DNA of 41,723 bases from an uncultured Clostridia bacterium (GCA_947628385.1 CANQZS010000001.1:1-41723); one strand, 5' to 3'; shown: positions 1-41,723, counted from the first letter of the stretch. Numbers and translations: made by a program. The notes: generated from the sequence alone by a model not told the origin.

Positions 1-1041
1 ACCGTGGTAGCCACAGGAACATACATAATTTCTGTCTTTTGCATGGTTGAATTTGCCGCATATAGGGCAGCATTGACTTGTAAAGGCGGGGTTTACGTAC
101 TCTACACTTATCCCTACTAACGCTGCCTTGTACTCAATATATTGAGCCAGACGGTAAAAACTCCAATTAGAAAGACTACGATTGTTTTTACGACTTGTTC
201 TTGTCTCCTTGCGCACATTGGCTAACGCTTCAAGCCTAATAGTACCAATGCTATTATCAATAGCAAAATTGACTATTTGACGACTGAGTTTATGGTCGAT
301 GTCTTGCATAATACGATGTTCTTTATTGCCCATTTTACGGACTGCATTAAGTTTCTTACGCTTGCCGAGTTTCTTCCGCTTGGATGCAAAACGGCGGCGT
401 ATATACTTATTCTTACGTCCGTTACCTACAAATTTAACTTTGCCGGTATCGGTAACGCAGACGGCAGGACACTTAATGCCAAGGTCTACGCCCATTACAC
501 CGGTGTTGTTAGATTGTGTGGTTTCCTGTTCGATAGCTATTTGAGCAATATATTTACCGTTTTTGGTGGTAATACGCAGTGTACCGAGTTTATGTGTAGA
601 TAATTTATCATACACGTCTGCCGGTATGAGAGCATTAACATTGATACGGCAAAATTCTCCTTCTATAAGGACAGGGAAATTTACTGCTGCATTTGTGACT
701 TTATACCCTTGGTTGTTCCATATAGCCACAGGCTTCCTAAGTATAGGAACAACGACAGGCTTTACCTCTCTATCAGGGTATTTTGCTTTAACCCATTCTG
801 CCTTTTTAACGTCTTTTGCATATTTACGGAACACGCTTATTGCATCGCGAATAGCTTGACATCTTAAATTAGACGGCAAGGGTGCAATTATATCTTTGGA
901 AGTTAGCCTTAGAGCCTGATTTTCCGCCACGCACATAGCAACAATTTTATTTACTGTTGCAATATATTCTTTACACACAGCATCAATCAATGCTTTTTGT
1001 TCCGGTGTAGGCAACAGCTTGATTTTGACTGTTGTAGTCAT
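1..1041 (-). CDS. tnpB: TnpB (IS200/IS605-family OrfB) RNA-guided nuclease, C-terminus cut by window edge
   Basis: The ORF track misses this because it runs off the left edge; reading the minus strand from the ATG at 1041 gives 347 codons with no stop. A good Shine-Dalgarno (AGAAAGGAG) lies about 8 bases upstream. The N-terminus (KIKLLPTPEQKALID) is typical of TnpB. The first RuvC Asp is in GVDLGI (about residue 186) and the Glu in IRLEAL (about 271). A zinc-finger half CCPICGK followed by CSC is present, and the final DRDxNAA Asp would lie beyond the edge. TnpB is known as an omega-RNA-guided DNA endonuclease that helps IS605 elements persist. No Y1 transposase (tnpA) is visible in the window. 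It is a useful intact comparator for the degenerate homologue at 12153-13163. Confidence 0.9.
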   Translation of the reverse strand, partial: MTTTVKIKLLPTPEQKALIDAVCKEYIATVNKIVAMCVAENQALRLTSKDIIAPLPSNLRCQAIRDAISVFRKYAKDVKKAEWVKAKYPDREVKPVVVPILRKPVAIWNNQGYKVTNAAVNFPVLIEGEFCRINVNALIPADVYDKLSTHKLGTLRITTKNGKYIAQIAIEQETTQSNNTGVMGVDLGIKCPAVCVTDTGKVKFVGNGRKNKYIRRRFASKRKKLGKRKKLNAVRKMGNKEHRIMQDIDHKLSRQIVNFAIDNSIGTIRLEALANVRKETRTSRKNNRSLSNWSFYRLAQYIEYKAALVGISVEYVNPAFTSQCCPICGKFNHAKDRNYVCSCGYHG

Positions 1042-1130
1042 AATATATCATCTCCTTTCTAAAAATATTTATTTTGTGAATATATATATAAAGCGGCAGA
1101 CTAAAAACTTTAATCTGTCGCGAAAAACAT

Positions 1131-1222
1131 AAAAAAAAGAGGAAAAGCGTACACTTTTCCTCAAAAAATTATACTTCATATCTGTATAATTTTATTATAT
1201 CATAAATACTGATAGATGTCAA
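1131..1222 (-). promoter_or_regulatory. Leader L1: sigma-A promoter followed at once by an intrinsic terminator, upstream of tnpB
   Basis: On the minus strand TTGACA (1222-1217) and TATAAT (1199-1194) are separated by 17 bases. About 15 bases past the -10 comes ATATGAAG (ATG at 1179). Next is the hairpin GAGGAAAAG-loop-CTTTTCCTC (1162-1139) and a run of eight U (1138-1131). Transcription from this promoter should stop after about 55 nt unless antiterminated. Another inverted repeat around CAGA...TCTG lies at 1093-1120. Same architecture as leaders at 4117, 5541, 25012 and 29504. The hairpin may also end transcripts arriving from the SLH gene, which has no other clear terminator. Confidence 0.8.
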
Positions 1223-1250
1223 GCAGTTTTAGGCAACGAACCTGTATTGT

Positions 1251-2501
1251 TTAGCAATACGGAATCGCCATGATTGTACCGCTGTCAATCTTATCCTTTA
1301 AGCTCTGAAGCATCGGCAGGTAATGTGAATAATAGATGGGTTCACCTTCTATAGAAAGACGCGTACATGAGCCAGTTTCAACGACATCCTCTATGTTGGC
1401 AACAGTGTCACACAATTTATTATAATCGTTATCACTCCACCAACCTTCAGCCATCTCATAAGCTGTAATGTATTCAATTAAGAAATTCATCAATCCGTCA
1501 GGGCAATCTATTTCCCTCACATTATATATTGCAGAAGATTGAGAACCGTACAAGTCTCCATACCTTATGTTTCTCGCTTCATACTCTGTTTGCCTTAACG
1601 TCTCCCCCATCTCATTCTTGGCATCTACTATGTTGCGTCTCAATTCTTTATTTGTGAGCTTATTCATTATAGCAGACGCTTCGGCTCTCGTGAGATTGTC
1701 CTGCGGGTTAAACAGATAGCTTTCATCACCTTCTACTATTCCTGTGTAATACAGTGCAGCCACATCAGTACGGTAATCAGGCGAAACCCAACACCAGTCG
1801 GGGACAACCAACAAAGCACCCCAAAAAACATCAGTGTCGTTTATGGGATAGGAATTTAATTTCTCTCCCAATTCCGGCTCTGTAATAAACACTGCTCTTG
1901 TTATCAGTCGTGCGGCTTCTTCTCTTGTAATCGGTGTATCATTGAGTATATCGCGTTCTACACCTTGCATAGAATCTCCAAAATTCAGTTCTTCTCTGGG
2001 GTCAAACGCTTCTGATGATGTGCCGTCAGGATAATATGTTTTAGGGGCATATCCCTTTGGGAAAGCATTCGTATAATATCCCCTAATCTGTTCCGTATAC
2101 TCACCTGTCGTTCCTATTATGCCCAATTCCACCGCCTTGTTCAGGTACGGTTGCGCCCATGCCGTCCAGTGATTGCTCCAGTACCGTTCGTCCCCTTTAT
2201 CGTCCGTTACGTACTGCTCATAATCTTCACCTACCGGTTCTACTTCCTGTCCAAGCTTGTCACATACGTAGTTTATCACCGCCGTGGTGAACTCCTCATG
2301 CGTAATCATGCCGTCAGGACGGAATGAGCCGTCCGTATATCCCTTGAATATACCTTGCTCGGTCAGTGTATTTATGGTATCATACGCCCAATGCGTAGTA
2401 GGTACATCAGGGAACGTCTTTGCCGATGCAGCAAATCCGAAAGATGAAACTATCGCTGCCGACATTACAAGCGCGATTACTTTCTTTAACGTCCTTTTCA
2501 T
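1251..2501 (-). CDS. SLH-domain secreted surface protein
   Basis: 416 aa with a signal peptide (KK..IALVMSAAIVSSFGFAASA, cleavage near residue 27). Three S-layer homology repeats follow: about 29-75 (FPDVPTTHWAYDTINTLTEQ), about 105-205 (split by an insert, ending ITREEAARLITRAV) and about 220-285 (ending LTRAEASAIMNKL). SLH triplets anchor proteins non-covalently to pyruvylated wall polymers. The last 130 residues have no recognised fold. A perfect promoter (2552-2580) lies directly upstream. The gene diverges from a MerR-like regulator, so both may be controlled at the shared region. It ends next to leader L1. Surface location is inferred from the domains. Confidence 0.88.
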   Translation of the reverse strand: MKRTLKKVIALVMSAAIVSSFGFAASAKTFPDVPTTHWAYDTINTLTEQGIFKGYTDGSFRPDGMITHEEFTTAVINYVCDKLGQEVEPVGEDYEQYVTDDKGDERYWSNHWTAWAQPYLNKAVELGIIGTTGEYTEQIRGYYTNAFPKGYAPKTYYPDGTSSEAFDPREELNFGDSMQGVERDILNDTPITREEAARLITRAVFITEPELGEKLNSYPINDTDVFWGALLVVPDWCWVSPDYRTDVAALYYTGIVEGDESYLFNPQDNLTRAEASAIMNKLTNKELRRNIVDAKNEMGETLRQTEYEARNIRYGDLYGSQSSAIYNVREIDCPDGLMNFLIEYITAYEMAEGWWSDNDYNKLCDTVANIEDVVETGSCTRLSIEGEPIYYSHYLPMLQSLKDKIDSGTIMAIPYC

Positions 2502-2551
2502 TTTAATCAGTCCTTTCTTTAAGGTCGTTGTTCCTTTTATTCTGTAACCCT

Positions 2552-2580
2552 ATTATACCACATTTGGGGCGATTTGTCAA
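2552..2580 (-). promoter_or_regulatory. Sigma-A promoter of the SLH gene
   Basis: Minus strand TTGACA (2580-2575), 17-base spacer, TATAAT (2557-2552). Start site expected near 2545, giving a leader of about 45 nt to the ATG at 2501. It lies back to back with the plus-strand promoter at 2609-2637, only 28 bases between the two -35 boxes. Confidence 0.85.
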
Positions 2581-2608
2581 GAGGTATTTTATTTTTTTTA
2601 GATTTTTC

Positions 2609-2637
2609 TTGACATTTTATTAAAATTGTGATATAAT
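2609..2637 (+). promoter_or_regulatory. Sigma-A promoter of the MerR-like gene
   Basis: TTGACA (2609-2614), 17-base spacer, TATAAT (2632-2637), both consensus. It is divergent from the SLH promoter, and the ATG of the regulator follows about 36 bases later. Autoregulation by the MerR-like product is plausible but no clear dyad was identified. Confidence 0.85.
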
Positions 2638-2672
2638 AAGGCAAATAAAATATAAAACATGAAAGGGTGAGA

Positions 2673-2987
2673 ATGATGTTCTATTCCATAGGTGCGTTTG
2701 CAAAGGAACTTGGTGTGACACCGCAAGCATTAAGACACTGGGAAAAAATAGGCAAATTGGTTCCGCACCATAGAACGCCGGGTGGACAGCGAGTATATTC
2801 ACAGGAACAGGTCGTGGAAGTCCTCGGGTTTTTGCCTGACAGGGAGATTACGATAAAATTCACAAATGGCAAGTTGAAAAAAGGCACTTTTTCAGATTTG
2901 ACTATAAATGAACTCGACCAAATTATCCGCCTTGCGGCACAAACGCGGCGTGACCTCATACAAAAGGGCGCAACGGTAGAGGAATAA
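2673..2987 (+). CDS. Small MerR-type HTH DNA-binding protein
   Basis: About 104 aa. The N-terminal half is a winged MerR helix-turn-helix (FYSIGAFAKELGVTPQALRH..., then RTPGGQRVYS). The RTPGGQR-Y signature resembles the DNA-binding domain of IS607-type serine recombinases and of excisionase-like MerR proteins, but no recombinase or effector domain follows. The C-terminal part is short and charged. The track starts at GTG 2667; I prefer ATG 2673 (or 2676), which stands 6-9 bases after GAAAGG. It could be a local regulator of the SLH gene or an excisionase-like accessory factor; the sequence does not decide. Confidence 0.82.
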   Translation: MMFYSIGAFAKELGVTPQALRHWEKIGKLVPHHRTPGGQRVYSQEQVVEVLGFLPDREITIKFTNGKLKKGTFSDLTINELDQIIRLAAQTRRDLIQKGATVEE

Positions 2988-2998
2988 ATAGCACAAAC

Positions 2999-3015
2999 AA
3001 GGTCGGAGCGACCTT
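2999..3015 (+). terminator. Hairpin after the MerR-like gene
   Basis: AAGGTCG-gag-CGACCTT, a 7-bp stem 11 bases after the stop codon. The following sequence is T-poor, so it may work together with the stronger hairpin at 3059. Confidence 0.45.
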
Positions 3016-3052
3016 TATAAAATATCGACTCACAAAAGCAAAAAACATAACA

Positions 3053-3086
3053 CAAAAAAAGAAGGTCAAACGACCTTCTTTTCTCT
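3053..3086. terminator. Bidirectional intrinsic terminator
   Basis: AAGAAGGTC-AAAC-GACCTTCTT (3059-3080), with A7 on the left and a T-rich run on the right, so it can end both the plus-strand MerR transcript and the minus-strand Rpn-family transcript. The same stem and loop recur at 4221-4244 and nearly so at 25296-25316. Confidence 0.85.
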
Positions 3087-3092
3087 TTTTTG

Positions 3093-4046
3093 TTATGCAG
3101 TTGCCAATTCCCTTACTGTATCTTCCGATAAATTCGTACTTTGAGCTATTTGCGCTATTGTAAGAGAACCAAGCTTTATCAAATTTCTTGCTGTTTCAAT
3201 GTTAGCCTGTGTTACTCCTTGTGCGATGCCTTGCGCCACTCCTTTTTCGAGACCTTTCTCGTAATATCCTTCACCAATGTTGCACATTGTATTCGCCTCC
3301 CTTTCCAAATTGGTTGACATTTTAACACCGAAATCCTCTTTGAGAATTTGCTTTTTCTTATTATGTTCTATTTCTATTGAAAACAGCACATCTAAGAACC
3401 GCAGCATCTCATCCTTTGCTTTCTCGTCATCTCCCAACCGTATCATGACGAGATGCAGCAAATCATAGTTTTGAGGACTTTCCTTTAACACTCCCGTTGA
3501 GTCCTCACCTTTGATATAATAGTGTGTTACCGTGTTCATTTCCTCTTTTGTCGAGTTCATGCAAATCCAGATTGAATAGACCTTTTTTATTTTGTCGTAA
3601 TCTGAATGCTCGAACTCTGTACCCTTTTGGGCGGAAATTAGCCGACAACAGTAGTATATGCCACGTTTAACCAAAGAATACCCGGGATTGCTTTTCTTTT
3701 GTGCCTCGACGTTAATAATCAGTTCTATATAACCATTATCACTTGGAGCTTTAGCTTTGAAACGTACGTCATAAATTATCATGCCCTCTGTGATGGTCTT
3801 ATCTTCGTTGGATAAGCCGTATATGTTTGATGTATCGGTATGTACTCCTACGTCACCAATGCCCGGTTCATCCTCGATGTAGCTGATTATTTCCTCAATA
3901 GTGCAATCCTTGTACTCAGATACACAGCCACGTAAAATATGAGCCAATACCGTTTTGTCGGCTAAAACACGTTTTGCAGCTCTGTCTATCTGTGTAAACC
4001 CATCAGACACATCTATTGAGTTTGCCAAGTTTGTCTTTTCGTCCAT
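3093..4046 (-). CDS. Rpn-family PD-(D/E)XK nuclease / putative transposase
   Basis: 317 aa. The layout is that of the Rpn / PD-(D/E)XK transposase family common in gut Firmicutes: an N-terminal 'KRVLADKTVLAHILRG' stretch, then the nuclease core with the Asp in IIYDVRF and the E-x-Q-K motif in IINVEAQKK (residues about 90-115). A glycine-rich repeat follows (GVAQGIAQGVTQ, about 270-282), and the C-terminus is a predicted HTH (IAQIAQSTNLSEDTVREL). Family members are linked to DNA cleavage and recombination or to phage defence; no specific role can be read here. It has its own promoter (4067-4095) and a strong SD (GGAGGAG). Confidence 0.85.
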   Translation of the reverse strand: MDEKTNLANSIDVSDGFTQIDRAAKRVLADKTVLAHILRGCVSEYKDCTIEEIISYIEDEPGIGDVGVHTDTSNIYGLSNEDKTITEGMIIYDVRFKAKAPSDNGYIELIINVEAQKKSNPGYSLVKRGIYYCCRLISAQKGTEFEHSDYDKIKKVYSIWICMNSTKEEMNTVTHYYIKGEDSTGVLKESPQNYDLLHLVMIRLGDDEKAKDEMLRFLDVLFSIEIEHNKKKQILKEDFGVKMSTNLEREANTMCNIGEGYYEKGLEKGVAQGIAQGVTQANIETARNLIKLGSLTIAQIAQSTNLSEDTVRELATA

Positions 4047-4066
4047 AAATTGTTCTCCTCCTTCAC

Positions 4067-4095
4067 ATTATAATATAAAATTCTTTATTTTGCAA
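4067..4095 (-). promoter_or_regulatory. Second promoter, proximal to the Rpn-family gene
   Basis: Minus strand TTGCAA (4095-4090), 17-base spacer, TATAAT (4072-4067), placing the start about 14 bases before the ATG. It lies downstream of the L2 terminator, so this gene need not depend on leader L2. That leaves the L2 transcript as a possible free short RNA. Confidence 0.65.
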
Positions 4096-4116
4096 TAGAT
4101 TTATAAACTTTTCATC

Positions 4117-4204
4117 AAAAAAGAGGAAAAGAATACACTTTTCCTCTTAAAATAAGCTTCATATCTATTTAAGTTAATTATACCACAAATTACGCTAAAG
4201 TCAA
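4117..4204 (-). promoter_or_regulatory. Leader L2: promoter plus immediate terminator upstream of the Rpn-family gene
   Basis: Minus strand TTGACT (4204-4199), 16-base spacer, TATAAT (4182-4177), then ATATGAAG (ATG at 4162). A perfect 11-bp hairpin AAGAGGAAAAG/CTTTTCCTCTT (4148-4121) follows with a U run. A short frame from ATGAAG reads through the hairpin (MKLILRGKVYSFPLF) but has no SD. Best-preserved member of the five-copy leader family. Confidence 0.8.
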
Positions 4205-4220
4205 GCTTTTAAGCACAAAA

Positions 4221-4244
4221 GAAGAAGGTCAAACGACCTTCTTC
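4221..4244 (-). terminator. Intrinsic terminator of the membrane-anchored protein gene
   Basis: GAAGAAGGTC-AAAC-GACCTTCTTC, a perfect 10-bp stem 10 bases after the stop codon of the minus-strand gene, followed on that strand by TTTTGTG. Same core as the terminator at 3053. Confidence 0.8.
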
Positions 4245-4253
4245 TCTTGTTCT

Positions 4254-5504
4254 TCACTGTTCAGCTTCAGCGGCTTCTTCATCCCCCGAATACCCCTCTT
4301 GATAACGTTCAATCGGTTCTTTTGTGAGGTTCGTATAGTTATCCGCCGTATTTTTGGTTGTGAAATCCATACCCACAAAGGCAAGCTCGTTGTCCATGTA
4401 TTGAGATATGTTTTCTACGTTGAAGTAATACGTATACGCTCCGACATTTGGGTTGATGGAGTTGATTGTCACCGCCCATAAGGGACTCGGGAAGCAATCT
4501 GCAACCGACTTTACATCATGCGCGTTTGTCAGATATATCTTTTGTGTCGGTTGTACGGCAAGCTCAACGAATGTGTTGAGTTCCATTGGCTCGTCATTCG
4601 TGCCAAATTCGCCCGAATCACGGATTTCCTTTGCTTGTGCGATTAGCTTATCGCTTACAGCCTTAAAATCCACATTTTCGTATGGAGTCAGAGACAACAT
4701 CTCAAATCCCGCTCCTTCATTGCCCTGTGCCTTTAACCGTTCCTCCTGACGCTTAAATCCCTCGTTTATATCGTCAACCACTTCTTGTGTTGAACCGCTG
4801 TTATTCCACCGTTCGCGTAATTCATCTTCCGGCATTAACGATATATCGTTGTTATACAGCTTCTTGAAGCTAAACTTATCACCTTCAAGAGATATAACCA
4901 AAGTGTATGAACCCAATACATTATGTGTGTCCATCCTTATAGCCGTTATCTTTACGTTCATCTCCGGCACGGGCGGCGGTCCAATAGGAAGCTTAAACGC
5001 TATACCGAAGTTCTCGTTATCGGTATATTCCGCTGTTTTAAGCCTGTCATAGGTTTGAGATATAAAGACATTGTTGCCTTCTACGTTTTCAATGTCCGTA
5101 TATTCGCTATCCGAAGCAAGGAACAGGGAATTATTACTGCGATAGTTTATATAATAACCCACCTTGTAATCATTGCCGGCATTGGAATACTGCGGCGCGA
5201 ATATCAGTCCGTCGAAGTCAACACCTTCAACGCCTATGGACAACGTATTACCCTGTTTATCCTGTGCCGATAATACCTTGTCGTTCAAGTAATTTGACGC
5301 GTTATACGTCGGCATCGGTTCAGCATAGTTTGAATTGGTAGTGTCTGTTATAGGTGTTTGGTCGGATTGGTAAGGGTTGTCAGGGATATTCGACTGATTA
5401 CCGTTATTGCTTCTTTTACTCAGAACCAACCCGAATATTATTATCCCCGCTATTACGATTGCCGCAACAACTACAACTATAACCTTTTTCTTATTCTCGT
5501 TCAT
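4254..5504 (-). CDS. Membrane-anchored protein of unknown function
   Basis: 416 aa from the ATG at 5504, chosen because AAAGGAG precedes it; the track's extra 24 N-terminal residues come from the leader and terminator. An N-terminal membrane helix (KKVIVVVVAAIVIAGIIIFG, about 6-26) is followed by a Ser/Asn/Thr/Pro-rich linker (30-70). The extracellular region of about 340 residues is predicted to be rich in beta strands. No catalytic motif is recognised. The C-terminus is acidic (GDEEAAEAEQ). It is transcribed from leader L3. Surface display is inferred from the helix orientation (Lys-rich inside). Could be a solute-binding or adhesion-like protein, but nothing in the sequence proves it. Confidence 0.75.
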   Translation of the reverse strand: MNENKKKVIVVVVAAIVIAGIIIFGLVLSKRSNNGNQSNIPDNPYQSDQTPITDTTNSNYAEPMPTYNASNYLNDKVLSAQDKQGNTLSIGVEGVDFDGLIFAPQYSNAGNDYKVGYYINYRSNNSLFLASDSEYTDIENVEGNNVFISQTYDRLKTAEYTDNENFGIAFKLPIGPPPVPEMNVKITAIRMDTHNVLGSYTLVISLEGDKFSFKKLYNNDISLMPEDELRERWNNSGSTQEVVDDINEGFKRQEERLKAQGNEGAGFEMLSLTPYENVDFKAVSDKLIAQAKEIRDSGEFGTNDEPMELNTFVELAVQPTQKIYLTNAHDVKSVADCFPSPLWAVTINSINPNVGAYTYYFNVENISQYMDNELAFVGMDFTTKNTADNYTNLTKEPIERYQEGYSGDEEAAEAEQ

Positions 5505-5540
5505 TTTTATATTCTCCTTTCGGCTGATTTTTTGATACAA

Positions 5541-5628
5541 AAAAAGAGAAAAATTTACGCACTTTTCCCTTAACATAAATCTTCATATCCGATAATAAGA
5601 TTTTATCATAAATAAAAACTTTTGTCAA
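5541..5628 (-). promoter_or_regulatory. Leader L3: promoter plus hairpin upstream of the membrane-anchored protein gene
   Basis: Minus strand TTGACA (5628-5623), 17-base spacer, TAAAAT (5605-5600), then ATATGAAG (ATG at 5586). An imperfect G-U containing stem GGGAAAA/TTTTCTC follows with a U run (5545-5541). A short ORF begins at ATGAAG and reads through the hairpin into the SD of the main gene, ending just past its ATG (track ORF 5727..5491 contains it). No second promoter fits between hairpin and gene. Confidence 0.72.
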
Positions 5629-5657
5629 GAGATTTTGCGCAACACATAGCCACATTG

Positions 5658-5718
5658 GGCTGTCTTTCGACTTCTTGCTGTTACACAAGCACATTTCGGG
5701 TTGCCCCACCCCTACATA
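5658..5718 (-). repeat. Intergenic repeat R, copy 1
   Basis: Read on the minus strand: TATGTAGGGGTGGGGCAACC, then CGAAATGTG, CTTG-loop-CAAG, AAGTCG and a degraded CAGCCC tail. Tandem with copy 2, in the gap before leader L3. Confidence 0.75.
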
Positions 5719-5747
5719 ATTTGCCATATATTTTTGTCGGGTTTTTG

Positions 5748-5816
5748 TGGACTGTCATGTATACGACTTCTCGCCTTACATCGAGCATAAACTCGGGACG
5801 TCCCCTCCCTACATAT
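5748..5816 (-). repeat. Intergenic repeat R, copy 2
   Basis: Starts within a few bases of the stop codon of the gene ending at 5818: ATGTAGGGAGGGGACGTCCC, then CTCG-loop-CGAG and ACAGTCCACA. The stem is CTCG/CGAG here against CTTG/CAAG in copies 1, 3, 4 and 5, a compensatory change. Confidence 0.75.
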
Positions 5817-5817
5817 T

Positions 5818-6510
5818 TTACCATTTATGATGTTTGTTGAGCTTTTTCTGAATATCGTATTGCATTTGCCCCAGAGAGAATAAAACCGCAAACCGATAAT
5901 CATACGTATCATATATGTCGATTTTCTTTTTTTGTGTTATATATTCCTCTTTGAGGAAATATTGTGCCCCGTCTGTCGTATAACGTTCATAGCCGGTCGT
6001 TAAATCCATTATACACGCTTTTGCCGTTCCTTGACGTATAACAGACGCTGCCGCAGTCGAATGATAATGTGTCATTACTATTGCAAAGTTTAGGTCTTTG
6101 AAATACGTTACCATTCCATCATATTTGCTTTTATCAAAACCGATGTTTGCAAAAGACCGGACAGCATTACGAAATTTTTTGTTTTCCCACGGGAAGCTTA
6201 AAACAGGTGTTTGCGTAAAATCTACCTCACCTTTTTCCCCTGTATCTGTTATAGACGGGAATACAGTAAGACGTTCGTTTCTTTCCAAATGACAATATAT
6301 CGGTTTTGCAGCATACGAGGCACATATATCATTGATAACGCACTTTATAAGAAATTGAATAATATCAAGTTTCTCCATGTCATTTTCTACTTCATACAGC
6401 ATAGATTGTATCTCTAATAAAGCTGTCTGAAACATCTGTGCCTTAAACGAAAAGGAGCTGAAAATTTTCTTTATCCTTTTCCCATATACCTCTCTTTTTA
6501 GGCTATACAC
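5818..6510 (-). CDS. Hypothetical protein, last gene of the PBP-methyltransferase operon
   Basis: 230 aa, start GTG at 6510 with GGAG 8 bases upstream; it begins one base after the stop codon of the preceding gene, so translation is probably coupled. The protein seems soluble: a helical N-terminus (residues 1-65) precedes a mixed region with YDGMVTYFKDLNFAIVMTHY near 125-145. No signal peptide, membrane helix or known motif is recognised. It is the distal member of a run 11970 to 5818, so a role with its operon neighbours is possible but unproven. Confidence 0.7.
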   Translation of the reverse strand: MYSLKREVYGKRIKKIFSSFSFKAQMFQTALLEIQSMLYEVENDMEKLDIIQFLIKCVINDICASYAAKPIYCHLERNERLTVFPSITDTGEKGEVDFTQTPVLSFPWENKKFRNAVRSFANIGFDKSKYDGMVTYFKDLNFAIVMTHYHSTAAASVIRQGTAKACIMDLTTGYERYTTDGAQYFLKEEYITQKKKIDIYDTYDYRFAVLFSLGQMQYDIQKKLNKHHKW

Positions 6511-6511
6511 A

Positions 6512-6904
6512 TTAGTTCTCCTTCCCTATATGCAGTGTTTCTTTTAGCATATTAATAATATTTTCCCTCTCACTCTTACATAATAGTATAGCATAATCTA
6601 CATAACTCTGCAATTCTAAAACGGCTTTTTTATATTGCCCTTTCTGTATATACAATCGCATTTTCCCCAAATAGTATAATGGAGTCAGAGCGTTTACATC
6701 TGCTTGCCCGAAACCAATCGGAACAGTTCTCAATACATGGTAGAAGTCTACCAAAAGCTGTCTTGCTTCAAGCTCCGTACTGTTATCGAAATCAAAATTA
6801 TCTGTTATAGATAATAACGGCTGTGCAAGCTTTTTGTATATGAGGTATATATTATTTTTCTTATCTATGTATTTTTGCCCGTCATAAATACCTTTCCATC
6901 TCAT
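6512..6904 (-). CDS. Hypothetical protein with TPR-like helices
   Basis: 130 aa from ATG 6904 (AAGGAG 10 bases upstream); the track's TTG at 6913 sits too close to the SD. Mostly alpha-helical; the segment PLYYLGKMRLYIQKGQYKKA and the next VLELQSYVDYAILLCK resemble a helix-turn-helix pair of the TPR kind, suggesting a protein-binding role. Family not recognised. It is followed immediately by the gene at 6510 (GTG one base beyond its stop). Confidence 0.68.
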   Translation of the reverse strand: MRWKGIYDGQKYIDKKNNIYLIYKKLAQPLLSITDNFDFDNSTELEARQLLVDFYHVLRTVPIGFGQADVNALTPLYYLGKMRLYIQKGQYKKAVLELQSYVDYAILLCKSERENIINMLKETLHIGKEN

Positions 6905-6976
6905 ATTATCCAAACTCCTTATTCAAACAGGTGTGTTGTTTCTCTTTATATATCTTATGAACTGCTTGTGACCGTC

Positions 6977-7195
6977 TTAATCATATACACTATCCTCTTC
7001 ACTGTCCCAAGAAGAAGGGACTTCTGTGATGATTGGTATACCCTTTATCATATCTTCAATGGTCATTTCATCATTATTGGTAGTCTGTTCTTTTTGCTTG
7101 ATATTTTGTGCAGCGTAAATTTCCCTTTTCCGCAAGCCTATCCTAAACGGTCTCGTCGTTATAGAAGGGGAATGCGCCCTTATTTTTTTATTCAT
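6977..7195 (-). CDS. Small hypothetical protein
   Basis: 72 aa. The ATG at 7195 follows AGAAGG by a normal distance, and the gene lies 30 bases after the methyltransferase and 72 bases before the next gene, all on one strand. Basic N-terminus (MNKKIRAHSPSITTRPFRIG) and acidic C-terminus (WDSEEDSVYD). No family recognised; too short for a confident call but spacing and SD support it. Confidence 0.55.
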   Translation of the reverse strand: MNKKIRAHSPSITTRPFRIGLRKREIYAAQNIKQKEQTTNNDEMTIEDMIKGIPIITEVPSSWDSEEDSVYD

Positions 7196-7225
7196 TCTTT
7201 ACACCTTCTTTCGCGTCTTAATTAT

Positions 7226-7972
7226 TCAAAATTCCATTTGCACAGGTTGAGATATGCGCTCCTTGCTTATTCTGTAAAACTCCTTATCCTTTTCTATCCC
7301 TATAAATCTCCTGTTGAGACTCTTACACGCTACCCCTGTCGTACCGCTGCCCATGCAACTGTCCAAAACTATGTCATGCTCGTTTGTGTATGTCTTTATC
7401 AGTTCTTTTATCAATGCTACCGGCTTCTGTGTAGGGTGTAATGCCGATTGCTGACTGTCTTTTGCGAACCGCCATACCGACTGAGGATAACGCTCTGTGC
7501 TGTCGTATGATACAAGTCCGTACTTACCGTAATCATCGGATGCCTTACAATTTCGTTTATGCTTTGCCGTAGCTATTTTCCGCGTATGTCCCGTAGTCTT
7601 TTGCGGGTTGTATGTAGGCGGTTTCTCATAAAAGACACATATATCCTCATGACTGCGTAACGGCATCTTATTGGCGTTGAGAAAGCCTGTAGGCTGTGAT
7701 TTCTCCCATATCAGGTTATATCTCCACATAGCCTTGTTGCTTAACATTAACTCTGCCGTAAACATACCATTCGCGAATAACACTATTGCACCGTTTGGCT
7801 TGATTATCCGCTTGTACTGCGCCCATAACGGTTCAAACGGTATCACAGTGTCCCATTCGTTTGAAGCGGTTTGCCCGTACGGTAAATCGGTGCAAATCAT
7901 GTCTATTGACCTATCGGGAACGGCGTTCATGATTTCCAAGCAGTCACCGCAGAATAGCTGCATATCTTCCAT
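7226..7972 (-). CDS. DNA methyltransferase of the N6-adenine/N4-cytosine (DPPY) group
   Basis: 248 aa from ATG 7972, chosen over GTG 7981 because AGAAGG then has proper spacing. The catalytic motif IV is DLPYG (about 30-34), and the AdoMet-binding motif I comes C-terminally (VLDSCMGSGTTGVA, about 210-223, followed by FIGIEKD). That order is the beta class. HPTQKP before motif I is typical of this family. There is no adjacent restriction endonuclease, so it looks like an orphan enzyme, as often found on phages and conjugative elements where it protects DNA or adjusts expression. The specificity cannot be read. Second modification enzyme: 35983. Confidence 0.9.
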   Translation of the reverse strand: MEDMQLFCGDCLEIMNAVPDRSIDMICTDLPYGQTASNEWDTVIPFEPLWAQYKRIIKPNGAIVLFANGMFTAELMLSNKAMWRYNLIWEKSQPTGFLNANKMPLRSHEDICVFYEKPPTYNPQKTTGHTRKIATAKHKRNCKASDDYGKYGLVSYDSTERYPQSVWRFAKDSQQSALHPTQKPVALIKELIKTYTNEHDIVLDSCMGSGTTGVACKSLNRRFIGIEKDKEFYRISKERISQPVQMEF

Positions 7973-7988
7973 CTCGCTCACCTTCTCC

Positions 7989-9014
7989 CTATATCTTACC
8001 GTCTAAGCAGTATTTACACAACGTATAACCTTTGGTAATAGCTTTTTGCGGGTTAGTGAATGTCACCTGACTATTTCCTGCCGCATATCTGCAAGTCGGA
8101 GTGTGCAGCTTTTTTGTTTGTGGATTGCCTATGTATGTCTTTTTTACTTTTGGCGTTCCTGCCGGTCGGTATACGTGCTGATGTACGTTGTTTAGTAATA
8201 GCTTTGATAACACATAATCGGGATGCTGCGGTAATACGGTCAGCTTACCGCAAATAGGGCATTTAGCTGTAGAAAAAACCGCTCCTGCGACATATTCTTT
8301 TATTTGGTTGGGTGAGAACATCTTTTTGCAGTTATAGCAGCCGCACAGGTCGGATATAACGATGTCAGGCTGATTTTCACGGCTATGGCTCACAATTTTG
8401 TCCATTTGAATCAGCCTTTCTGCACGTTTGTTTCCCGTCTTAAACTTATCCCCTAAAGCTTTAACAGTATCGGTATATGATAGCTTTATATGTACCATAT
8501 ATACAGGCATATTGAGTTTTTCCTGAAGCTCGTCGGAAATCTCCTTAATATGCTGTGTTTTCAGCATGTATACGAATACCTTTACCCCATCCTTATACGG
8601 TTCTGCACCCTTCATCCGAATATCCGTTATATCCTGTAAATACTCCTCTATGGTATGCTTTATCTCTTTCCATCGCCGTTTTTTAGCCTTGTTATATCGT
8701 AATCTTTCTTTCTTGTTCTCGTAATGCTTCCAAAACGGTTTTTCGGGGAATTTTACGAGCATAAAGCAGTTCTTCCTAATACACTCATGCTTTTCCAAAA
8801 GCTCTTTTGTCAGTGCGCCTGTATGCTGTTCATACAGACACATCCCTATCACACCCTTCTTTCGTCTTGAACCGTCAATGCACTTGTACCATTTATCCTC
8901 AAACGGTAATTGTTCATCCGGCAACGGTTCATCATACGGTATATCGGCTGTATAATTGACTACAGCGTCTAAAAACGCTTTACGCAGCTTTTCTGTATCA
9001 TTCAACTCCCTCAC
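7989..9014 (-). CDS. Zinc-ribbon protein with C-terminal Ada-like metal-binding domain
   Basis: 341 aa. The GTG start at 9014 overlaps the PBP stop codon by 17 bases, so translation is coupled. The N-terminal 200 residues are basic and uncharacterised. Then a four-Cys zinc ribbon (C226, C229 in CYNC; C252, C255 in CPIC). The C-terminal 45 residues (YIGNPQTKKLHTPTC... LCKYC; H304, C308, C333, C336) match the small Ada-type metal-binding module that often ends surface nucleases. No catalytic domain is recognised, so DNA binding or structural roles are both possible. Second gene of the operon starting at 11970. Confidence 0.72.
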   Translation of the reverse strand: MRELNDTEKLRKAFLDAVVNYTADIPYDEPLPDEQLPFEDKWYKCIDGSRRKKGVIGMCLYEQHTGALTKELLEKHECIRKNCFMLVKFPEKPFWKHYENKKERLRYNKAKKRRWKEIKHTIEEYLQDITDIRMKGAEPYKDGVKVFVYMLKTQHIKEISDELQEKLNMPVYMVHIKLSYTDTVKALGDKFKTGNKRAERLIQMDKIVSHSRENQPDIVISDLCGCYNCKKMFSPNQIKEYVAGAVFSTAKCPICGKLTVLPQHPDYVLSKLLLNNVHQHVYRPAGTPKVKKTYIGNPQTKKLHTPTCRYAAGNSQVTFTNPQKAITKGYTLCKYCLDGKI

Positions 9015-11970
9015 CTTCTTCTGTTTCTTCCGTCTCTGTATCTTCGTTTGGTTCTTCGGGTTCCGGTGTTCCCGGTTTTGGTTCCGGTTCAGTATTAACT
9101 GTGCTGCTCGGCGTATATAGCTTACTGCTTTGTGCGTTCAGCCTCCGGTTATATGCTTCATACTCCGAATACCCTTTACAAGCCTCTACAGCGGCACTGG
9201 CGGCAAGATAAAGCTCTCTTGATGTATTATCATGCCCTGTATAATCTTCAAGCTTTTTCAGGGCGGTATTTGCCTTTTCCAGTAGCTCTTGTTTGGCTTT
9301 TGCCTCGCCTTCACGTTCTGCTTTCTCTTTTGCTGCTGCTTCGGCAGACTGCATTTCTGCCTTATGCGCCAGTTCTTTGTTCTGTTCCTCTATCTCCTTC
9401 TGCCGTGCCTGTTCCCGCGCTTCTTCAGCATGCTTTTCCCTTTGCTTTTGCAATTCACGCAGTTTCTCGTACGGAACACTACGCGCATCAAGCACGGACT
9501 TTTGATTGCTCAATCTGGTTAAATACCCGTTTTTAACATCGTTATCGGAAATAAGACCAATGAGCATATTTGCGTTCTGATAGGCTTCCTGTATCTTGTC
9601 AATGTCGTCAACGCTCTTACATGTCATATCCTCATAAGCTTTCAAGGCTGTCTCTGCTTCCTGCTGACGGTTTTTGTCCTGACTAAGCCACTCCTGCTCA
9701 TATATCCGCAGCTTTTCCGCCTCTCGGTCTTGTTCTTCCTTTTTGAGTTTATCTATAAGGATTTGCGAGAATAGGTCTGTATCACCCGTGTCAGCGTCCG
9801 TCATGTTACCGTTTGAATCAACGTTTCTTTCAATTACAGTAGCAGGACGTTCCCAGTCGAGTACGGGAAGGTCTTTATGTGTCTTGTCCATGAAGTCTTT
9901 CCAGATATTTATGGCGTACCTGCCCCTTGACAGATTAGGTATCTGACGCGGAGTGTCATATCCTACCCATACAGCCGTTGTATATTGCTTTGTATATCCG
10001 CAGTACCAACTATCCCGTTCATCGGACGTTGTGCCTGTTTTCGCGCCTGTGGGATGTCCTTCGACTTCAACGCCTGTACCGTCTGTTGTAACGGTTTTAA
10101 GCATATCGGTTAAGATATATGCCGTATCGGGTTCGTATACTTTGGCTTTCTGTATCTCGCCGTTAAATATAGTACCGCGTCCCTCATAATCAAGCCGTGT
10201 AATACAGATATTATCGGTATATATACCGCCGTTCTGAATGGTATAATACGCTTTCGCCATATCGCATACCCTTACGCCGTGCGTCATACCGCCCAAAGCG
10301 AGAGCGGATGTGTTATCGGTAGGAGTAAGTGTACCGAACCGCATAAGTGACATATATTCAAGGCTTGTTGAAGGTTTGATGTCGGATATAATCTGGAACG
10401 GAATGGTGTTGATTGACTTGGCAAGCGCATACCGTAATGTTACATCACCGCTGAAAGTGCGTGTTGAGTTTTGAGGACCGCCCTCTATATACGTGTCACG
10501 CATTACAAGGGACGGATAATATCTGCCGGTATCTATTGCCGGACCGTATACGGCTATAGGTTTTATGGCAGAACCCGGCTGACGTTCAGCTAAAAAGCCT
10601 CGGTTATATTCATCGTCCGTTCCTCTGCCGCCTACAATAGCCTTTACATACCCCGTGCTGTTGTCTATAACGACCGCAGCACCTTGCATGGCGTATTTGC
10701 CCGATACCGTGTCCGTTTCCGTAAATGATTTCAAGCCGTTATCCACGCTGTATTGTAAGCTGTTCTGCAGGTCGGTACTGAATGAGGTATATATCGTATA
10801 TCCACCGGCTCTTATTTCGTTTGAGTATGCCGTATATGTATTGGAATACCTATCCCTGTACGCCTGATATTCATTGTCGTCGTTAAAGGTGTATTGGAAG
10901 CCGAAATTATTAAGCTCCATGAGCTTCAACGTTGCGCAGTGTATGGCATAGCTCGTCTGATATGACTCTGTGCTTATTTCCGGCTGTTCAAGTACGAGAT
11001 TGACCGTTTCATTTGCGGCTTGCTGTCTTTCTTCTTCGGTTATATCCCCCGCGTTCAGCATTATATCGAGAACCTGATTGCGCCGTTCCGTAGCCTGTTC
11101 AAGATTGATTACGGGGTTGTATCTTGACGGGTTATTTGACATACCCACAAGCATAGCACACTCGGCAAGAGTAAGCCGACCGGGCGATTTGCCGAAATAA
11201 TACTTGGCAGCACCGCCTATACCGTAACATCCGTTACCGTAGTAATTGGAGTTGACATAAAACTCCATTATCTGTGACTTGCTGTATTTATCTTCAAGCT
11301 CCGGTGCGATAAAAAACTCGGTAAGCTTCCGGTTAAAGGTCTGTTCCTGCGTAAGCAGCATATTTTTTATGACCTGTTGTGTTATTGTAGAACCGCCCTG
11401 TGTAATATGCCCGAGGTTTTTGATATAGCTAAACCCCGCTCTTGCCAGTGCTGTATAGTCGATACCGTGATGTGACAAGAACCGTTTATCTTCAACGGCG
11501 ATATATCCCTGTTGTATATACTCCGGTACTTGGTCGATAGGTATATACTCATAGTTGCTTTTGTATATCTCTGCTATCTGCTCGTCATTTTCGTTGTATA
11601 TCCGTGTATTGTCAAGGAATTTGAAGGTGTTCTCATTTATGCTCGACAGCTTTTCATACGCTATCGCCTTTGCCTTTGATATATACGGACTGATGATACA
11701 TACACCGGCTATACCGCAGACGACAATAACGCCTATGACTGATAATATAACCGGTTTAAGAACCGATTTCTTTGGCTTATCTACCTTGTTGAGTGCTGTC
11801 TTGTACGCGCGTATTCTTTTGTCCAGTATATGAACCGATTGCCTGTCCATCGGCAGCGGATTATCGTTCTTCTTCTCGTTCCGTGCGAATATAACCATGA
11901 GTGACCGCTTCAGCGCGGCATATCTTTTATTAAGCTCGTCAATGAGCGTTTGTTTATTCTTCTTTCCCAT
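8998..11970 (-). CDS. Class A penicillin-binding protein (PBP1A-type transglycosylase/transpeptidase)
   Basis: 990 aa. A cytoplasmic basic N-terminus leads to a membrane helix (about 72-92). The GT51 glycosyltransferase has its catalytic Glu in AVEDKRFLSHHGID (160) and GGSTITQQ (192-199). The transpeptidase has SAIK (Ser 467), SIN (519-521) and KTGT (644-647), so both activities look intact. After about residue 735 there is a long Glu/Lys/Gln-rich coiled coil (to about 900) and a Pro/Glu-rich tail, longer than usual. It polymerises and crosslinks peptidoglycan outside the membrane. Chromosomal families normally carry this gene; here it heads a mobile-element operon with a zinc-ribbon protein and a methyltransferase. 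A terminator (12065-12090) separates it from the dead TnpB. Confidence 0.93.
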   Translation of the reverse strand: MGKKNKQTLIDELNKRYAALKRSLMVIFARNEKKNDNPLPMDRQSVHILDKRIRAYKTALNKVDKPKKSVLKPVILSVIGVIVVCGIAGVCIISPYISKAKAIAYEKLSSINENTFKFLDNTRIYNENDEQIAEIYKSNYEYIPIDQVPEYIQQGYIAVEDKRFLSHHGIDYTALARAGFSYIKNLGHITQGGSTITQQVIKNMLLTQEQTFNRKLTEFFIAPELEDKYSKSQIMEFYVNSNYYGNGCYGIGGAAKYYFGKSPGRLTLAECAMLVGMSNNPSRYNPVINLEQATERRNQVLDIMLNAGDITEEERQQAANETVNLVLEQPEISTESYQTSYAIHCATLKLMELNNFGFQYTFNDDNEYQAYRDRYSNTYTAYSNEIRAGGYTIYTSFSTDLQNSLQYSVDNGLKSFTETDTVSGKYAMQGAAVVIDNSTGYVKAIVGGRGTDDEYNRGFLAERQPGSAIKPIAVYGPAIDTGRYYPSLVMRDTYIEGGPQNSTRTFSGDVTLRYALAKSINTIPFQIISDIKPSTSLEYMSLMRFGTLTPTDNTSALALGGMTHGVRVCDMAKAYYTIQNGGIYTDNICITRLDYEGRGTIFNGEIQKAKVYEPDTAYILTDMLKTVTTDGTGVEVEGHPTGAKTGTTSDERDSWYCGYTKQYTTAVWVGYDTPRQIPNLSRGRYAINIWKDFMDKTHKDLPVLDWERPATVIERNVDSNGNMTDADTGDTDLFSQILIDKLKKEEQDREAEKLRIYEQEWLSQDKNRQQEAETALKAYEDMTCKSVDDIDKIQEAYQNANMLIGLISDNDVKNGYLTRLSNQKSVLDARSVPYEKLRELQKQREKHAEEAREQARQKEIEEQNKELAHKAEMQSAEAAAKEKAEREGEAKAKQELLEKANTALKKLEDYTGHDNTSRELYLAASAAVEACKGYSEYEAYNRRLNAQSSKLYTPSSTVNTEPEPKPGTPEPEEPNEDTETEETEEGEGVE

Positions 11971-12064
11971 GATTTTCTTCTTCCTTCCCTGAGCTATGTC
12001 CCCTTACAGACTGTGGACTGTTACATACGCATATCCCCATACGAAAACCAAAGTGGATTGTTAT

Positions 12065-12090
12065 AAAAAAAGCAGCATACGTGGACTGCT
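12065..12090 (-). terminator. Intrinsic terminator between the dead TnpB gene and the PBP operon
   Basis: Minus strand AGCAG-TCCACGTATG-CTGCT followed by seven U. The hairpin is partly formed from the ACAGTCCAC tail of repeat R copy 3. Downstream (12000-12064) I see no good promoter for the PBP gene, so readthrough may matter. Confidence 0.75.
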
Positions 12091-12144
12091 ATATAACTTC
12101 TTGCTCATACGTCAAGCTTAAATTCGGGATGTCCCTTCCCTACT
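12082..12144 (-). repeat. Intergenic repeat R, copy 3
   Basis: Minus strand GTAGGGAAGGGACATCCCGA, then CTTG-loop-CAAG, AAGTT and GCAGTCCAC. It begins 9 bases after the stop codon of the dead TnpB gene, exactly where an omega-RNA scaffold would sit in a tnpB locus, but the same repeat follows unrelated genes too. Confidence 0.78.
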
Positions 12145-12152
12145 GTATCGTC

Positions 12153-13163
12153 TTACGCCGCTTCCTGCTCTGTAATCTCAGTTGTTTCCTCGTTTTCTTC
12201 GGTTTCGTCCGGTTCCTTTTCGAGCAGAATAAGCTTCTTGCCCCTGTCATGCATCTTATATGTCAAAATCGTGACAAAATCACACCACGCGTTATCAAGT
12301 ATCGCCTGACGTTTCTCGTCATCCTTTTCCTTTGCAAGCAGTTTCTTGACCGAAACATCGTCGATGTAGATGTAGTCATACGTGTTTGCAAGCTCCGTAG
12401 TGCGCTTCTGTATAAAATCGCGTCTCTGATTTGCTATATGCTTATGTATCTTGGCGAGACGCACACGTATTTTTTCGTAGTTGTTTGAGCCTTCCTGTTT
12501 CTTGCTCAATACCTTCTGCGCCCGTATCATTCTGCTGTAAGACAGGTCATAGAATTTCGGCATACCCGCATAGTTGCCGTTATCATCAACATACAAGTCT
12601 GTGTCGGAAAAATGCAGTGTGATTGAATTTTCTTCGGATAATTCCTTTTCCTGTATGTTTTCGACGTATGCGCATCCTATCGACACGTAATACTTACCGT
12701 CCGGGTCCTGTGATACGGTACATGATTTTGGAATATATCCTTCAGGTATCGGTCTGTGAACGTTCATCCTTACCGCGCCTGCTTTTCTAAGCCTAATCAT
12801 GTCTCCCATCATGCCCTGAAACGGTATGGTATATGATTTATGCGATGCCCTTTTTGACTTAAACTTCGGATACGCCGACGCCTTTACCTTGAAGAAGTTT
12901 GAATATGCCGCGTCAAGATGCCTGAGCGAATATGTCAACGCAGACGAGTCTACTTCCTGCAAGAAAGTGTTTTCTTTTTTCATCTGTGTTAAATCCCTTT
13001 GACATTCATAGTAGTTTACCGTTCTTTTTTCTTTTTCATAAGCCGACTTGCGTATGTCCAGATAATAGTTATATACGAACCTTACGCAGCCAAACGACTT
13101 ATTCATAAACTCCTGCTGTTCCTCTGTCGGATAAATTCTGTACTTAAATGCTTTGTGTGCCAT
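12153..13163 (-). CDS. Nuclease-dead TnpB homologue (TldR-like)
   Basis: 336 aa, good SD (AAAGGAAG). The N-terminal 180 residues are a clear TnpB/OrfB domain (AFKYRIYPTEEQQEFMNKSF; FKSKRASHKSYTIPF). The RuvC residues are lost: the GxDxG position reads ITLHFSDTDL (His 184 in place of Asp), the IED position reads IDDVSVKKLL (Asp 268 in place of Glu), and after NAWCDFVTIL the protein ends in an acidic Glu/Thr tail without the CxxC zinc finger or the DRDxNAA Asp. The frame is uninterrupted, unlike a decaying pseudogene. Such TnpB derivatives (TldR) are known as guide-RNA-directed transcriptional repressors. No tnpA is nearby. Target unknown; the neighbouring PBP operon or an element promoter are candidates by position only. 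Confidence 0.88.
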   Translation of the reverse strand: MAHKAFKYRIYPTEEQQEFMNKSFGCVRFVYNYYLDIRKSAYEKEKRTVNYYECQRDLTQMKKENTFLQEVDSSALTYSLRHLDAAYSNFFKVKASAYPKFKSKRASHKSYTIPFQGMMGDMIRLRKAGAVRMNVHRPIPEGYIPKSCTVSQDPDGKYYVSIGCAYVENIQEKELSEENSITLHFSDTDLYVDDNGNYAGMPKFYDLSYSRMIRAQKVLSKKQEGSNNYEKIRVRLAKIHKHIANQRRDFIQKRTTELANTYDYIYIDDVSVKKLLAKEKDDEKRQAILDNAWCDFVTILTYKMHDRGKKLILLEKEPDETEENEETTEITEQEAA

Positions 13164-13197
13164 TTTAATTACTTCCTTTCTTTGTGAATATTAACTG

Positions 13198-13250
13198 TGG
13201 ACTGTTTCTTGCTGTAAAACAAGCAAATGCAAGGCTGTCCCATCCTCATA
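13198..13250 (-). repeat. Intergenic repeat R, copy 4
   Basis: Minus strand GAGGATGGGACAGCC, then CTTG-TTTTACAG-CAAG, AAACAGTCCACA. It starts two bases past the RNase HI stop codon and ends before the SD of the dead TnpB gene. The most divergent copy in its first hairpin. Confidence 0.72.
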
Positions 13251-13251
13251 T

Positions 13252-13947
13252 TTATAACCCCAGAGCCGCTTTTGCGAGCGAGTCTGCAAGGTCATTGTAT
13301 TTATCTCCCGAATGACCTTTTACCTTTTTGAACTCGACTATAAGCCGGTTCGAGATTGAATTGCAGAAATGCCGATAGGCTTTTGTTCCCGGCTTGTTCG
13401 CTTTCCATCTGCCGGTCGCCCATTTCTCGATGCCCTCATAGTCGTAGTATAGCTGTAAGTGCGATACGCCCTGATGAAGACACCAACGCATAGCTGTCTC
13501 TGCGCCCATAAGTTCACCGGCGACATTACGCATAGTTGACAATTCCTTGTTATGATAGCTGTTATTTAAATAAATCTCCCTGCCGTCATGGGAAATGACG
13601 ACTCCATACGCAAATTTATTTGTTCTCGCATCATAACTGCCGTCTACGTAAGCTATAGCTGTCGCTCGTTCGCCTGTGAGCAGCTTATGTGTTTTCTGCC
13701 ATGTCTTTATGCCTTCCGGCTGCTTGGATATAGCCGGTCTTGACGGTTTTCTCGGCTGCCTACCTGACGATTTGCCCGGTGCGTTGTCAGGGACTTCACC
13801 TAAATAGTCAATAGCTTCTTGCCTTGTACGAAACCCCTTGTACTCGCAGTTTTGAAACCCGTCTACCTGTTTCTTACACTCATCCCAAGTATCGAAAATA
13901 CCTGTTGTATAGCCGTTTCGGACTGCATAAAAATTATTCTTACTCAT
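13252..13947 (-). CDS. rnhA: Ribonuclease HI with N-terminal viroplasmin-type domain
   Basis: 231 aa. Residues about 4-50 (FYAVRNGYTTGIFDTWDECK) are the viroplasmin/hybrid-binding domain that binds RNA-DNA hybrids. The RNase H fold follows from about residue 98, with catalytic Asp in AYVDGSYD, Glu in AGELMGAETAM, Asp in YYDYEGIEKW and the last Asp in GHSGDKYNDLADSLA. It cleaves RNA in RNA-DNA hybrids and would remove primers or R-loops during element replication. Strong SD AGGAGGTG. It stands first in its unit, after about 1 kb of gene-free, repeat-rich DNA. Confidence 0.93.
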   Translation of the reverse strand: MSKNNFYAVRNGYTTGIFDTWDECKKQVDGFQNCEYKGFRTRQEAIDYLGEVPDNAPGKSSGRQPRKPSRPAISKQPEGIKTWQKTHKLLTGERATAIAYVDGSYDARTNKFAYGVVISHDGREIYLNNSYHNKELSTMRNVAGELMGAETAMRWCLHQGVSHLQLYYDYEGIEKWATGRWKANKPGTKAYRHFCNSISNRLIVEFKKVKGHSGDKYNDLADSLAKAALGL

Positions 13948-13976
13948 GTTTTCTCACCTCCTCTGTAATATAATCA

Positions 13977-14030
13977 TGGACTTTCTTCTTGCCTACATAT
14001 CAAGCAAAATTCGGGCAGTCCCATCCCTAT
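13977..14030 (-). repeat. Intergenic repeat R, copy 5
   Basis: Minus strand TAGGGATGGGACTGCCCGAA, then CTTG-loop-CAAG, AAGAAAGTCCA. It lies 30 bases upstream of the RNase HI gene. No gene ends just upstream of this copy, so the repeat is not simply a 3' UTR tag. Confidence 0.72.
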
Positions 14031-14131
14031 ATATATTTTTAAGTTATATATATAAATATAACTATATATATCTCTCTATATATAAAGATATACAGTATAT
14101 CTCTTATCTGTTCTGTATTGTTTCTGTTTTC
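14031..14131. other. Very AT-rich tract beside the structured region
   Basis: About 70 bases of TATA-rich sequence (for example ATATATATATCTCTCTATAT) with no ORF or clear promoter. Its position next to nested inverted repeats would suit a DNA-unwinding element, but no DnaA boxes or iterons were identified. Confidence 0.4.
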
Positions 14132-14376
14132 CTATGGCTTCGACTGAACAAGTTGGCGAAGCCGTAAGTCTTTAGAAATTTCAGCCGTGCTATGGTAGTG
14201 AGCTTAATTACCGGTTCAGCTACACCGGCAGTGACACTGTTGCAGGCAGAAAACTCAAGGCTGAACCTTTTGGCTCTATGCTGTAGCTAAATCTAATGGC
14301 TGAACTTGTTCAGTCAGCAGCTTCGCCACAAGGCTGAAATTGTTGTGCTTGTGTTGCTTGTTCAGCGAAGCCATAG
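14132..14376. other. Nested inverted-repeat structure of unknown function
   Basis: The outer arms CTATGGCTTCGACTGAACAA(G) (14132-14152) and CTTGTTCAGCGAAGCCATAG (14357-14376) match over 20 of 21 bases. Inside lie AAATTTCAGCC/GGCTGAAATT (14176/14332), GGTTCAGC/GGCTGAACC (14213/14259), AGCTACA/TGTAGCT (14218/14282), the palindrome CTGAACTTGTTCAG (14300-14313) and the local hairpin GGCTTCG/CGAAGCC (14136/14157). Alternative pairings are possible because the words GGCTTCG and TTCAGCC recur. No long ORF crosses it convincingly. Candidates: oriT, replication origin, structured RNA. Confidence 0.6.
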
Positions 14377-14386
14377 AACGTCCATT

Positions 14387-14431
14387 CGAGTATATACAGG
14401 GATGGGGATATAACCCCCCTATACATACTCG
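14387..14431. other. Imperfect stem-loop next to the nested structure
   Basis: CGAGTATATACAGG and CCTATACATACTCG form 14-base arms with two mismatches, enclosing GATGGGGATATAACCCC, which can itself pair (GGGG/CCCC). It is placed 10 bases after the nested structure, and may be part of the same site. Confidence 0.55.
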
Positions 14432-14608
14432 AAAAGACATTCATATAAAGCAGAAGATTGAAAACTTTAATTAACTGGTATAAGTTTTCAGTTTGCCATA
14501 TAACGGAGAAATTCAACCATTTTTACATCTATTATCCGATGTAACGCCGAGCCGCCCGACGTTTAGGTATCATGGTCTGTGCATATAGCACCGGCTCATA
14601 CAAACACT

Positions 14609-14626
14609 GTATATACGCGTATATAC
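14609..14626. promoter_or_regulatory. Perfect 18-bp palindrome
   Basis: GTATATACG-CGTATATAC is self-complementary without a spacer. It fits a binding site for a dimeric protein, but no second copy was seen in the window. Confidence 0.45.
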
Positions 14627-14776
14627 GTAAATGTTCATATTTTTCCTACCAAACAGATTTTATAGCGTACAATTTTTGCGCTTGACGGTCTGAATGTAAT
14701 TCTCCCTTCTTACATGTAATCATCCCGGTAGATTTTCTGCATCGGCTCTGAGCTCACCTGCTGCTTTTTTACGCAA

Positions 14777-14803
14777 TGTCAAACATATACCTAATGTGTG
14801 ACA
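14777..14803. promoter_or_regulatory. Operator-like inverted repeat
   Basis: TGTCAAACAT - 7 bases - ATGTGTGACA, arms matching 9 of 10. The spacing of dyad centres suits a dimeric HTH regulator. No clear sigma-A promoter overlaps it. Confidence 0.45.
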
Positions 14804-14875
14804 TCCAAAAAAACATCGCCTTAAAAAAGATATTTAGTTGTGAGAGAAACTTTTGAGGGAAAAAGTTCTTCATTT

Positions 14876-14916
14876 CCCCCCTATAAATTAGATAAGCGTT
14901 TTTTCACGTTTTTTTG
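14876..14916 (-). repeat. Conserved upstream block, copy A
   Basis: Read on the minus strand: CAAAAAAACGTGAAAAAA, then CTTATCTAATTTATAGGGGG. The same block occurs in opposite orientation at 29721-29760. Each copy points toward the gene set transcribed away from it. It may be a promoter or protein-binding site. No standard -35/-10 pair is obvious. Confidence 0.6.
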
Positions 14917-14981
14917 AAAATTTTTGAAAAAAATATTTACAAAATCTATCGTGTTTATTTGTGTAAAATTATGAAATATGC

Positions 14982-15010
14982 AAAAAAGAGAACAGTGTTC
15001 TTCTGTTCTC
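14982..15010 (-). terminator. Intrinsic terminator after virD4
   Basis: Minus strand GAGAACAG-aagaacaCTGTTCTC-type stem (15010-15003 with 14995-14988) followed by CTTTTTTG, 11 bases after the stop codon. It closes the transfer gene run and leaves 13948-14981 without a supported gene. Confidence 0.82.
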
Positions 15011-15020
15011 CTTATTGTTC

Positions 15021-17015
15021 CTATTCATCGGCGAATGTTATCTCGTTATTTGAAAGCGGTTCATCCGCCCAATACTCTGCGAAATCCGACATATCAAGCT
15101 CAATATCCGCGCCTTCCGGTATCTCCTTTTTTAAGGGCGGCGGTTCATCTTTTGGCTTGAACCTGCTCATAACCGCTGAAAAGATACCGTTTTGCTCTGA
15201 TGTATCATCATCGTCATCATTTTCAGGTCTGTTCCCGTACTCTTGCTGTTTCAGGTAGCTTTCTAGATACATTCTGTCCTGTTCCTCGTATCTCTTTCTG
15301 CCTTCCGTATCGGTTATGGACGGTCTTTCGGTTATAGGCACGTCACGGAACTTGTTAGCTTCGGGATGCTGTGAGAAGTCATACTTGTACGCTTCCATGA
15401 CGTTCTTGCCACGGAATATTATAAGCGACCTGTCCAATGGGAAACGAAGTATCTCGTCAGGCGTATATATCTTGCGTTTACCGTCACCGCTGCTGTGTTT
15501 ATGACCTATACTGATTAAAGGTTCTATCTTTTCATGCTGTACCGTTCCTACCTTGACCGTTGTCTCTCCGGCACGGTCAGAGATGAATTTTGCTGTTATG
15601 GGGTCATTGCAGCCTAAAAGCAAGTGCGTGTCACAGTTACTTAGGATGGTTTGCCATTTGCCGTTAGGATACCGTTCTTCAAGCTGTGTTATGTTCTGGA
15701 ATATAACCGATATGTTAATGTCACGGCTTCTTACCGTTGCTATTTTCTTTTCAAAATCCGCGATTGTTCCTATATTCGGAAACTCATCAAGAAGATAGTT
15801 TATCGGTACAGGGCATTTGTTCCCGTGCGTATCAGCATAGTCTACTTGGTCTATAAACGCGAACGAGAAGAATAGCGTAGATAGGAAGTTTAACGCCGAA
15901 TGTTGGTCGGACATTATACAGAAATACGCACAAGGCTTTTTAGCCGGAAGCGTCAGGTCAATATCGTCCTTTGCGGTAATTCTCTTGATAATATCGGCTT
16001 GGAACACCTGTAATCTGTTCGACAAGCCGGTTATAATATTGCCGCGCATGTTATCGGAACCTTGCTTAAATGTCATGTACGGACCGACACATAATTGCTC
16101 ATCTTGTGCTAAACTCATGCTGTCAAACATGGTATCAAGATATTTTTCGCCGAGCGGATTTTGAATAAGGTCATACGCGTCGCCTATAGACTGCTTGCCT
16201 AATGTTTTATAGTCATGTCCGCGTTCTACTCGAAGCATAAGAGCCTTTAACAGTGACATGGCGGCATTATCCCATACGTCGCCTTTACCCGTTCCTGTGT
16301 TCTGGATAACAACAGACGCGAATATCTGTGCGCGTATCTCGTCGCCGCGTAATTCTTTAAGACAGTCCCAACCATCGGATTTATCGGGATGAACTAAGTC
16401 AAAAACACGTACAATATATCCGTTATCTTTCAAATATTGAGCCGTTGATTCGTAAAGCTCGCCTTTCGGATCGGTAACAATTACAGACTCACGGCGTTTA
16501 ACTGTTTGTATAATGAAAGGGCGAGCATAACCTCGTGATTTACCGCTTCCGCTGCATCCAAATACGGCTACGTGCTTATTCATTCGGCTTTTCATGTCTG
16601 TGTTTATAAGCTTCTTACCGCTTTTGTCCAACTGCCCCAATATTGTTCCTTCCGCTTTCTGAGGGGTATTGATTTTTGCATATCCGTCTATATCCGAAGA
16701 ATCCAGTTTACCCGCCGTTCCATATACACCTGAGTCGGAATACTTGAAATTGCGCTCGTCAAAAGTAAACAGGTCAAAATTATTTTTCTTTGCAACCAAT
16801 ACAATACCGCCTATCATTAACAGGAAGATAATTACAGCCATACTGAAGGAGAACCCTGTTTGCGGCATATCACGTATTAGTGTAATGGGGTTAAATGACA
16901 TTGATTTCCCTGCCAATACATGCCTGAATATCATAGCAAGGTATATGGATATAACGAACATAATACCTAACGCTTTTAATATGGTCTTTTTCTTCTTTTT
17001 CAATAATTCAAGCAT
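15021..17015 (-). CDS. virD4: VirD4/TraG-type type IV coupling ATPase
   Basis: 664 aa. Two N-terminal membrane helices (about 13-34 and 57-75). Then the cytoplasmic ATPase with Walker A GCSGSGKS (153-160), VTDPKGELYE and Walker B NYLLDEFPNIG (406-416), plus VIFQNITQLEERYP and the RYP/ILSNCDT region of the family. The acidic C-terminal tail is variable. It couples the relaxosome to the conjugation channel at the inner membrane. The length suits Gram-positive TcpA/VirD4 proteins with a VirD4-like all-alpha domain. It is the last gene of the transfer run; a strong SD (GGAGAGGAGG) and a stable intercistronic hairpin precede it. The relaxase it should serve is not in the window. Confidence 0.94.
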   Translation of the reverse strand: MLELLKKKKKTILKALGIMFVISIYLAMIFRHVLAGKSMSFNPITLIRDMPQTGFSFSMAVIIFLLMIGGIVLVAKKNNFDLFTFDERNFKYSDSGVYGTAGKLDSSDIDGYAKINTPQKAEGTILGQLDKSGKKLINTDMKSRMNKHVAVFGCSGSGKSRGYARPFIIQTVKRRESVIVTDPKGELYESTAQYLKDNGYIVRVFDLVHPDKSDGWDCLKELRGDEIRAQIFASVVIQNTGTGKGDVWDNAAMSLLKALMLRVERGHDYKTLGKQSIGDAYDLIQNPLGEKYLDTMFDSMSLAQDEQLCVGPYMTFKQGSDNMRGNIITGLSNRLQVFQADIIKRITAKDDIDLTLPAKKPCAYFCIMSDQHSALNFLSTLFFSFAFIDQVDYADTHGNKCPVPINYLLDEFPNIGTIADFEKKIATVRSRDINISVIFQNITQLEERYPNGKWQTILSNCDTHLLLGCNDPITAKFISDRAGETTVKVGTVQHEKIEPLISIGHKHSSGDGKRKIYTPDEILRFPLDRSLIIFRGKNVMEAYKYDFSQHPEANKFRDVPITERPSITDTEGRKRYEEQDRMYLESYLKQQEYGNRPENDDDDDTSEQNGIFSAVMSRFKPKDEPPPLKKEIPEGADIELDMSDFAEYWADEPLSNNEITFADE

Positions 17016-17060
17016 GATACATTACCTCCTCTCCAATTATTGATATAAACCATACACTAT

Positions 17061-17089
17061 CCCCATGCGGTATATATAGCCGCATGGGG
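17061..17089 (-). other. Intercistronic stem-loop between CHAP hydrolase and virD4
   Basis: CCCCATGCGG-tatatatag-CCGCATGGGG, a perfect 10-bp stem with a possible outer extension (ATACAC/GTGTAT). There is no U tract, so a role in mRNA stability or processing is more likely than termination. Confidence 0.6.
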
Positions 17090-17105
17090 TGTGTATTATT
17101 GTAAA

Positions 17106-19610
17106 TTACCACGGACTTGCGTCATATTGTTGTTTAGCCGAGTTTGTATACCAGAAGATATTAGCGTCAATAGGGTCACTCCACATGATGTAGTAGAACG
17201 TACCCGATGAATGTAAGCCTCGGCTTGGGTTTTGAGAAACAGGCGTTTCCCCTGCAACATAACCGCATTGACCGTCGGAACTGCGGTACCGTGTATTCCA
17301 ATCTCCCGATTTAGCACAATCGAGCGGGAACATATCAAACTCTACCACATACGATGGCATTGTAGCATTGCCTTCAACAAGGATACTGCGTACAAGTGCT
17401 ATAGCATCAACTGTCGGTGCGGCATTAAAACTCTTATTTGCATACCATCCGCCTTCCGAGAACCGCCTGTATACCTTGTTATAGAAGTCATTGGGGTCAG
17501 TCTTACCTTTACCGTTGTATTTCCAGTTATACAGATTACGCATGTGTGAGATAACGGCTGACAAACCATCTTTGTCTGTTCCTGCCTCGCCCACGGCAAG
17601 TCCGGCAAGATTACGTATTTGCGACTCACTCAAAGCAAACTTCTGCGATGTGGGATACGAACCCAGTCCGGAGGTTACCGGATAATTAGGTCTGCAAAAA
17701 TATCCGCTTGAATACCATGAGCCGGGAACATCTGTATACATGTGTTCGCCTACACAGCCGCCGTCATTATTGACATCACTGATACCCGGTCCACTGTTTC
17801 CTTCTATTGTATAAAGCTTGCCGTCTTCGTATTTCTCTATAATTCCCACATGTTTATTTCCGCCGCGTATTACGAGGTCGCCCGGCATAGGTGTATATTC
17901 ACCGCTCCTAAACTGCAACATAGAGAAATATGTACCGCATCGTTCATAATCACCGCACCATGCCGTTTTAGGTATAACATCCGGTCCGATTCCGCATTGG
18001 TCGGCACACCATGATACAAACACGGCACACCACGGGAAGTTCCCACCGCTTACGCTATGTCCATAGAACCATGTATTATATTTGACATTGTTGGTGGTGC
18101 CAATCTCTTTTTCGCCTATCTGACTCAATGCCATAGCCACAATAGCAGAACCGCTTCCGTTTCCGCCGTAATATGCGCCGGAGCTTTTACTAACTCCAAA
18201 ATATTCTAATGAAACACCTTCACCTGCCCCGTTACCAACTAATTCCTTGAAGTATCCGGCTCTGTAAGCAGGGTTATAGCTGCCGACATAATCTCCGCTT
18301 GCAGGCACAGCCTCGTCGAACTTGACAACTTCATTGCATATTTCATCGACGCTTCTTGCTTTTATTGTATAGTCCAGATATACAATAGTTTCAGAATGTT
18401 CTATACCGTCATCATCCTCATAAGTGAATGTTTCTGTACGTTCATTCACAGTAGGGTCAATATACAGTATTTCGGCTAATGCGGATGTGAAATATTCAGA
18501 ATAATCGTTCCTGTCATACGTTCCCGCTTCCATGGCAGCCAAAGCTTCATCCATTTGCTTTTGAGGAAGCATATCACCTTTCCACTTCTCGGGTGGCACT
18601 TTCCAGTCGGGGTAATTATCTTTATCCGGTTCCTTGAATAAGCCGCTCGATGATTTATCCCCGAGCCATGTTAAGAAATTGTCGAAATTTTTGTCCTGTA
18701 CTTCATCATTTGTTTGTACGGTATAAAGGCTCATAAGTTTAACAACTTCGGAATCTGTTGAAACTTTTCCGCTTGCCAAGGGGTCGTTAAGGACTTTTAC
18801 CACACTGCACGAATAACCACGTTTACGCGAATTAAAGTCCTTGTCTATATATTTAAGAACCTCTTCATGCCTATAATCATATGCTTGTCTGGCAATTTCT
18901 ACCATTTTATCCATAGTCTTCATTGCTTTGTCGGGAGCTTCATTGAAGTCCTTTTCCTGACCGGTCGTGTCTTGGTCGGCAACTATTCGCAGCGAGTCCT
19001 CATCAAACAGATAGTCTTTATAGTCCCCACCGTCCCATTCGGTAAAACCGAGCCAACCCGTTACGGTGTCCCATGCGCCGGTTACAGTACCCCATGCAGA
19101 GTCCCACCAACCTTTTACCATATCAACCAACGGCGCAATCGTGTGTTCATAGGCTTCTTGAATAGGCAAAAAGATGACTGACGGCACAAGAGAAAGTAAC
19201 ATTATAGGCAGAACGATAATAATGGCGGCAATGGCTATGATGATTTTCCTCATTCCTTCATCTTTTACCACTTCCACTGCGGCTCCGACAAGATTGCCGG
19301 ATGCTGCCTTTCCCGCCGCTTTTCCTAAAGCCACTGCGCTGTTTGCAGCTGTTTTTGCGCCTTTTTCCAACGATTCTGCCGAACTCTGCGGGTTCTTGTT
19401 ATTACTTGTATTAAACGGCTTGCTGCCCATAGTCGGCTTAAACCCATTGCCCGGTTTTTTGTTGCCGTCGCTGTTCCGATTTGAATTGAAATTATTTCTA
19501 TTCTTATTATCACCGGAGGACTGTTTTGTATCTTTCGCCGAGTTCCCGGAGTTGGTGTTTGGCTCGGTTTTATCATTGGAGCCGGACTTGGTATTATCAA
19601 AATCAGCCAT
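17106..19610 (-). CDS. Conjugation-associated bifunctional wall hydrolase (CHAP plus SleB-like domain)
   Basis: 834 aa. The cytoplasmic N-terminus is Asn/Ser/Lys-rich and low in complexity (1-75), followed by an Ala-rich helix and a membrane segment (about 122-150). In the middle of the outer region, WCAVFVSWCADQ (Cys), HVGIIEKYEDG (His) and IEGNSG form a CHAP cysteine peptidase/amidase. The last 170 residues (LAGLAVGEAGTDKDGLSAVI and following) resemble the cell wall hydrolase_2/SleB fold, with Glu in AVGEAG as the likely acid. Such proteins (VirB1-like, TcpG/PrgK group) cut peptidoglycan locally for the channel. Flanked by VirB6-like and VirD4 genes. Strong SD AGAGGAGGAG. Confidence 0.9.
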   Translation of the reverse strand: MADFDNTKSGSNDKTEPNTNSGNSAKDTKQSSGDNKNRNNFNSNRNSDGNKKPGNGFKPTMGSKPFNTSNNKNPQSSAESLEKGAKTAANSAVALGKAAGKAASGNLVGAAVEVVKDEGMRKIIIAIAAIIIVLPIMLLSLVPSVIFLPIQEAYEHTIAPLVDMVKGWWDSAWGTVTGAWDTVTGWLGFTEWDGGDYKDYLFDEDSLRIVADQDTTGQEKDFNEAPDKAMKTMDKMVEIARQAYDYRHEEVLKYIDKDFNSRKRGYSCSVVKVLNDPLASGKVSTDSEVVKLMSLYTVQTNDEVQDKNFDNFLTWLGDKSSSGLFKEPDKDNYPDWKVPPEKWKGDMLPQKQMDEALAAMEAGTYDRNDYSEYFTSALAEILYIDPTVNERTETFTYEDDDGIEHSETIVYLDYTIKARSVDEICNEVVKFDEAVPASGDYVGSYNPAYRAGYFKELVGNGAGEGVSLEYFGVSKSSGAYYGGNGSGSAIVAMALSQIGEKEIGTTNNVKYNTWFYGHSVSGGNFPWCAVFVSWCADQCGIGPDVIPKTAWCGDYERCGTYFSMLQFRSGEYTPMPGDLVIRGGNKHVGIIEKYEDGKLYTIEGNSGPGISDVNNDGGCVGEHMYTDVPGSWYSSGYFCRPNYPVTSGLGSYPTSQKFALSESQIRNLAGLAVGEAGTDKDGLSAVISHMRNLYNWKYNGKGKTDPNDFYNKVYRRFSEGGWYANKSFNAAPTVDAIALVRSILVEGNATMPSYVVEFDMFPLDCAKSGDWNTRYRSSDGQCGYVAGETPVSQNPSRGLHSSGTFYYIMWSDPIDANIFWYTNSAKQQYDASPW

Positions 19611-19643
19611 CGTTTTTCTCCTCCTCTCCGATAAAATGCACTC

Positions 19644-19670
19644 GTAGGGTATAGCTCACCTATACCCTAC
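19644..19670 (-). other. Intercistronic stem-loop between VirB6-like and CHAP genes
   Basis: GTAGGGTATAG-ctcac-CTATACCCTAC, a perfect 11-bp stem flanked by further pairing (GCACT... and AGTGCA). No U tract. Like the one at 17061, it may tune differential stability within the operon. Confidence 0.6.
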
Positions 19671-19687
19671 ACTATGCACTTTTATCT

Positions 19688-22594
19688 TTATTTCTTTTTA
19701 CCTTTGTTTCCTGTGTTACCTTTGTTTCTTGTATTTTTGGTCGGATATGCCTCGACTGTTGACCGTCCCTTTCTGGTTATATACCCACCGGTTTGAGACG
19801 GTGTTGTATTATTACCCGGTTCTCTGCCTGTCGCGGGAATATTGGGTGTAACCGAAGCGGACGGCGCAGGGTTATTTTGACTACGCGTTTCAACAGGAGT
19901 GTTGTTCTCTATAGCTCCACGTGCCGGTTCAATAGGTGAGTTATGCGCACCCATACCTGTACCGCTTAACGGAGTATGAGATGGTTCGTCCTGTAATTCT
20001 ACAGTGTTTGCCGGCTGATAAGGTGACGGTGATTTATCCGATTGAGAAACCGATTGTGTCTCTTCTGAAGCTGTTGCGCCGCCAAAGCTTGCTACTCCGC
20101 TTGATTTTTCCGAAGAACTGCTCGGACGTGAAGAACCTTCTGAAATGGGTTTGCCGCCTTTTGTAGAGTCACCTTCTGACATGGGCGCACTGCCCGGTAC
20201 CGAAGGATTTTCGGACGAAGGGGTATTACTTGGTGCTGACGGACTTCCTGCGCCGGAAGAACCGCCATAGCTCGAAATACCGCTTGTATTGTCTGTCGGG
20301 TTTGACATACCGCTTGAAGCACCGGTTGGAACTCCTGTTTGAGCAGTTGTAACCGGCTCGTCTTTAACTTCTACACTGCCGCCCGAAGCATAATATGTAG
20401 AACCGTCAGCGCCTTCAAAGGCTACATAGCCGTTCTTCTCGGCTTCAGGCAACTTTGCGTACGACTCAGCAGTTCTTATGCTGAACTCGCTCGCCTCGCC
20501 TTCGTTACCGTTACTGTCTATCGGTGTATATGTACCCTTCATTTCACCGTTGTTCATGTTCAGGTCACACACATCTCCGCTGCCGTCTATGTATTCGCCG
20601 TTTGCGGATGACATTGCATTTGAAAGTCCCGGAATAGCCTTGTCAATGTTATTTTCTCCCGCACCGCCGAATAATTGCTCATACGTTGCGCCGATAACAC
20701 GTTCATCGGTTATGCCGCCGTCCATGCCGGTACGCATTAAGGCTTGTGCCGTACCTACACCGCGTGATGTGATAGTTGCCGCTTTGATAGCAGAGATATT
20801 ATCCTCTCCCGCCGCTGTCTTCATAGCCGCAGGATTGCTTATGGCTGCTATCTTTGTTGCAGCGTCTCTATCGCTCTTGCTTGCGATAACCTCTCTGCCT
20901 TGTTCGTCAAAACTGGTTACGCCCGGCTTAGGATTGCCCGCTTTATCGAATAACTGCGACGCATACGCCGACATATCCACCTTTTTGGTGTTGCTGACGC
21001 TATCATTTCCGGTGTTATTATTCTTTTGTTCCGTATAGTTTGAACGTATCTGCGCACGTTTTTGTTCCATCTGTTCAAGCGATTCGGCGGTATGAACATT
21101 ACCGTACTTATCCGTCCACTCATAGCTGCCGTCCGGTCTTTGCTTAATGTCTGACTCTTTGCCTACGTTCTCATAACTGCCTACTACAGCGTCTTTTTGT
21201 GCCTTCATAGCTTCAAAACTTTCTGCGCTGTATTGGTTGCCGTTCCTGTCAGTCCAGTAGAACCGTCCATCATCACCGCGTATAATATCCTCATCGTTAC
21301 GCAAGGGTTTGACACCCGCGCCATAAGCAGCACGAGCAGCCGCTTGCTGTGACAATATACCGGTCATTGAATTGGACTTATGTTCTTCACCGTTCGCGTC
21401 AGTCCATACATAATTACCTCGGTCGTCTCTTGAAATACCGCTTTCACCCTCATACTGAGCATAACCCTTTTGTACTGCGGCTCTGATGCCTTCTGCTTGC
21501 CTGTAGTTATTTGCGTTCCAGAGATTACCGTTCTTATCCTGCCATGAATATCCTCCGTCAGCATTACGGAAAATCGTGGACTCCTGTCCGTGCGGTGTAT
21601 TGGGTATGTTTTCAGCAGCCTCTCTCGCACCTCTGTTTGCAAAGTGTGTACCGATAGTATAAGCCAGTCCACCCTTCCATCCGCCTTTTATAAGCGAATT
21701 GCCGAGTGCGTTATTACCTGCGCCCATAGCAAGCGCACCGGTAGTCTTTGAACCCAAACCTAACATGGATGCGCCTACAGCCATTACGTCATCAGCCAGA
21801 CTGCCGCCTGTATGTGCCGCGTTTACACCGATTGTCTGCAAGTATGTATCAAAGCGTTGTGCTACCTTACAGAACGCAAGACCTAATATCATGCGGAACA
21901 GGATATTAGAGCCGGTAAAGGTCATAACGGATATAATCATCTTAACAGACCATACATTCAGAAGCATAAGCAAGCATTGACCGAAGAACATACTTAACCA
22001 TTTCTTGAATATGGATGTTGATTCTTGCGTTGAAAGTGTCGCCCATGCTAAAGGCGAAGTGTACGTCAATACACCTACCATTAAATATCTCTCAACGACC
22101 TCCAAGAACAGTTTTAGCAAATTCCATCCGAGCATGAATGTCATGATAATGGACAGAACTGTTCCTGCAGCACCATCAATCAAGCCGGTTAAAAGAGCAG
22201 ACGTGTCTTGCATGACTGATTGAGACATAGCACTTGCGTCTACGCCCAACAGTGCTTGATAAGGATAGGTGAACAGATTGACAATCGCCTCGAGGAAGTA
22301 GTTACCAAACCAAATCATCGCGAAAGCTAATGCCATACGTACACCGATTTCCATTGGGGTAGACCGTGAACTGTTTAACGGTCCGGTGAAGAATTTGAGT
22401 AGCTGAAATGCACCCAAGCCGACAACCAAACCAATCGCCACACCCTGTAAAATAGTATACATCGTGCCAATAACAGGGAAATTAGTGGTGAAAAACGAGA
22501 GATTGAATGTCAACATGCGGAAAATCCATGTGAAAAGAAAATCCATTACACCGGCTCCCCAGTTCAGTACATTTCCTATCAGTGAATTAAACAT
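19688..22594 (-). CDS. VirB6/TrbL-like channel protein with long repeat-containing tail
   Basis: 968 aa. Residues 1-250 contain about six membrane helices (MYTILQGVAIGLVVGLGAFQ; AGTVLSIIMTFMLGWNLLKL), the layout of VirB6/TrbL in Gram-positive transfer systems. The soluble tail has four degenerate repeats at about 342-365, 389-411, 438-462 and 484-508, each with D-G-x-Y-x-W-x-D-x-N-G-N (for example DGSYEWTDKYGN), spaced 47-49 residues. Then a Ser/Pro/Gly-rich disordered region ends in a basic KNTRNKGNTGNKGKKK. It would form part of the channel in the membrane. Preceded by two pilins and followed directly by the CHAP gene; VirB4, usually next, is absent. Confidence 0.88.
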   Translation of the reverse strand: MFNSLIGNVLNWGAGVMDFLFTWIFRMLTFNLSFFTTNFPVIGTMYTILQGVAIGLVVGLGAFQLLKFFTGPLNSSRSTPMEIGVRMALAFAMIWFGNYFLEAIVNLFTYPYQALLGVDASAMSQSVMQDTSALLTGLIDGAAGTVLSIIMTFMLGWNLLKLFLEVVERYLMVGVLTYTSPLAWATLSTQESTSIFKKWLSMFFGQCLLMLLNVWSVKMIISVMTFTGSNILFRMILGLAFCKVAQRFDTYLQTIGVNAAHTGGSLADDVMAVGASMLGLGSKTTGALAMGAGNNALGNSLIKGGWKGGLAYTIGTHFANRGAREAAENIPNTPHGQESTIFRNADGGYSWQDKNGNLWNANNYRQAEGIRAAVQKGYAQYEGESGISRDDRGNYVWTDANGEEHKSNSMTGILSQQAAARAAYGAGVKPLRNDEDIIRGDDGRFYWTDRNGNQYSAESFEAMKAQKDAVVGSYENVGKESDIKQRPDGSYEWTDKYGNVHTAESLEQMEQKRAQIRSNYTEQKNNNTGNDSVSNTKKVDMSAYASQLFDKAGNPKPGVTSFDEQGREVIASKSDRDAATKIAAISNPAAMKTAAGEDNISAIKAATITSRGVGTAQALMRTGMDGGITDERVIGATYEQLFGGAGENNIDKAIPGLSNAMSSANGEYIDGSGDVCDLNMNNGEMKGTYTPIDSNGNEGEASEFSIRTAESYAKLPEAEKNGYVAFEGADGSTYYASGGSVEVKDEPVTTAQTGVPTGASSGMSNPTDNTSGISSYGGSSGAGSPSAPSNTPSSENPSVPGSAPMSEGDSTKGGKPISEGSSRPSSSSEKSSGVASFGGATASEETQSVSQSDKSPSPYQPANTVELQDEPSHTPLSGTGMGAHNSPIEPARGAIENNTPVETRSQNNPAPSASVTPNIPATGREPGNNTTPSQTGGYITRKGRSTVEAYPTKNTRNKGNTGNKGKKK

Positions 22595-22617
22595 TTATTT
22601 ATATCCTCCTCTCTCGT

Positions 22618-23070
22618 TTAATCTGTTGACGGTGCTTCAGGTCCTGTTGTTAAATCAGGATTGTCACCAATACCTTGTATTATTTGAGCATTTCCCCCTT
22701 CAGGCTTCCAACCAATGTTGCGCCACGTAGATGCCGAAAACTTGAATATTAAAGGAATCAGCATTAAGATAAACAGTGCAGCACCGATATGAAACAGTCG
22801 CTTTTTTGCTATTTCCATAGACTTTTCGCTCGGCATAAAGAATGAAAAAGCACACATAGCAATGCCTATACATCCCAAAGGAACCGATATTGCCTTTATG
22901 AAGTTAAACATCGTCACCAATGCCCCGTTTATATTGGCAGCGTTTAAGTCACCGGCATCTGTTCCGGCAGCAAATGCCGTAATGCTCATGATATTAAACA
23001 TAAAAATACCTACAAGGAGTAAATGACATAACTTCTTACAGGTATGTTTCATTTTCTTCTTAAACTCCAT
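22618..23070 (-). CDS. VirB2-like small membrane protein (pilin candidate) 2
   Basis: 150 aa from ATG 23070, chosen because AAGGAAGTG precedes it; the longer track start at 23133 has no SD and overlaps a terminator. A signal peptide-like segment (LCHLLLVGIFMFNIMSITAFA) is cleaved near residue 35. Two hydrophobic helices then follow (ISVPLGCIGIAMCAFSFFM and RLFHIGAALFILMLIPLIF). This is the VirB2/TrbC pattern. It forms a tandem pair with the gene at 23165. It ends 24 bases before the VirB6-like gene starts. Confidence 0.78.
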   Translation of the reverse strand: MEFKKKMKHTCKKLCHLLLVGIFMFNIMSITAFAAGTDAGDLNAANINGALVTMFNFIKAISVPLGCIGIAMCAFSFFMPSEKSMEIAKKRLFHIGAALFILMLIPLIFKFSASTWRNIGWKPEGGNAQIIQGIGDNPDLTTGPEAPSTD

Positions 23071-23103
23071 TGCTTTCACTTCCTTAAAACTTTTGTAGAT
23101 TGA

Positions 23104-23157
23104 GAAAAAAGACAATAAGGGCAGTCCTCCCACGAATGAGAGAACTACCCCCTGTTG
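23104..23157 (-). terminator. Partial terminator between the two pilin genes
   Basis: Minus strand GGGGGTAGTTCTC...GGAGGACTGCCC forms a stem with bulges, followed by TTATTGTCTTTTTT. An imperfect intrinsic terminator here would lower expression of the second pilin and everything after it relative to the first pilin. Confidence 0.6.
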
Positions 23158-23164
23158 TCAAAAA

Positions 23165-23623
23165 TCATGAACCGGTCGGTATTGTACCATCCCAAACACC
23201 GGTAGTATTCTCGTTACCTGCGAACCACTTCGCAGCTTGCGTAATGACAATAGGTGCAAGGTATGTAATAGCCAAGCCGATAAGTACACTTACAGCAAGC
23301 TTCTTTGCAATGCCCATACCGCGTTCACCGCCGAAGAAGAACATAAATCCACATACACCCAAAGCAATAACCGCGATAGGAATAGCAATGGCGCTCATGG
23401 TCTTGTAAACGTCCTGCAAACCGTTGCCAACCTTTTGGGCGATTTGTCCACCGTTATCAGCGAACAGGATACTTGCAAACGCAATCATGAGTACCATGCA
23501 GATTGATGTTACGAACGTAACACGAGCTATAACCTTGCTCTTTGCTACAGTCTCACTGTTTGCATAAGCCATAGCCTTGCATTGTGCCGCTATAAGTGCA
23601 TCGTTTACCGTTTGTGTTACCAT
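23165..23623 (-). CDS. VirB2-like small membrane protein (pilin candidate) 1
   Basis: 152 aa from ATG 23623 (AAAGGAGATG upstream); the track start at 23656 overlaps the previous gene. Residues 1-40 are helical and polar, then a helix VTFVTSICMVLMIAFASILF. The VirB2/TrbC-like pair of helices follows (TMSAIAIPIAVIALGVCGFM and KLAVSVLIGLAITYLAPIVI) separated by a short FGGERGMG loop. VirB2 pilins build the extracellular pilus or channel lining. The terminator after it suggests it is made in excess of downstream proteins. Confidence 0.8.
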   Translation of the reverse strand: MVTQTVNDALIAAQCKAMAYANSETVAKSKVIARVTFVTSICMVLMIAFASILFADNGGQIAQKVGNGLQDVYKTMSAIAIPIAVIALGVCGFMFFFGGERGMGIAKKLAVSVLIGLAITYLAPIVITQAAKWFAGNENTTGVWDGTIPTGS

Positions 23624-23642
23624 AATGGGAACATCTCCTTTC

Positions 23643-24056
23643 TCAATCTTCTTCACCTGCGAACCGCATCATACTCGCGAGCATTATATCGTCAGCCGTT
23701 TGTATATCGGTTGACGATGGGGGCAAAGTTTGTTCACTCATACTCTGTGTCTCAGGTGAATTGTTTTGTGTTATATGAGATAAAGAAGCCTGAGAAGGCG
23801 TTGGCATTACCGTCGTCGGTGTTTCCGCAACGGGGTTCTTCCTCGGTCTGCCCCTGCCTCTTTTCTCCGTAGTAAATGTTGTGGTCGGCGTTGATTTATT
23901 TTTCCTTTGCTCATACGCAACAACCGCTTGCGCGATATATATTGAACGCCGACGCTGCGGTAGATTGTTTAACACGTCCATAGTAAATTTCTGTTGATTG
24001 TCTATGGGGTTAAACACCAGTGAAAATCTGTTTATATGCTTTTTCACATATATCAC
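23643..24056 (-). CDS. ParR/StbB-like partner of ParM with AT-hook
   Basis: 137 aa. The GTG at 24056 overlaps the parM stop (GTGA); an in-frame GTG at 24047 is an alternative. Residues 1-55 look like a small DNA-binding domain (FTMDVLNNLPQRRRSIYIAQ, then AVVAYEQRKN), the place where ParR proteins carry a ribbon-helix-helix. Next comes a classical AT-hook, RGRGRPRKNP (about 66-75), and a long Thr/Ser/Pro/Gln linker ending in a hydrophobic IMLASMMRFAGEED, which could be the filament-binding tail. ParR adaptors bind the centromere and cap ParM filaments. The AT-hook is unusual for them. Confidence 0.72.
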   Translation of the reverse strand: MIYVKKHINRFSLVFNPIDNQQKFTMDVLNNLPQRRRSIYIAQAVVAYEQRKNKSTPTTTFTTEKRGRGRPRKNPVAETPTTVMPTPSQASLSHITQNNSPETQSMSEQTLPPSSTDIQTADDIMLASMMRFAGEED

Positions 24057-24982
24057 CGCCTATTACGAATCGCATTAAGCAAGGCTTCATAACCTTGCGC
24101 GTTCGCGTGAACATTGTTTATGAAATACGGGTTTGAAATTCCGTCAGCGCGTTCTATCCACGGCTTAAACCGTTCACTGCCGCCGCCTACGAAAATGCCT
24201 TTTGAAAAAACAAGGTCAATACCGTATTCCGTTAATTTGCGAATCAAATCCGCTATATATAACTCCGCTTCCTGATTGATAACAGGAAGTATCGGGGTTT
24301 TCTCTGATAGCTCCGTGTTTGTCTTTATAACCGTGTCAATTTGGTCTTCGTTTGGAGCGTTTCCGTATTTCTCACGTACCGCCCATGCAATTTTGTTATA
24401 AAGATGAATTAACCCTATATCCAAAGACTGACAAAATTCGGGGTCAATAACGCCTCTGTTAAGCGAAATTATGTCTGTTGTATATCCGCCGATGTCGATT
24501 ATGTAAGACCGGTCAAACTTGCTTATATCACGGAAATCCATGAATATAGCCGCATAACCTTGTGAAAAGACCGTAACATTATCAATCTGTAGTTGATACT
24601 GCTTGTTGTTATATGAAAAACTGATAATGCCGCGATTGCTGAAATACTGCTTGAATTTATCTTTAAGCCGCAGCAGATGTGACGGCGGCAACCCCACACC
24701 AAGCGAGATATGTACCGTTCCGTTTGTATCTGCCTTCCGATAATCAAGCTCTTTCGCTATGGCAAACAGAGTAAGTATGAAATACTCGTCCGTCTGTGTT
24801 TTATCCTGTAAGTACGAAACACGCTTTTGCGAAAGCATATAGTATTTGTTGTTGTACTCCATTACGCCGTGATTGAACGGCATCCGGTCATTTGACTGTT
24901 TCAGTCCCGCAACAAAGATTTGCGAGGCGGTCTTTATACATCTGTTTCCTGTGTCTACTCCGATAATTAACTGTTTCTCCAT
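24053..24982 (-). CDS. parM: ParM/StbA-like actin-type segregation ATPase
   Basis: 309 aa. Phosphate-1 loop at the N-terminus (IIGVDTGNRCIKTA), the second phosphate motif YIIDIGGYTTDIIS (about 160-173) and the adenosine loop FVGGGSERF (about 270). That is the actin/Hsp70 fold of plasmid ParM/Alp proteins, and the length is in range. Polymers push sister copies apart before division. Translationally coupled to the AT-hook adaptor, and the transfer genes follow on the same strand, so leader L4 (25012-25264) may control both segregation and conjugation. SD AGAGG at a normal distance. Confidence 0.9.
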   Translation of the reverse strand: MEKQLIIGVDTGNRCIKTASQIFVAGLKQSNDRMPFNHGVMEYNNKYYMLSQKRVSYLQDKTQTDEYFILTLFAIAKELDYRKADTNGTVHISLGVGLPPSHLLRLKDKFKQYFSNRGIISFSYNNKQYQLQIDNVTVFSQGYAAIFMDFRDISKFDRSYIIDIGGYTTDIISLNRGVIDPEFCQSLDIGLIHLYNKIAWAVREKYGNAPNEDQIDTVIKTNTELSEKTPILPVINQEAELYIADLIRKLTEYGIDLVFSKGIFVGGGSERFKPWIERADGISNPYFINNVHANAQGYEALLNAIRNRR

Positions 24983-25011
24983 TGTCCTCTACCCTTCTGT
25001 TTCGTTGGAAA

Positions 25012-25264
25012 ATAAAAAAAGGGGCAAAAAGTTACTTTGAATAACTTTTTGCCCCTTCTTTGACAAAGAAAAAAGGAGTAACCGTATACTTTAATACAGT
25101 TACTCCGCTTATTTTCTTTATTAAAAATAAAGCGTTTAGGTCATAAACATACTATACTTATAATTAGGTACAATATCCCTGACCTTTTCCTTCATATCGT
25201 CGTGCGAGAAAGCCGTAAGACTTTTTCACACTACTATTATAACGTATTAAAAATATTATGTCAA
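25012..25264 (-). promoter_or_regulatory. Leader L4 of the parM-transfer operon: promoter, leader ORF, two tandem terminators
   Basis: Minus strand TTGACA (25264-25259), 17 bases, TATAAT (25241-25236). ATATGAAG lies at about 40 nt into the RNA. Terminator 1: GGAGTAAC/GTTACTCC (25106-25075) plus a U run. Terminator 2: a perfect 14-bp stem GGGGCAAAAAGTTA/TAACTTTTTGCCCC (25055-25021) plus nine U. Between terminator 2 and the parM ATG there is no promoter. Some antitermination or readthrough is therefore needed to express parM. Confidence 0.82.
25136..25195 (-). CDS. Possible leader peptide upstream of parM (19 aa)
   Basis: ATGAAGGAAAAG... to TAA encodes MKEKVRDIVPNYKYSMFMT. The start is the conserved ATGAAG of the leader family. 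No clear SD lies in front, so translation is uncertain. If translated it would end 30 nt before terminator 1, a geometry that allows ribosome-controlled attenuation. Confidence 0.35.
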   Translation of the reverse strand: MKEKVRDIVPNYKYSMFMT

Positions 25265-25289
25265 GTAGTTTTGAAAAATTTTTTTATAA

Positions 25290-25316
25290 AAAAAAAGAAG
25301 GTCTTACGACCTTCTT
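25290..25316 (-). terminator. Intrinsic terminator of the 91-aa protein gene
   Basis: Minus strand AAGAAGGTC-GTAA-GACCTTCTT followed by ten U. Related in sequence to the terminators at 3053 and 4221. Confidence 0.85.
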
Positions 25317-25342
25317 TACTTTGTTTATACTTTTATTTTCGC

Positions 25343-25618
25343 TTATGATTGATTTTTCCATTCGTGAACATTCCCCACGTACATTTCGGTACTGTCCGTC
25401 CTGTCCGCGAAATTTGTTTTAATACACGCATAACGTTTGTCAGGTTGTATTGTTCCGACAGAATCCCATCCGTTTTCCTCTATATCTATTCTAAGCTCTT
25501 CTGTATAACTTTTCTCCAAAGCTTCGATAGCTTCTTCTTCGGTCTCAAACGGATAGACCGAGACTTCCGGGTCAAACGAATACGTGAAGATTAACGCATA
25601 ATTTTTCTTGTTTTCCAT
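25343..25618 (-). CDS. Small acidic hypothetical protein
   Basis: 91 aa, start ATG 25618 with AAAGGAG upstream and its own promoter (25636-25663) and terminator. Predicted alpha/beta (YALIFTYSF strand, then TEEEAIEALEKSYTEEL helix). The shape recalls small phage and conjugative element proteins of unknown function. No family recognised. Confidence 0.72.
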   Translation of the reverse strand: MENKKNYALIFTYSFDPEVSVYPFETEEEAIEALEKSYTEELRIDIEENGWDSVGTIQPDKRYACIKTNFADRTDSTEMYVGNVHEWKNQS

Positions 25619-25635
25619 TTTTTCATCTCTCCTTT

Positions 25636-25663
25636 ATTATACCTCAAACCTCCCGATTTTCAA
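25636..25663 (-). promoter_or_regulatory. Promoter of the 91-aa protein gene
   Basis: Minus strand TTGAAA (25663-25658), 16-base spacer, TATAAT (25641-25636). The region also contains the inverted repeat TCAAACCTC/GAGGTTTGA (25644-25672), which covers the -35 and spacer and could be an operator or the end of the upstream terminator region. Confidence 0.68.
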
Positions 25664-25675
25664 GAGGTTTGAGCA

Positions 25676-25702
25676 AATAACCCCTCATATAGAGGAGTTA
25701 TT
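25676..25702 (-). terminator. Stem-loop at the end of the primase gene
   Basis: AATAACCCCTC-atata-GAGGAGTTATT, 11-base arms with one G-U pair. The primase stop codon falls inside it. The downstream U run is short, so termination may be partial. Confidence 0.55.
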
Positions 25703-27070
25703 TTTGTTCTGTCTTTGTGTTAGTAAAAAATCATCTATACCTTTTATCTCCGGTGCAGACCACTCAGGACAGTCATAGCCGTGCTTATATAGCATTTGGG
25801 TGTTTTTTTCGACCGCATAAAATAAATTTGGAGACGTGAGTGTTACATACATATTATGTGAGCTCATTATATCAAGCTGCTTGCTTAAAACATCACATAC
25901 AGCCTGTTTCCCCCAATAAAGGCAACTGTATTCGTATCCGTTGTCCTTTATAATCTTACGCAGCGTTTTACTCGCCTTTGCAACGTGCGGGTTTGTAACC
26001 TTATCCATATCCAAAGCATTGACGATAGTCTTAACGCCGCTGCTTTTTATTTCCTTCAATACCTTGTCAAGCATTGAAGTAGCACTAACGCCGAGAATGG
26101 CGATATATGCGATATTCGGATTGTTATTAAACGCCGCCGCAACATCAGCTTTCAAAGCACCCTCCGTTAAACGGATAACGGTATTCGGTCCAAGCTCCGG
26201 GTTATTCATGGGGAAATGTATTCTGCACTGCCCCACCGTTCCCGAATTGAAACCGGAAGATGAATTGGTAATATACCGTAAACGTCCGCTGTCTGTACGA
26301 ACTTGGAAATTGACTATCTCGCCGTACTGGTTACGCACCGGAATCAGTATGCCCGGTGTGTATCTGAAACACCAAAAATCCGATACCTTGAAGAAGCCGG
26401 GGACGTTATCGAGAGGGATATTTAAGTGGTTATATAAATATGTTCCTATATATATACCCGCATAAATATTTCTTTTCAACATCGTCTTTAACTCCGGTTG
26501 TTCTGCGTAGAGAACGTCAAAGTCCATATCCATGAACTTCTCCAAAGCAGCCGGTTTCTTCTTTGGCAGTGAAAAGAGCTCCGGCAGAGTCCGATATTCA
26601 TTTGCCTGTATATCTTCCTCTGTAAGTCCTCTGCTGAGAAGCTTTTCCTTATGTTCTTTTCTAAGTGATAATTTTGGAATGTCAATCAATGACGAGTATA
26701 TCGTATCAAGCTGACTGTCCGTAAGATGTGACGTATCATCAATCGGTGTTTCTTTCTTGCGCGTGGTTTGGCGAACATTATCGGTCGTACCGAGACGCTT
26801 ATTTATCTCTCTTAACGCTTTCCGACCGGCTTCTTTGGTGTATTTCTCAACGCCCAATCCGAATCGGGTATATAAGGCGAGAGTCCCGCCGTGTTCATCA
26901 CATTTGACGCATCGCCATGTACCCTTGGCAATGTTGATGTTCAAGTGATAACCGTCTTTATCGCAGATAGGGCATTTAACATAGAATGAATTTTTAGAAC
27001 GTGCTTTTGGCGCACGCTCTAAACCTAATATGTCCGCTACTTGGGATATGGTAAAATCCATGTCAATCAT
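25685..27070 (-). CDS. CHC2-type DNA primase-like protein with Toprim-like domain
   Basis: 461 aa. The N-terminal zinc finger CPIC...WRCVKC (C33, C36, C54, C57) is of the CHC2/DnaG kind. The middle part is a linker of about 130 residues, and the C-terminal half carries a Toprim-like core (RLTEGALKADVAA about 303-315; IVNALDMDKV about 350), similar to DUF3854-type plasmid and phage primases. It would make primers for replication or for complementary strand synthesis after transfer. Start ATG 27070 overlaps the previous stop (ATGA); ATG 27061 is also possible. It lacks an evident helicase domain. Confidence 0.83.
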   Translation of the reverse strand: MIDMDFTISQVADILGLERAPKARSKNSFYVKCPICDKDGYHLNINIAKGTWRCVKCDEHGGTLALYTRFGLGVEKYTKEAGRKALREINKRLGTTDNVRQTTRKKETPIDDTSHLTDSQLDTIYSSLIDIPKLSLRKEHKEKLLSRGLTEEDIQANEYRTLPELFSLPKKKPAALEKFMDMDFDVLYAEQPELKTMLKRNIYAGIYIGTYLYNHLNIPLDNVPGFFKVSDFWCFRYTPGILIPVRNQYGEIVNFQVRTDSGRLRYITNSSSGFNSGTVGQCRIHFPMNNPELGPNTVIRLTEGALKADVAAAFNNNPNIAYIAILGVSATSMLDKVLKEIKSSGVKTIVNALDMDKVTNPHVAKASKTLRKIIKDNGYEYSCLYWGKQAVCDVLSKQLDIMSSHNMYVTLTSPNLFYAVEKNTQMLYKHGYDCPEWSAPEIKGIDDFLLTQRQNKNNSSI

Positions 27071-27360
27071 GCCCCTTTCATGCCGTTTTCCTTATCTTTT
27101 AACAACTTTACTTCTGCTATCATGTCCGAAGTAAGCATTGACTCATCGCAAAACTGTGCGACTTCTGCCGGCTCATCTATATATGGAATTACGCTCCAAA
27201 GGAATCCGGCAAGTTGGTCTTTTGAGTAATTCTTGTTTACCAGACCATATCCGATAAGGTTCTGCAGAAAAGCAGTCGCAATACCGCTGCCGACAGCAGA
27301 AATTTTATTGTTGCGATACCAGTTGATAAAGGCTTCTTTATTGAAAAACTCTGTATTCAT
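27067..27360 (-). CDS. Small hypothetical protein in the primase operon
   Basis: 97 aa, strong SD (AAAGGAGGAG), stop overlapping the primase start by 4 bases. Mostly helical, soluble (FINWYRNNKISAVGSGIATA near residues 12-31). No family recognised. Tight coupling suggests it works with the primase. Confidence 0.7.
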   Translation of the reverse strand: MNTEFFNKEAFINWYRNNKISAVGSGIATAFLQNLIGYGLVNKNYSKDQLAGFLWSVIPYIDEPAEVAQFCDESMLTSDMIAEVKLLKDKENGMKGA

Positions 27361-27378
27361 GATTTTCTCCTCCTTTTA

Positions 27379-27792
27379 TTACGCCGATTTCTTGACTTCA
27401 CGATAGTATTCGGAATAGTACACCATGTGCATTATAAGGTGGAGATGATTTATCTCATCCCTTATCCCCTCGAATACCTCATAGCAGCCTTTCATACTGC
27501 GCGGCAGTCCTACAACGTTACCGTGACCGTTTTTATCCAGAAACGGCATTGTTTCTTTTGAAACGTCGAAGTATAAGAAATTATCGTGTATCCGGCTAAG
27601 CAGTATTTCAGGCATAACAGATATGTCGATGTCTATTCTGTAATACTTCCCTGTATTGCCTATTTCGTGATAAAGGATATACGGAATTTTATCACTGCCT
27701 TTTTCACAGTTGCCTTTCATATATATCCAATCACAATTCTTATAGGTCACAGCCGCGTCAAGCAGCTTTAAGTTTATCTGTTCGTATGTCAT
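27379..27792 (-). CDS. Hypothetical protein in the replication/recombination cluster
   Basis: 137 aa, SD GGAGG. Mixed alpha/beta with several aromatic residues (YYRIDIDISVMPEILLS about 54-70) and a helical C-terminus ending HMVYYSEYYREVKKSA. No motif recognised. It sits between the annealase and the small gene before the primase. Confidence 0.68.
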   Translation of the reverse strand: MTYEQINLKLLDAAVTYKNCDWIYMKGNCEKGSDKIPYILYHEIGNTGKYYRIDIDISVMPEILLSRIHDNFLYFDVSKETMPFLDKNGHGNVVGLPRSMKGCYEVFEGIRDEINHLHLIMHMVYYSEYYREVKKSA

Positions 27793-27809
27793 GTTTATAA
27801 CCTCCTTTT

Positions 27810-27844
27810 CCTACGCGAGCGGTAAGAAATACCGCCCGCGCAGG
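27810..27844 (-). other. GC-rich intercistronic stem-loop
   Basis: CCTACGCGAGCGGTA-agaaa-TACCGCCCGCGCAGG, 15-base arms with two mismatches, between the annealase stop and the next SD. No U tract. It stands out in base composition from its AT-rich surroundings and could protect the annealase mRNA or limit expression of downstream genes. Confidence 0.6.
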
Positions 27845-27854
27845 AGTAAAAAAA

Positions 27855-28583
27855 TTACATATTTGCGAGAATAATCTCCGCAGCTTTCTTGTATTCGGGG
27901 TGTTTCGCCGAGTTATACTTTGTCGCAAGGAACTTTATATAATCGGGGTTCTGACCGTTTATCTCACCGAGCGTCTGACCGTAATACTGACCTCTGATAG
28001 CTATAACGAGTTTCAAAGCGTCTTCCAGGGTTTCGGGAAGTTTCGGTGCTTCAGCCGGTTTTCTTGCCGCTGTGTTTGCTGTTCCCTTCTGCGCCGGAGT
28101 TTTTACTGCCGGTGTGTTGGGAACGAGCGGGTTATTTGCAAGCTGCGGAACAGCCGGAATACCCGCATCACACGGTATAGGTTCGGGATTGTCGCCGTAG
28201 CAGTTAGCCGTACCGAATCCTGCGTTTGCAAGTGCGCGACCTTTAGCCGACGTACAAGCCATTTCGATAGCCTTTTCCGTATCACCGGAGAATACACAGC
28301 TTCCGCTGCTCTTACTGATAACGTCACCGTTCATGGTGATAACACAGGTAGCCTTGAACAAGTTGAGCTTTTCGATAAACTCAATTTGTGAATCGTCGAT
28401 AACACCGACAATATTATTTTCGGTGCAGTAAACCTGAAACCAAAGCACTCTGTCCTGAACTAACAGATACTTACGTACCTCGCCGTTCTTATCAGCGATG
28501 TCGATAAGATATGAAGCCGGGGAGAATGAGCATTTACGTACTCCATACTCCTTAATCTCTGTTTTTTCGTTTTTCTTTGTCAT
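27855..28583 (-). CDS. Single-strand annealing protein (ERF/Rad52-like)
   Basis: 242 aa. The core signature ACTSAKGRALANAGFG (109-124), after a beta-rich region with VITMNGDVISKSSG, is shared by ERF/Rad52-type annealases of phages and plasmids. A Pro/Ala/Lys linker (145-185) precedes a C-terminal helical module (LEDALKLVIAIRGQYYGQTL then DYIKFLATKY). Such proteins anneal complementary ssDNA during recombination or replication restart. It follows the unknown 285-aa gene from the same leader (L5), a frequent pairing of recombination genes. The assignment rests on the motif, not on a search. Confidence 0.75.
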   Translation of the reverse strand: MTKKNEKTEIKEYGVRKCSFSPASYLIDIADKNGEVRKYLLVQDRVLWFQVYCTENNIVGVIDDSQIEFIEKLNLFKATCVITMNGDVISKSSGSCVFSGDTEKAIEMACTSAKGRALANAGFGTANCYGDNPEPIPCDAGIPAVPQLANNPLVPNTPAVKTPAQKGTANTAARKPAEAPKLPETLEDALKLVIAIRGQYYGQTLGEINGQNPDYIKFLATKYNSAKHPEYKKAAEIILANM

Positions 28584-28604
28584 AATTCTTTCTCCTTTCT
28601 TTTA

Positions 28605-29462
28605 TTAAGTACGGTTGTTTTTCATAGCAAGCCGTTCTTCTTCGCGTCTTTGCAAACCCTGCTGAACAAGAGGAATACACGTGGTATTCTCCCAGATTTC
28701 GATGTATCTGGTAACACTGTGCATCATGCGGAACATATCCTCATCACTGACGTTGATAGCCGCTTCCGTTACGACGTTAAACTTTTTGGAGTCGTATGCC
28801 GTAGCTCCGTTCTGCTGCTCTTTGACAGCGGCAATACCATTGGTAATTTTGATGTACCACGGATAGTTGCTGACCTGTCCGTCACTGCGTATTGGCGTGT
28901 GGGTTATGCTTAATTTTGTCACAGGCGCAGTCCCCATTGTTCTGTTTATTTGATAAACATTAACTCTGTCCTGCGTATGTGTAAAATCAGGCTGCCCCGC
29001 CTCTGACACTTTGGAGTTGAGAACTTCCTGAAATACCTGCTTGTACTCCTGCCCTACCTGCAAAATGTTGTCGGCTGTAACGCCTTTTTCGGATGTAGCA
29101 GCCTTATACAGATTCTGCAGGTTCTTATAGGTGCCGTTAAGCATCTTAACAACTCTCTCCGACAAGACATAACCCGACTTCGTAGGCTCGGATTTAGAGA
29201 TAGTCTGCTTCGCAGCTTTATACAGCCGATAAATCGTGTCAATGCTAAGATTAGCCTTCGCAGTAACACTTTTATCGCCGGTTCCGTTGGAATAGTCGCA
29301 GATATGACACAAGATAGTGCTTTTGGGTGCATGATGTCCGCCTCCGCTGCCGTGAAGATTTGCGTAGTCTTCAATGTTCGCGGGAATTAGGTTGTCGCAA
29401 AAGTCAATGACTTTGTTTTTGCCGTTTGTTTTTGTGATGTTTGTACTGACAAAATTTGCCAT
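28605..29462 (-). CDS. Hypothetical protein, partner of the annealase
   Basis: 285 aa, first gene after leader L5, SD GGAGG. Residues 40-60 contain a His-rich GSGGGHHAP and CHIC, which might bind metal. Two helical regions follow (residues 75-145, including TIYRLYKAAKQTISKS), and the C-terminal half is mixed (YPWYIKITNGIAAVKEQQNG). No known nuclease or recombinase motif. Context suggests DNA recombination or replication. Confidence 0.7.
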   Translation of the reverse strand: MANFVSTNITKTNGKNKVIDFCDNLIPANIEDYANLHGSGGGHHAPKSTILCHICDYSNGTGDKSVTAKANLSIDTIYRLYKAAKQTISKSEPTKSGYVLSERVVKMLNGTYKNLQNLYKAATSEKGVTADNILQVGQEYKQVFQEVLNSKVSEAGQPDFTHTQDRVNVYQINRTMGTAPVTKLSITHTPIRSDGQVSNYPWYIKITNGIAAVKEQQNGATAYDSKKFNVVTEAAINVSDEDMFRMMHSVTRYIEIWENTTCIPLVQQGLQRREEERLAMKNNRT

Positions 29463-29503
29463 GTATTTTTACCTCCTTTATAAAATTTGTTGTGTGTGTA
29501 TAG

Positions 29504-29648
29504 AAAAAAAGACAACGAAAATATATATAATTCGCTGTCTTTTAACTTGGGGAAATAAAAAAAGAGAGAAAGTATACAACTTTCCCTCTTAAAAATAAAG
29601 CTTCATATCTTTATGATTTTATTATATCACTTTTTCAGTATTTGTCAA
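29504..29648 (-). promoter_or_regulatory. Leader L5: promoter, MKLYF mini-ORF, two tandem terminators
   Basis: Minus strand TTGACA (29648-29643), 16 bases, TATAAT (29626-29621); ATATGAAG with a 5-codon frame (MKLYF, 29606-29589). Terminator 1: GAGGGAAAG/CTTTCTCTC (29588-29563) plus seven U. Terminator 2: GACAGCGAA/TTCGTTGTC (29539-29511) plus seven U. The gene at 29462 follows with no clear second promoter. Confidence 0.8.
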
Positions 29649-29720
29649 TCATTTTTTTAGCTATACAATTTGAACAAATACAGCCTTTCAAGATTAAATA
29701 AAGTTTATACATTTTTTCAT

Positions 29721-29760
29721 CAAAAAAACGTGAAAAAAGTCCTATCTAATATATAGGGGG
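29721..29760 (+). repeat. Conserved upstream block, copy B
   Basis: CAAAAAAACGTGAAAAAA, then CCTATCTAATATATAGGGGG, inverted relative to copy A at 14876-14916. The palindrome CCTAT...ATAGG lies within it. Located before the plus-strand gene array. Confidence 0.6.
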
Positions 29761-29773
29761 AGTTAAAGAGAAA

Positions 29774-29903
29774 AAAGGTTCGTAGGCTTTTTTGAGTGAC
29801 CTATCAATATCGACCGGCTTATAAGCTTATAAATAGAACAAAAAAGTCCTTTCCTTAATTTTTTGTTATCCCGATAGGTCGCTCCAAAAAGCGTATGAGC
29901 TTT
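29774..29903. other. Long imperfect inverted repeat in the divergent region
   Basis: Left arm AAAGGTTCGTAGGCTTTTTT plus GAGTGACCTATC (29774-29805); right arm GATAGGTCGCTCCAAAAAGC plus GTATGAGCTTT (29873-29903). The arms pair over about 30 bases with few mismatches. Between them is CTTATAAGCTTATAA, itself palindromic. Candidates are a regulatory cruciform, an origin or a transfer origin; no ORF is seen. Confidence 0.6.
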
Positions 29904-29976
29904 ATGTAGGGGTGGGACAACCCGAATTTAAGCTCGATGTAAAGCGAGAAGTTGTATATGTATAACAGTTCACTGT
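29903..29976 (+). repeat. Intergenic repeat R, copy 6 (plus orientation)
   Basis: TATGTAGGGGTGGGACAACC, CGAATTTAAG, then CTCG-loop-CGAG, AAGTTG, ACAGTTCACTG; a further GCAGTCCACTG follows at 29992. It precedes the first plus-strand gene, so orientation relative to the next gene is the same as in copies 1-5. Confidence 0.75.
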
Positions 29977-30034
29977 GACGGATTTGCATACAGCAGTCCA
30001 CTGTACATTTCCATTGCAAAGGAGAGGGTTTACA

Positions 30035-30262
30035 ATGAAAACAGAAGAAAAGAAGATACAGGGTATAACGCGCATAGTCGATGAAGTTATTGCCACGCTT
30101 GTGTTTGTGGCGGTCGGACTATGGATAATGACGATGTGGTTGTGTATGAACACGACCTTTAACGTTATAAGCTTCATTATAGCGTTTTTGTCCGTGACAC
30201 TCTCAATTATAACAGAGGTTGTATGGGACAGAAAATTAAAAAATTGCGGATATAAGGAATGA
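30035..30262 (+). CDS. Small two-helix membrane protein
   Basis: 75 aa from ATG 30035, preceded by AAAGGAGAGG; the track start at 29975 lies in repeat sequence. Two membrane helices (VIATLVFVAVGLWIMTMWLC and NVISFIIAFLSVTLSIITEV) and a basic tail. Unknown function. First gene of the plus array, 11 bases ahead of the next start. Confidence 0.7.
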   Translation: MKTEEKKIQGITRIVDEVIATLVFVAVGLWIMTMWLCMNTTFNVISFIIAFLSVTLSIITEVVWDRKLKNCGYKE

Positions 30263-30273
30263 GGGGAAAGACA

Positions 30274-31101
30274 ATGAACAAGACAAAGATTGAGTGGTGT
30301 GATGCAACATGGAACCCTGTTACCGGCTGCCGGCATGGGTGCGATTATTGTTATGCTCGCAAACTGGCAAAGCGGTTTTCATACGACGGTCAGGAGCGCG
30401 ATGCTTCAATGGAATTGCAGAGCAAATGGTTACACGACTCGGCAGCGTTGAAGTCGGGAGTGGGAAATACAGTCTTGGAATATCCGGTCAACCTTACAGA
30501 TGGACGTGTTGTACCTTATCCGTTTGACTTTGCGCCGACGTTCCATCGTTACCGTCTTAATGAACTGGCACACATGGCAAAGCCGAGGAACATATTCGTT
30601 TGCAGTATGGCAGACCTTTTCGGCTCTTGGGTGTCTGAGGAATGGATAAAAGCAGTGTTTGAGGCTTGCAAGCAAGCTCCACAGCATCGTTATCTGTTCC
30701 TGACGAAAAACTCAAACAGATACATTGACCTCGACAATAAGCGTATCTTGCCGTGGTCGGAGAATTTTTGGTTTGGTACGACGGTAACTCGCCCGACCGA
30801 CGAGTTTACATGGTTTGAGGGTAGGAAATATCATTGGTTTTTATCCATAGAGCCTATGCTCGAACGGTTTGGACCTATATCGGGAATGGAACATCTGCCG
30901 GAATGGATAATCATCGGCGCAGAGACAGGCAACAGAAAAGACAAGGTTGTTCCCAAGAAGGAGTGGGTAGACGACATTGTAGACTTCTGCGACAGATACA
31001 ATATCCCGTTATTTATGAAGGACAGCCTTGTGCCGATAATGGGCGAGGAAAACATGCGCAGAGAGTTTCCATGGGAAAAGGCAGGTGATAGTAATGAATG
31101 A
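30274..31101 (+). CDS. Gp37/Gp68-like radical-SAM-type protein (DUF5131)
   Basis: 275 aa from ATG 30274. The N-terminus KIEWCDATWNPVTGCRHGCD and the following YCYA include CxxxCxxC, the [4Fe-4S] ligand pattern of radical SAM enzymes. VCSMADLFG and FGTTV are typical of the phage Gp37/Gp68 (DUF5131) family. The substrate of this family is not established. The family is common on phages and plasmids. Confidence 0.88.
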   Translation: MNKTKIEWCDATWNPVTGCRHGCDYCYARKLAKRFSYDGQERDASMELQSKWLHDSAALKSGVGNTVLEYPVNLTDGRVVPYPFDFAPTFHRYRLNELAHMAKPRNIFVCSMADLFGSWVSEEWIKAVFEACKQAPQHRYLFLTKNSNRYIDLDNKRILPWSENFWFGTTVTRPTDEFTWFEGRKYHWFLSIEPMLERFGPISGMEHLPEWIIIGAETGNRKDKVVPKKEWVDDIVDFCDRYNIPLFMKDSLVPIMGEENMRREFPWEKAGDSNE

Positions 31102-31555
31102 TATAGCTGCAATAACTGTTATAATCATTATTCTCGTTTTAGCGATAATAGCCTGCTGTGTCATAAAAGAGTTTACCTCTGTGGGGAAGAAGCTAAAAGT
31201 AGAACGTATATTGAAAGTTATAGGGACTGTGTGTTGTATAGGAATAATAGCAGCATTGATAACAGTGGTAACTATAACCGATAGAAATATGAAAGAACAA
31301 AACAAAGATAAAATGATTGTAACTGTAACACCCACAGTGCAAACAGAACAGATAACTTCCTATGATGAGATATACATATATGGCTACAAACCTGACGGAA
31401 CGCTCTATGAGGGCAGCGGCGAAAAGAAGTATGACGTATACAGTACGGGGAGTTTTAATAATACTTGCATAAAAGTCAGATGTACTGTTGAAGACGCAAA
31501 TAATCTTTTGGAAATGGCGCGGGAATGTAATATTGAGATAAAAAAGGCTGAATAA
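31094..31555 (+). CDS. Membrane protein with C-terminal YGYKEDG domain (paralogue 1)
   Basis: 153 aa from ATG 31094 (AGGTGA upstream), overlapping the previous stop by 8 bases. Two N-terminal membrane helices (ITVIIIILVLAIIACCVIKE; VIGTVCCIGIIAALITVVTI), then a domain of about 75 residues: IYIYGYKPDGTLYEGSGEKK, a beta-rich middle, KVRCTVEDANNLLEMARECN and IEIKKAE. It is homologous to the products at 37633, 38072 and 38573. Function unknown. The topology suggests the domain faces one side of the membrane. Confidence 0.75.
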   Translation: MNDIAAITVIIIILVLAIIACCVIKEFTSVGKKLKVERILKVIGTVCCIGIIAALITVVTITDRNMKEQNKDKMIVTVTPTVQTEQITSYDEIYIYGYKPDGTLYEGSGEKKYDVYSTGSFNNTCIKVRCTVEDANNLLEMARECNIEIKKAE

Positions 31556-31579
31556 GTAAAACAGAAAGGATTGATTAAA

Positions 31580-32041
31580 ATGCAAAGTGAGGCAATTATA
31601 ACTGCCATAAATGCGCTTGCCGAGAAGGTTGGCATAGCAGTTGACTGGACATCATCGAATATAGTTCCTTGTGTACAGGAAATCGCAAATAAGTACGTCG
31701 CGATGAAGATAACGTCCTCGTATGTATGGTTGGGTATAGGAATTATTTGTATAATAGCCGCACTTGTCTTTTTGCTTATAGCGAATAGACAAAGCAAAAG
31801 TTTCGACAATTATTCTCAACAATGTCGTCAAGCGAAAAAAGAAAACGCTGACGATGAAGATTTGAAAATGTTATGCAAAAAACGTGACAATGCGAAAGAA
31901 CTTGCATATTGGTATTATTTTGTAGCCACTTTATTTGGTATCGGCGGAGTTGTGATAATAATACCAACAATATTTACTTTGGTAAAATATTATATGGCTC
32001 CCGAAATACAGGTAATTGAATATATACAGTATTTGATGTAA
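31580..32041 (+). CDS. Hypothetical two-helix membrane protein
   Basis: 153 aa from ATG 31580 (AGAAAGGA upstream). Residues 1-45 are amphipathic, then helix 1 (VWLGIGIICIIAALVFLLIA), a charged loop (about 70-105), and helix 2 (YWYYFVATLFGIGGVVIIIP). Such proteins are common as unknowns in phage and element gene arrays. A holin-like role cannot be excluded but has no direct support. Confidence 0.7.
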   Translation: MQSEAIITAINALAEKVGIAVDWTSSNIVPCVQEIANKYVAMKITSSYVWLGIGIICIIAALVFLLIANRQSKSFDNYSQQCRQAKKENADDEDLKMLCKKRDNAKELAYWYYFVATLFGIGGVVIIIPTIFTLVKYYMAPEIQVIEYIQYLM

Positions 32042-32073
32042 TTCATCAAATTCTTGAAAGGAGAAAATGAAAA

Positions 32074-33180
32074 ATGCGGTTTAAGGTTTCAAAAAATCAG
32101 TTCCGTAACGCCGTAAAGATGGCTATAAAGGCAGTAACACATACGCCGCAATTACTGATTCTGTCAGGGTTGCACATAGAGGCATTCGCAGACGGCAGAG
32201 TAAGCGTGACCGGCAACGGTGTATCGGTGATAGCAAAGGCATGGATAGATAACGTCGATGTCAAAGAGCCGGGTTCAGCCATTGTAAACGCTCAAATGCT
32301 GAACAGAATGGTACAGACAATATCCGAAGATTTAATTGAGATATTCACCGATGATGATAACAAAAGCACCGTTATAAAGTATGGTCGGAGCCGATTAAAG
32401 CTTAATACTATAGAGGGTGTCTTCCCTACATATATGGACTTCAACCCCGACTATAGTATTGAAATGGACGGCTCTGTATTGGCGGATATGTTCAATAAGG
32501 TTGTCGCCTTCGCTTCAGACGAAAATACACATCTTGCCTCCTGTGCAGGTGTCAGCTTTAAGGTTGATGGCGGAGTGGTGGAGCTTGCCGGAACAGATAC
32601 ACGCCGGCTTGCCTGTGTAAAACAGGTGATAGATGATACAGAGGAAACATTCTCGGTTGTACTGCCGACGAACGGAATTAAGCTTTTTCTCGGCAATAAA
32701 GACGAGGAATGGTTCACTATCGAAACGGATTTACGGACTATCCGGTTCAGGTCAAAGACTTGTCAAATATATATGAGCCTTTTGGACGGAACGTTTATGA
32801 GCTATGATAAAGTGCTGAATGTAAGTCCGAGAATAACGGCGACTATGGATAAGGGTGAGCTTACCAACGCCGTAAGCAGAGCGATGCTGATGTCAGGTAT
32901 GGCTTTTGGACCGGACAAACCTCCCGTTGTAATGGATGTGTATAATCACAAGGTTTTGATTATGTGCAGAGCGTCCAACGGTACATATAGTGAAGAACTG
33001 TCGGCAGATATTGACGGCGAGGATATAAAGATAGGCTTTAACTGTATATATCTGTATGACGTTATAAGCCGATGTGACAATGACACCGTTACACTTGAAC
33101 TCACCGAACCGCTTAAAGCCGCGCTTGTTCATGATAACGGTGCAACATATCTTACAATGCCGATGCGGTTATTGACATAA
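32074..33180 (+). CDS. dnaN: Element-encoded DNA polymerase III sliding clamp (beta subunit)
   Basis: 368 aa, the usual clamp length. It starts MRFKVSKNQFRNAVKMAIKA, has HIEAFADGRVSVTGNG (first domain strand pair), a middle domain with VELAGTDTRRLACVKQ (the conserved GTDxxRLA) and ends TYLTMPMRLLT, matching the family's C-terminal (Y)xxMPMR(L). Domain layout is three similar thirds. It would ring DNA and tether the host polymerase. SD AAAGGAG. A mobile copy of a host replication gene is notable. Confidence 0.93.
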   Translation: MRFKVSKNQFRNAVKMAIKAVTHTPQLLILSGLHIEAFADGRVSVTGNGVSVIAKAWIDNVDVKEPGSAIVNAQMLNRMVQTISEDLIEIFTDDDNKSTVIKYGRSRLKLNTIEGVFPTYMDFNPDYSIEMDGSVLADMFNKVVAFASDENTHLASCAGVSFKVDGGVVELAGTDTRRLACVKQVIDDTEETFSVVLPTNGIKLFLGNKDEEWFTIETDLRTIRFRSKTCQIYMSLLDGTFMSYDKVLNVSPRITATMDKGELTNAVSRAMLMSGMAFGPDKPPVVMDVYNHKVLIMCRASNGTYSEELSADIDGEDIKIGFNCIYLYDVISRCDNDTVTLELTEPLKAALVHDNGATYLTMPMRLLT

Positions 33181-33195
33181 ACGAGGTATAAACCA

Positions 33196-34032
33196 ATGGA
33201 TAAGGAAAAGGCAGCGATTGAAAGGTTGCAAATAGGCGCAGAAGCCGCCGAAACCTACTATAACGCACCGCTGATTGTCTGTTACAGCGGCGGTAAGGAC
33301 AGTGACGTACTGCTTCAGCTTGCACTTAACAGCGGTATCAGGTTTGAGGTACTTCACACGCATACGACCGCTGACGCACCGGAAACAGTCTATCATGTTA
33401 CCGAAACATTCCGCAGACTGGAAGAACACGGTATCAAATGCGCAAGAGAATATCCGACGTATAAAGGTAATCCTACCTCGATGTGGCAGTTAATACCACA
33501 AAAGAAATTGCCGCCTACAAGACTTATGCGATACTGCTGTGATGTATTGAAGGAACAGGGCGGTAAAAATCGTGCCATTGCCACAGGTGTACGGTGGAAT
33601 GAAAGCTCGGCAAGGTCTAAGCGCGGTATCTATGAAGATGCTGCTCATAAACCCGAGAACAGAATAGTCATCAACAATGACAACGACGAAAAACGCAGAT
33701 GGTTTGAACGGTGCGAGATACAGGCTAAGACGGTTATAAACCCCATAATCGACTGGACGGATGCCGAGGTTTGGGACTATATTGCAGACAATAAAATACC
33801 GTGCAATCCGTTATACTGTGAGGGGTTCAAACGTGTCGGTTGTATCGGATGCCCGTTGGCAAACAAGCATAACAGGCAGATAGAGTTCCAAAGATACCCG
33901 AAATACAGACAGATGTATATACACGCGTTCGATAGGATGCTAAAGGTACGTGAAACAGAAGGAAAAGACAATCGTACATGGAACGACGGGTATGACGTGT
34001 TCAGGTGGTGGATGGGCGAAGATAAAGGATAA
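33196..34032 (+). CDS. PAPS-reductase-family (ATP pyrophosphatase) protein
   Basis: 278 aa. PP-loop SGGKDS (31-36), then VLHTHTTADAPETV, PTRLMRYCCDVLKEQ with Cys pair, TGVRWNESSAR, INPIIDWTDAEVWDYI and a Cys cluster (NPLYCEGFKRVGCIGCPLA), the arrangement seen in CysH-like and phage-encoded homologues. True PAPS reductase activity is not implied; the cluster resembles proteins that activate a substrate with ATP and carry sulfur or iron-sulfur ligands. Co-directional with the clamp. Confidence 0.88.
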   Translation: MDKEKAAIERLQIGAEAAETYYNAPLIVCYSGGKDSDVLLQLALNSGIRFEVLHTHTTADAPETVYHVTETFRRLEEHGIKCAREYPTYKGNPTSMWQLIPQKKLPPTRLMRYCCDVLKEQGGKNRAIATGVRWNESSARSKRGIYEDAAHKPENRIVINNDNDEKRRWFERCEIQAKTVINPIIDWTDAEVWDYIADNKIPCNPLYCEGFKRVGCIGCPLANKHNRQIEFQRYPKYRQMYIHAFDRMLKVRETEGKDNRTWNDGYDVFRWWMGEDKG

Positions 34033-34046
34033 GGGGGATTTTACAA

Positions 34047-34637
34047 ATGAAGAAGGTAATGGCTGTTATATCAGGGTTAATGATTATGTTATCAGCGACA
34101 GCAAACGCCGCAGAGTTTGAAACATGGTATGCCGGCGCGGAGTCGGGGTTAAATTTGCGCTCCGAGCCGAACGCTGACAGTGCTGTTATAACGGTATACC
34201 CGCATGGCACGGAATTATCCGTTATTGGTACAGACGGCGGTAAATGGTGGCAAGTATGGGACGGAATAAATCAAGGTTGGGTTAGCAGTGAATACATGGT
34301 AGACAGTGCGGATAAGTACGCAGAGCCGCAGCCGCAAATAGGTGAATATTTGGGTGTGTTCCGTGTAACAGGCTATACGCCCGACCCGGCAGAAAACGGC
34401 GGTGGTACAGTTGACTGTTTCGGTGTTCCGCTCGAATTGGAAATCGGTGACATTGTGGCGGTAGACGCAAGCGTTATACCCTTAAATACATGGCTATACA
34501 TAGAGGGTGTAGGCTACAGGAAAACTCACGACACAGGAGTTTACGGAAGGGTTATAGACGTATTAACCGCAAGTAATTATGAGTCGGACATGATAACTGC
34601 TGACCGTAACGTGTATATCGTTGAGGGGGTGGAATAA
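34047..34637 (+). CDS. Secreted SH3b plus 3D-domain wall protein
   Basis: 196 aa. Signal peptide (residues 1-21, ending TANAA). An SH3b domain (about 27-85, GLNLRSEPNADSAVITVYP, WWQVWDG, GWVSSEYM) binds peptidoglycan. Then a 3D domain (about 103-195) with three Asp at 140 (VAVDAS), 162 (HDTG) and 171 (IDV), related to lytic transglycosylases (MltA, Rpf-like). Exported; remodels wall, perhaps at the transfer site or during growth. SD GGGGG. Confidence 0.88.
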   Translation: MKKVMAVISGLMIMLSATANAAEFETWYAGAESGLNLRSEPNADSAVITVYPHGTELSVIGTDGGKWWQVWDGINQGWVSSEYMVDSADKYAEPQPQIGEYLGVFRVTGYTPDPAENGGGTVDCFGVPLELEIGDIVAVDASVIPLNTWLYIEGVGYRKTHDTGVYGRVIDVLTASNYESDMITADRNVYIVEGVE

Positions 34638-34816
34638 TGAGCAGCGAAGTAGAATTTTTTTGTCGAGTCCCGACGTATGGTAAAACCAAAATATACATTT
34701 CAAACAGTAATGACAAAGGCTGTTTGTTAATCGGAGTAGGTGGGAAACAGTACAGAGTACCGGCTAAAAATTTATTGTGGTCGGTAAAGAAATGTATGGG
34801 TATAGAGGACGAATAG
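34637..34816 (+). CDS. Small hypothetical protein (59 aa, not in ORF track)
   Basis: ATG 34637 overlaps the previous stop (TAATG), with GGGGGTGG upstream; the stop TAG is at 34814. Reads MSSEVEFFCRVPTYGKTKIY, then ISNSNDKGCLLIGVGGKQYR and a basic/acidic end. A beta-rich compact fold is likely. No family recognised. Confidence 0.6.
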   Translation: MSSEVEFFCRVPTYGKTKIYISNSNDKGCLLIGVGGKQYRVPAKNLLWSVKKCMGIEDE

Positions 34817-34829
34817 AGGGGTGATAGAG

Positions 34830-35069
34830 ATGTATTTGACATCAAAACTGGTGATGTATGTTATATACATGATAATCGCTGTTATAACGGTTTCTGCACT
34901 GGCTCGGTCATGGTTCACGCGAACCCAAAGAACCGGAGGAAGGAAGACACAAAGGTCTGCTATGATAAGCTATATCGTTATCTTTACTGTCAGTGCATTG
35001 CTTATGACTTGGTATAACTTTGCATGGCTGATTGTAGAACTTTTGGAACAGATAAGTAAAATAGGATAG
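34830..35069 (+). CDS. Small membrane protein
   Basis: 79 aa from ATG 34830 (AGGGGTGA upstream; the track's GTG is 9 bases earlier). Helix 1 VMYVIYMIIAVITVSALARS, a basic loop (RTQRTGGRKTQRS), helix 2 YIVIFTVSALLMTWYNFAWL. The fold is a two-helix hairpin with the charged loop probably in the cytoplasm. Function unknown. Confidence 0.65.
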   Translation: MYLTSKLVMYVIYMIIAVITVSALARSWFTRTQRTGGRKTQRSAMISYIVIFTVSALLMTWYNFAWLIVELLEQISKIG

Positions 35070-35096
35070 CATATATATCAAAGGGAGTAATTGGCG

Positions 35097-35582
35097 ATGT
35101 GGCGTAAGGAAATAACGAAAAAGCTGTCGGAGCTGTTGGAAAGGCATCTCAACCCGAGCAACGATAGCCGCATATATACGGCAAAAGAGGTTACATTCGA
35201 CTATTCATCGGTCGATAGAGTCAGAGTTGACTATATGCAATTCAAGCCGCCGAATACAACGATAAGCGGTTTAGAACGGGGCGATTTCTTCTGTTACGAA
35301 GTTAAATCATCGGCAGAGGACTTTCACTCAAAGCACGGTCATAACTTTATCGGTGACTATAACTACTACGTTATGCCAGAAGCTGTATACCTCGCTGTAA
35401 AGAAAGAAATCCCGTTTGGAACAGGTGTATATGTCGCGGATAATGCTTTTACTCATTTGGAATGCGTACAAGCCGCGAGAAGGAAGAACCGAAATCGCTC
35501 AAACCTCGAACTGCTGTTCATGATGTACCGTTCAGCATTAAGAGATTTATATAAATTCAAAGGAAGTGATAAACGTGACTGA
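35097..35582 (+). CDS. MmcB-like PD-(D/E)XK nuclease-fold protein
   Basis: 161 aa from ATG 35097 (GGGAG upstream; TTG 35091 is possible). The motif core is VRVDYMQF with the Asp, then DFFCYEVKSSAEDF holding the E-x-K, and GDYNYYVMPEAVYLAVK next. That arrangement recalls the MmcB-type DNA repair nuclease fold and other small restriction-like endonucleases. Whether it is active cannot be told. Neighbours are a 5mC methyltransferase (400 bases downstream) and phage-like genes; pairing as a restriction system is possible but speculative. Confidence 0.7.
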   Translation: MWRKEITKKLSELLERHLNPSNDSRIYTAKEVTFDYSSVDRVRVDYMQFKPPNTTISGLERGDFFCYEVKSSAEDFHSKHGHNFIGDYNYYVMPEAVYLAVKKEIPFGTGVYVADNAFTHLECVQAARRKNRNRSNLELLFMMYRSALRDLYKFKGSDKRD

Positions 35583-35970
35583 AGTAGAGAAGCTGAAAGT
35601 CATTGACAAGTTTATGCAAGGGTATTTACCGATACAGGACGATATTATCACACTGTTAAAGACAATGCCCGACAGTGATTTGGCAAGAGAGAGGATAATT
35701 TCAAAGCTGAACCCTATTGCTACACCGTTGTTTGAGATGTACGAAAAGCCGCTGAACGACATTGTAAGCGTGTATACGGACGAATCAGTACCGTTTCTGA
35801 TAATGATACTCGAAAAGATTATCAAGGAGCTTAAAAGAACGTCAAATTATTCGCCTTTAATGCTTGACTTTCTTGAAAAGAACACTGAAATGACGGCGTA
35901 TATGTGGTCTGTACCGTATTTGGAAGTTGCAAAGGCAGATACAGAAGAACAACAGGGCGATAACCGGTAA
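35575..35970 (+). CDS. Hypothetical alpha-helical protein
   Basis: 131 aa from GTG 35575, overlapping the nuclease stop by 8 bases, with AAAGGAAGTG upstream. Almost entirely helical and acidic (EKLKVIDKFMQGYLPIQDDI). No motif recognised. It precedes the 5mC methyltransferase by 12 bases. Confidence 0.68.
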   Translation: MTEVEKLKVIDKFMQGYLPIQDDIITLLKTMPDSDLARERIISKLNPIATPLFEMYEKPLNDIVSVYTDESVPFLIMILEKIIKELKRTSNYSPLMLDFLEKNTEMTAYMWSVPYLEVAKADTEEQQGDNR

Positions 35971-35982
35971 GGAGTGTGACTT

Positions 35983-37614
35983 ATGAACAGAGCGCAGATA
36001 AACTTGACGGATGAAATCACTGTTGACGGCTTCTGCGGCGGCGGTGGATGGTCTACGGGGTTTGAACTGGCGATAGGCAGACCGGTTGATATAGGTATTA
36101 ACCATGACGCGGATGCCATTGCCATGCACAAACGCAACCATCCGTATACCAAGCACTATAACGAAAACATCTACGAAGTTGACCCGTACGAAGCGGTGTC
36201 AGGACGAAATGTGGGTTGGGCGCATTTTTCACCGGATTGCACACACTTCTCTCGTGCAAAGGGTGGTACGCCGGTTAAAAAGTCTATCCGTAGCTTGGCA
36301 TGGGTAGTTACAAAATGGGCGGGAACCGTTCATCCACGGATAATCTCTATGGAGAACGTACCGGAGTTCATGACTTGGGGACCGCTCTGTGCAAGACGAA
36401 CCAAAGACGGGCGCATATACAAGGTTGACGGCACTATTGCTGAAAAGGGCGAGTATGTACCGTATGCCGAGCAGCAGCTCGTACCGGATAAACGTAAAAC
36501 CGGTCAGACGTTTAAGCGGTTTATATCCGTTATGAAATCGTATGGTTATGACTGCAAGTGGAAGATACTGACCGCCGCCGATTACGGTGCGCCTACTATA
36601 CGAAAACGGTTATTTATCCTGTTCCGTAACGATGGACAGCCTATACGTTTCCCGATACCTACACACGGTGACCCGAACAGTAAAGCTGTTAAAACCGGTA
36701 AACTAAAGCCGTGGCATACGGCGGCAGAATGTATTGACTGGTCTGTCCCCTGCCCTTCTATCTTTGAGAGAAAGAAGCCTTTGGCAGAGAATACGCTGAA
36801 ACGTATCGCAAAGGGCATACAGAAATTTGTTGTCGATAACCCCGACCCGTTCCTTTTGGAAACGGACGATTCCGGTATCGTTGCCCCGACTATAATGTGC
36901 AATAACACAAATAACGTCGGCGCGGATATAGATACGCCTTTGCCGACTATCACTACGGGCAACAGGAATTATCTTGTATCGCCCATGCTAATTCAGTATC
37001 ACGGCGAACAATCGGAACGTGAAACACGCGGGCAAGTCCTTAACCAGCCTCTGCAAACGGTCGATACGGCGAATAGGTATGGTTTGGTTACGGCGTTCAT
37101 TTCAAAGTATTTCAGCGGTGGATATGCCGGCTCCGGTGCTTCGATGAAAAAGCCTATGCCGACCGTAACAGCGATAGACCATAATTCTGTCGTGTCCGTA
37201 CATATTTCACCTGAGGCAGAAAAAAGTGACAAGCACTGTGCGGACGTACAGGCGTTCTTGATTAAGTATAATCACACAGGTACAGCGAAAAACGTCGATA
37301 AGCCGTTAGATACGATAACAACCAAAGACCGATTTGGGATTGTAACGGTAAAGAGCGAGGAATACAGGATAGTCGATATAGGTATGAGGATGCTCACGCC
37401 GAGGGAGCTATATAACGCGCAGGGATTTCCGGCAGATTATGAGATAGAGACGGATTGTGACGGCAAGGCATACCCGAAGACAAAGCAGATAGCACGATGC
37501 GGTAACAGTGTTCCTCCCCCGTTTGCAACAGCGATAGTACGGGCAAACGCGCCGGAATGGTGTGGGGTTAAGATAGAAACAATGCAGGAATTGAACCGTA
37601 TGATAGCGGTATAA
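35983..37614 (+). CDS. DNA cytosine-5 methyltransferase
   Basis: 543 aa. Motif I VDGFCGGGGWSTGFE (14-28), motif IV HFSPDCTHFSRAKGG with the likely catalytic Cys 86 (Asp precedes it where most enzymes have Pro), motif VI SMENVPEF (Glu 124), motif VIII IRKRLFIL, and motif X GNSVPPPFATAIV near the C-terminus. Between VIII and X the target-recognition region has repeated units of the kind PLPTITTGNRNYLVS / PLQTVDTANRYGLVT / PMPTVTAIDHNSVVS / PLDTITTKDRFGIVT. It transfers a methyl to cytosine C5. No cognate endonuclease is certain. SD AAGGAGTG. Confidence 0.94.
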   Translation: MNRAQINLTDEITVDGFCGGGGWSTGFELAIGRPVDIGINHDADAIAMHKRNHPYTKHYNENIYEVDPYEAVSGRNVGWAHFSPDCTHFSRAKGGTPVKKSIRSLAWVVTKWAGTVHPRIISMENVPEFMTWGPLCARRTKDGRIYKVDGTIAEKGEYVPYAEQQLVPDKRKTGQTFKRFISVMKSYGYDCKWKILTAADYGAPTIRKRLFILFRNDGQPIRFPIPTHGDPNSKAVKTGKLKPWHTAAECIDWSVPCPSIFERKKPLAENTLKRIAKGIQKFVVDNPDPFLLETDDSGIVAPTIMCNNTNNVGADIDTPLPTITTGNRNYLVSPMLIQYHGEQSERETRGQVLNQPLQTVDTANRYGLVTAFISKYFSGGYAGSGASMKKPMPTVTAIDHNSVVSVHISPEAEKSDKHCADVQAFLIKYNHTGTAKNVDKPLDTITTKDRFGIVTVKSEEYRIVDIGMRMLTPRELYNAQGFPADYEIETDCDGKAYPKTKQIARCGNSVPPPFATAIVRANAPEWCGVKIETMQELNRMIAV

Positions 37615-37632
37615 AAAAAGGAGTGATAAAAA

Positions 37633-38070
37633 ATGATGTATCAGATATTAGCTTGGACATTGTCTATATGTGTTTTAATAATTTTTATAACCGTTATGTT
37701 AAATGGAAGGGATATAATAAATCCAACACTGGCTACTACAATAGTAGTAACAGCAAGTGTTATAATGTTGGGAACTTTTGGAGTTGTTGTATGGAAAGAT
37801 TTTCAAGTAACTAAACTTGAAGACTATGAGACAGTTGTAATTATAAAGCCGACTGTGACTACTCAACCATTATATACAGGCGACGAAGTATATATCTATG
37901 GATATAAAGAAGACGGCTCGTTATATGAAGGCAGCGGTGAAACAGAATATACGGTATATGATACAGAAGATAATGATACGTATGTGAAAATAAAATGTAT
38001 CACAGACGACGCCAAAGATTTGATGAAGATGAGCCGTGAGTGCGATATTGAAATAAAGAAGGTGGAATAA
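37633..38070 (+). CDS. Membrane protein with YGYKEDG domain (paralogue 2)
   Basis: 145 aa, SD AAAGGAGTG. Two N-terminal helices (ILAWTLSICVLIIFITVMLN; TTIVVTASVIMLGTFGVVVW), then IYGYKEDGSLYEGSGETEYT, KIKCITDDAKDLMKMSRECD and IEIKKVE. Very close to the product at 31094 in the C-terminal domain, more diverged in the helices. AT-rich relative to flanking genes. First of three adjacent paralogues. Confidence 0.75.
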   Translation: MMYQILAWTLSICVLIIFITVMLNGRDIINPTLATTIVVTASVIMLGTFGVVVWKDFQVTKLEDYETVVIIKPTVTTQPLYTGDEVYIYGYKEDGSLYEGSGETEYTVYDTEDNDTYVKIKCITDDAKDLMKMSRECDIEIKKVE

Positions 38071-38071
38071 A

Positions 38072-38542
38072 ATGGTAGAATTAGGAACAATAGATTCCAT
38101 AGTAGGGATTTTAATTGCAATTACAGTGTTTGTATTTGGAGTTATGACTTTTCTAATGTTATCTGGCAGAATAAACCCTGTAACAGTATTGGTAACAGCG
38201 ATAATATTAGGAATTATTGTTACACTGTCTTTTGTAATGCAAAAAGTATTACATAATGAATATACATCTTCTCAAACAAGTGACAATGAAATAGTAATGT
38301 CAGTAACGCCAACGATGACATCTTTGCCGTTGGAAAAGGGAGATACCGTAAAAATATATGGGTACACCGAAGACGGTACAATCTTTAAGGACAATATTGA
38401 TAAGGAATATACAATATATTCTGTGGAAGATAGGTATTCTATATCTCCGGTAAACGTGCGCTGTACTACATCTGATGCTAAAGAATTAAGAGAAATTCTT
38501 TCAAAGAGTAAAGATATTGAGGTTGTAAAGGTATCACCGTAA
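38072..38542 (+). CDS. Membrane protein with YGYKEDG domain (paralogue 3)
   Basis: 156 aa. Starts one base after the previous stop. Helices GILIAITVFVFGVMTFLMLS and LVTAIILGIIVTLSFVMQKV, then VKIYGYTEDGTIFKDNIDKE, VRCTTSDAKELREILSK and IEVVKV. The GSG loop of paralogues 1 and 2 is replaced by DNI. The shared order of elements shows tandem duplication followed by divergence. Confidence 0.75.
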   Translation: MVELGTIDSIVGILIAITVFVFGVMTFLMLSGRINPVTVLVTAIILGIIVTLSFVMQKVLHNEYTSSQTSDNEIVMSVTPTMTSLPLEKGDTVKIYGYTEDGTIFKDNIDKEYTIYSVEDRYSISPVNVRCTTSDAKELREILSKSKDIEVVKVSP

Positions 38543-38572
38543 TAAACATAAAGAAAGGTTGGACATTGGAAA

Positions 38573-39214
38573 ATGAGCATATTACTGATATTACTCTTTA
38601 TTGTATCATTAACTGTTTTTATAGAAGGAGTCCAGATAATAAGATTGACTTCTGACTGTCTCCTTTCAATACCGGCTGTTATAATACCGTCAGACTTAAA
38701 GCAAGGAGATACAATAAATATATACGGGTTACAAAAGGATGGCACTTCTGATACTCCCCATATAAATAAGCTATATGCCGGATATGTCGTATATAAAGTG
38801 GGAAACGGTTGTGTGACTATTTGTTGTAATAGGGTTGAGAGCAAGAGTATATCAAAGTTTATACATGAATATCCGTACATTGAAATAACAAAGGCATACG
38901 GGCATTTGTTAAATGATGATTTCCTCGTAAATGTCTCATATCCTATGACGGCATCCTTACCTATCAAAATAGGCGATTGTATATACTTATTTGGGTATAA
39001 GGAAGACGGTTCTGTATATGAAGGCAGTGGGAGAAAATACATAGTACAACATGTAGATGATGAATGTATGCCTATGCAGATAAGCATACGTTGTGCGTTT
39101 TCGGATGCGAAAAGACTATCGAAAATGATACGTGAATGTGAAGATGTTAAGGTAGTACGAGTTGAACGGGAATATGCCCAACAGAGGTACAAAAGAGAAA
39201 AAAAGTTATTGTGA
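38573..39214 (+). CDS. Membrane protein with two YGYKEDG-type domains (paralogue 4)
   Basis: 213 aa. A single N-terminal helix (LLILLFIVSLTVFIEGVQII), then a first, more diverged domain (INIYGLQKDGTSD... to YIEITKAYG, about 45-110) and a second, typical one (IYLFGYKEDGSVYEGSGRKY... to VKVVRVERE, about 135-200). This looks like an internal duplication or a fusion of two neighbours. The C-terminus is basic (QQRYKREKKLL). Function unknown. Confidence 0.75.
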   Translation: MSILLILLFIVSLTVFIEGVQIIRLTSDCLLSIPAVIIPSDLKQGDTINIYGLQKDGTSDTPHINKLYAGYVVYKVGNGCVTICCNRVESKSISKFIHEYPYIEITKAYGHLLNDDFLVNVSYPMTASLPIKIGDCIYLFGYKEDGSVYEGSGRKYIVQHVDDECMPMQISIRCAFSDAKRLSKMIRECEDVKVVRVEREYAQQRYKREKKLL

Positions 39215-39236
39215 TATAAAAAGGGGTGTAAAAGAA

Positions 39237-39860
39237 ATGCAGTTATTCGACGCGGAAATCACAGAAATTCGCAGTAAGAAAATAACGATACCTGCGGAAT
39301 CACGAGAAGATGCGGGTAGTATTGCTCATGATATGTACCTAAACTCACAGATTGAACTGTCAAAAGGGGATTTTAACAGTTATGGGGTTTCAATATCGCC
39401 CAGAAATATAACCTTGTCTAAAATTGTCAACGGATATATAAGGTTCAATAATAATTCGGATGAATGGGTAAATTGTTCTGTAAACCTTGAAACAAAAGAG
39501 GTTTTCGGCTTTAATGCACCTGACAAGCTGAACGGATATACATTCACATTATGGCTATATGACGCTTTCTTTGACGTATGGGGCGAGGATATGGTAGAAT
39601 CCGGAGATTTTTGGACAAAGCTTAATGTTATCGAAAAGAAAAAGGAAACAAAGAAAGCAGAGCAAAGTAATAACGACAGTCCATCTCACGGTCATTGGTG
39701 TATAACAAGACCGGGATATTATGACTGTTCCGTATGCGGCAAATATTATAAAAACGGCTGCGTGACCTTAAAAGAAGCGGCAAAAAACCTTCAATCTCGT
39801 AAATACATATATTCATATTGCCCGTTTTGCGGCTCTGTAATGGACGAGGACGTGATATAA
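39237..39860 (+). CDS. DpnD/PcfM-like protein with C-terminal zinc ribbon
   Basis: 207 aa from ATG 39237 (AAAGGGGTG upstream); the track start is 75 bases early. The N-terminal 45 residues (ITIPAESREDAGSIAHDMYL and IELSKGDF) match the small DpnD/PcfM family of restriction and plasmid loci. The middle part is unknown. The C-terminus is a zinc ribbon (CSVCGKYY ... YCPFCGSVM). PcfM is named from the enterococcal conjugative plasmid pCF10. The role is not known. Confidence 0.72.
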   Translation: MQLFDAEITEIRSKKITIPAESREDAGSIAHDMYLNSQIELSKGDFNSYGVSISPRNITLSKIVNGYIRFNNNSDEWVNCSVNLETKEVFGFNAPDKLNGYTFTLWLYDAFFDVWGEDMVESGDFWTKLNVIEKKKETKKAEQSNNDSPSHGHWCITRPGYYDCSVCGKYYKNGCVTLKEAAKNLQSRKYIYSYCPFCGSVMDEDVI

Positions 39861-39861
39861 G

Positions 39862-40143
39862 ATGTTGACAAACATAATAAATGCGATAAGCATAATCATA
39901 TCAATAGGCGGTATTGTCTTTTTCCTCTGGTTTGCTTATAAACTCATATCAAGCTTTTATGAAGTCTTTATAAAAGAAGATTGGAGTAACGACGAGGACA
40001 ATACAACACAAGTAAACAAGGCTCAACCCCCGCGTTTCAAAAAATATCAATATTGCCCCTATTGCGGGGAGAACTTTGAGACGGGTAAAACATACAAGAA
40101 ATGCCCGTATTGCAAGGAGTCTTTAGTAAGGAAGGTTGAGTGA
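39862..40143 (+). CDS. Membrane protein with C-terminal zinc ribbon
   Basis: 93 aa, ATG two bases after the previous stop. N-terminal helix IINAISIIISIGGIVFFLWF, acidic linker (KEDWSNDEDNTT), then a zinc ribbon QYCPYCGENFETGKTYKKCP and YCK. Weak SD, so translation is probably coupled. Likely cytoplasmic ribbon on a membrane anchor. Function unknown. Confidence 0.7.
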   Translation: MLTNIINAISIIISIGGIVFFLWFAYKLISSFYEVFIKEDWSNDEDNTTQVNKAQPPRFKKYQYCPYCGENFETGKTYKKCPYCKESLVRKVE

Positions 40144-40145
40144 GT

Positions 40146-40208
40146 ATGAAAAGAAAGAGCAGAACGCCCTTACGTGAGCGTGTAAAACTGCTTATACACG
40201 GTCCGTAG
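40146..40208 (+). CDS. Possible 20-aa basic peptide
   Basis: ATG 40146 two bases after the previous stop, with AAGGTTGAG upstream; reads MKRKSRTPLRERVKLLIHGP and stops at TAG 40206. The strongly basic composition and position suggest a coupled micro-ORF, but nothing else supports it. Confidence 0.3.
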   Translation: MKRKSRTPLRERVKLLIHGP

Positions 40209-40258
40209 GGATAGATAACATATCTGCATAAACAAAATTGATGAAAGGGTGAAAAACA

Positions 40259-41182
40259 ATGGGAATAGTTTTAATACTGCTTGTTGTCTTGTTGGCTGTC
40301 ATAGTTATAGCGAACATTAAGATTGTCCCGCAAGCGCATACGTACATAATCGAGAGGTTTGGCGGCTATTACGCCACATGGAACGTAGGACTGCATATAA
40401 AGGTTCCGTTCATTGACCGGATAGCAAAGAAGGTAAACATGAAAGAGCATGTAGCGGACTTTCCGCCGCAGCCTGTTATCACAAAGGATAACGTAACGAT
40501 GCAGATAGATACGGTCATATATTATCAGATAACAGACCCGAAACTGTTTGCATACGGTGTTGAACGCCCGATGATGGCTATAGAGAACCTCACAGCTACA
40601 ACGCTCCGTAATATAATCGGCGACTTGGAGCTTGACGAAACACTTACCTCGCGTGATATGGTAAACACGAAAATGCGCTCGATACTCGACGAGGCTACCG
40701 ACCCGTGGGGCATAAAGATAAACCGTGTTGAGCTTAAAAACATAATGCCTCCTGCCGAGATACAGGATGCGATGGAACGTCAGATGAAAGCCGAGCGCGA
40801 AAGACGTGAGAGCATTTTAAGAGCCGAGGGCGAGAAAAAGAGTGCAATACTCCGCGCTGAAGGTGAAAAGGAAAGCGCAATACTTCGCGCCGAGGCAAAG
40901 AAACAGACGGCGATAAAAGAGGCTGAAGGACAGGCAGAGGCTATTATCGCAGTACAGACCGCAATAGCGGACGGTATCAGGAAAATCGACGAAGCAAAGC
41001 CGAGTAAGGAATATCTTACGCTTAAATCGCTCGAAAGCTTTGAAAAGGCGGCGGACGGTAAGGCTACAAAGATAATCATTCCGTCTGAAATACAGGGCAT
41101 TGCCGGTCTGACATCTTCAATCACCGAGATTGCCCGGGGCGATACGAATAAACCGACGTCGGGGAAAAAGAAAGAAGGTTAA
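40259..41182 (+). CDS. SPFH/Band 7 (stomatin/prohibitin-like) membrane protein
   Basis: 307 aa. An N-terminal helix (IVLILLVVLLAVIVIANIKI), then the Band 7 core (VPQAHTYIIERFGGYYATWN, VTKDNVTMQIDTVIYYQI-type segment, and VELKNIMPPAEIQDAMERQM). A long coiled coil follows with tandem RAEGEK-SAIL repeats (about 187-215), then LTLKSLESFEKAADGKATKI. These proteins form membrane-domain scaffolds. It is complete and near the usual length. SD AAAGGG. Context gives no link to a protease. Confidence 0.9.
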   Translation: MGIVLILLVVLLAVIVIANIKIVPQAHTYIIERFGGYYATWNVGLHIKVPFIDRIAKKVNMKEHVADFPPQPVITKDNVTMQIDTVIYYQITDPKLFAYGVERPMMAIENLTATTLRNIIGDLELDETLTSRDMVNTKMRSILDEATDPWGIKINRVELKNIMPPAEIQDAMERQMKAERERRESILRAEGEKKSAILRAEGEKESAILRAEAKKQTAIKEAEGQAEAIIAVQTAIADGIRKIDEAKPSKEYLTLKSLESFEKAADGKATKIIIPSEIQGIAGLTSSITEIARGDTNKPTSGKKKEG

Positions 41183-41186
41183 GGCG

Positions 41187-41723
41187 ATGAAGCGGATAAT
41201 CAGTTTTATCATGGCAGGAATTACAGCTATGGCTATGCTTGGCTCTTGCGGATATTCGCCCGTAAAATCCAATCAGACCAACCCTGATACGGAAATAAGA
41301 GGGATAGTAACGGCGTTTGTGGATGCGGAATTGCAATCTGACTATGATACGGCGAGACAGTATATCACGAGCGATGAATTGCTCGATATGACGGTTCTGT
41401 ATAATAACGTAAGCGGTTATGCACAGTTGATTTATGACGGCGTATCGGATGAAGATAAGAATATGCTGCTTAGTGCTATGGCAGATATGACACGTCCGCA
41501 GGTTACATATCAGGTCATAAGCTCCATGTTCGATATTGACAAGGCTACAGTCAAGCTCGTCGCGGCTATGCCCGATGTCACTTCCGTTGCAAAAGAGATG
41601 TCCGATAATGAAAAGTTTGAGATAATGAGTGAAGCGTTTGGATTTGACGTTTCCAATTCGGACACATTCTTTGAAGCGTATGCCGACAGACTTGATATGT
41701 CGGTTGGTGAGTTGAGCGAGATA
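41187..41723 (+). CDS. Lipoprotein, C-terminus cut by window edge
   Basis: At least 179 residues, open at the right edge and therefore not in the ORF track. ATG 41187, AAGGCG before it and AGAAGG further up. The signal peptide MKRIISFIMAGITAMAMLGS is followed by Cys 21 (lipobox LGSC). The remaining part is soluble and helical (IRGIVTAFVDAELQSDYDTA...), with repeated AM/DM segments. Probable lipid-anchored extracellular protein of unknown function. It starts 4 bases after the SPFH stop and may be co-translated. Confidence 0.75.
   Translation, partial: MKRIISFIMAGITAMAMLGSCGYSPVKSNQTNPDTEIRGIVTAFVDAELQSDYDTARQYITSDELLDMTVLYNNVSGYAQLIYDGVSDEDKNMLLSAMADMTRPQVTYQVISSMFDIDKATVKLVAAMPDVTSVAKEMSDNEKFEIMSEAFGFDVSNSDTFFEAYADRLDMSVGELSEI

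Follow-up and report, generated by a model that had tools for sequence, protein, structure and literature searches.

The DNA analysed here (the window) comprises the initial 41.7 kb (41,723 nucleotides) of C1, a 110-kb contig of a metagenome-assembled genome from an uncultured Clostridia bacterium. It carries five short units of similar build (A to E), each formed by a promoter, the box GATATGAAG and at least one predicted intrinsic terminator, and each followed by a gene (Table 1); all five copies that a preliminary description had listed are indeed present, on the minus strand. The operon products include a TraG/VirD4 coupling protein, a CHAP hydrolase, a ParM-like actin, a RecD2-like helicase, a DNA polymerase III beta clamp and two methylases. 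Based on this gene content, the carrier, a large mobile element of gut Clostridia, is read as a T4SS-bearing conjugative element, and as a probably integrated one because C1 and two further contigs (G2C4 and G3C5, the latter 76 kb long and collinear with C1) continue into host-type genes past their cvpA end.

Table 1. Leader units, following genes and other features of the window.
Feature	Position	Strand	Remarks
Unit A promoter, TTGACA-N17-TATAAT	1194..1222	-	consensus match 12/12
Unit A box, GATATGAAG	1174..1182	-	
Unit A terminator T1, GAGGAAAAGTGTACGCTTTTCCTC + T8	1139..1162	-	predicted
Unit A second hairpin T2, GCGACAGATTAAAGTTTTTAGTCTGCCGC	1093..1121	-	short U tract; recognised from the sequence, missed by the terminator scan
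Gene after unit A, OrfB/TnpB-like (IS605 / Cas12f1-like TNB)	1..1041	-	continues past window edge
SLH gene consensus promoter (control)	2552..2580	-	box-free, terminator-free
MerR-like gene consensus promoter (control)	2609..2637	+	box-free, terminator-free
Gene after unit B, PD-(D/E)XK (Rpn-type) nuclease family	3093..4046	-	
Unit B terminator T1	4121..4148	-	predicted; without T2
Unit B box, GATATGAAG	4157..4165	-	
Unit B promoter, TTGACT-N16-TATAAT	4177..4204	-	
Gene after unit C, membrane-anchored protein	4254..5504	-	without Pfam match
Unit C terminator T1	5544..5571	-	predicted; without T2
Unit C box, GATATGAAG	5581..5589	-	
Unit C promoter, TTGACA-N17-TAAAAT	5600..5628	-	
TraG/VirD4 family T4SS coupling protein	15021-17015		marks a conjugative carrier
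Terminator-like hairpin inside T4SS operon	23111..23159	-	-29.6 kcal/mol; 41 nt to next start codon
Gene after unit D, ParM-like actin	24053..24982	-	opens T4SS-bearing operon
Unit D terminator T2	25015..25061	-	predicted
Unit D terminator T1	25075..25106	-	predicted
Unit D box, GATATGAAG	25190..25198	-	-10 to AUG 40 nt
Unit D 5' hairpin, between start site and box	25202..25231	-	unrelated hairpin in its place in G3C5 orthologue
Unit D promoter, TTGACA-N17-TATAAT	25236..25264	-	
Gene after unit E, function-unassigned 285-aa protein	28605..29462	-	kept in relative
Unit E terminator T2, preceded by CCAAGTTA (box B)	29507..29543	-	predicted
Unit E terminator T1	29562..29590	-	predicted
Unit E box, GATATGAAG	29601..29609	-	
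Unit E promoter, TTGACA-N16-TATAAT	29621..29648	-	

Read 5' to 3', unit A runs TTGACA-N17-TATAAT-N11-GATATGAAG-11 nt-GAGGAAAAGTGTACGCTTTTCCTC-T8; another hairpin and then the gene come next. Three of the five units (A, D and E) have a second terminator hairpin that the preliminary description had not singled out; units B and C carry T1 only, and a simpler single-terminator attenuator would account for both. In units A, B, C and E the AUG of the box lies 13-14 nt from the -10 element, and T1 ends about 40-52 nt past the AUG. The fixed place previously assigned to the box therefore holds for these four (starts 1222, 4204, 5628 and 29648) and fails for unit D (25264), a variant whose box lies 40 nt past the -10 element, behind a 5' hairpin, and whose terminators are more distal. 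In the whole window, ATATGAAG occurs 8 times versus 1.85 expected, a number reached in none of 100 shuffles.

The family extends beyond the window. A covariance model (Infernal) built from it, and comprising promoter, box and T1, recovered 18 leaders in the same genome, of which two carry the box variant GGTATGAAG; with the parM leader as the nineteenth, 17 lie on C1 and 2 on contig C4. The box GATATGAAG has 48 copies in this genome, versus 6 for the reversed pattern. On C1 there are 16 copies, 15 of them on the same strand and all 15 preceded by a consensus promoter, and those outside C1 (the two on C4 excepted) are mostly chance matches in coding sequence. Across 198 related genomes the model gave one marginal match, and among 391 genomes of the class leaders were found in this genome and two others only. 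Additional carriers came from rabbit-gut and other metagenomes, through exact-pattern and model searches; one exact-pattern search returned 37 matches, mostly due to chance, with the leader layout only at loci from four genomes, and viral contigs gave chance matches only. The catalogue used below holds 49 leaders from five genomes, and three further genomes contribute at least one each.

Few genomes carry leaders, and in these they are located either within the element itself or within islands made up of its genes. Some genomes hold just one or two, adjoining genes otherwise seen on the element; these may be remnants, or the RNA by itself or a factor of the host may be sufficient there. Such low-copy genomes need not hold an element-encoded factor, an observation which counts against the antitermination reading developed below. 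A relative whose proteins are about 60% identical has leaders ahead of orthologous operons, with at least nine operons leadered in both elements. Leaders within one element are about as similar to each other as orthologous leaders of the two elements, so that the copies are not fully independent and, judging from this similarity, may have been homogenised. Rfam covariance models gave no gathering-level match over the window, and the sub-threshold matches on units D and E are of unrelated types. The leader family is real, conserved and unmatched in Rfam; its kind is recognisable, its signal is unusually small and its copies are unusually many.

Throughout the 49 units the layout is that of a consensus sigma-A promoter, a box of the form [GT]A[TC]ATGAAG and an intrinsic terminator. 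The box has G or T at position -3, A at -2 (in 47/49 units), T or C at -1, and then ATGAAG, a core with one change (a single ATGGAG) in 294 positions. It usually lies 8-15 nt downstream of the -10 element; measured to the AUG, the distance is 13-14 nt in 38 of the 49 units, 8-10 nt in four leaders of the cvpA type and 40 nt in two parM leaders. In the latter, one on C1 and one on G3C5, the additional stretch before the box is a hairpin, and the two hairpins are unrelated in sequence (GTGTGAAAAAGTCTTACGGCTTTCTCGCAC on C1 versus GAAATATAGATTAAACGTTTATATTTC on G3C5). Because the parM box lies this far downstream, behind unrelated 5' hairpins, the box probably acts in RNA, and this shift is the strongest sign of its being read at that level. 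Conservation in the promoter spacers is limited to the extended -10, with no second site. A conserved first hairpin around the box was also considered and rejected, being present in some copies and absent from the consensus.

Box and terminator occur together. Among the 20 consensus promoters of C1, 17 have a box within 60 nt, each with a predicted terminator as well. The other three are boxless; two of them (the controls in Table 1) have no terminator, and the third, that of gene 102 (84795, plus strand), is followed by a single hairpin touching the RBS. In the catalogue, 48 of the 49 units have at least one predicted terminator between promoter and genes, and 36 have at least two (the second, T2, before the gene), with the conserved cis signal upstream in all 49, as in known antitermination leaders. 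In the standard units of the contig, T1 begins 56-60 nt and T2 97-106 nt from the promoter start; about 8-15 nt separate the end of the box from the T1 stem, and CAAGT or CAAGC stands between T1 and T2 in most units. The covariation in relatives that the preliminary description had proposed to look for is seen in the T1 stem, with 94% of cells paired over 9 pairs and two-sided compensatory changes at 9/9, well above slid controls, in an alignment which was fitted to the T1 model and hence favours pairing. The sequence of T2, in turn, is highly variable among units, which fits a generic rather than a terminator-specific bypass.

Hairpins with U tracts are additionally found inside operons, where they touch the RBS of the next gene and a promoter would not fit. 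These are C1 095/094 (23 nt to the start codon), C1 053/052 (29 nt, in a region conserved in G3C5), G3C5 023/024 and G3C5 061/062. Between the terminator-like hairpin inside the T4SS operon (Table 1) and the next gene there is no consensus promoter. If these internal hairpins stop transcription, the genes downstream of them require polymerases that ignore terminators.

We interpret the units as 5' leaders that serve processive antitermination in an integrated conjugative element, a reading which we regard as evenly balanced between right and wrong. Sigma-A RNA polymerase would initiate at the strong promoter, at predicted start sites, and the box (consensus GAUAUGAAG, core AUGAAG) would be exposed in the nascent RNA a few nucleotides from the 5' end or, in parM, behind the 5' hairpin. 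There it would be recognised by a factor, which may be a Nus-type protein of the host, a protein of the element or RNA polymerase itself, and the polymerase, putatively modified, would then resist T1 and T2 as well as the predicted terminators within operons. A polymerase that lacks the box, for instance one reading through from host DNA, would halt at T1 or T2. Loading at the box could be either constitutive, serving insulation as argued for the cis RNA antiterminator canT that accompanies the terminators of Tn916 (PMC11658703), or regulated. The near-universal presence of leaders at the operons suggests that the element is held off or insulated, and read only by polymerases that ignore terminators.

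Processive antitermination loaded at the box is, from the arrangement of these signals, probable, and it is preferred to control terminator by terminator because no sequence is common to T2 and the predicted internal terminators, and a factor bound to the box could not reach them. Classical attenuation, in which a protein or small RNA on the box (perhaps on CAAGY too) blocks the adjacent terminator and leaves the polymerase unchanged, meets exactly this difficulty and we consider it unlikely, even though a protein bound 8-15 nt before the T1 stem could contact T1, CAAGY is repeated between T1 and T2 in most units, and two window units have T1 alone. Moreover, a small RNA with the complement CTTCATATC is not evident on the contig, the only exact non-leader 9-mer on C1 lying within an opposite-strand gene.

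Passive attenuation or insulation would make the strong promoter and the two terminators a device for low constant output that also stops host read-through, with the box as a feature of the initial transcribed sequence or of RNA stability. The strong promoters and the constant architecture throughout agree with it, and integrated elements do benefit from insulation, as exemplified by Tn916 (PMC11658703). This explanation is nevertheless improbable, since it accounts neither for the near-invariant AUGAAG core, relocated behind a hairpin in parM, nor for the operon-internal terminators.

Very improbable, in our view, is that the box is a double-stranded DNA operator or promoter-proximal element, either a repressor site or a sigma-dependent pause site like that of lambda Q. 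At lambda pR'/tR', a constitutive promoter is followed by an early terminator and the late genes are silent until antitermination, and Q requires a DNA site at the promoter together with a sigma-dependent pause. The 13-14 nt that separate the -10 element from the AUG in 38/49 units would suit such a site; however, this spacing is 8-10 nt in cvpA leaders and 40 nt in parM leaders, the box is neither palindromic nor similar to a -10 element, and, in contrast to lambda Q, the spacer between -35 and -10 holds no conserved site beyond the extended -10. Least credible of all is the translation of ATGAAG mini-ORFs, lacking a Shine-Dalgarno sequence and governing T1, which the preliminary description had also put forward: the AUG is near the predicted 5' end in most units and a stop follows within 5 codons in 4/4 cvpA-type leaders, but early in-frame stops occur in 22/47 units versus 15 and 14 in the other frames, the frames range from 2 to 41 codons with no conserved peptide, AAG is never swapped for AAA, and conservation extends to the bases ahead of the AUG.

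Comparison with known systems places the processive antitermination proposed for these leaders among several precedents. As proposed here, the NusG paralogues LoaP and RfaH are recruited by a leader signal and let terminators be read through; they differ in having an NGN domain, and a protein with this domain is absent from the element contigs. HK022 put and the EAR of eps operons are larger structured RNAs, whereas the present leaders have no Rfam match; according to the passage of PMC8955417 that cites them, both are RNA elements near the 5' end which modify RNA polymerase. Tn916 resembles our element in being conjugative, with a strong promoter, protective terminators (T1-T3) and a cis RNA that lets the polymerase past; canT, however, occupies one site of 340-450 nt whose predicted folding is complex (PMC11658703), whereas here a 9-nt box recurs at up to 17 promoters and T1 and T2 are built into the leaders. 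A long RNA of the canT type cannot fit before T1, given that T1 usually ends no more than 50 nt after an AUG which, in 38/49 units, is placed 13-14 nt past the -10 element. Known RNA antiterminators, canT among them, are far larger than the box, and this counts against the antitermination reading. The processive antitermination system conAn of plasmid pLS20 likewise belongs to a Gram-positive conjugative element with terminators inside its operons, but it is one bipartite system, made of the protein ConAn1 and the RNA conAn2 and located where a single operon begins (PMC8955417); no counterpart was identified here.

The preliminary description had suggested one element-encoded regulator for all units. 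A single antitermination or RNA-binding factor fits, because one conserved box precedes unrelated genes, box and terminator co-occur, the parM geometry points to RNA and terminators lie inside operons; its being encoded by the element is uncertain, as no NusG/LoaP-type protein was found there and the best candidate gene went undetected in several carriers. The PF02357 (NGN domain) profile had no match on the element contigs, so that the NusG/LoaP-like protein which the earlier account had proposed to look for was not found; genomes G001-G004 hold one NusG each, located off the element, and the own metagenome-assembled genome, which is incomplete, gave no NusG match. Proteins with an alpha-CTD were discarded as the factor, being on two elements and missing from two others.

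Gene 102 (C1:84940-85503, plus strand) is an attractive candidate by its position and leader in three elements, although the sequence tests for the third copy are marginal. Its boxless promoter with one hairpin touching the RBS has the same layout in G3C5, and G1C30 has a syntenic gene with this layout and marginal similarity, scoring a global Z of 3.6 and nothing in local or profile tests. Gene 102 was not found in five other carrier genomes, a search of phages, plasmids and viral contigs gave no match, and its structure model is poor. A KOW-like 64-aa protein (C1:66904-67098) is a weak lead: it is 97% identical between two elements (92% in DNA, versus about 74% around it) and its predicted structure is a Tudor/KOW barrel, but G001 and G004 have no match to it, and the one in G002 does not exceed chance level.

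Our broadest proposal, which we advance tentatively as a possibility, is an element-wide antitermination in which a 9-nt 5'-proximal RNA box at nearly every operon, with no NusG paralogue, would allow one factor to switch on a conjugative element of about 100 kb in one step. On Gram-positive conjugative elements, each of the described antitermination systems serves one long operon. If the proposal is true, a whole element would be wired through some 17 near-identical leaders, which would provide both an all-or-nothing gate and insulation from host read-through. The box would then be a very small, portable RNA signal that makes RNA polymerase ignore terminators, with many natural copies available for its dissection.

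The element-bearing contig C1 encodes a 64-aa KOW/Tudor-like protein, the DNA of which is 92% identical to that of the relative, a collinear element, versus ~74% for the flanking DNA, a local similarity that may reflect recent exchange or possibly additional constraint. Several paralogous SH3/KOW-like proteins, sharing the N-terminal motif F-x-x-GD-x-[VI]-RVR, are also found on this one element, which additionally encodes an RNA polymerase alpha-CTD domain joined to a deoxynucleotide monophosphate kinase-like domain in a single fusion protein; a different alpha-CTD protein is present on the element of genome G1. Close to the cvpA end of the element, beyond which C1 runs into host-type genes, lie a tmRNA gene that scores 115 bits in Rfam and, nearby, two tRNA genes; the predicted tag is unusual, with 30 residues and C-terminal VKMAA, and these genes may belong to either the element or the host.

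Consensus promoters also occur without a leader, in a divergent pair of which one serves an SLH-domain gene and the other the gene for a MerR-like regulator; a homologous gene pair on contig G4C54, from another leader-carrying genome, has a similar promoter region between its genes. In two elements, a TnpB-like gene (that of locus L154 being so classed solely from its sequence) stands directly 3' of a full leader, an arrangement that gives the impression of a leader recruited to serve a gene of transposon origin.

Positions of the features discussed
Feature	Contig or locus	Position	Strand
TnpB-like gene	C1 (window)	1-1041	
TnpB-like gene	L154 (another element)	near 6540	
Divergent promoters	C1 (window)	2502-2672	
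KOW/Tudor-like gene	C1 (in L010)	66867-67125	
SH3/KOW-like paralogues	C1	87275-105503	
Alpha-CTD fusion	C1 (in L011)	96979-97947	
Alpha-CTD protein	G1C30	7453-8121	
tmRNA gene	C1 (L012:2239-2655)	103238-103654	-
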